Source of the DNA: Sphaerisporangium sp.
GTDB lineage: Bacteria > Actinomycetota > Actinomycetes > Streptosporangiales > Streptosporangiaceae
Direction: 5' to 3'
Assembly (NCBI GenBank): GCA_025964675.1
Contig: JAOPYI010000297.1
Span: 1 to 32,202 of the forward strand
Length of the DNA stretch: 32,202 nt
A model generated the notes under the pieces. It was not told the origin of the DNA and did not search any database. It worked only from the letters and a program-made list of their open reading frames with translations. This document shows positions 1-32,202 of the stretch, in pieces; positions within the stretch are counted from its first letter, which is position 1; every line of letters starts with the position of its first letter. The translations under genes were made by a program, and so were the position numbers.

Positions 1-1
1 C

Positions 2-151
2 GAGGCCCAGGTAGCGGTGCCGGGCGTGCACCCGGCCCTGCCCCAGTTGCTGGAGGCCGGCTGGGAGATCGATGACATGGACACCTTCATGGCGACCGAG
101 CCCGGCCTGGTCCGGCTCGACCGCTACTGCCCGCATCCCGACCTGGGATAG
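2..151 (+). CDS. GNAT family N-acetyltransferase, C-terminal end (partial)
   Basis: Only the last 49 codons lie inside the window. They read in one frame from the left edge to a TAG stop. The visible part contains LLEAGWEIDDMDTFMA followed by a short tail ending CPHPDLG. This matches the C-terminal strand and tail of actinobacterial GNAT acetyltransferases, where a '(L/V)xAGWxIxDxDxFMA' segment is usual. The acetyl-CoA binding motif and start codon lie upstream and cannot be examined, so the substrate is unknown. The call rests on pattern memory of the tail, not on a complete domain. Confidence 0.6.
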   Translation, partial: EAQVAVPGVHPALPQLLEAGWEIDDMDTFMATEPGLVRLDRYCPHPDLG

Positions 152-153
152 CG

Positions 154-315
154 CGGAGGCTGCTGCGCACCCCCCAGCAGATCGCCGCTTACTTCGACGG
201 GCTGCGGCTGCTGGAGCCGGGCGTGGTGTCGGTGTCACGCTGGCGGCCCGAAGCCACACCCTGGGGACTGCCCGACGAGGTCACAGCGTTCTGCGGCGTC
301 GCCGCCAAGCCATGA
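154..315 (+). pseudogene. Remnant of DUF574-type S-adenosyl methyltransferase (3' end only)
   Basis: Directly after the acetyltransferase stop, a frame of about 53 codons reads RTPQQIAAYFDGLRLLEPGV, then SVSRWRP, and ends in TGA at 313-315. The 'F-GL-LLEPGVV-V--WRP' pattern is the conserved C-terminal block of the SAM-dependent methyltransferase family DUF574 (Methyltransf_19), whose members are about 270 residues. The SAM-binding domain that should precede it is absent, because the sequence upstream encodes the acetyltransferase in another frame. No start codon with a ribosome site precedes the block. I read it as a fragment left by a deletion or recombination. DUF574 genes are abundant in actinomycetes, often beside XRE regulators, and such remnants are not rare. 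Confidence 0.6.
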
Positions 316-318
316 ATC

Positions 319-345
319 AACGGCGTAAGGAGCACGTGCGCCGTT
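319..345. terminator. Possible hairpin after the methyltransferase remnant
   Basis: A perfect 7-bp inverted repeat, AACGGCG (319-325) and CGCCGTT (339-345), with a 13-nt loop lies just after the stop at 315. There is no T tract, which is common for actinomycete terminators, so the role is only suggested by position. Confidence 0.25.
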
Positions 346-395
346 ACTTCAAGCCGTCGCCGAGGAGGCCCGTTCGCCGGCTCAGGGCTGATGAT

Positions 396-472
396 CGCCG
401 GCCACCGTGCGGAACGCTCGTTGATCGGCGAGACGGACGCCGGCCACCGTGCGAAGGCTCGGTGACCGGCGA
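396..472. repeat. Two imperfect direct repeats of about 35 bp
   Basis: The unit starting CGCCGGCCACCGTGCG at 396 recurs at 438, followed in both copies by a degenerate GCTCG-TGA-CGGCGA block. The period is 42 bp. It sits in the 194-bp gap between the methyltransferase remnant and the end of the hydrolase gene. Nothing else was recognised in that gap. It may reflect local duplication. Confidence 0.5.
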
Positions 473-509
473 TCGTGGCGGGCGGTCCTCAAACGGTCGG
501 GTGCCGGCG

Positions 510-1286
510 TCAGCCGGTGAGGAAGTCCTTGACGACGGGGGCCACCACGGTGGGAACGATCTCGTGGGTCTGACCCGGCAGGGAGGCGAGCGTCGCGTCG
601 GGGAGGGCCTTCGCGACCGCCTGGGCGCCCTCGCGCAGCCCCTCGGGGCTCTCCTCGCCGCCGATGACGAGCGTGGGCACGGTGACCGCGGCGGCCAGCT
701 CGGGCGGGATCGACCCGCTGCCGGTGATGGTGACCTCATAGACGAGGGTGTGCGCCATCTTCTCCAGCGCGGCGCGGAAGGGCGCGTTGCGCATCTGGGC
801 CACGACCTCGGCGGGGATCCCGACCACCCTCGTCTGGAAGTACTCGACCGCGTCGCCCCGGCGCCCCGCCGACACCAGCTCGGACAGGCGTGCCGCGAAG
901 TCCTCTGTGGGCGCCGGCGCGCCCTCGCCGGCGAGCGGCGGCTCATACAGCGCCAGCCTCGTGATCGGGAGCCCCCGGGCCACCGCCCTCAGGGCCAGGA
1001 CGGCGCCTGAGGAGTAACCGAACACCGACGCCGATCCGCCGGCCTCGGCGATGAGGGCGTCGAGGTCGTCGATCTCGCGGTCCACCGAGTACGGCGCGGT
1101 GTCCCCGCTGTCGCCCCGGCCTCGTCGGTCATAGGTGAACACGGTGAAGTCGGGTGCCAGGGCCTCGGCCAGGGGCATGCCCGTCGACCGGTCGTTGAAC
1201 GCGCCGACCACCAGGATGATCGGCGGCCCGTCACCCAGCCGGTCGAACGCGATGGTCGTGCCGTCGCTCGAACGCACTTCTCTCAT
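510..1286 (-). CDS. Alpha/beta-fold hydrolase
   Basis: This 258-residue protein has the layout of small cytoplasmic alpha/beta hydrolases. It has an early strand IILVVGAF where the oxyanion loop would be, a TYDRRGRGDS segment, and a nucleophile elbow GYSSG with Ser92. Near the end GQTHE places the catalytic His at about 241. The usual acidic residue after strand 7 appears as Glu in LVIGGEESPEG rather than Asp. The substrate cannot be told from sequence. The ATG at 1286 is preferred because GAAAGAGA lies about 6 nt upstream; an in-frame ATG at 1325 would add 13 poorly conserved residues. It lies downstream of the histidine kinase gene on the same strand, separated by 234 bp, so it is probably transcribed separately. 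Confidence 0.9.
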   Translation of the reverse strand: MREVRSSDGTTIAFDRLGDGPPIILVVGAFNDRSTGMPLAEALAPDFTVFTYDRRGRGDSGDTAPYSVDREIDDLDALIAEAGGSASVFGYSSGAVLALRAVARGLPITRLALYEPPLAGEGAPAPTEDFAARLSELVSAGRRGDAVEYFQTRVVGIPAEVVAQMRNAPFRAALEKMAHTLVYEVTITGSGSIPPELAAAVTVPTLVIGGEESPEGLREGAQAVAKALPDATLASLPGQTHEIVPTVVAPVVKDFLTG

Positions 1287-1347
1287 GGGATCTCTTTCAG
1301 TCGTGCACGGGTGTGTCCGCCCCACCGACGAACGAGCCGGCAGGATA

Positions 1348-1359
1348 CGGACAGGTCCG
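1348..1359. promoter_or_regulatory. Short dyad upstream of the hydrolase gene
   Basis: CGGAC-AG-GTCCG is a perfect 5-bp dyad about 62 nt upstream of the hydrolase start. It is a weak operator candidate only. I did not find a convincing -35/-10 pair beside it. Confidence 0.2.
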
Positions 1360-1520
1360 CCGCGATTCGCTATGGTGTCGCGACGTCGACGAGCCGCCCG
1401 GCCCCGGCGGGCACAACGGGCAGCCTATCCAGGGATGCGGAACCTGTCGCCGGAACCGGGCGGCGGGGCCGGGCGGCGGAACCGCCATGTGGCGGGTGGA
1501 AGGTCGCTCCCGGGCGCCGG

Positions 1521-2978
1521 CTACGCGGAGTCCTGGGTCTGAAAGCGGCTGGTCTGGGATGATTCGGCCAGGGGAAGGCGGACGACGAAGCGGGCGCCGC
1601 CGGCGGGGGAGGAGTCCGCCTTGATCGTTCCCCCGTGGGTCTGGACGATGTCGCGGGCGATGGCCAGCCCGAGGCCTGTGCCTCCCCGGTCGCGGCTGCG
1701 GGCCGGGTCCAGGCGGGTGAACCGCTCGAAGATCCGTTCCCGGTCGGCCTCGGGGATGCCTTCCCCGTCGTCGTCGACGACGAGCTCGGCGTAGCGGTCG
1801 TTCCGGCGCACCTCGATGAGCACCTCGCTCCGCGCGTGCCGCTCGGCGTTGTCCAGCAGATTGGCGACGACGCGGCCGATCTGGGCGTTGACGACGTTGA
1901 CCTTCACGTTGGGGGAGAGCTGGAGGGACACGATGCATGGCTCCGCCCGCCGTGACACCTCCGTGCGCACGACCGCGGCCAGGTCGGCGTGCTGCCTCGG
2001 CTCGGCCGCGCCGGACCCGACACGTTCCAGCAGGAGGAGGTCGGTGATGATCGACTGTAGCCGGTCGACATCGCGCAGCGAGTATTCGAGCAGCTCGTTC
2101 AGGTCGGTGTCGCCGGGGTGGAGCTGGGCCTCCTCAAGCTGCGCGCGCAGCCCGGCGACGGGGGTGCGCAGCTCATGCGAGGCGTCGGCGGCGAACCGGC
2201 GCTGCTGGTTGAGCGCCCGCTCCATCCGGGTCTTGGCGTGCTCCAGCCGCCCGAGCGTGCTGTTGATGGTACGAGACAGGCGGGTGATCTCGTCGTCTCC
2301 CGGAGGTTCCGGCACACGGGTGCTCAGGTCGTTGACGTTGATCGCGGCCAGCTCCGCACGGATGGCCTCCACCGGCCGCAGCGTCCGCCCGCTGATCTTC
2401 CAGGTGGTGGCGACGGCGAGGAGGATCAGTGCGGCGCCCTGGGTGACGAAGATCGAGTCGATGACGCCTGTGGAGCTCTGCGCCGACGCCGGCCTGCCGG
2501 CGTAGACGACGTGCGACCCCGGCGCGGGGGTGACCCGCTGCGCGGATATGCGGACGCAGCCGATGTGCCGTTCCACGCAGGTGTACACGTCCTGCTGCGG
2601 GTTCTGCGGCGTCGGCCACACCATGCTGACCGGCGGTAGCCCTCGGGCGGCGGCCGAGGACGCGATCACGCGGTGGCCGGGCGCCAGCACCTGGACCAGG
2701 TCGACACCCGGGACGCTGGACCTTATGGGATTGGCCAGGTGTCCCAGGCGGTCGGACGCGGCGGCGAGGGTGGCCTCCTGCCGGGCCTCCAGCCAGGAGG
2801 AGTTGGTGAGCGCCTGGTGTGCGAGCACGCCGGCCAGCACGAAGGAAGGTACGAGGAGGAGCATCGCCAGAAGACCGACCAGCGCGGTGACCCGGCCACG
2901 GATGGAGCGTGGACGCAGCCGCAGGCGTATTCGAGGCGGATACGAGAGTCGTACGCGTTCCTCACCCAACATGATCAT
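1521..2978 (-). CDS. Membrane sensor histidine kinase (orphan)
   Basis: This is a 485-residue two-component sensor kinase. A basic N-terminus is followed by a first membrane segment (about 31-55), an extracytoplasmic loop (about 56-175), and a second membrane segment (about 176-195). A HAMP linker (RTLRPVEAIRAEL) follows. The HisKA box SHELRTPVAG carries the phospho-accepting His268. The ATPase domain has the N box NLLDNAERH (about 373), G1 DDDGEGIP (about 402), the F box and G2 GGTGLGLAI (about 432). All catalytic boxes are intact. The loop has two cysteines, Cys134 and Cys141, in CVERHIGC, which could form a disulfide or bind a ligand or metal. No response regulator is adjacent on either side. 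The start at 2978 is approximate, and Met3 is an alternative. Confidence 0.95.
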   Translation of the reverse strand: MIMLGEERVRLSYPPRIRLRLRPRSIRGRVTALVGLLAMLLLVPSFVLAGVLAHQALTNSSWLEARQEATLAAASDRLGHLANPIRSSVPGVDLVQVLAPGHRVIASSAAARGLPPVSMVWPTPQNPQQDVYTCVERHIGCVRISAQRVTPAPGSHVVYAGRPASAQSSTGVIDSIFVTQGAALILLAVATTWKISGRTLRPVEAIRAELAAINVNDLSTRVPEPPGDDEITRLSRTINSTLGRLEHAKTRMERALNQQRRFAADASHELRTPVAGLRAQLEEAQLHPGDTDLNELLEYSLRDVDRLQSIITDLLLLERVGSGAAEPRQHADLAAVVRTEVSRRAEPCIVSLQLSPNVKVNVVNAQIGRVVANLLDNAERHARSEVLIEVRRNDRYAELVVDDDGEGIPEADRERIFERFTRLDPARSRDRGGTGLGLAIARDIVQTHGGTIKADSSPAGGARFVVRLPLAESSQTSRFQTQDSA

Positions 2979-3321
2979 CTTCCCAACGAGAACTCGAGCA
3001 GCGAGGTTGGCCGCAGGCCGGTGTCGGACGCTGCTTCGGAGACGAGCGCGGGTTCACGGCACCCTTCCCTGGACCTGGCGCTTGAAGTGCCCGTCCGAGG
3101 ATGCCTACGGTGGCCGTCCATGCGGCTCATCATGTGGTGGTTCATCCGATGGGACTACCTGGCTTGGATAGCGCTTTCCACTGCCATGGTGTTGTCGTGT
3201 TTCCTTTGTCGCGAAGGTTTGGCGGCCTGGTGCGCTTGGGGTCGTGCGGCCTCGGGGCGGAGCCGGGGTGGTGTGCTCCCTGTGGGGCACCACCGGCGGC
3301 CTCCGCTGTGGGCCGGGCCGG

Positions 3322-3345
3322 GTCCGTGACGGTCGGGTCACGGAC
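3322..3345. terminator. Perfect 9-bp hairpin
   Basis: GTCCGTGAC (3322-3330) and GTCACGGAC (3337-3345) form a perfect stem with a 6-nt loop, GGTCGG. This would be a stable RNA hairpin on either strand. No T tract follows immediately. It could end the esterase transcript, act in the leader of the kinase mRNA, or be a protein-binding dyad. Confidence 0.4.
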
Positions 3346-3448
3346 GGCGCGTTTCCAAACTTTTCTGGAATGACTCAAGTTACCACCTGAAACCCTGCCA
3401 GTAAGATCCCTTGGCAGAGTTTTAGGTAACCCTAACCGATCTGGGGTT

Positions 3449-3463
3449 TGCATACCGTATACA
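3449..3463. promoter_or_regulatory. Near-perfect 15-bp palindrome, operator candidate
   Basis: TGCATACCGTATACA is palindromic about its central base apart from one position per arm (TGyATAC-n-GTATrCA). AT-rich palindromes of this size in intergenic DNA are typical of GntR- or TetR-like operators. No such regulator gene lies adjacent, so the binding protein is unknown. Confidence 0.4.
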
Positions 3464-3470
3464 TCATACC

Positions 3471-3492
3471 CCGTTCACCTAATCGTGAACGG
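3471..3492. promoter_or_regulatory. Perfect 8-bp inverted repeat
   Basis: CCGTTCAC and GTGAACGG flank a 6-nt centre, CTAATC. It begins 8 bp after the 15-bp palindrome. It may be a second operator, or a short terminator hairpin for the esterase gene, whose stop is 66 bp away. It lacks a T tract. Confidence 0.35.
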
Positions 3493-3557
3493 CTCGTGGC
3501 CATTACCGGGGTGCGGGCGACGTCGCCTTGGCCGAGCCAGTGTGGTACGCGAAGCAC

Positions 3558-4940
3558 CTAGAGCGTGCAGGTGTTGGCCAGGTCCCCCGACGCCGGGCGC
3601 GGGACGGTGGCGTCGGCGGGCGGGGCGTCGCCACGGGTGGTCCAGCCCTCAAGGGCCGTGAACGCGCTGCGGAAGCACGGCAGGATCGGGCGCAGCAGGC
3701 TCGGAAAGGCGCCGTACAGCCCGTCGACGTGGTTGCCGCCCTCGATCCGGTAGTACCGGTGCAGCCGGTCGAGGCCCCGCGATTTGATCAGCTTCTCGTA
3801 GACGTCGGAGTCCTGGCCGATGGGCAGCAGCGTGTCCAGCGTCCCGTGCAGGGTGATGAGGGGCCGCCCGATGCGGCCGGTGAGGGAGATCCGGCCGACG
3901 GCGTCGTGCACGGCCTGGGGCCGGGAGGCGTAGTCGTAATCGGTGTCGCACGCAGGCGTCCCGGTCGCGCAGAACGGCGTGCCTGCCTCGGTGGCGCCGT
4001 CGTAGGACGGGTCGAGCTCCTCACGGTAGAGCCGCTGGGTGAGATCCCAGTAGACCTTGTAGTGGTAGTCCCACAGCGGCTCGGAGCCGGGGGCGAAGCC
4101 CGCCGCGATGATCGCGTCGTGCGCGGCGGCGTCCCCGTTCGCGGCGTACTTCGGGTAGGCCCGCAGCGCGGCGGGCAGGGAGGTCAGCAGGTTCGGGCCG
4201 TTCTCCCGCCAGAGCGTGCCCTCCCAGTCGACGCCGCCGCTGTAGAGCTCAGGGTGGTTCTCGAGCTGCCACCGCACGAGGTAGCCGCCGTTGGAGATCC
4301 CCGCGGCGTACGTCCGGCGTGGCGCCCGGCCGTACCGCTGCGCGACCACCGACTTGGCCGCGCGGGTGAGCTGGGTGACGCGCTGGTTCCACTCCACCAG
4401 GGCGTCCCCGGGCTTCACGCCGTCCTGGTAGAACGTCGTGCCGCTGTTGCCCTTGTCGGTCGCCGCGTACGCGTACCCCTGGGCGAGCACCCAGTCGGAG
4501 ATGGCGAAGTCGTTGGCGTACTGCCTGCGGTTGCCGGGCGTGCCGGCGACCACCAGTCCGCCGTTCCAGTGCTCGGGCAGCCTGATCACGAACTGGCTGT
4601 CGTGGTTCCATCCGTGGTCGGTGTTGAACGTCGAGGTGTCGGGGAAGTAGCCGTCGATCTGGGCGCCCGGCACGCCGCTGGGGTTGGTGGCGCCCGCCGG
4701 CGTGAGCCCCGCCCACTCGCCCGCGATCGAGTGCCCGGACGCGACCGTGCCGGCGGTGGTCAGGTCGTCCAGGCACGCGGAGATCTGCTTCTCCGCCCCG
4801 GGCACCTTGACGTGCTCGACGCCGGCGCAGGGAGCGGCGGCCGCGCCGGCCGCGGACACCGGGCCGACCAGGGACGTGCCGATCACGGCGGCCGTTGCCA
4901 GGCCCAGTAGCCGGCCCGGCCGGCGTCGGATGGATCGCAT
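3558..4940 (-). CDS. Secreted alpha/beta hydrolase, tannase / 3-hydroxybutyrate-oligomer hydrolase-like
   Basis: This 460-residue protein has a clear signal peptide: basic MRSIRRRPGR, then a hydrophobic core, then an Ala-rich cleavage zone near residues 30-36. The mature part has an alpha/beta hydrolase triad. Ser216 lies in GISNGG, Asp369 in HGTLDTLLP and His404 in EGGNHVDG. Six cysteines (38, 56, 324, 331, 422, 458) fit disulfides in an exported protein. The S-N-G nucleophile elbow is not the lipase-type GxSxG seen in most cytoplasmic relatives; it recalls tannase/feruloyl esterases and the 3-hydroxybutyrate-oligomer hydrolases. The latter are usually longer, near 690 residues. Divergence from an importer and a 3-hydroxybutyrate dehydrogenase favours an ester of a hydroxy acid as substrate. 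The ATG at 4940 has GAGGAG about 5 nt upstream. Family is fairly sure; substrate is inferred. Confidence 0.85.
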   Translation of the reverse strand: MRSIRRRPGRLLGLATAAVIGTSLVGPVSAAGAAAAPCAGVEHVKVPGAEKQISACLDDLTTAGTVASGHSIAGEWAGLTPAGATNPSGVPGAQIDGYFPDTSTFNTDHGWNHDSQFVIRLPEHWNGGLVVAGTPGNRRQYANDFAISDWVLAQGYAYAATDKGNSGTTFYQDGVKPGDALVEWNQRVTQLTRAAKSVVAQRYGRAPRRTYAAGISNGGYLVRWQLENHPELYSGGVDWEGTLWRENGPNLLTSLPAALRAYPKYAANGDAAAHDAIIAAGFAPGSEPLWDYHYKVYWDLTQRLYREELDPSYDGATEAGTPFCATGTPACDTDYDYASRPQAVHDAVGRISLTGRIGRPLITLHGTLDTLLPIGQDSDVYEKLIKSRGLDRLHRYYRIEGGNHVDGLYGAFPSLLRPILPCFRSAFTALEGWTTRGDAPPADATVPRPASGDLANTCTL

Positions 4941-5359
4941 GGGGGCTCCTCAGAGATGACGTGCCACACGCTGTCGAGCGAGTGAGCGCTATGCTGCTCA
5001 TCCCCTGTGAGGCAGGCCACGTCCACCGCTCCCACAATCGGCCGCTCCGATGTGTGAGACATCTCCATGCGAGGGTCACGGGGCCGCCATGAAAACGCCG
5101 GTGTCGCCGTTCCGCCACACATCCCTGCGCCGCCGCGCCTACGTGGCCGGCCCACATAGTCGCAGGCCAAGTGGCGTAAACCCCTCCTGACCTGCGGATC
5201 GTGTGGGACGCCACCGCCTTCCCGCCCCTGAATGTGTGCCACCGCCACATGGAACGTCACCACTGCCTCACCTAGTGTTCCGCGTCACAACGACTTCGTC
5301 CGTTAACTCCAAGGTGACCTGGACGAAACCATCCAACGGCCGGACGATGAGGAGGCCAC
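4941..5359. promoter_or_regulatory. Divergent promoter region with a cluster of CACACATC-like elements
   Basis: These 419 bp separate the minus-strand esterase from the plus-strand transporter operon and must hold both promoters. A short word, CNCACACATCG-like, recurs in either orientation. Copies are TGCCACACGCTG (4962), TCCCACAATCGG (5030), CCGATGTGTGAGA (5047, reverse), CGCCACACATCCC (5113), GGCCCACATAGTCG (5149), GATCGTGTGGGA (5197, reverse), GAATGTGTGCC (5230, reverse) and CGCCACATGG (5243). The copy at 5049-5063 lies in a dyad, GATGT-n5-ACATC. Such a cluster suggests several sites for one activator. The PucR-like protein encoded at 11052 is the obvious candidate, by position only. No clean -35/-10 pair was identified. 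Confidence 0.55.
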
Positions 5360-6118
5360 ATGGACGGTCCCGTCCTGCGAGCGCAGGGCCTGGCCAAGGA
5401 GTTCCGGGGCTTCCGCGCCGTCGACGGCGTGGACCTCGACATCGCCGAGGGCAGCGTGCACGCGCTGGTCGGGCCCAACGGCGCCGGCAAGACCACGCTT
5501 TTCAATCTGCTGACGGGCTTCCTGAAGCCGAGCGCCGGTCGCATCATGCTGGGCGCGCACGACCTGACGGGCAGGCGCCCGGAGCAGGTCGCCCGCCTCG
5601 GGGTCGCCAGGTCGTTCCAGATCACCAGCCTGTTCCCTCAGATGACCCCCCGCGAGCACGTCGAGCTGGCACTGGCGGGCGCCACCGGGATCACCTGGCG
5701 GTTCTGGAGATCGGAACGGCTGCTCGACCGCTTCGGCGAGCGGGCCGCGGAGTTGCTGGACCAGGTCGGCCTGGCCGCGCACGGCGGGACCCCGGCGGGC
5801 ACCCTCGCCTACGGGCACAAGCGCGCCCTTGAGCTGGCCCTCGCGCTGGCGCTCGACCCGAAGGTGCTGCTGCTGGACGAGCCGACGGCGGGCATGGGCG
5901 TCGAGGACGTCGACCGCACCGTGGAGCTGGTCAGGAAGGTCCGCGCCGGCCGCACGGTCGTCATGGTCGAGCACAACATGAGCGTCGTCTCCAGCCTGGC
6001 CGACCGGGTGACGGTCCTGCAGAGCGGACGCGTGCTGGTCGAGGGGCCCTACGCCGAGATCCGCCACGACCCCCGGGTCATCAGCGCCTACCTGGGAGAC
6101 GCCAATGCCGAGCGCTGA
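5360..6118 (+). CDS. HAAT-type ABC transporter ATPase, LivG-like
   Basis: This 252-residue ATPase powers an importer of the hydrophobic amino acid / carboxylate uptake (HAAT) family. It has Walker A GPNGAGKTT (38-46), a signature region AYGHKRALELA (150 onward), Walker B VLLLDEP (169-175) and the switch His205 in MVEHN. The AYGHKR signature replaces the LSGGQ core, as is usual in LivG-type subunits. The ATG at 5360 has an excellent ribosome site, GAGGAGG, 5 nt upstream. It is the first gene of the transporter operon and overlaps the next gene by 14 nt, implying coupled translation. Branched-chain amino acids are the textbook substrate of the family, but the neighbouring dehydrogenase and esterase point to a hydroxy acid here. 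Confidence 0.93.
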   Translation: MDGPVLRAQGLAKEFRGFRAVDGVDLDIAEGSVHALVGPNGAGKTTLFNLLTGFLKPSAGRIMLGAHDLTGRRPEQVARLGVARSFQITSLFPQMTPREHVELALAGATGITWRFWRSERLLDRFGERAAELLDQVGLAAHGGTPAGTLAYGHKRALELALALALDPKVLLLDEPTAGMGVEDVDRTVELVRKVRAGRTVVMVEHNMSVVSSLADRVTVLQSGRVLVEGPYAEIRHDPRVISAYLGDANAER

Positions 6119-6821
6119 GACCGAACCGATCCTCGGAGTCGTCGGGCTGTCCGCGTGGTACGGCGAGGCGCAGGTCCTGCGGGACGTGTCCCTCCAGGTG
6201 CGGGCGGGAGAGATCGTCACGCTGGTCGGCCGCAACGGCGCCGGCAAGACGACGCTGTTGCGCTGCCTGATGGGCCTGCAGGGCCGCTACGCCGGCGCCA
6301 TCTACTTCCGGGGGACGGACATCACCAAACTCCCCGCCCACCGGCGGGCGCGCCACGGCCTCGGATACGTCCCCGACGACCGCGGCGTCTACTCCACGCT
6401 GACGGTCGAGGAGAACCTGACGCTGCCCCCGGCCGTCGGCCCTGACCCCTGGCCGCTGGCCCGGGTGTACGAGACGTTCCCCCGGCTGCGGGAACGCCGC
6501 TCCTTCCCCGGCACCAAGCTCTCCGGCGGCGAGCAGCAGATGCTGGCCCTCGCCCGGGTGCTGCGGATGGGCGCGCGGCTGCTGCTGTGCGACGAGCCGA
6601 CAGAAGGGCTGTCCCCGCTGATCGTCCAGCAGATCGGCGAGATCCTGCGCGAGGTCAAGCGGCAGGGCACCACCGTCCTGCTGATCGAGCAGAACGTGCA
6701 CTTCGCCGCGACCGTCGCCGACCGGCACTACCTGCTCGCCGAGGGCCGGATCGTCGAGTCCCTGGACAACGACGAGATGCGTGCCCGCGAGCACGAGCTC
6801 CTGGACTACCTCGGCATCTGA
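6105..6821 (+). CDS. HAAT-type ABC transporter ATPase, LivF-like
   Basis: This 238-residue second ATPase pairs with the LivG-like subunit at the inner face of the membrane. Walker A is GRNGAGKTT (42-50), the signature is KLSGGEQQ (138-145), and Walker B is LLLCDEPTEG (Asp163-Glu164). The LIEQN segment typical of LivF replaces the usual switch histidine motif. The start ATG lies inside the end of the preceding gene, giving a 14-nt overlap, which supports translational coupling. The length and order (G then F) match complete Liv operons. Confidence 0.93.
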   Translation: MPSAETEPILGVVGLSAWYGEAQVLRDVSLQVRAGEIVTLVGRNGAGKTTLLRCLMGLQGRYAGAIYFRGTDITKLPAHRRARHGLGYVPDDRGVYSTLTVEENLTLPPAVGPDPWPLARVYETFPRLRERRSFPGTKLSGGEQQMLALARVLRMGARLLLCDEPTEGLSPLIVQQIGEILREVKRQGTTVLLIEQNVHFAATVADRHYLLAEGRIVESLDNDEMRAREHELLDYLGI

Positions 6822-6882
6822 TCTGGAAGCCCGGATCGGCCGCCGCGAACCCACTCTTCGAAAGAACCGACAGGAGACGTAC

Positions 6883-8127
6883 ATGAAAGCTCTGGGCCGA
6901 GTGGCCGCTGTGGTGGCGGCGGGAGCCACGATCGCCGGTTGCGCCGGCGGACCCGGCAGCGGGGGGAGCGGGGACAAGATCAGCGACGGCAAGGTCGTGC
7001 TGGCCGTGCTGAACGACCAGTCGGCGATCTACGCCGACCTGTCGGGCAAGAGCAGCGTCGAGGCCGTGAAGATGGCGGTCGCCGACTACAAGGCGAAGTA
7101 CGGCGCCAAGGCGGTCGTCAAGGACGTCGAGGTGCTGTCCGCGGACCACCAGAACAAGCCGGAGGTCGCCAACTCCAAGGCGCAGGAGCTCTACGACCGC
7201 CAGCACGCCGACGTCATCCTGGACGTGCCCTCCTCGGCCGCCGCGCTGGCGGTGGCGGGGGTCGCCAAGGCCAAGAAGAAGCTGTTCATGGACATCGGCG
7301 CCGCCACCACCGCGCTGGAGGGCGCCCAGTGCAACAAGTACACCTTCCACTACGGCTACAACACCTACATGCTGGCGCACGGCACCGGTGACACGGTGAC
7401 CAAGGACGGCTCGAAGAACTGGTACATCGTCTACCCCGACTACGCCTTCGGGCAGGACATGCAGAAGAACTTCACCGCGGCGGTGAAGGGTGCGGGCGGC
7501 ACGGTCATCCAGAGCGACCCCGCGCCGTTCCCGAACGACAACTTCTCGACATTCCTGCTGAAAGCCCCCGGTCTCAACCCCAAGCCGCAGGTGCTCGGCA
7601 CCATGCAGGCCGGTGGCGACCTGGTCAACCTGGTGAAGCAGTACAACGAGTACAAGCTGCGTGACAAGGGCATCGGCCTGGCGGTCGGGCTGATGTTCAT
7701 CACCGACATCCACTCGCTCGGCGCGGACGCGCTCGCCGGCACCAAGTTCACCGACGCCTGGTACTGGAACGCGAGCCCCGAGAACCGCGCCTGGGCCGAC
7801 AAGTTCCAGGCCAAGGTCAGCAAGCGGCCGAGCTTCCCGAACGCCGCCAACTACTCCGCCGCCACGCAGTATCTCGAGGCCGTGCAGCGCGCCGGCACGG
7901 ACGGCGCCGACGCGGTGATCAAGCAGCTCGAGGGCTACAAGTTCCAGGACGCGTTCGCCCACAACGCGACGATCCGGGCGCAGGACCACCTGCTGCTGCA
8001 TGACGTCTCGCTGGCCCAGGTCAAGCCGGCGAGCGAGGTCACCGAGCCCTGGGACTACGAGAAGGTCCTCAGCACCATCCCGGCCGACCAGGCCTTCCAG
8101 CCCGCCGATCCCGCCTGCAAGCTCTGA
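6883..8127 (+). CDS. ABC transporter substrate-binding lipoprotein, LivJ/K-like
   Basis: This 414-residue exported binding protein follows the two ATPases. The N-terminus MKALGRV leads into a hydrophobic stretch and a lipobox TIAGC, so Cys20 should be lipidated and hold the protein at the outer face of the membrane. The mature part fits type-I periplasmic binding proteins of the Peripla_BP_6 group: KVVLAVLNDQSAIYADLSGK near the start, then AVKMAVADY, YPDYAFGQDMQ and a KVSKRPSFPNAANYSAA segment toward the end. The ATG at 6883 is chosen because CAGGAG lies 7 nt upstream and it gives a proper signal peptide; an earlier in-frame ATG at 6781 lies inside the previous gene. The ligand is not readable from sequence; a short hydroxy acid is inferred from context. 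Confidence 0.92.
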   Translation: MKALGRVAAVVAAGATIAGCAGGPGSGGSGDKISDGKVVLAVLNDQSAIYADLSGKSSVEAVKMAVADYKAKYGAKAVVKDVEVLSADHQNKPEVANSKAQELYDRQHADVILDVPSSAAALAVAGVAKAKKKLFMDIGAATTALEGAQCNKYTFHYGYNTYMLAHGTGDTVTKDGSKNWYIVYPDYAFGQDMQKNFTAAVKGAGGTVIQSDPAPFPNDNFSTFLLKAPGLNPKPQVLGTMQAGGDLVNLVKQYNEYKLRDKGIGLAVGLMFITDIHSLGADALAGTKFTDAWYWNASPENRAWADKFQAKVSKRPSFPNAANYSAATQYLEAVQRAGTDGADAVIKQLEGYKFQDAFAHNATIRAQDHLLLHDVSLAQVKPASEVTEPWDYEKVLSTIPADQAFQPADPACKL

Positions 8128-8250
8128 GCCCGCGGGGTGCGGGCGGCGTGGCAGTCCGCACCCCTAGGGTTCCGAGCCCGTCCCGGGGCGTACCCGCGCC
8201 CCGGTCGCACGCGGGGGCGCCCGCCCCCGCCCGTCCCCTTGGAGGTCACC

Positions 8251-9114
8251 GTGCTTCAACAGGCGTTCAACGGCCTGGTGGGTGGCGCCTTCTACGCCCT
8301 GCTCGCCCTCGGCCTCGCCGTCATCTTCGGCATGCTGGGCGTCGTCAACTTCGCCCACGGTGCCTTCTACATGCTGGGCGCGTTCGCGTCCTACGTGCTG
8401 CTGGACTCGTTCGGCGTGAACTTCTGGGTCGCGCTCGTCGTCGTCCCGGTCGTGCTCGGCCTGGCGGGGGCCGTGCTGGAACGGCTGTTCATCCGGAGGC
8501 TGGCGCCGCTGGACCCGCTCTACAACTTCCTGTTCACCTTCGGCCTCGCGCTGATCCTCCAGGACCTGGTCAAGCGGGAGTACGGCGTGCAGTCGCAGCC
8601 CTACCCGCGACCGGACCTGCTGTCGGGCACGGTCGACCTGGGACTGTTCGGCTACCCGGCCTACCAGGTGTTCGTGCTGGCCGTCTCCGTCGTCGTCTGC
8701 GCGGCGGTGTGGGTCGTACTGACCCGTACACGCGTGGGCATGATCGTGCGGGCCGCGACCGAGCGGCCCGAGCTGACGCGCGCGCTCGGCATCGACGTCG
8801 CCCGCTGGGTGACCCCGGTCTTCGGGTTCGGCATCGCGCTCGCCGGCCTCGCCGGGGTGCTGGCCGCCCCGATGCGCGCGGTCAACCCGCTCATGGGCGC
8901 CGACCTGATCATCACGGTCTTCGCGGTCGTGGTCATCGGCGGGCTCGGCTCGATCTTCGGCTCGGTGACGGCCGGGTTCGCGATCGGGCTGATCTCGGCG
9001 CTCGGCAACCTCTACGTACCCGCGCTGTCGCAGACGCTGGTGTTCATCCTGATGGCCGCCGTGCTGCTCTGGCGCCCGGCGGGCCTGTTCGGGCGCGAGG
9101 AGGCGCTGTCGTGA
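8251..9114 (+). CDS. HAAT-type ABC transporter permease, LivH-like
   Basis: This 287-residue inner-membrane permease has about eight hydrophobic segments. The N-terminal block FNGLVGGAFYALLALGLAVI is followed by FGMLGVVNFAHGAFYMLGAF, the LivH hallmark. The conserved cytoplasmic loop RAATERPELTRALGIDVARW contacts the ATPases, and GGLGSIFGSVTAGFAIG lies near the end. The GTG at 8251 is preceded by GGAGGT with 5-nt spacing, so the longer frame opening at 8137 is rejected. A 123-bp gap separates it from the binding-protein gene. The last bases overlap the start of the second permease (GTGA). Confidence 0.93.
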   Translation: MLQQAFNGLVGGAFYALLALGLAVIFGMLGVVNFAHGAFYMLGAFASYVLLDSFGVNFWVALVVVPVVLGLAGAVLERLFIRRLAPLDPLYNFLFTFGLALILQDLVKREYGVQSQPYPRPDLLSGTVDLGLFGYPAYQVFVLAVSVVVCAAVWVVLTRTRVGMIVRAATERPELTRALGIDVARWVTPVFGFGIALAGLAGVLAAPMRAVNPLMGADLIITVFAVVVIGGLGSIFGSVTAGFAIGLISALGNLYVPALSQTLVFILMAAVLLWRPAGLFGREEALS

Positions 9115-10130
9115 TCCTTTCCCGGCTGGCCGCGAGGCCGCTCCTGCTCGTCGCCGGGCTGTTCCTCGCCCTGGCGCTTCCCTGGATGATCTACCCGCCG
9201 GTCGCCCTCGACATCGCCTGCTGGGCGCTGTTCGCCGCCGCGCTCGACCTGTTGCTCGGGTTCACCGGGCTGCTGTCGTTCGGGCACGCCGCGTTCTGGG
9301 GCGGCGCCGCGTACGTCTCGAGCCTCATCGCACTGCACACCGGGCTGCCCTTTCCCGTCGCGGTGCTCGGCGGCGCGGTGTTCGCGGCCGCGCTCGCCCT
9401 TCCCATCGGTTACCTGTCCGTACGGCTGCGCGGCATCTACTTCGCGATGGTCACCCTGGCCTTCGCGCAGATGGTGTACTTCGTCGTCAACCAGTGGCGG
9501 GACCTGACGGGCGGGGAGAACGGCCTGCAGGGCGTCCCGCGAGAACTGCTCGGCCTGGACCTGTCCGACTCCTTCGTCTTCTACTACGCCGGACTTCCCC
9601 TGGTCCTCATCGGGTTCGTCGCGGTGTGGCGGATCGTCCGCTCGCCGTTCGGCCGGGTCCTGGTCTCGATCAGGGACAATCCCGCCCGGGCGCAGGCCCT
9701 CGGCTACCCGGTGCAGCGCTACAAGCTGCTGGCGTTCGTCCTTTCTGCCGGGCTGTCCGGGCTGGCGGGCGGGCTCTTCGCCATCGGCCACGGCTTCGCC
9801 TCGCTGGAGACCGTGTACTGGACGACGTCCGGGCAGGCCGTGATGATGGTCGTCCTCGGCGGCATCGGCACGCTGTGGGGCGGCGCGATCGGCGCGGCCC
9901 TGGTGGTCGAGCTGAACGACTACCTGGTGACCGCCGGTTTCGAGGGGATCGGCATCGTCACCGGCACGATCTTCGTGCTCGTGGTGCTGGTGTTCCGCCG
10001 GGGCATCTGGGGCACGGCACGCCACCTGCTGGAGGCCCGCTCCGGCGGCAACCGGCCGGGGGAGCCGACCCACGGGGACACCCCGGACGGCACGCCCGCC
10101 CGCTCCCGCGGCGTCGGCTCGCCGGCGTAG
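9111..10130 (+). CDS. HAAT-type ABC transporter permease, LivM-like
   Basis: This 339-residue second permease begins with GTG at 9111 overlapping the previous stop by 4 nt; GAGGAGG lies about 8 nt upstream. It carries LLLGFTGLLSFGHAAFWGGA, the LivM signature, and the long central segment with GGENGLQGVPR. The ATPase-contact loop is RDNPARAQALGYPVQRYKLL. The C-terminal block GGIGTLWGGAIGAAL is followed by a membrane helix and a hydrophilic tail of about 40 residues rich in Gly, Arg and Pro that most LivM proteins lack. With the preceding four genes it completes an importer with one binding protein, two permeases and two ATPases. Confidence 0.93.
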   Translation: MILSRLAARPLLLVAGLFLALALPWMIYPPVALDIACWALFAAALDLLLGFTGLLSFGHAAFWGGAAYVSSLIALHTGLPFPVAVLGGAVFAAALALPIGYLSVRLRGIYFAMVTLAFAQMVYFVVNQWRDLTGGENGLQGVPRELLGLDLSDSFVFYYAGLPLVLIGFVAVWRIVRSPFGRVLVSIRDNPARAQALGYPVQRYKLLAFVLSAGLSGLAGGLFAIGHGFASLETVYWTTSGQAVMMVVLGGIGTLWGGAIGAALVVELNDYLVTAGFEGIGIVTGTIFVLVVLVFRRGIWGTARHLLEARSGGNRPGEPTHGDTPDGTPARSRGVGSPA

Positions 10131-10189
10131 TCCCTTAATCCGGTTTCTAGGTAGCTCGCCGCATTCCCGTACTTCTAGGAGCGATTGCT

Positions 10190-10975
10190 GTGGTTTCAAC
10201 GAGCGTGACCGCCGGGAAGGCAGCAGAGCTGGATCTGACCGGCCGGCGTGCACTGGTGACGGGCGGAGCGAGCGGGATCGGCCGGGCCTGTGCCCGGCGG
10301 CTGGCCGGGGCGGGCGCGGAGGTCCTCATCCTCGACGTCCGGGAGGAGGTGGCACGCGAGGCCGCCTACGAGATCGGCGGGGTGGCGCTGACCGCCGACC
10401 TGACCGACATGGCGGCCGTCGACGCGATCGCCTGCGACGGCGTGGACATCCTCGTGAACAACGCGGGCTTCCAGCACGTCGCCCCGATCACAGAGTTCCC
10501 TCCTGAGACCTTCTCCGCGATCCTGAAGATCATGGTTGAGGCACCGTTCCGCCTGGCCAGGCGGACCCTGCCGGGGATGTACGAGCGCGGCTGGGGCCGG
10601 GTGGTCAACATCTCCTCCGTGCACGGGCTGCGGGCCTCGCCGTACAAGGTCGCCTATGTCACCGCCAAGCACGCCCTGGAGGGCCTGTCCAAGGTGATCG
10701 CCCTGGAGGGGGCCGCGTACGGCGTCACCTCCAACTGCGTGAACCCGGCCTACGTCCGCACGCCGCTGGTGGAGCAGCAGATCGCCGACCAGGCCCGCGT
10801 CCACGACCTGGACCCCGAGGAGGTGATCGAGCAGATCATGCTGGCCCCCGCCGCCATCCGGCGCCTGATCGAGCCCGGCGAGGTCGCGGAGGCGGTCGCC
10901 TACCTCTGCTCGCCGCAGGCCTCGATGATCACCGGAGTATCCCTGACCATCGACGGTGGCTGGACGGCCCACTAG
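10190..10975 (+). CDS. bdhA: 3-hydroxybutyrate dehydrogenase (SDR family)
   Basis: This 261-residue short-chain dehydrogenase oxidises (R)-3-hydroxybutyrate to acetoacetate with NAD+. The cofactor motif TGGASGIG is at 24-31 and NNAG at 90-93; the catalytic residues are Ser143, Tyr156 and Lys160. Residues that hold the substrate in the Pseudomonas fragi enzyme, as I recall them (Gln94, His144, Lys152, Gln196, Trp257), are all found at a constant offset of one: Gln95, His145, Lys153, Gln197 and Trp258. The only exception is Trp187, which is Tyr188 here. The blocks NAGFQHVAPI, ISSVHGL and TPLVEQQI are characteristic of this enzyme rather than of general SDRs. GTG at 10190 follows AGGAG by 8 nt. 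It lies 59 bp after the importer genes, on the same strand. Confidence 0.88.
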   Translation: MVSTSVTAGKAAELDLTGRRALVTGGASGIGRACARRLAGAGAEVLILDVREEVAREAAYEIGGVALTADLTDMAAVDAIACDGVDILVNNAGFQHVAPITEFPPETFSAILKIMVEAPFRLARRTLPGMYERGWGRVVNISSVHGLRASPYKVAYVTAKHALEGLSKVIALEGAAYGVTSNCVNPAYVRTPLVEQQIADQARVHDLDPEEVIEQIMLAPAAIRRLIEPGEVAEAVAYLCSPQASMITGVSLTIDGGWTAH

Positions 10976-11051
10976 GCCTCGCCGCGGTGGTCCGGGGCCG
11001 CTCACTGGCGTCTCTGTCACGTGACGGATAACCGCATCGGGGGGATAAATC

Positions 11052-12983
11052 GTGATCAAGGGGACAATGAACCCCATGAGCTGCACCGTGTTTCTCGACC
11101 TGCTCGCCCGGGAGGCTCCTCCGGTCGAGTTCGAGGCCCCGCTGGTCGAGGCGCGTGCCGCCGGCGCGCCCCCGGAGGTGCTCGCCGAACTGGACCGCGC
11201 CAAGCTCGCCGCGCTGCGCGTGCGGGCCCTGCTGGAGCACCGCGCCCGCCGTGAGACCGAGCTGTCGGCGCTGTTCGAGACGGCGGGCGACCTGGCGGGG
11301 CTGCGCGACGTGGGCGCTGTGCTCGAGGCCATCGTGCGGCGTGCCCGCAGGCTGCTCCACGCGGACATCTCGTACATGACCTTGCATGACGCCGAGCGAG
11401 GCGACACCTACATGCGGGTCACCGACGGCTCGGTGTCGGCGGCCTTCCGGGCCCTGCGCCTGCCCATGGGCGCCGGGCTCGGCGGCCTGGTCGCCCAGAC
11501 CGGCACCCCGTACGCGAGCCCGGACTACTTCGCCGACGAGCGTTTCCGGCACCGCACCCACATCGACGTCGCCGTCAAGGAGGAGGCGCTGGTCGCCATC
11601 CTCGGGGTGCCGATGCGGCTGGGCGCCCAGATCATCGGCGTGCTGTTCGCGGCCAACCGCACCGCGCGGCCCTTCGCCCAGGAGGAGGTCGCGCTGGTGG
11701 CCTCGCTCGCCGCGCACGCCGCCGTCGCGCTCGACAACGCCAGGCTGCTGGAGGAGACCCGTACGGCGCTCGGCGAGCTGAGCTCGGCCAACCGGCTCAT
11801 CCAGGCGCGGAGCGCGGCCGTGGAGCGGGCGGCGCAGGCCCACGACCGCATGACGGGCCTCGTCGTGCGCGGCGGCGGGGTGGAGGACGTCGCGGCCGTC
11901 GTCACCGACATCCTTGGCGGGGCGCTCATGGTGCTCGACGCGGACGGGCGCCGGCTCGCCGCCGTCGGCTCCGTGGGAGACCTGGACGAGGCCGAGGTGG
12001 CCGGCGCGGCGGCCGCCTCCAGCGGTCTCGGCCGGACCGTCCAGCGCGGCGACCTGTGGGTCGCCTCGGTGGCCTCCGGGGCGGAGATCCTCGGCACGCT
12101 GGTGCTGCGCACCCACGACGAGGTCTCCGGCACCGACCAGCGGATCCTGGAGCGCGCGGCGCTGGTCACGGCCCTGCTCCTGCTCTTCCGCCGCACCGCC
12201 GCCGCGGCCGAGGGCAGGGTGCGCGGAGAGCTTTTGGACGACCTCCTCACGGGCAGGGAGGTCCACTCCGACGCCCTGTACGGCAGGGCGCGGCTCCTCG
12301 GGGTCGACCTCGACGCCCCGCACATCCTGGTCGTGGCCAGGCACCGCGCGGGGGACCCCGCACCTCGCCAGCGCACGGCGTTCTGGGCGTCGTCCGACGC
12401 GTCGTCGCGGCACGGTCTGATGGCCGCCCGGGGTGAGGAGACCATCCTTCTGCTGCCCGGCGTCGACCCGGGGGCGGCGGCCAAGCGGGTCGCCAAGGAG
12501 CTCGGCGCCTCGCTCGGCACGCCCGTCACCGCGGGCGCGGCGGGCGCGGTCCAGGGGCCGGCCGCCGTGGCGGGCGCCTACCGCGAGGCCCGGCGCTGCG
12601 CGGAGGCCCTGCTGTCGCTGGGGAGGGCAGGCGAGGGGGCGAGCTGCGACGAGCTGGGCTTCGTCGGCCTCCTCCTCGGCCGCGACCGGGACGTCGCCGG
12701 GTTCCTGGAGTCCTCCATAGGGCCGGTCCTCGCCTACGACCGGCGCCGTGGCACCGCGCTCGTCCAGACCCTGGAGACCTACTTCGGCGCCGCGGCGAGC
12801 CTGTCCCGCACGGCCGAGCGCCTGCACATCCATGTCAACACCGTGACCCAGCGCCTCGACCGCGTCGGCAGGCTGCTCGGCGACGGCTGGCAGGAGCCTG
12901 ACCGCGTCCTTGAGATCCAGCTCGCGCTCCGGCTCAACCGCGTGCGGCCCCTGACCAGGCGGCCCGAGCGCTCCGGCGACTGA
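11052..12983 (+). CDS. GAF domain regulator with PucR/CdaR-type HTH
   Basis: This regulator of up to 643 residues has an N-terminal helical region and a GAF sensory domain (about 85-230, from FETAGDLAGL to AVALDNARLLEE). A second sensory or dimerisation segment follows, then a CdaR-like central domain, and the PucR-type helix-turn-helix at 570-620 (LVQTLETYFG, then LHIHVNTVTQRLDRVGRLLG). Proteins of this design usually activate neighbouring catabolic operons in response to a small ligand. Position directly after the dehydrogenase makes it the likely controller of the hydroxybutyrate locus, with the repeated elements at 4962-5252 as candidate sites. The start is uncertain: GTG 11052 follows a G-run, ATG 11067 has AAGGGG 4 nt upstream, and ATG 11076 is also in frame. 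Confidence 0.88.
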   Translation: MIKGTMNPMSCTVFLDLLAREAPPVEFEAPLVEARAAGAPPEVLAELDRAKLAALRVRALLEHRARRETELSALFETAGDLAGLRDVGAVLEAIVRRARRLLHADISYMTLHDAERGDTYMRVTDGSVSAAFRALRLPMGAGLGGLVAQTGTPYASPDYFADERFRHRTHIDVAVKEEALVAILGVPMRLGAQIIGVLFAANRTARPFAQEEVALVASLAAHAAVALDNARLLEETRTALGELSSANRLIQARSAAVERAAQAHDRMTGLVVRGGGVEDVAAVVTDILGGALMVLDADGRRLAAVGSVGDLDEAEVAGAAAASSGLGRTVQRGDLWVASVASGAEILGTLVLRTHDEVSGTDQRILERAALVTALLLLFRRTAAAAEGRVRGELLDDLLTGREVHSDALYGRARLLGVDLDAPHILVVARHRAGDPAPRQRTAFWASSDASSRHGLMAARGEETILLLPGVDPGAAAKRVAKELGASLGTPVTAGAAGAVQGPAAVAGAYREARRCAEALLSLGRAGEGASCDELGFVGLLLGRDRDVAGFLESSIGPVLAYDRRRGTALVQTLETYFGAAASLSRTAERLHIHVNTVTQRLDRVGRLLGDGWQEPDRVLEIQLALRLNRVRPLTRRPERSGD

Positions 12984-13023
12984 GAAGGCTTCCCCATGCA
13001 CAGTCGTTCGCAATAAGTCGACG

Positions 13024-13037
13024 ATATTGCGCAATAT
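13024..13037. promoter_or_regulatory. Perfect 14-bp palindrome with central CG, LacI-type operator candidate
   Basis: ATATTGCGCAATAT is a perfect palindrome in an otherwise GC-rich region. The hexamer GCAATA or its complement recurs at 13010, 13025, 13031 and 13035. A CG centre flanked by symmetric arms is the usual form of LacI-family operators. It lies about 240 bp upstream of the LacI-family gene and 40 bp after the PucR-like gene. Confidence 0.45.
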
Positions 13038-13277
13038 TGCCGGAATGTTTCCATCGCGTTTGTGGACCACCGGAGCGGGCGTCCCCCGGCGCCGGGATCC
13101 CCTGCGGGCGTGGAGCTTCCGGCTTCCGCCGAGGTCACCCGGACGCGAGCTGTGGTGATGCGCCGTAGATCACGAATCCCCGCCGCCGGAGCCCCGCCGC
13201 ATGTCGTACTGGGCGTTCCCATAGCGGGTAGGGAGGGTGTCAGCTGTTTGCGTCGTTTTTTACAGTATGCTTGCGGC

Positions 13278-14306
13278 GTGACACGTCGACTTGCGGAAGT
13301 TGCTAAGAAGGTCGGGGTCAGCGAGGCCACGGTCAGCCGGGTGCTGAACGGCAAGCCCGGGGTGTCCGACTCCACACGCGCGGCCGTGCTGACCGCGCTT
13401 GACGTGCTCGGATACGAGCGGCCGACCCAGCTGAGAGGCGAGCGGGCCCGCCTTGTCGGTCTCGTTCTTCCCGACCTCGGCAACCCGATCTTCCCCGCGC
13501 TCGCGGAGGTTCTCGGGGGCGCCCTGGCGCAGCGCGGCTTCACCCCCGTGCTCTGCACGCGCGCGGCGGGAGGGCTGTCCGAGGCCGACTACGTCGAGAT
13601 GCTGCTGGACCAGCAGGTGTCCGGGGTGGTGTTCGCCGGCGGCCACTACGCCGAGGCCGACGCCCCGCACGAGCACTACCACCGCCTTCTCGGGCTGCGG
13701 CTGCCGGTCGTGCTGGTCAACGCCCCCAGCGACGCCATCGGCTTCCCATGCGTGGCCACCGACGACGCGGTCGCGGTGGAGCAGGCGTTCAGCCATCTGA
13801 TGTCCCTAGGGCACCACCGCATCGGCCTGGTGCTCGGCCCGGAGGACCACGTTCCCTCGCGGCGCAAGCTGAAGGCCTTCACCAGAGCCGCCAAGGACGC
13901 CGGGCTGGACATCGGCCCCGAGGCGGTGGAGCGCAGCCTGTTCTCCCTCGAAGGCGGCCAGGCCGTGGCGACCCGGCTGGTCCGCGACGGGATCACCGGC
14001 ATCATCTGCGCCAGCGATCCCCTCGCCCTCGGCGCCATCCGCGCCGTGCGCCGCCTCGGCATGTCGGTGCCGCAGGACGTGTCCGTCGTCGGCTTCGACG
14101 ACTCCGCCTTCATGAACTGCACCAACCCGCCGCTGACCACGGTGCGCCAGCCCATCGAGGCGGTCGGCAGGGCCGCGGTGACGCTGCTGGTCAGCCAGAT
14201 CGAGGGCGCCGCCGTGACCGCGGAGGAGCTGCTCTTCGAGCCTGAGCTGGTCGTTCGCGGCTCCACCGCCCCGGCCAAGATGCGGGCGCTGGCGATCGCC
14301 CTGTGA
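13278..14306 (+). CDS. LacI family transcriptional regulator
   Basis: This 342-residue repressor has the LacI helix-turn-helix and hinge helix at the N-terminus (RLAEVAKKVGVSEATVSRVL, then a conserved NGKPGVS). A periplasmic-binding-protein-like effector domain follows: LVGLVLPDLGNPIFPALAEV, then GHHRIGLVLGP and DVSVVGFDDSAF. Family members bind sugars, nucleosides or related small molecules; the effector here is unknown. GTG 13278 is chosen because the HTH begins right after it. No ribosome site precedes it, and a -10-like TATGCT ends only 6 nt upstream, so the mRNA may be leaderless. The gene ends 17 bp from the end of the convergent SARP gene. No sugar transporter is adjacent, so its targets may lie elsewhere. 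Confidence 0.92.
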   Translation: MTRRLAEVAKKVGVSEATVSRVLNGKPGVSDSTRAAVLTALDVLGYERPTQLRGERARLVGLVLPDLGNPIFPALAEVLGGALAQRGFTPVLCTRAAGGLSEADYVEMLLDQQVSGVVFAGGHYAEADAPHEHYHRLLGLRLPVVLVNAPSDAIGFPCVATDDAVAVEQAFSHLMSLGHHRIGLVLGPEDHVPSRRKLKAFTRAAKDAGLDIGPEAVERSLFSLEGGQAVATRLVRDGITGIICASDPLALGAIRAVRRLGMSVPQDVSVVGFDDSAFMNCTNPPLTTVRQPIEAVGRAAVTLLVSQIEGAAVTAEELLFEPELVVRGSTAPAKMRALAIAL

Positions 14307-14323
14307 CCGCGTCCGGGCCGGGG

Positions 14324-17300
14324 TCAGCCGTCCAGTAGCTCGCCGAGCTGCGCGCGCATCTGCTGGGCCACCGGGGCGTCCATCTTGTCGGTCAGGGCGA
14401 ACGCCTGGGCCAGCGAGTCCTGCGCCGCCTCGCCGTCCCCGGCCGCCTGCTGGGAGTCGCTGAGCCTGATCAGCGTCCGAGCCTCCTGCAGCGGCATGTA
14501 CATCTGCCGGAACAGCGACAGCGCCTGCTCGAAGTTGATGACCGCCTGGGGGGGGTCCTCCTGGGCCAGGGCAAGCTCGCCCAGCCCGAGCTGCACCCGC
14601 GCCTCCACGAGGTGCTCGCTGGAGGTGCTCGCCAGCATCAGGGAGCGGTGCAGCGCGCTGTTGGCCTCCGCCAGCTCACCCCGCCGCAGCCGGGCGATGC
14701 CCAGCCCGTGCAGGGCGTACGCCTCTCCGGTCGGGTCGCCGATGTTGCGAACCACGTCGAGTGCCCCGTTGAACACCTCCACCGCCAGCGCCGGCTGGTC
14801 CGACTGGAGGTAGGTGTGGCCGATCCGGTGCAGGACCTGCGCCTCGACCCTCCGGCTGCCGCTCCTGCGGCTGAGCTCCAGCGCCTCGGACAGCAGCCGC
14901 TGCGCGCCGGGCAGGTCGTCGAACTCGAGCCGGAGCTGGGCGAGGTTGTGAAGCACGTACGCCGACGCGACCTGGTCCTCAGTGCCCCTGAAGATGTCCA
15001 GAGCTCGCCTGTAGTGTGCCTCCGCGTCGGCGAACCGCCCGCTCAGCCGGTCCAGGAACCCGATGTTGCGGATCACGAGGGCCGTCCCCTGGCTGTCTCG
15101 GACCTCCTCGAAGAGCTGGACCGCCGCCTCGAAGTCGCAGCGCGCGTCCCCGAACCGCTGCTCGGTGATGTAGAGCGAGCCCCGGGAGTAGAGCATCGCC
15201 GCCTGCCCCCGCTTGTCCTGGCCCTGCCGGGAGGCCGTCAGGGCGATCTGGTGCGTCTCGCGCCAGTCGTCGAGGTAGACCCGCGACTCGAAGAGCGTCA
15301 CCGAGCTGATCGCGAGATCCCAGCAGAGCGGGACGAACCCCGCCTGCGCGGCCTGGCGTATGCCCGAGACCAGCATCGAGCGCTCCCGCTCGTACCACTG
15401 GAGGGGCGAGGCGACGAGCTGGTCGACCAGCTTCGCCGGGAGCGGCCAGCGTGAGGCGTCGCTGTGGATCTGCACGTAGTCCCCGCCGTACTCCCGGCGG
15501 TGCGCCGCCTCCGCCAGGAAGAGCAGCCCGCCGAGGACGCGCGCGAGCGCCGCGTTGCGCTCGCCCGCGGTCTCCTCGGCCGCGAGGCGTTCCCGCGCGA
15601 ACACGCGGATGAGGTCGTGGAAGCGGTACTGGCTGTGCACGCCGTACCCGACGCCGGTGGTCTCGATGAGCTGAGCGTCGGCCAGGTCGTCCAGCAGGTC
15701 CTGTGCGGTGTCGAGCGGATGGTCGAGCAGGGCGGCGCTGACCCAGGCGGAGAAGATCTGCGAGTCCAGGATCGTCAGGCGGCGGAACAGCCGCCGCGCG
15801 TCCTCGCCCACGCTGTCGTAGGTGAGGGAGATGCTGGCGCGGATCCCCATATCGCCGTGCTTGAGCTCGTCGAGCCTGCGCGTCTCGTCCTCGAGGCGGC
15901 TCACGAGCTGCTCCACGCTCCAGTGAGGCCGAGACGAGAGGCGCGCGCCCGCGATGCGCAGGGCGAGCGGCAGCCGGCCGCACAGCTCGGCCAGGGCCTC
16001 GGCCGCCTCGATCTCCGACTGCACCCGCTCTATCCCCGCGATGCGGGACAGCAGGTCCACCGACTGATGGGAGTCGAATATCTCCACGTCGACGTGGGAG
16101 GCGCCGGCCAGCCCGGCGAGCCGGCTCCGGCTCGTGATGATGACGGCGGAGTTCGGGTTGCCGGGGAGCAGGGGAAGGACCTGGCTCTCGCTCCCGGCGT
16201 CGTCGAGCACGATCAGCATCCTCCGGTCGGCGAGCAGCGCGCGGTACATCTCCGCCCGCTCCTCCAGGCCGTCGGGTATCGCGGTGCCGGACACGCCGAG
16301 GACGCGGAGGAACCGCTCCAGCACCTGCATGGGGCTGGTGGGACGGGACGCCGCTCCGTGCAGGTCCGCGAAGAGCTGGCCGTGGGGAAAGCGGTCGCCG
16401 ACGCTGTGGGACACGTGGACGGCGATGGTGGTCTTGCCGACGCCGGGCTTGCCGACGATCACGAGGATGGGCACGGCGAACCGCGAGCGGTCCTCGGAGG
16501 CGAGCATCAGGCGCTGCCGGATGTCCTCGATCTGCTTGGTGCGGCCGGTGAAGTCGGCGATGTCGGTCGGCAGCATCCCCGGGACGTTCGGGACCGTCCG
16601 GGACGGCTGGACCTCCACCTTCTCGGGCGGCGGCGGCGCCGGCGGGTCGAGGCTCTCGTCGGAGGTGAGGATCGCGTGCTCGAGCTGCTGGAGCCGCTCG
16701 TTGGGCTCGATGCCCAGCTCCTCGATCATCGTGCGGCGGGCGTTGCGATAGACCTGCAGCGCCTCCGCCTGCCGGCCCGAGCGGTACAGAGCGGTCATCA
16801 GCTGGCCGCGAAGCCGCTCACGCAGCGGGTATTGCTCGGTGAGCTCGGTCAGCTCGCCGACCAGTTCGTGGTGGCGGCCGAGGTCCAGCTCGAGCTGGAT
16901 GCAGTCCTCGTTGGCGTTGACCCAGTTCTCGGTGAGCCTGCTGGCCGCCGACTGCACGAGCCTGCTCTCGATCCCGTCGAGGGCGGGCCCGCGCCACAGT
17001 GCGAGCGCCTCGCGGTAGTGCTTTATCGCCTCGTTGACGTTGCGGGCCTCGCGGGCGCCCCGCGCTCGCAGGACGAGGCTCTCGAAACGCTGGGCGTCGA
17101 TCTGGTCGGCGGCGACCCGGATGGCGTAGCCCAGCGACTGGGTGGAGATGATCTCCGGGCTGCCGCTCGCGGCGAACAGGCGCCGCAGGGAGGATATGCA
17201 GATCTGCACCTGGGCTCGGGCGGTGGTGGGCGGCTCGTCCCCGTAGATGGCCTCCATGAGCCTGCCGATGGTGACGACCCGGTTGACGTCGAGCAGGAGG

Positions 17301-17392
17301 ACGGCGAGCACGATCTGCTGCCTGATCCCCCCGAGATCCAGCCGCCGATCACCTTCAGACGCTTCGAGAGCTCCCAGAATCCCGAATTCCAC
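14324..17392 (-). CDS. AfsR-like SARP regulator with NB-ARC and TPR domains
   Basis: This protein of about 1022 residues is close in size to Streptomyces AfsR. The order is an OmpR-like winged helix (about 1-90), a bacterial transcriptional activation domain (about 95-240), and a Pro-rich linker. The NB-ARC ATPase follows, with P-loop GKPGVGKTT (about 314-322), Walker B LIVLDD (about 393) and CGRLPLAL. A winged helix with FHDLIRVFARERL comes next, then TPR repeats to the end. Such proteins bind direct heptamer repeats and recruit RNA polymerase at secondary-metabolism promoters. GTG 17392 is preferred: GAGGAG lies exactly 6 nt upstream and the protein then starts VEFGILGALE, as is usual for the family. 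In-frame ATGs at 17398 and 17425 have no well-placed ribosome site. It is the first of three large regulators in this island. Confidence 0.93.
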   Translation of the reverse strand: MEFGILGALEASEGDRRLDLGGIRQQIVLAVLLLDVNRVVTIGRLMEAIYGDEPPTTARAQVQICISSLRRLFAASGSPEIISTQSLGYAIRVAADQIDAQRFESLVLRARGAREARNVNEAIKHYREALALWRGPALDGIESRLVQSAASRLTENWVNANEDCIQLELDLGRHHELVGELTELTEQYPLRERLRGQLMTALYRSGRQAEALQVYRNARRTMIEELGIEPNERLQQLEHAILTSDESLDPPAPPPPEKVEVQPSRTVPNVPGMLPTDIADFTGRTKQIEDIRQRLMLASEDRSRFAVPILVIVGKPGVGKTTIAVHVSHSVGDRFPHGQLFADLHGAASRPTSPMQVLERFLRVLGVSGTAIPDGLEERAEMYRALLADRRMLIVLDDAGSESQVLPLLPGNPNSAVIITSRSRLAGLAGASHVDVEIFDSHQSVDLLSRIAGIERVQSEIEAAEALAELCGRLPLALRIAGARLSSRPHWSVEQLVSRLEDETRRLDELKHGDMGIRASISLTYDSVGEDARRLFRRLTILDSQIFSAWVSAALLDHPLDTAQDLLDDLADAQLIETTGVGYGVHSQYRFHDLIRVFARERLAAEETAGERNAALARVLGGLLFLAEAAHRREYGGDYVQIHSDASRWPLPAKLVDQLVASPLQWYERERSMLVSGIRQAAQAGFVPLCWDLAISSVTLFESRVYLDDWRETHQIALTASRQGQDKRGQAAMLYSRGSLYITEQRFGDARCDFEAAVQLFEEVRDSQGTALVIRNIGFLDRLSGRFADAEAHYRRALDIFRGTEDQVASAYVLHNLAQLRLEFDDLPGAQRLLSEALELSRRSGSRRVEAQVLHRIGHTYLQSDQPALAVEVFNGALDVVRNIGDPTGEAYALHGLGIARLRRGELAEANSALHRSLMLASTSSEHLVEARVQLGLGELALAQEDPPQAVINFEQALSLFRQMYMPLQEARTLIRLSDSQQAAGDGEAAQDSLAQAFALTDKMDAPVAQQMRAQLGELLDG

Positions 17393-17835
17393 CTGCATCT
17401 CCTCGCAAGAAAGCCCGCGGTCCATCCGGAAGTTTGCTCATCCTCCGATGCGAGAGGTACACAGGCGCGTATTCCAGGAGATCCCCCTCGTAGTAAACAT
17501 CGGCATTAGCCGGCTCGTGACGCTTGTGCTTGTGATACGGATACTGTCGGGCGCGAGCTGGTTACATATGGCGATGTCACTTATGTCTGGATCGTACTAC
17601 TATACGTGGTTCGGATCTATAGAGAGTCTACGAATACTTTCTGAATCCGCATAGTTATTTGCATGTGCAACCTTTTTCCGGGTGCCAGGCAAGCAATCCA
17701 AGCGGTGGTATGTCCTGATATGAGTAGGTCTGGGATAGAGGTCGAGAAACGACAGTGGCGCAGGTGGCGAGAGACGACGTCGTCTCCGGCGAGGCCGGAT
17801 GCGGACACATGCTCCGCGGCACTTCCCCGGGTCTG
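17393..17835. other. AT-richer upstream region of the SARP gene
   Basis: These 443 bp include the least GC-rich DNA in the window, about 17550-17700. They should hold the SARP promoter on the minus strand and the 3' end of the small-protein gene. Short repeats are visible: CTTGTG twice in tandem at 17523-17534, GATAC twice at 17534-17544, and the palindrome TCTATAGA at 17616-17623. A plus-strand open frame ending at 17654 has no ribosome site and I do not call it a gene. The palindrome CCCCAAGGGG at 17840-17849 overlaps the end of the small gene and is not a convincing terminator. Confidence 0.5.
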
Positions 17836-18033
17836 TCAGCCCCAAGGGGTGTTGCCGCCGGCCATCATCAAGGCGGGCGGGGTGGCGGACGTGCCACGCC
17901 GGGGAAAGGTGATCGTCGGGGCCGCCGCGCCGCCCGGGGCCACGCTGACGAAGGCGCCGGTGGCTCCGGCTCCGCCGGTGGCGATGGCGGCGGAGACCAA
18001 TCCGAAGACTCGGCTGTCGGTGTGAGCATTCAT
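17836..18033 (-). CDS. Small hypothetical protein, 65 residues
   Basis: The ATG at 18033 is preceded by AGAGGT with about 7-nt spacing. Of 64 sense codons after the start, about 55 end in G or C, which fits real coding in this genome. The product starts MNAHTDSRVFG, then has a Gly/Ala-rich hydrophobic segment (about residues 9-33, resembling a weak membrane anchor or signal), then APTITFPRRGTSATPPALMM and the ending AGGNTPWG. I do not recognise a family. An upstream in-frame ATG at 18057 is possible but lacks a ribosome site. The gene lies between the SARP gene (same strand) and the divergent transthyretin-like gene. It could be a small membrane or exported peptide, perhaps a peptide precursor, but no modifying enzyme of a known RiPP class is adjacent. 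Confidence 0.5.
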   Translation of the reverse strand: MNAHTDSRVFGLVSAAIATGGAGATGAFVSVAPGGAAAPTITFPRRGTSATPPALMMAGGNTPWG

Positions 18034-18046
18034 TCTGTTGACCTCT

Positions 18047-18115
18047 TCATGTGTCACTGAGCTTTGTTTGCCAGCCGGTTGACTGAGACCCCCTCAACGT
18101 AAAAAGCCTCGCCAT
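18047..18115 (-). CDS. Possible 22-residue leader ORF upstream of the small protein gene
   Basis: A near-consensus Shine-Dalgarno AAGGAGG lies just 2 nt before an ATG at 18115. The frame begins MARLFTLRGS and stops at 18047, 13 nt before the ATG of the 65-residue protein. The spacing is short and G/C at third positions is only about 60 percent. It may be a translated leader that couples to the next gene, or the ribosome site may be fortuitous. Confidence 0.25.
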   Translation of the reverse strand: MARLFTLRGSQSTGWQTKLSDT

Positions 18116-18494
18116 TCCCTCCTTATCGGATCTCTTCTCGCTTGCCATCAGGGCAGCTCAAGGCACAAACCAGGCTATTTATAATGTTTCGCCGATATTT
18201 CATGACTAGGGCCCGCCGAGGTGGCGTGAAGCCCCCGGAAAGCGGTGTGACCTGCGACGGGATGCCTCCCGGCGGCGCCGGGGACGGCCGTGAATAGCGG
18301 AGCGAGAGTGGACCGATAGCGGGGTCCGGCACTCTGACGCGCAGGCCGGGACTGGCCGGTGCCAGCTGTGTCTCCTGTCCCCCGGCGCACGCGGGCCGGG
18401 TCGGGGACTGTGGAACCGGAGGCGGCCGGCGCGCCAATCGCGATGATGCTCGATCTGTCCGTCTCGGCGGGCTCGGCAGATAGGTGGTCCTGAC
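18116..18494. other. Divergent promoter region between the small protein and the transthyretin-like gene
   Basis: An AT-rich island at 18171-18204 contains TATAAT (18180-18185), readable as a -10 on the plus strand and as TATAAA on the minus strand. I see no matching -35 in either direction. The SARP-like repeats at 18294-18326 lie downstream of it. The segment 18340-18480 would be a GC-rich 5' leader of about 150 nt if transcription starts just after the repeats. No gene is supported in this stretch. Confidence 0.45.
18294..18326 (+). promoter_or_regulatory. Three direct heptamers at 11-bp period, candidate SARP box
   Basis: ATAGCGG (18294), AGAGTGG (18305) and ATAGCGG (18316) are spaced exactly 11 bp apart, within the 11-mers ATAGCGGAGCG, AGAGTGGACCG and ATAGCGGGGTC. 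SARP regulators bind direct heptamers with one-turn spacing, the last repeat usually about 8 bp before the -10. Here 8 bp after the last heptamer stands ACTCTG, a poor but possible -10. The repeats lie about 170 bp upstream of the transthyretin-like gene and 0.9 kb from the divergent SARP gene start. Confidence 0.5.
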
Positions 18495-18830
18495 ATGAGT
18501 GTTACCGCGCAGACGTTGGACGGCGTTTACGGCCGGTCGGCCGCCGGCGTGCGGGCCCGCCTGGAGCGGGACGCCAGCGGAGGATGGCAGGATCTGGCCG
18601 ACGCGGAGACCGACAATGAGGGCCGCATAAGCGAATGGCGCGACAAGAAACTCGACCGGGGTCTGTATCGCATTGTGTTCGACAGCGACTATTACTTCGT
18701 CGGCCTCGGTCTGAGCGCGGCATATCCCGAGATAATCGTGACCTTCAGAATGCAGGACGAGACCGACGCCTACCAGATCCAGGTGATGCTCTCCCCGTAT
18801 TCGTACTCAACGCATTTCCGGATCGCCTGA
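18495..18830 (+). CDS. Transthyretin-like protein (HIUase fold, catalytic residues lost)
   Basis: This 111-residue protein aligns along its whole length with 5-hydroxyisourate hydrolase/transthyretin. Matching blocks are GRSAAGVRARLER, ETDNEGRI, RGLYRIVFDSDYYF, YPEIIVTF and MLSPYSYST. Active HIUases use a His near the start (T-H-x-L-D), an Arg in NxxGR, a His in YH(I/V)PLL and a C-terminal YRGS. Here the first His is Gln6 (TAQTLD), the second is Gln94 (YQIQVML), and YRGS is replaced by THFRIA. Only the Arg (Arg44) is kept. Vertebrate transthyretin likewise lost these residues and has the same LSPYSYST block. A binding, scaffolding or altered catalytic role is likely. Rare codons (ATA twice, AGA, AAA, GCA) are more frequent than in neighbours. 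The start ATG follows AGGTGG by 8 nt. Confidence 0.82.
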   Translation: MSVTAQTLDGVYGRSAAGVRARLERDASGGWQDLADAETDNEGRISEWRDKKLDRGLYRIVFDSDYYFVGLGLSAAYPEIIVTFRMQDETDAYQIQVMLSPYSYSTHFRIA

Positions 18831-18897
18831 TCGACGGGACTGGTGCTGTGGCCGGCCCCGGAATCCGTCGTCCCGGAGCGGAGAAGGGAAAGAGAAA

Positions 18898-20700
18898 ATG
18901 ACAGACGCGAACACCACGAGGTCGGCGCACCTCGTGGACGCCCCGGGGCAGGCGGCCCGCTATCGCTCGTTCACGCCCATGGTGTTTCCCGGCCGTCGCT
19001 GGCCGGACAACACCATCACCTCTGCTCCGCGCTGGCTGTCGACCGATCTGCGCGACGGCAACCAGGCGCTCGCCCATCCCATGACTCCCGATCGCAAGAT
19101 GGCGATGTTCAATCTTCTGCTGCGCATGGGATACCGGGAGATCGAGGTCGGATTCCCGGTCGCGAGTCAGGACGACTTCACGTTCGTGCGCACGCTGATC
19201 GAACGCGACCTCATCCCCGACGATGTGCGCATTTCCGTTCTCGTACAGGCTCGCGACGAATTGATCAGGCGTACGGTGGAGAGCCTGGAGGGCGCCCCGC
19301 GCGCCACCATCCACTTGTACAACGCCACCTCCCCGCTCTTCCGGCGGGTGGTGTTCGGGATGAACCGGGACGAGTGCAAGGACCTCGCGGTGCAGGGCAC
19401 CCGGCTGGTCATGAAATACGCGGACAAGATGCTCGGCGGTTGTGATCTCGGATTCCAGTATTCGCCGGAGCTCTTCAACGACACGGAGCTCGATTTCTCG
19501 CTCGAGGTGTGCGAAGCGGTCATGGACGTCTGGCGGCCGGAGGCGGGGCGTGAGATCACCCTCAACTTCCCCACGACCGTCGAGCGCTCCATGCCGAACG
19601 TTTTCGCCGACCAGATCGAGTGGCTGCACCTCAACCTCTCGCGGCGCGAGCACGTCTGCCTCTCCATCCACCCCCACAACGACCGGGGGACGGGTGTGGC
19701 CTCGTCGGAGATGGCCCTGCTGGCGGGCGCGCAGCGCGTCGAGGGCTGCCTGTTCGGCAACGGCGAGCGGGCCGGCAACGTCTGCCTCGTCACGCTCGGG
19801 CTCAACCTGCTCACCCATGGCGTGGACCCGGGGATCGACTTCTCCGACCTGGACGGTGTCCGCCGCACGGTTGAGTACTGCAACGAGATGTCGGTGCACC
19901 CCCGTCACCCATACGGCGGTGACCTCGTCTACACCTCGTTCTCCGGCTCGCACCAGGATGCGATCAAGAAGGGCTTCGACGAGCTTGAGCGCGCCGCAGG
20001 CGAGGCGGGGGTCGAGCCCCGGCGCCTTCCGTGGGAGATGCCGTACCTGCCGCTCGACCCGCGCGACGTCGGACGCACGTACGAGGCGGTGGTCCGGATC
20101 AACAGCCAGTCTGGCAAGGGCGGGGTGGCCTACGTCATGAGCGCCTGGTACGGCATGAACCTTCCGCGTCCCCTGCAGATCGACTTCGCCGCCGTGGTGC
20201 AGGGACGGGCCGACACCGATGGCGGGGAGATCACGCCGGAGGAGGTCAGGCGGCTCTTCGACCGCGAGTACGTCGAGTACCCCCTTCTGCCCGTCCCGCT
20301 CGTCTTCACCGGGGACACCGTGACGGCCGAGCTCCACATCGACGGTGAGGGGTTCGACGTCGGCGGTGCGCGGACGGACGCGGTCCAGAGCATCAGCGGC
20401 GCGCTCGCGCGGTGGGGAGTGGACGTACGGGCCGTGCACCGTACCTCGTGCGCCCCGGCCGGGAGCCGGGACCCCGGCGCAGGCGTCGTCGTCTACGCCG
20501 AGTGCAGGGTGGGGGGAAGCACGTTCTGGGGCGCGGGCGTCGACCGCGACGCGGAGGCGGCCTCGCTGTCGGCCGTGCGTTCGGCCATGACCCGGGCGCG
20601 TCTCGCCTCCGCGCCCGCCACCTGCCCGGCGGCCGACTCCTTGCCGGCAGGGATTCCCGCGCCACGCGCCTCCCACCCGACGATGGCCGCGCGCCGATAG
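18898..20700 (+). CDS. leuA: 2-isopropylmalate synthase-type enzyme
   Basis: This 600-residue protein is a full-length member of the LeuA family, which condenses a 2-oxo acid with acetyl-CoA. The catalytic barrel shows DLRDGNQAL (Arg52-Asp53), HPHNDRGTG with metal-binding His258 and His260, and GNGERAGN. The C-terminal regulatory domain is present (RTDAVQSISG to TFWGAGVDRDAEAASLSAV), followed by a 30-residue tail. Several positions differ from what I recall of housekeeping actinobacterial LeuA. GFPSASQ is GFPVASQ (Val88), FEYSPE is FQYSPE (Gln187), ERTGN is ERAGN, and the usual charged stretch after YIM is replaced by SAWYGM. It may use another 2-oxo acid, or be a leucine-insensitive paralogue. 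It lies 67 bp after the transthyretin-like gene and is probably co-transcribed. The ATG follows an AAGGGAAAGAG purine tract. Confidence 0.9.
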   Translation: MTDANTTRSAHLVDAPGQAARYRSFTPMVFPGRRWPDNTITSAPRWLSTDLRDGNQALAHPMTPDRKMAMFNLLLRMGYREIEVGFPVASQDDFTFVRTLIERDLIPDDVRISVLVQARDELIRRTVESLEGAPRATIHLYNATSPLFRRVVFGMNRDECKDLAVQGTRLVMKYADKMLGGCDLGFQYSPELFNDTELDFSLEVCEAVMDVWRPEAGREITLNFPTTVERSMPNVFADQIEWLHLNLSRREHVCLSIHPHNDRGTGVASSEMALLAGAQRVEGCLFGNGERAGNVCLVTLGLNLLTHGVDPGIDFSDLDGVRRTVEYCNEMSVHPRHPYGGDLVYTSFSGSHQDAIKKGFDELERAAGEAGVEPRRLPWEMPYLPLDPRDVGRTYEAVVRINSQSGKGGVAYVMSAWYGMNLPRPLQIDFAAVVQGRADTDGGEITPEEVRRLFDREYVEYPLLPVPLVFTGDTVTAELHIDGEGFDVGGARTDAVQSISGALARWGVDVRAVHRTSCAPAGSRDPGAGVVVYAECRVGGSTFWGAGVDRDAEAASLSAVRSAMTRARLASAPATCPAADSLPAGIPAPRASHPTMAARR

Positions 20701-20826
20701 TCACGCGATAGGGGGTGGAAGGCGCCGGAGCCTACCGTGGCAATTAGTAGCAAAAACGGACAAGTCAGGACAACCGGCAGGCGCCAGGTCAACAAGTGAG
20801 TTTCGTCGGGAAAAGGGGGGCTCGTC

Positions 20827-23622
20827 ATGAGCCTGATCGAACGACAGGAGGCATTAGCCTCTCTGGAGGGCCTACTCGCCAATGCCATCATGGGGAAGGG
20901 CCGGGTCGCCCTGGTGAGCGGCCCCGTCGCGACCGGCAAGAGCGAACTGCTCCACTCCTTCGCCGAGCAGGCCGCCGAGCTCGGCGCGCTTCCCATCACC
21001 GCGACAGGATCGCTGGCCGAGAGGGACCTGCCGCTCGGGGTGCTCGGCCAGCTCATCCAGGACGCCCCGCTGGTCATCGAGGAGCGTGAACGGGCCATGG
21101 CCCTGCTGCGCGAGGGCGCCCGCATCGTCATGTCGTCCGGCTCCTCGACGGACCCCCTGAAGCAGGTCGACGCGCAGATCGTGCACGCCCTGTGCACCGT
21201 GTTGCTCGAGTTGTCCGAGCGCTACCCCCTGATGATCGTCGTGGACGACGTGCACCACGCCGACCGGGCGTCGCTGCTCTGCCTGGCCTACCTGTCGCGG
21301 CGGGTGCGGTTCGCCTCCATCGTGGCGGTGTTCAGCCACTCCAGCCACGGGCGGTACGCCGAGACCTCCTTCCCGACCGAGCTGCTCCGCCAGCCCCACT
21401 GCCGTCGTATCCAGCTCTCCCCGCTGTCCCAGGCGGGCGTGATGAGCCTGGTGGCCGAGCAGCTGGGGACCGAGGCGGCCGAGCGGTTCGCCGGCGAATG
21501 GTATGCGCTCAGCGGTGGAAACCCTCTGCTGGCCATGGGACTGGTGGAGGACCACCAGGCGGCCATGCGGTCCGCCGGGGGAGAGCCTCCGGCCGAGCTG
21601 GTCCCGGGAGACGGATACGGGCAGGCGGTCCTGTCGTGCCTGCACCGCGCCGACCCGAAGATGCTCCAGGTGGCGTGGGGGCTCGGGGTCCTCGGCCAGG
21701 CCGACTCGCTCGACCAGCTCCTCGGGGTCAGCCCGGAGTACGTCACCCGCGAGCTTCAGTCCCTCGCCGTCGCCGGGCTGCTCACCATGAACCAGTTCCG
21801 GCACACCTCCGCCCGCGCGGCCGTACTCGCCGAGCTGGACCCCGACGAGCGGTCCGAGCTGCACCGCCGCGCGGCGGAGCTGGCCTACGACGGCGGCAGC
21901 TCCACCAAGGTGGTCGCCGAGCACCTGCTGCACGCCGGCCGCGTGGACGAGCCCTGGGCCGTCGAGGTTCTGGAGGACGCCGCGAGGCACGCGCTGCGCG
22001 AGGGCCGGGTCGAGGCCGCCGTGGAGTATCTGCGCCTGGCCTGCCGGACCAGCACCGACGCCGAGCAGCGGGTCAGGATAACCACCGCGCTCATGCGGGC
22101 AGAGTGGCGGATCAACCCGAGCACGCCCACCGGTCACTTCCCCGAGCTGACCGACGCTCTCCACCGGGGACACCTGCGGGGCAGCGACGCGGTGGTGCTG
22201 GCCAAGGCCCTGCTGTGGCACGGCAGGTTCGACGACGCGCAGGATGTGCTGAAGCGCCTCGGCGAGTCGGGGGAGAAGCTGGACGCCGACACGGTGACGG
22301 AGCTGGTGGTCACTCGGCCGCTGCTGCGCTGCGCGTACCCCTCGTTCCTGTCCCACCTGCCCCCGGTGAGCGGCGAGCAGTCCCGCGCGGCCATCCTCTC
22401 CGTTTCGGCGTACCGCCGCCTGGAGTCGGCGGTCACGCTCGCCTCCGTGCTGACCAGGGGCCCGCGCGAGGAGATCGTGGCCGTGGTCGAGCGGATCCTG
22501 CGCAGCTCCCGCCTCGACGAGATCTCGATGGACACCGTGGAGAGCGCCCTCCTCGCGCTCACCTACGGCGGGCGGCCCGACAAGGCGGCGCCGTGGTGTG
22601 ACCTGTTCATCGACGAGGCGTCCTCCCGGCACGCCCCGAGCAGGCAGGCCCGGCTGTCGGCGATCCGCGCGGAGATCGCGCTGCGCCAGGGCGACATGCT
22701 CGGGGCCGAGTTCCACGGCCGGCTGGCCCTCGACACCATCCCGCTCAGCGGATGGGGCGTGGCCGTCGGCGGGCCGCTGTCCAGCCTTGTGATCGCCTCG
22801 ACCGCGATGGGCAGCTACGACGCCGTCAACGAACTGCTCGACCAGCCCGTGCCTGACGCGATGTTCCAGACCCGCTGGGGGCTGCACTACCTGCACGCCA
22901 GGGGCCGTTACAGCCTGGCGACCGATCACGCCCAGCTCGCGCTCAGGGACTTCCAGCGGTGCGGCGAGCTCATGGGCCGGTGGGACCTCGACGTTCCTTG
23001 GCTCATCCCATGGCGTGCCGAGGCGGCCGAGGCCTGTCTGCGCCTCGGAAGGCCCGACCAGGCCCGGCGGCTGGTGGAGGAGCAGATCAGGCGGTGCGGG
23101 ACCAGCGCCCCACGGGTGCACGGGATCGCCATGCGCCTGCTGGCCGCCACCAGCGAGCCGAGGCACCGCCCCATGCTGCTGCGCCAGGCCGGTGACCTGC
23201 TGCAGTCCGGCGGAGACCGGTACGAGCTGGCGCGCGTGCTCGCCGACCTGACGGAGGCCTTCCACGCGCTCGGCGAGTACCGGCGGGCGGGGATGATCGG
23301 CGGCCGGGCCCGCGCGGTCGCCCAGGAGTGCCACGCCGATCCGCTGAGCAGGTCGCTCGCCCGGGACGGCGACGCGAGTACCGCCGTGGTGTCGGGCTCG
23401 CCGTCCGACGCGGCCGACGTCACGGCCATCCTGAGCGACGCTGAGCGGCGGGTCGCGGTGCTGGCGGCGGCCGGCTACACCAACCGTGAGATCGCCGACA
23501 AGCTCTACGTCACGGTGAGCACCGTCGAGCAGCACCTCACCCGCACCTACAGGAAGCTCGACATCACCAGCCGCGCCGAGCTTCCTTCCACCCTCGAAAT
23601 CGGTACTTCGATGCCCGCCTGA
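20827..23622 (+). CDS. LAL-type LuxR family transcriptional regulator
   Basis: This 931-residue regulator has an N-terminal AAA-type ATPase with P-loop GPVATGKS (32-39) and Walker B LMIVVDDVHHAD. A long helical TPR-like middle follows, then a C-terminal LuxR helix-turn-helix (869-921), with NREIADKLYVTVSTVEQHL. Large ATP-binding LuxR proteins are typical pathway-specific activators of actinomycete gene clusters. Codon 10 is TTA (20854-20856), rare in this GC-rich genome and a classic target of the bldA leucyl-tRNA, so translation may be development-dependent. The ATG at 20827 has AAGGGGGG about 7 nt upstream. A 126-bp, less GC-rich gap separates it from the LeuA-type gene. It holds GGACAAG (20758) and GGACAAC (20768). 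The gene may have its own promoter. Confidence 0.93.
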   Translation: MSLIERQEALASLEGLLANAIMGKGRVALVSGPVATGKSELLHSFAEQAAELGALPITATGSLAERDLPLGVLGQLIQDAPLVIEERERAMALLREGARIVMSSGSSTDPLKQVDAQIVHALCTVLLELSERYPLMIVVDDVHHADRASLLCLAYLSRRVRFASIVAVFSHSSHGRYAETSFPTELLRQPHCRRIQLSPLSQAGVMSLVAEQLGTEAAERFAGEWYALSGGNPLLAMGLVEDHQAAMRSAGGEPPAELVPGDGYGQAVLSCLHRADPKMLQVAWGLGVLGQADSLDQLLGVSPEYVTRELQSLAVAGLLTMNQFRHTSARAAVLAELDPDERSELHRRAAELAYDGGSSTKVVAEHLLHAGRVDEPWAVEVLEDAARHALREGRVEAAVEYLRLACRTSTDAEQRVRITTALMRAEWRINPSTPTGHFPELTDALHRGHLRGSDAVVLAKALLWHGRFDDAQDVLKRLGESGEKLDADTVTELVVTRPLLRCAYPSFLSHLPPVSGEQSRAAILSVSAYRRLESAVTLASVLTRGPREEIVAVVERILRSSRLDEISMDTVESALLALTYGGRPDKAAPWCDLFIDEASSRHAPSRQARLSAIRAEIALRQGDMLGAEFHGRLALDTIPLSGWGVAVGGPLSSLVIASTAMGSYDAVNELLDQPVPDAMFQTRWGLHYLHARGRYSLATDHAQLALRDFQRCGELMGRWDLDVPWLIPWRAEAAEACLRLGRPDQARRLVEEQIRRCGTSAPRVHGIAMRLLAATSEPRHRPMLLRQAGDLLQSGGDRYELARVLADLTEAFHALGEYRRAGMIGGRARAVAQECHADPLSRSLARDGDASTAVVSGSPSDAADVTAILSDAERRVAVLAAAGYTNREIADKLYVTVSTVEQHLTRTYRKLDITSRAELPSTLEIGTSMPA

Positions 23623-23643
23623 ACCGCTCCGCCGCAGGAGCGC

Positions 23644-24918
23644 TCACGTCGCCCAGCGCGGTCGCCCCGATGTCCCCGGCGCTCCCGGCCTTCCCTGCCG
23701 GCGGCGTCGAGGCAGGGGCGTAAGACCGCTTCGCGTGAGGCGGAGCTCCCGCAGGGCACGCGCCGCCCCGGTCTCCCTGGCCAGGTCAAGGGCGCGGCGC
23801 GCGACCTGCGCGGAGCGCTCGCTCTCGTGCGCGTCGGCGTAGGCGTGGGCGAGGCGGGCCAGGTCGTAGGCCGCCGCCGGGCTCCGCCCGGCGGCGGCCA
23901 GCTCGCGTTCCAGGATCTCGATCGCGTCGTCCAGGTGGCCGAGGTCGATGAGGCACTCGGCGGCAAGCACGTCGTGCAGGGAAGGGGAGTAGTCCAAGGT
24001 GAACCTCGAGCGTTCCTCCGGCTCTGCCGAGGGTGGCTCGGCGGATTCCTCCAGGCGGCGGTGGCACATGTCCTCCTCACCGGCCATCGCGTGGCCCTGC
24101 GCCTCGCGCAGGCGGGTCACCGCGTCCAGGCGCGGTGAGGGGGCGGCGTGCTCGCGGGCGGGGCGTTCCCTGGCGGCCACGGCGATCTCTATCACCTCGC
24201 CGGGATCGCTGCCCGGGCCGGTGAGCGCCGCGCGGCTGGCGAGCGTGTACGCCACCAGCCGCTCGTCCTCCGACTGGCCCGCGGCGCGCCGGGCGATGGC
24301 GGACCACCTCAGCGCCTCGTCGAGGTCGCCCGCCTCGTACCGCATGCGGCTGATCGTCTCGGCGTCCTCGGACGACAGCGTGATCAGGGCCCGGCGGACC
24401 GATGGCCTGGCGTCGCCGCGGAATCCCTCGATGAGCGTGAAGACAGGAGACAGCGCATCGGCCAGCTCGGCCGGGCGGTGCTCGGGCCGGGCGCACGCGT
24501 CGAGGACGGCTTCGAGGTAGGCCACGGTCCGCTCGTCGGCCCGCCGGGGATCCTCGATCGCCCTGCCGGTCCGCTCCTCGTCCTCGGCGGTGAAGCGCCC
24601 TGGCACCAGCGGAACGCCCGTGACGTGGTGCCACAGGGTGGTGCCTGCGGGTTCCCCGCCTTCCCGGCCGAGCAGATCGGCCTCCTCGGCGCCGAACACG
24701 CGGCAGAGCAGCTCGGTGTACCGGTCGCCGGGCCGCCGCTCGCCGGCCTCCCACGAGCGGACCGTCTCGGTGAGATCCTCCCCGGCGGGAAGGCGGTCAC
24801 GGGTGTCCTCGTCGGCCGCGTCGGTGAGCCGCCGCCCGAGGTCCTCGCGGTTCCACAGCCTGCCCCGCCGCCACGCCCGCAGCCGTGCGGCCCAGAGAGG
24901 AATGTCGATGCCGATCAT
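23644..24918 (-). CDS. XRE family regulator with TPR-like C-terminal region
   Basis: This 424-residue protein begins MIGIDIPLWAARLRAWRRGR and continues into a Cro/CI-type helix-turn-helix (about 10-75), where ETVRSWEAGERRPGD is the recognition and closing region. The remaining 350 residues are alpha-helical and TPR-like (LDEALRWSAIARRAAGQSED, DLGHLDDAIEILERELAAAG). This architecture is very common in actinomycetes, often next to DUF397 or biosynthetic genes, though no DUF397 gene is here. The ATG at 24918 follows GGAGG by 4 nt; longer frames upstream are rejected because the HTH begins here. Its end is 21 bp from the convergent LAL gene. The function is presumed transcriptional control, with unknown targets. 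Confidence 0.88.
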   Translation of the reverse strand: MIGIDIPLWAARLRAWRRGRLWNREDLGRRLTDAADEDTRDRLPAGEDLTETVRSWEAGERRPGDRYTELLCRVFGAEEADLLGREGGEPAGTTLWHHVTGVPLVPGRFTAEDEERTGRAIEDPRRADERTVAYLEAVLDACARPEHRPAELADALSPVFTLIEGFRGDARPSVRRALITLSSEDAETISRMRYEAGDLDEALRWSAIARRAAGQSEDERLVAYTLASRAALTGPGSDPGEVIEIAVAARERPAREHAAPSPRLDAVTRLREAQGHAMAGEEDMCHRRLEESAEPPSAEPEERSRFTLDYSPSLHDVLAAECLIDLGHLDDAIEILERELAAAGRSPAAAYDLARLAHAYADAHESERSAQVARRALDLARETGAARALRELRLTRSGLTPLPRRRRQGRPGAPGTSGRPRWAT

Positions 24919-25102
24919 CGCGCCTCCTGCATGCGAGTGGGCACAGGTGCTCCGGGGACACCCGCCTTTCATCCTTCGCCGCCGCAAAGGGTTCGTTATC
25001 CCCCAACCTGAGAGTGAATCCCTGACCGGCGCCTCCGTGGATGTGGCCCTGACCTGCACTACCGTCACGCGGAGTACGCATGGACGACCAGGAAGACCGA
25101 TC

Positions 25103-25789
25103 ATGACGCCGCTCAGCCGACGGGCCGGACGCGATCCGCTGCCCATGGCGCTCATCATGCTCACCGTGATGAGCGGTTTCGTGGACGCCGCCAGCTACTT
25201 GGGGCTCGGGCACGTCTTCACGGCCAACATGACCGGCAACGTGGTGATCCTGGGCTTCGCCGCCGCGGGCGCCCCCGGGTTCTCGGCCACGGCCTCGCTG
25301 GTCTCACTCTTCGGCTTCCTCACCGGGGCGGTCGCGGGCGGCCGCGCCGACGTCCATCTGAGGTCCCGGCGCGCCCGGATCCTGGTCACCCTTGCCGCGG
25401 AGGCCGTCATGCTGGGCCTCGCCGCGCTGATCGCGGCCGTCTCGGGCGTCGCCACCTCCGCCGACCGCTACCCGGTGATCGCGCTGGTCGCCGTCGCCAT
25501 GGGCATGCGGAACGCCACCGTGCGGCTCCTCGCGATACCGGACCTGACCACGACCGTCCTCACACGCATCCTCACCGGCCTGGCGTCCGAGTCGAGCCTG
25601 GCCGGCGGCACCAACCCGAGGGCCGTGCGCAGGATCGCCTCCGTGCTCTCCATACTGCTCGGCGCCTACCTCGGAGCCCTTCTGCTGCGGCACGTCGGCG
25701 TCGAGTGGGTGCTGCTGGCCGTCGCCTCATGCGTCGCGCTGACCGCCTCAGGGTACGCGGCGCACCCTGGCTCCCAGCGGGACCCCTGA
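25103..25789 (+). CDS. DUF1275 (YoaK-like) membrane protein
   Basis: This 228-residue integral membrane protein matches the DUF1275/YoaK family: MLTVMSGFVDAASYLGLGHV and FTANMTGNVVILG near the start, and GMRNATVRLLAIPDLTTTVL in the second half. About six hydrophobic segments are visible. The biochemical role of the family is not established. The ATG at 25103 follows AGGAAGA by about 8 nt; a much longer frame opening at 24590 overlaps the divergent XRE gene and is rejected. The 184-bp gap to the XRE gene must hold both promoters. Confidence 0.9.
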   Translation: MTPLSRRAGRDPLPMALIMLTVMSGFVDAASYLGLGHVFTANMTGNVVILGFAAAGAPGFSATASLVSLFGFLTGAVAGGRADVHLRSRRARILVTLAAEAVMLGLAALIAAVSGVATSADRYPVIALVAVAMGMRNATVRLLAIPDLTTTVLTRILTGLASESSLAGGTNPRAVRRIASVLSILLGAYLGALLLRHVGVEWVLLAVASCVALTASGYAAHPGSQRDP

Positions 25790-25899
25790 GTCACATCTCC
25801 GGGCCGACGTGGGGTTTCGACGTCGTCAGGAGCATCTGGAACTGGCTCGTGGGCCACTGATTTCCGGCGTTTCCCTCCAACTTGGCGTGCGGATATGCC

Positions 25900-25932
25900 T
25901 ATCGTGACGGCTATGTGACCGGTATGTGATCG
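25900..25932 (+). promoter_or_regulatory. Three 11-bp direct repeats upstream of the kinase operon
   Basis: TATCGTGACGG (25900), CTATGTGACCG (25911) and GTATGTGATCG (25922) are three tandem 11-mers, with GTGA in phase at 25904, 25915 and 25926. One-turn direct repeats suggest cooperative binding on one face of the helix, as by SARP or OmpR-type regulators. The core differs from that at 18294. The repeats lie 114 bp upstream of the first gene of the operon. Confidence 0.45.
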
Positions 25933-26002
25933 AATACCCGCCTTGACGACCCCGCAGGTCGCACGCGCGTCCCCGAATTATGGAAAGAATGTGTATGTAG
26001 AT

Positions 26003-26012
26003 GGACTAGTCC
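26003..26012. promoter_or_regulatory. 10-bp palindrome near the operon start
   Basis: GGACTAGTCC is a perfect palindrome 33 nt upstream of the ATG at 26046. It sits in a less GC-rich stretch that probably contains the transcription start. It is an operator candidate without further support. Confidence 0.2.
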
Positions 26013-26045
26013 GTCCGACACCGGGGGAGGCGCGGAGCGTTGGGC

Positions 26046-27236
26046 ATGCGTGGGGCCGCCGGCCCGCCGATGAGCCTTGAGGCGATCGACCATGCCCTGG
26101 GCCGCCGCATGGAGGAGCGCGACCGCATCGCCGGCGACCTGCTCGACCTCGACGACCACCCGAGCCACCGGCTGCTGAAGGGCATGAGTCCCACAGGGGA
26201 GACCGGGCGCCGGTGGGACGAGGCGCAGATCAGGCTCGTGACCCTGTGGTGGCTCTTCGACGCCTACCGGCGGGTGCTCGACCGGGCGCAGGAGATCAGG
26301 GCCGGTCACAGGCCCGACCTCGTCACGCTGGCCATGCTGCTCACTGGTCCTTCGGTGGAGCTGAAGCCCGACGACGTGCCCGTGGAGAAGCGCTCCCTGC
26401 TCCGTGCCGTGGGCGAGTGGATCACCCTCGACGTGATCCTCGCCCGCATGGACCAGGCATACCGCGAGGTGGCGGAGACGGTCGCGGCCGTGGACGCCGC
26501 CTGGAGCCTGCTGCTCCCGAGGCTCGACGAGACCGACGCCGCCCGCCGCGCGGCGAGGGACCTGGCCCGCGACCTCGGCACCCCAGACCCCGAGCTCGAC
26601 CGCCTCGACGCCGGCGCCGGCCGCCTCCGCGCCGCGGTCACCGCCGACCCGCTGGGCTCCACCGCGCTGCGCGACGAGCTCGACGCGACCGCGGCCGCCG
26701 TCGCCGCCCGGCGCGGCCTGCTGGAGCAGGCGGTGCGGGTCCGCGAGGAGTACGCCGACCGGGCCCGCCGCCTGGACGAGCGGATCACGCGGGTCGCCGA
26801 GGCCGAGGACGAGGCGCGCCGGATCCGTGACGTGGTCACCGTCAAGATCGCCTCCCCGTCCCTTCCCGAGCTTCCCGACCAGGCGCCCGCGCTGCGCGAC
26901 CGCCTGTCCGCGCTCGGCACGGTCGACGGCCGCTGGCTGGAGCTGGTCGAGCGCCTGACCGGGCTCGAGCGCGGCGTCGAGGAGGCGCTGGCGCAGGCGG
27001 GCAGGGCCGCGGAGTCGATCGGCGGCCTGATCGGCCGCCGCGACGAGCTTCGCGGGCGGCTCTCCGCGTACCAGGCCAAGGCGGTGCGCCTCGGCCACGC
27101 GGAGGACATCACGCTGACAGGGCTGTACGGCGTGGCGCGTGACCTTCTTTGGACGGCGCCGTGCGACCTGCGGCGGGCGACCGTCGCGGTCGCGGAGTAC
27201 CAGCGGGCCATCACTCGGATCGGAGCGGCCGGATGA
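26046..27236 (+). CDS. Coiled-coil protein of the PknG-type kinase operon, function unknown
   Basis: This protein of about 396 residues is almost entirely charged, Ala/Arg/Glu-rich helix with no signal peptide or membrane segment. An N-terminal third (ALGRRMEERDRIAGDLLDLD to LLTGPSVELKPDDVPVEKRS) looks globular. The rest (AAWSLLLPRLDETDAARRAA and onward to the C-terminus) reads as long coiled coils. I do not recognise a named domain. Its stop overlaps the kinase start (ATGA), so the two are translated together, and it may be a partner or scaffold of the kinase. ATG 26046 has GGAG 8 nt upstream; TTG 26040 and ATG 26070 are in-frame alternatives. Confidence 0.85.
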   Translation: MRGAAGPPMSLEAIDHALGRRMEERDRIAGDLLDLDDHPSHRLLKGMSPTGETGRRWDEAQIRLVTLWWLFDAYRRVLDRAQEIRAGHRPDLVTLAMLLTGPSVELKPDDVPVEKRSLLRAVGEWITLDVILARMDQAYREVAETVAAVDAAWSLLLPRLDETDAARRAARDLARDLGTPDPELDRLDAGAGRLRAAVTADPLGSTALRDELDATAAAVAARRGLLEQAVRVREEYADRARRLDERITRVAEAEDEARRIRDVVTVKIASPSLPELPDQAPALRDRLSALGTVDGRWLELVERLTGLERGVEEALAQAGRAAESIGGLIGRRDELRGRLSAYQAKAVRLGHAEDITLTGLYGVARDLLWTAPCDLRRATVAVAEYQRAITRIGAAG

Positions 27237-29626
27237 CCAAGTGCACGCAACCCGGATGCGCCGGGACGGTGGTGGACGGTTACTGCGACACCTGCGGCAT
27301 GGCGCCCCAGCCGGAGGCGGCGCCGTCCGGCGGTCCCGGGAGCCCGTGGCCCCAGAGCGCCGCTTCGCCGGGTTCCGGGGCCCCGGGCCGGCCGGGCACC
27401 GCCTGGCCCTCGATGGCGCCCGGCTCCCCGCCGCAGCCCCCGCCCGCCTCGGGCCGGCCCGGCGTCGCGTGGCCTTCCGGCGTGGCGGCCCCTTCAGGGT
27501 CGATGACCAGGCCGTCCATCGGCGTCCCCGGCACCGCCGTCACCGGGTCGTCGGGCACGGCCTCAACCGGCTTCACCAGCGCCTCCCGCCGCAGCAGCAC
27601 CCGTTCCCGCCGGGGGATGCTCGGCATGGGGCTCGTCGAGGTGCCCCCGGTGCCCTACCGGGACCCGTCGGCGGTGGTCCTGGTCGACCCCGTGGTGCCC
27701 GAGGACCGCCGCTTCTGCGGCAACTCCGACTGCGGCAAGCCGGTGGGCCGCCAGAGGGACGGCCGTCCGGGGCGGCCCGAGGGGTTCTGCCCGCACTGCG
27801 GCCAGCGCTTCTCGTTCACGCCGAAGCTCCGCGAGGACGATCTGGTCGCCGGGCAGTACGAGGTCAAGGGATGCCTGGCCCACGGAGGCCTCGGCTGGAT
27901 CTACCTGGCCGCCGACCGCAACCTCGACGGCCGCTGGGTCGTCATGAAGGGCCTGCTGGACACCGGCGACCTGGAGGCGCTCGCCGCCGCCGAGGCCGAG
28001 CGGCGCTACCTCACGGCGATGGACCACCCGAACATCGTCAAGATCTTCAACTTCGTGAGCCACCCCGACCCCGGCACGGGGACGATGGTGGGCTACATCG
28101 TCATGGAGTACGTCGGCGGCGAGCCCCTTCAGGACCTGCTGCGCAAGAGGCTCAGGGAGACCGGCAACAGCCAGGCGCTCCCGCTGTCCCAGGTCATCGC
28201 CTACGGGCTGGAGATCCTCCGGGCCTTCGGCTACCTGCATGATCGCGGCATGCTGTACTGCGACCTCAAGCCCGCCAACGTCATCCAGGTGGAGGAGCAG
28301 CTCAAGCTCATCGACCTCGGCGCCGTGCGGCGCGTCGACGACCCCGACAGCGCGATCTACGGGACCGTCGGCTACCAGGCGCCCGAGATCGCCTCCCGCG
28401 GCCCGTCCGTCGCCTCCGACCTCTACACCGTGGGCCGCACGCTCGCCGTGCTGAGCCATCCGTTCAGCCCCGCCAGCGGAGGCGCCGCCGCGCCGCTGCC
28501 CGACATGGGCCCTCGGCACGAGTCCTACCAGCGGTTCCTGCAGCGTGCGACCGACTCAGATCCCGGCAGGCGCTTCCAGAGCGCGGCCGAGATGTCCGAC
28601 CAGCTCGTCGGCGTGCTGAGGGAGACCAGGGCAGCGGAGGACGGCGTTCCGAACCCCGCGCAGTCCGGAGTGTTCGGTCCCGAGCGGGCGGCCGTGGGCA
28701 CCGAGCTGGCGCCGGCCACCACGGGGCGGGTCTTCGGCGACCTGGACCGCCTGGACGCCGCGGGCGGGCTGCCCGTCCCCTTGGTCGACCCGCTGGACCC
28801 CGCCGCCGGGTTCCTCGCGGGCCTCACCTCGGGCAACCCGGACGAGCTGATCGCCGTGCTGGAGTCCGCGCCCCCCACCCCTGAGACCTCGCTCGCGCTG
28901 ATCAGGGTGCTGAGCGAGCTCGGACGCCCCGTTCCCGAGGCGTTGTACGCGGCGGCGGCCAAGGACCTTCCCGGGGACTGGCGGCTGTGGTGGTACCGCG
29001 GGGTCGCGGAGCTGGCCTCGGGGGACGTCGGCATGGCCGTGCGGTTCTTCGACGGGCTGTACGCGTGGTTCCCGGGCGAGGCGGCGCCGAGGCTTGCCCT
29101 CGCGTTCGCCCTCGAGGCCGCGGGGGCGAACGCCGAGGCCGCCCGGCACCACGCGGCCGTCTGGCAGACCGACCGGTCCTACGTCAGCGCCTGCTTCGGC
29201 CTCGCGCGGATCCGGCTCGCCGAGGGCGACCGGGCCGGGGCCACCCGCGCGCTGGACGAGGTGCCGCCGACCTCCATCCACCGGACCGCCGCCCAGGTGG
29301 CCGCCGTGGCGGTGACCGTACGCGGGCAGGCGCCGGCCACGCTAGAGCTGGTCGCCGCCGGGGAGCGGCTGCGGAGCCTGAAGCTCGACTCCCGCGACCG
29401 CGACGGGCTCGCCTCCGAGGTGCTGGAGAGCGCGCTCGCCCGGTTCGTCGCCGGCCAGCCGGTGTCCGGCGCCGGCGCGCTGCTCGGCACGCCGCTGAAC
29501 GAGCATGGTGTGCGCGGCGAGCTGGAGCGGGTCTACCGGGCACTCGCCAGGTCGGCCCCCTCCACCGAGGACCGCCACGCCCTCATCGGGCGCGCCAACG
29601 CCGTGCGCCCGAGGACGCTGTTGTGA
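27233..29626 (+). CDS. pknG: PknG-type serine/threonine protein kinase with zinc ribbons and TPR
   Basis: This 797-residue soluble kinase has the PknG order. An extra N-terminal zinc ribbon (Cys4, Cys9, Cys18, Cys21) is followed by a Pro/Gly/Ser-rich linker of about 100 residues. A rubredoxin-like ribbon comes next (Cys162, Cys167, Cys186, Cys189), then the kinase domain from about residue 205, and a TPR region to the end. The ATP lysine is Lys239 (VVMKG), the catalytic loop is YCDLKPANV with Asp344, and the metal-binding motif LIDLG has Asp361. The Arg before the catalytic Asp is replaced (YCD), as in mycobacterial PknG (YND). Mycobacterial PknG controls glutamate metabolism through GarA; whether that holds here is not shown. 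It starts by ATGA overlap and ends by GTGA overlap with the phosphatase. Confidence 0.93.
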   Translation: MTKCTQPGCAGTVVDGYCDTCGMAPQPEAAPSGGPGSPWPQSAASPGSGAPGRPGTAWPSMAPGSPPQPPPASGRPGVAWPSGVAAPSGSMTRPSIGVPGTAVTGSSGTASTGFTSASRRSSTRSRRGMLGMGLVEVPPVPYRDPSAVVLVDPVVPEDRRFCGNSDCGKPVGRQRDGRPGRPEGFCPHCGQRFSFTPKLREDDLVAGQYEVKGCLAHGGLGWIYLAADRNLDGRWVVMKGLLDTGDLEALAAAEAERRYLTAMDHPNIVKIFNFVSHPDPGTGTMVGYIVMEYVGGEPLQDLLRKRLRETGNSQALPLSQVIAYGLEILRAFGYLHDRGMLYCDLKPANVIQVEEQLKLIDLGAVRRVDDPDSAIYGTVGYQAPEIASRGPSVASDLYTVGRTLAVLSHPFSPASGGAAAPLPDMGPRHESYQRFLQRATDSDPGRRFQSAAEMSDQLVGVLRETRAAEDGVPNPAQSGVFGPERAAVGTELAPATTGRVFGDLDRLDAAGGLPVPLVDPLDPAAGFLAGLTSGNPDELIAVLESAPPTPETSLALIRVLSELGRPVPEALYAAAAKDLPGDWRLWWYRGVAELASGDVGMAVRFFDGLYAWFPGEAAPRLALAFALEAAGANAEAARHHAAVWQTDRSYVSACFGLARIRLAEGDRAGATRALDEVPPTSIHRTAAQVAAVAVTVRGQAPATLELVAAGERLRSLKLDSRDRDGLASEVLESALARFVAGQPVSGAGALLGTPLNEHGVRGELERVYRALARSAPSTEDRHALIGRANAVRPRTLL

Positions 29627-30534
29627 ACGGCGCCTGTCCCGCGTGCGGGACCCAGGTCCTCGCCGGCGAGGCGTTCTGCGAGCAGTGTGGCCACGACCTG
29701 TCCTCGGCCGCCACACCCTGCACGGCCTGCGGGTCGCTGAACGTCGGCCAGGACGGCTACTGCGAGAACTGCGGCATGCTGCAGCCGTCGGGCCGCGACC
29801 ACGTCGAGATCGAGCTGGAGACCTCGGCCGGCGTGAGCGACCGGGGCCTGCGCCACAGCCGCAACGAGGACGCCATGGGCCTGACGTCCCTCGCGCAGGG
29901 CCAGGTCGTCGCGATCGTCTGCGACGGGGTGTCGACGTCGCCACGCCCGGACGAGGCGTCCCAGGCGGCGGCCGACATCGCGCTGGCCACCCTCGCCAAG
30001 AGGCTCGCCGAGGGCGACGACGCCGAGACGGCCACCCGTGAGGCCGTACGTCTCGCCGCCGGGGCCGTCGCCGCCTCGGCCCGCCCGGGCGAGGACTCGC
30101 CCGCCTGCACGTTCGTGTCCGCGGTGGTCGCGGGGCGGCTGGTCACGGTCGGCTGGGTGGGCGACAGCCGGGCGTACTGGCTCGGCGCCCAGTCGGCGCT
30201 GCTCACCACCGACGACGCCACCCCCGGCACCCACATGCTGACCGCGTGGCTGGGCGCCGACGCGGGCGAGGTGGTGCCGCACATCAGGACCTTCACCACG
30301 GACGGCCCGGGCGTGGTGCTGCTGTGCAGCGACGGCCTGTGGAACTACTACCCGGAGCCGGAGGCGCTCGCCGCCACGGCCCTGAACGACAACCCTCTCG
30401 CGGCGGCGCGGCGGCTCGTACGGCTCGCGAACGAGGCGGGGGGACACGACAACATCACCGTCGCGGTCATCCCGTTCGGACGGGGGGAGCGGGCCGAGAA
30501 CACGGTGGCATTCCCGAAGGAGAGAAGTGACTGA
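29623..30534 (+). CDS. PP2C-type protein phosphatase with N-terminal double zinc ribbon
   Basis: This 303-residue protein starts with two zinc-ribbon halves, CPACG/FCEQCG and CTACG/YCENCG, within the first 50 residues. A PP2C (PPM) domain follows. The metal-binding aspartates are all present: SRNEDAMG, VCDGVSTS, VGWVGDSRAYW, LLCSDGLWNY and GGHDNITV. It should remove phosphate from Ser/Thr residues using Mn or Mg, and probably opposes the adjacent kinase. The GTG at 29623 overlaps the kinase stop by 4 nt, and its end overlaps the VWA gene by 8 nt. The second ribbon (GYCENCGM) closely resembles that at the kinase N-terminus (GYCDTCGM). Confidence 0.93.
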   Translation: MNGACPACGTQVLAGEAFCEQCGHDLSSAATPCTACGSLNVGQDGYCENCGMLQPSGRDHVEIELETSAGVSDRGLRHSRNEDAMGLTSLAQGQVVAIVCDGVSTSPRPDEASQAAADIALATLAKRLAEGDDAETATREAVRLAAGAVAASARPGEDSPACTFVSAVVAGRLVTVGWVGDSRAYWLGAQSALLTTDDATPGTHMLTAWLGADAGEVVPHIRTFTTDGPGVVLLCSDGLWNYYPEPEALAATALNDNPLAAARRLVRLANEAGGHDNITVAVIPFGRGERAENTVAFPKERSD

Positions 30535-31816
30535 CTTCACCATTCGCGTGGACCAGAACAAGTACCTGCCGGCGGGGAGCCAGGAGGTCCACGGGATCAT
30601 CACGGTCGAGGCGAGCGGCCCTGTGGATCGCGCCCCCGTGGCCGAGGCCGCCGAGGTGATCATCGTCGACACCTCGGGCTCCATGTCGTACGGCAAGATC
30701 GCCGACGCGCGCAAGGCCGCGCAGGCCGCCATCGACACGCTCCGCGACGGGGTCCACTTCGCGGTGATCTCCGGGAACCACCAGGCCGAGGTGATCTTCC
30801 CGGGCGGCGGGCGGCTCGCCCCGGCGGACGCGCAGAGCCGTCACGCCGCCAAGGAGGCCGTCTCCCACCTGCGGGCCGAGGGCGGCACCGCCATGGGCCG
30901 GTGGCTGCGCCGCGCCGCCGACCTGTTCAGCGCCCACCAGGTGACCCACCCGGGCGCGATCAGGCACGCCATCCTGCTGACCGACGGCAAGAACGAGCAC
31001 GAGCCCGCCCCCGAGTTCGACGCGAACCTCGCGTACTGCTCGGGCAAGTTCGTCTGCGACTGCCGTGGCGTCGGCACCGACTGGGTCGTGGCCGAGGTGC
31101 GCAGGATCGGCTCCACCCTGCTCGGCAGCGTGATGGACATTCGAAGGCCCGAGGAGCTGGAGGCCGACTTCCGGGCGATGACCGAGGCGGCCATGGGCAA
31201 GACCGTGGCCGACGTCGCGCTGCGCGTGTGGATCCCCCGGGCCGCGACGCTGAACTTCGTCAAGCAGGTGTCCCCGGCGCTCGAGGACCTGACCTCCCGC
31301 CGTACGGAGGTGGACGCGCTCACCGGCGACTACCCCACGGGCGCCTGGGGAGGGGAGTCCCGGGAGTACCACGTCAGCGTGCGCGTGCCCTCGGGCAACG
31401 TCGGGCAGGAGATGCGCGCCGGGCTCGTGAAGCTGGTGCTGCCAGACACGGGCCAGGTGCTGGCCAGCGGGAACATGCTCGCCCAGTGGAGCGACGACCC
31501 CGTACAGTCGACCCGGATCAACCAGAGGGTCGCCCACTACACCGGTCAGCAGGAGCTCGCCTCGCTCATCCAGGAGGGCCTGCAGGCACGCAACGACGGC
31601 GACGTGGAGGCCGCGACCGCCCGGCTCGGCAAGGCGCGCGGCATCGCCGAGCAGGCCGGCAACGAGGAGACCGCCAAGCTGCTCGACAAGGTCATCGACG
31701 TCGACCCCGAGACGGGAACCGCACGTCTCAAGCGCGTCGTTGACAAGGCGGACGAGATCGCGCTCGACACCCGCTCCGTCCGCACCGTCCGCATGCGCAA
31801 GGACCCGGAGAACTGA
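30527..31816 (+). CDS. VWA domain protein
   Basis: This 429-residue protein has a von Willebrand factor A domain with a complete metal-ion-dependent adhesion site: DTSGSMSYG, the Thr in EGGTAMGRW, and LLTDGKNEHE. A beta-rich middle section follows (EYHVSVRVPSGNVGQEMRAG). The C-terminal helical region begins TRINQRVAHYTGQQELASLI and has repeats like those of a TPR-like domain. There is no signal peptide, so it acts in the cytoplasm, probably as an assembly or substrate-presenting component of the kinase/phosphatase system. GTG 30527 follows AAGGAG by 6 nt and overlaps the phosphatase stop. Confidence 0.92.
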   Translation: MTDFTIRVDQNKYLPAGSQEVHGIITVEASGPVDRAPVAEAAEVIIVDTSGSMSYGKIADARKAAQAAIDTLRDGVHFAVISGNHQAEVIFPGGGRLAPADAQSRHAAKEAVSHLRAEGGTAMGRWLRRAADLFSAHQVTHPGAIRHAILLTDGKNEHEPAPEFDANLAYCSGKFVCDCRGVGTDWVVAEVRRIGSTLLGSVMDIRRPEELEADFRAMTEAAMGKTVADVALRVWIPRAATLNFVKQVSPALEDLTSRRTEVDALTGDYPTGAWGGESREYHVSVRVPSGNVGQEMRAGLVKLVLPDTGQVLASGNMLAQWSDDPVQSTRINQRVAHYTGQQELASLIQEGLQARNDGDVEAATARLGKARGIAEQAGNEETAKLLDKVIDVDPETGTARLKRVVDKADEIALDTRSVRTVRMRKDPEN

Positions 31817-31818
31817 GG

Positions 31819-32202
31819 ATGGCAATCTGCCCCGTAGGGCACGACTCCTCCGACGAGGAATACTGCGACATCTGCGGCGCGCTGATGACCGGCGCACCGG
31901 CACAGGGTGCACCGGCACAGGGCGTGCCGGAGCCGTCGCCGCAGGCGCCCGCCGGTTCCGCCGCGCCTCCCGGGTCCCCGGGAGGTGGGGAGCAGACCGG
32001 TCCCTGCCCCGACTGCGGTGCGCCGCGCACCGGCCGGTTCTGCGAGACCTGCGGGTACGACTTCGTGCTCGGCGGCGGGAGCCGTACGGCGCCACCGGCC
32101 GCGGCGCAGCCTTCACCGTCCTCGCAGCCCGGGCACTCAGCCCGGACGGCCTCACCGTCCCCGTCATGGCAGCCCGCCCAGCCGGTCCGCCCAGGCCAGC
32201 CG
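31819..32202 (+). CDS. Double zinc-ribbon protein, N-terminal part (probably FHA domain protein)
   Basis: The gene starts 2 nt after the VWA stop and runs off the right edge with 128 codons visible. It begins MAICPVGHDSSDEEYCDICG and has a second ribbon, CPDCG/RFCETCGYDF. The two are separated by a linker that includes a tandem 15-bp duplication (31894-31923, encoding APAQG twice). A Pro/Ser/Gln-rich stretch follows. In related operons this N-terminus precedes a forkhead-associated domain that binds phosphothreonine. That part lies outside the window, so the FHA call is inference. Confidence 0.75.
   Translation, partial: MAICPVGHDSSDEEYCDICGALMTGAPAQGAPAQGVPEPSPQAPAGSAAPPGSPGGGEQTGPCPDCGAPRTGRFCETCGYDFVLGGGSRTAPPAAAQPSPSSQPGHSARTASPSPSWQPAQPVRPGQP

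What the first reader, a model, noticed from the sequence alone, without database searches (positions are those of the whole stretch)
18495..18830. Bacterial transthyretin-like protein that has lost the hydroxyisourate hydrolase active site
The fold-defining blocks are intact, but three of four catalytic features are replaced: His to Gln6, His to Gln94, and the C-terminal YRGS to THFRIA. Vertebrate transthyretin, which binds thyroid hormone instead of hydrolysing hydroxyisourate, arose from HIUase by loss of the same features and shares LSPYSYST. No uricase or OHCU decarboxylase gene is nearby. The protein is paired with a LeuA-type enzyme under a possible SARP box, so it may bind or transform a pathway intermediate. 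This looks like a parallel repurposing of the fold in bacteria.
Basis: partly seen in the sequence, partly recalled or inferred. Interest (0 to 1): 0.75.

Follow-up and report, generated by a model that had tools for sequence, protein, structure and literature searches.

The report
Dead purine enzyme beside antibiotic regulator
A small protein related to a purine-breakdown enzyme and to the vertebrate hormone carrier transthyretin has lost its catalytic residues in a group of antibiotic-making soil bacteria, and its gene now travels with, and appears to be switched on by, a large regulator of specialised metabolism.

Summary
The ORF at 18495-18830 is real: 111 aa, transthyretin/HIUase fold, HIUase catalytic residues lost. 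It belongs to a separate clade of "dead" HIUase paralogues, mostly in Streptosporangiaceae. None of 64 distinct sequences keeps the H-R-H set; 30 of 31 canonical relatives keep H-R-H-YRGS. It is under purifying selection (median dN/dS 0.076). The same genome keeps a true HIUase between OHCU decarboxylase and uricase.

LeuA is a secondary neighbour, beside 45 of 57 clade members. The steadier partner is a large AfsR-type SARP (BTAD/NB-ARC/TPR), within 5 kb in 53 of 57. Four deeply diverged members are SARP-adjacent too.

The suspected SARP box is real: direct repeats at 11/22 bp plus a -10 element precede the TTR gene in 40 of 55 loci, against a control mean of 0.065. In 11 Sphaerisporangium genomes the box pattern has 14 hits: 11 TTR promoters and 3 copies of one hydrazine-type operon; the reversed-pattern control has 6.

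Best reading: a pseudoenzyme co-opted into a SARP circuit, in an AfsS-like position. Ligand and binding partner are unknown.

The parts
18495..18830 (+). dead HIUase / transthyretin-fold protein, 111 aa
14324..17425 (-). large AfsR-type SARP (Trans_reg_C, BTAD, NB-ARC, TPR), 1033 aa, divergent from the TTR gene
   Evidence: a relative within 5 kb of 53 of 57 clade members
18294..18319 (+). SARP box core: ATAG repeats at 18294 and 18316 (22 bp apart) with a third, weaker repeat (GAGAG) about 11 bp in between
18330..18335 (+). putative -10 element (CACTCT; conserved A and T), 8 bp after the last repeat
   Evidence: the 8-bp rule is from PMC10936776, passage seen
18898..20700 (+). second LeuA-type 2-isopropylmalate synthase paralogue (LeuA2), 600 aa; LeuA regulatory domain matches below its cut-off
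20827..23622 (+). LAL regulator (AAA_16 ATPase plus LuxR/GerE HTH), 931 aa, last gene of the presumed operon

Best explanation
The protein is a catalytically dead paralogue of 5-hydroxyisourate hydrolase recruited as a component of a large-SARP (AfsR-type) regulatory circuit for specialised metabolism. Shown by sequence: loss of the catalytic set across the clade, tight linkage to a large SARP, usually divergent, and a conserved SARP-type promoter directly in front of the TTR gene. Inferred: the SARP activates the TTR(-LeuA2-LAL) transcription unit through that box. Inferred: the TTR-fold protein acts by binding (protein or ligand), not by hydrolysis, and modulates the SARP and/or LAL STAND regulators or relays their signal, in the place that AfsS holds in the AfsR-AfsS circuit. 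LAL, where present, would then drive neighbouring biosynthetic genes.
For: Active site lost: 0 of 64 distinct clade rows keep H6, R44 and H94 together; the YRGS Arg is kept in 1 of 64, against 31 of 31 canonical rows. SARP linkage: 53 of 57 family hits within 5 kb, 46 divergent; of the other 4, two are on short contigs cut near the gene, one lies beside a shorter BTAD regulator (35%), one has none near. All 55 genomes with these 57 hits carry the SARP at E <= 1e-250. Four deep members (32-44% identity to the window protein) seen first as TTR hits, G562, G030, G044 and a third copy in G007, are SARP-adjacent in 4 of 4; in G030 the SARP is cut by the contig end. Three loci hold SARP and TTR with no match to LeuA2 or LAL: L103, L105, L106. 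SARP box: 22-bp-spaced ATAG repeats on the TTR strand in 40 of 55 loci (related species, so not independent), Markov control mean 0.065 and maximum 2 in 200 runs, reverse strand 0. PWM score of at least 25 upstream of 56 of 64 distinct clade genes and of 0 of 16 canonical HIUase genes that a filter had left in; 40 of the loci also supplied the PWM's 42 training sites, so they match by construction. TTR copies without the large SARP nearby, not used in training, still carry the box: L098 at 35.2, L094/L198 at 43.6. Purifying selection: median dN/dS 0.076 over 55 pairs. Whether an inducer binds the AfsR sensor domain is stated to be elusive (PMC10936776, passages).
Against: No interaction, ligand or expression data. 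SARP relatives without TTR exist: 24 of 80 SARP hits have no clade TTR within 5 kb, and only the two best SARP candidates per genome were scored, so this is a lower bound. Of the 24, 11 are a second SARP copy in Sphaerisporangium, two lie in genomes where contig breaks separate SARP and TTR, and one (G044) has a deep TTR below my cut-off. In the SARP-first test in the class, 5 of 30 SARP loci held a TTR-like ORF within 1.5 kb and two more have one just beyond; the remaining 23 did not. The box was not found upstream of 8 of 64 distinct clade genes, including the four deep members. Linkage and co-regulation do not by themselves show that the protein acts on the regulator.
Confidence: 0.6

Rival explanations
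1. Pathway protein: it binds or transforms an intermediate made with LeuA2, and sits in the SARP regulon simply as a biosynthetic gene.
For: LeuA2 is the next gene downstream in the window and lies beside 45 of 57 clade members; the two would share one box-driven transcript. In two Nonomuraea-type loci (L068, L095) a diverged, fragmentary LeuA-like stretch lies between SARP and TTR, which may be a relic of an older association.
Against: 12 of 57 clade members have no LeuA2 beside them, and L103, L105 and L106 have only the SARP. LeuA2 has its own partner LAL in 18 of 20 sampled loci without a TTR nearby. Neighbouring pathways differ between genera (iterative-type PKS with DUF1702/UnbV, modular PKS, NRPS motifs, or none), so one shared substrate is hard to picture.
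Confidence: 0.2
2. AfsS-like output only: the SARP makes TTR, and TTR acts downstream on other targets without ever touching SARP or LAL.
For: The TTR promoter is the only strong box site in most 20-kb TTR loci scanned, and 11 of 14 pattern hits in the genus; AfsR likewise acts on the afsS promoter (PMC10936776, passages).
Against: In most loci the LAL regulator is a nearer and sufficient output; three genomes put the box directly on a biosynthetic operon.
Confidence: 0.25
3. It still is a 5-hydroxyisourate hydrolase or a second purine-pathway enzyme with a different catalytic set.
For: Fold and much of the sequence are kept; the Arg is kept in the window and in 29 of 64 rows, and His stands at position 94 in 4 of 64.
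Against: Both His and the YRGS Arg are replaced in the window; H6A, H95A and Y108F mutants of a known HIUase did not give rapid hydrolysis (PMC4324301, passages); a canonical HIUase sits in an OHCU-HIUase-uricase operon in the same genome, and 11 of 11 genus genomes keep a second copy with the catalytic set intact.
Confidence: 0.04
4. A decaying duplicate without function.
For: Loss of catalytic residues.
Against: Median dN/dS 0.076, range 0.028-0.222; found in 55 of 297 family genomes with linkage and promoter mostly kept.
Confidence: 0.01

Closest known systems
5-hydroxyisourate hydrolase (HIUase, TIGR02962, Pfam PF00576)
   Different: Scores below the equivalog cut-off; catalytic set lost; sits with a SARP instead of purine-degradation genes.
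Vertebrate transthyretin
   Same: An HIUase paralogue that lost the active site while keeping the fold (PMC4324301, passages).
   Different: Found here in Actinomycetota; different substitutions (Gln/Gln, Phe for Arg at YRGS in 56 of 64); the Tyr at the channel is mostly kept; no ligand binding shown.
AfsR-AfsS circuit of Streptomyces
   Same: Large SARP with NOD and TPR acting on a promoter with direct repeats at 11 or 22 bp, the last 8 bp from the -10 element, in front of afsS (PMC10936776, passages). That AfsS is a small protein is recalled.
   Different: The small protein here has a transthyretin fold; the operon often adds LeuA2 and a LAL regulator. Similarity to AfsS was not tested by sequence.
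SARP-LAL hierarchical control (PimR/PimM type)
   Same: A SARP-level regulator above a second regulator (PMC5930380, abstract in search listing).
   Different: Here SARP and LAL are separate proteins and a dead HIUase gene lies between them.

Membership tests
5-hydroxyisourate hydrolase | HIUase/TTR domain and fold | tested here: met
5-hydroxyisourate hydrolase | score above the TIGR02962 equivalog cut-off | tested here: not met
   78.3 bits against 87.45
5-hydroxyisourate hydrolase | catalytic His, Arg, His and C-terminal YRGS | tested here: not met
   Q6, R44, Q94, HFRI in the window; 0 of 64 clade rows have the H-R-H set
5-hydroxyisourate hydrolase | purine-degradation gene context | tested here: not met
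   none among the 19 scanned window ORFs; the true HIUase of the genome has it
5-hydroxyisourate hydrolase | hydrolysis of 5-hydroxyisourate | not testable with these tools
   needs purified protein
Transthyretin (hormone carrier) | loss of the HIUase active site with the fold kept | tested here: met
Transthyretin (hormone carrier) | channel Tyr replaced by Thr (human position 119) | tested here: not met
   His in the window; Tyr in 43, His in 12, no Thr among 64 clade rows
Transthyretin (hormone carrier) | ligand bound in the tetramer channel | not testable with these tools
   only a monomer model was made
AfsR-type SARP circuit | large SARP with BTAD, NB-ARC/NOD and TPR | tested here: met
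AfsR-type SARP circuit | direct repeats at 11/22 bp, last one 8 bp from -10 | tested here: met
   rule from PMC10936776 (passage)
AfsR-type SARP circuit | SARP binds the box and activates the small-protein gene | not testable with these tools
   needs EMSA or in vitro transcription
AfsR-type SARP circuit | small protein homologous to AfsS | not tested
   no AfsS sequence was compared; the protein here has a transthyretin fold
2-isopropylmalate synthase (LeuA2) | family score and conserved catalytic stretches | tested here: met
   PRK03739 749.6 bits, cut-off 455; alignment to 1sr9 keeps RDGNQAL, HPHNDRGT, GNGER; residue roles recalled

The most novel reading that the evidence does not exclude
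A bacterial transthyretin: a dead HIUase that gates or relays the signal of AfsR-type STAND regulators, possibly by binding a small molecule in the old active-site channel. It would be the missing input (or the immediate output) of a class of regulators of antibiotic pathways, evolved independently of, and in parallel to, the vertebrate hormone carrier.
Probability: 0.3. Interest if true: 0.85.

Novelty: new variant of a known kind. Interest (0 to 1): 0.72.

Why it matters
Large SARPs such as AfsR are switches of antibiotic production, and whether an inducer binds the AfsR sensor domain is stated to be elusive (PMC10936776, passages). A conserved small partner with a fold that binds ligands in vertebrates, under a box-bearing promoter, gives a concrete molecule to test. 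It would also be a second repurposing of the HIUase fold after loss of catalysis. The promoter profile locates likely targets of the circuit: in the genus it points to one specialised-metabolite operon besides the module itself.

Tried and rejected
LeuA as the constant partner: rejected on counts. Decaying duplicate: rejected. Control of neighbouring PKS genes through the same box: no PWM hit of 16 or more in the PKS flanks scanned (L083, L087, L090, L092, L099, L101, L102), so any control there is indirect or uses another site. An opened, TTR-like channel: the Tyr is mostly kept. Naming the PKS with DUF1702/UnbV neighbours: of the 25 NCBIfam models shown, none is named for enediynes; Pfam confirms DUF1702 and UnbV_ASPIC only; the likeness to enediyne cassettes is recalled. 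A genome-wide PWM scan was not possible; the regulon was only looked for as an exact 26-bp pattern in 11 genomes. The reversed-pattern control there gave 6 hits, so single extra hits would mean little; the three extra ones are supported by being in front of the same operon. Scattered PWM hits of 16-20 also occur in L054, L103, L106 and L135. Most TTR-family hits below 100 bits were not residue-checked, so further dead members, with or without a SARP, may exist. Limits of the searches: and one search scored the best two SARP candidates per genome, another the best four LeuA candidates, and the match lists were cut. G323 was singled out from the SARP side and is not counted as independent. Literature: no held paper joins hydroxyisourate with SARP or transthyretin with AfsR (0 papers each); two searches returned 0; only the listed 20 of 327 and 25 of 83 papers were seen, as listings.

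Full report
1. What is there. The ORF at 18495-18830 (+) encodes a 111-aa protein of the HIUase/transthyretin family (Pfam 74 bits) that falls below the hydroxyisourate hydrolase equivalog cut-off. The AlphaFold2 monomer (pLDDT 93.7) matches HIUase and TTR structures over its length. Q6, R44, Q94 and STHFRIA are as reported.

2. A clade, not a single oddity. The window's genome is of the genus Sphaerisporangium, inferred from named contigs that match genomes of its genus. In the genus, 11 of 11 genomes (own included) have an orthologue at 78-100% identity and a second, divergent copy that keeps the catalytic set. In 297 family genomes, 57 hits in 55 genomes score above 100 bits (52-100% identity); the next hit scores 83.6. 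The genome-contig scan with two peptide patterns returned 35 loci: 34 of the clade and one canonical outlier. A tree of 95 distinct sequences separates 64 dead rows from 31 canonical rows with support 99/89 (few columns, several long branches, midpoint root). In the dead rows position 6 is Gln in 52 and His in 1; position 44 is Arg in 29; position 94 is His in 4; the YRGS Arg is kept in 1 and is Phe in 56. Canonical rows keep these four residues in 30, 31, 31 and 31 of 31. The canonical copy of the same genome lies between an OHCU decarboxylase and a uricase, followed by xanthine-dehydrogenase-type subunits. Selection on the dead copy is purifying: median dN/dS 0.076, range 0.028-0.222, 55 pairs.

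3. The partner is the SARP. A large SARP lies within 5 kb of 53 of 57 clade members: 46 divergent, 6 tandem, 1 convergent, median gap 942 bp. Of the four exceptions, two (G080, G083) are on short contigs cut near the gene, with a SARP on another contig of the same genome; one (G163:C6) is beside a shorter BTAD regulator at 35% identity; one (G128:C80) has none nearby, while that genome carries the SARP beside another TTR copy. Four very diverged dead members first seen as TTR hits (G562 of another family, G030, G044, a third copy in G007) are all SARP-adjacent, the SARP in G030 being cut by the contig end. A fifth (G323, a third family) was picked out from the SARP side and is not independent. 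In the converse direction, 24 of 80 SARP hits have no clade TTR within 5 kb, and only the two best SARP candidates per genome were scored. LeuA2 lies beside 45 of 57. In two loci (L095, L068) a diverged, broken LeuA-like stretch lies between SARP and TTR. In 20 sampled LeuA2 loci without a TTR nearby, the LAL regulator adjoins LeuA2 in 18. So the window holds two separable pairs, SARP-TTR and LeuA2-LAL.

4. The promoter. Upstream of the TTR gene, ATAG repeats spaced exactly 22 bp occur on the coding strand in 40 of 55 loci; other spacings from 10 to 45 bp give 0-5, the reverse strand 0 at 22 bp, Markov controls a mean of 0.065. The profile reads g.cGATAGCg.G.CGAAGGcG.A.cGATAGCgg, then, 8 bp after the last repeat, a -10-like element with conserved A and T. 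This fits the stated rule for SARP promoters: repeats 11 or 22 bp apart, the last 8 bp from the -10 (PMC10936776, passage). In the window the ATAGs start at 18294 and 18316 and the -10 is at 18330-18335. In the loci scanned, strong sites lie in front of the TTR gene, once in front of a split LeuA2-LAL pair (L137, 30.0) and once in front of LAL (L077, 26.8). None lies in the PKS flanks. Weaker or isolated hits occur beside a few TTR-less SARPs (L153 21.9, L160 21.9, L161 up to 34.8, L163 20.1) and scattered in L054, L103, L106 and L135 (16-20); a Markov sequence of 600 kb gave none. In 11 Sphaerisporangium genomes the 26-bp pattern has 14 hits (reversed-pattern control 6): 11 TTR promoters, and 3 in front of an operon for a Lys/Orn N-monooxygenase, a cupin, a MetRS-like protein, a TauD-like enzyme and others. 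That monooxygenase is found at E <= 1e-80 in 3 of 11 genomes, the same three. Cupin plus MetRS-like plus N6-hydroxylysine is the N-N-bond-forming set of PyrN/Spb40 (PMC8664883, passages).

5. How it probably works. Best supported: the SARP drives a transcription unit that starts with the dead HIUase; LAL, where present, carries the signal to pathway genes. The protein is not expected to hydrolyse HIU; its conserved fold and selection point to binding. I favour a modulator or relay of the SARP/LAL STAND proteins (by protein or ligand binding), in the AfsS position. Steps shown: residue loss, linkage, promoter pattern, selection, predicted fold. Steps inferred: SARP binding to the box, operon structure, action of the protein.

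6. Context by genus. Near the module lie an iterative-type PKS with DUF1702 and UnbV_ASPIC proteins (for example Planobispora, Microbispora), modular PKS with acyl-CoA carboxylase-type, Sfp-type PPTase and thioesterase genes (Herbidospora, Spongiactinospora, Microtetraspora), or no PKS match in the flanks held (Sphaerisporangium, about 10 kb each side, further in G004 and G009). This diversity argues against one shared pathway substrate.

7. Prior print. No held paper joins hydroxyisourate with SARP, or transthyretin with AfsR (0 papers each); most subscription-journal papers are missing from that library.

Noticed in passing
L244 12600-17234, L246 10465-15198, L248 11651-16408: The same SARP-type box stands in front of a hydrazine-type operon (N-monooxygenase, cupin, MetRS-like, TauD-like) in exactly the three of 11 Sphaerisporangium genomes where that monooxygenase was found.
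   Followed up: yes
L148 8786-13148; L147, L151, L156-L159: Each of 11 Sphaerisporangium genomes has a second large SARP hit (63-70%) without clade TTR within 5 kb; in the 7 fetched, an Sfp-type phosphopantetheinyl transferase match lies next to it and no box site of 16 or more was found.
   Followed up: partly
L123-L142: LeuA2 and the LAL regulator form their own pair in 18 of 20 sampled loci without TTR nearby; the role of a second isopropylmalate synthase beside a LAL regulator is unexplained.
   Followed up: partly
L095 10395-10915, L068 4362-4823: Diverged, fragmentary LeuA-like stretch between SARP and TTR in two Nonomuraea-type loci that have no intact LeuA2 beside TTR.
   Followed up: no
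L153 12999-13605: Beside a TTR-less SARP in G242 a box-like site (21.9) precedes a gene that reads like an SRPBCC-type protein (by eye, not scanned): possibly another small protein in the TTR slot.
   Followed up: no
L161 13292-14263 and 17597: Beside a TTR-less SARP in G129, next to a large gene that reads like an NRPS, box-like sites score 26.8 (before a divergent gene) and 34.8.
   Followed up: no
L113, L114, L115: Tandem large SARP matches, the second covering only query residues 6-804, next to the TTR gene in G074, G205 and G145.
   Followed up: no
window 27149-29626 and 30527-31816: PknG-type protein kinase with rubredoxin and TPR domains downstream of the module, followed by a VWA protein.
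   Followed up: no
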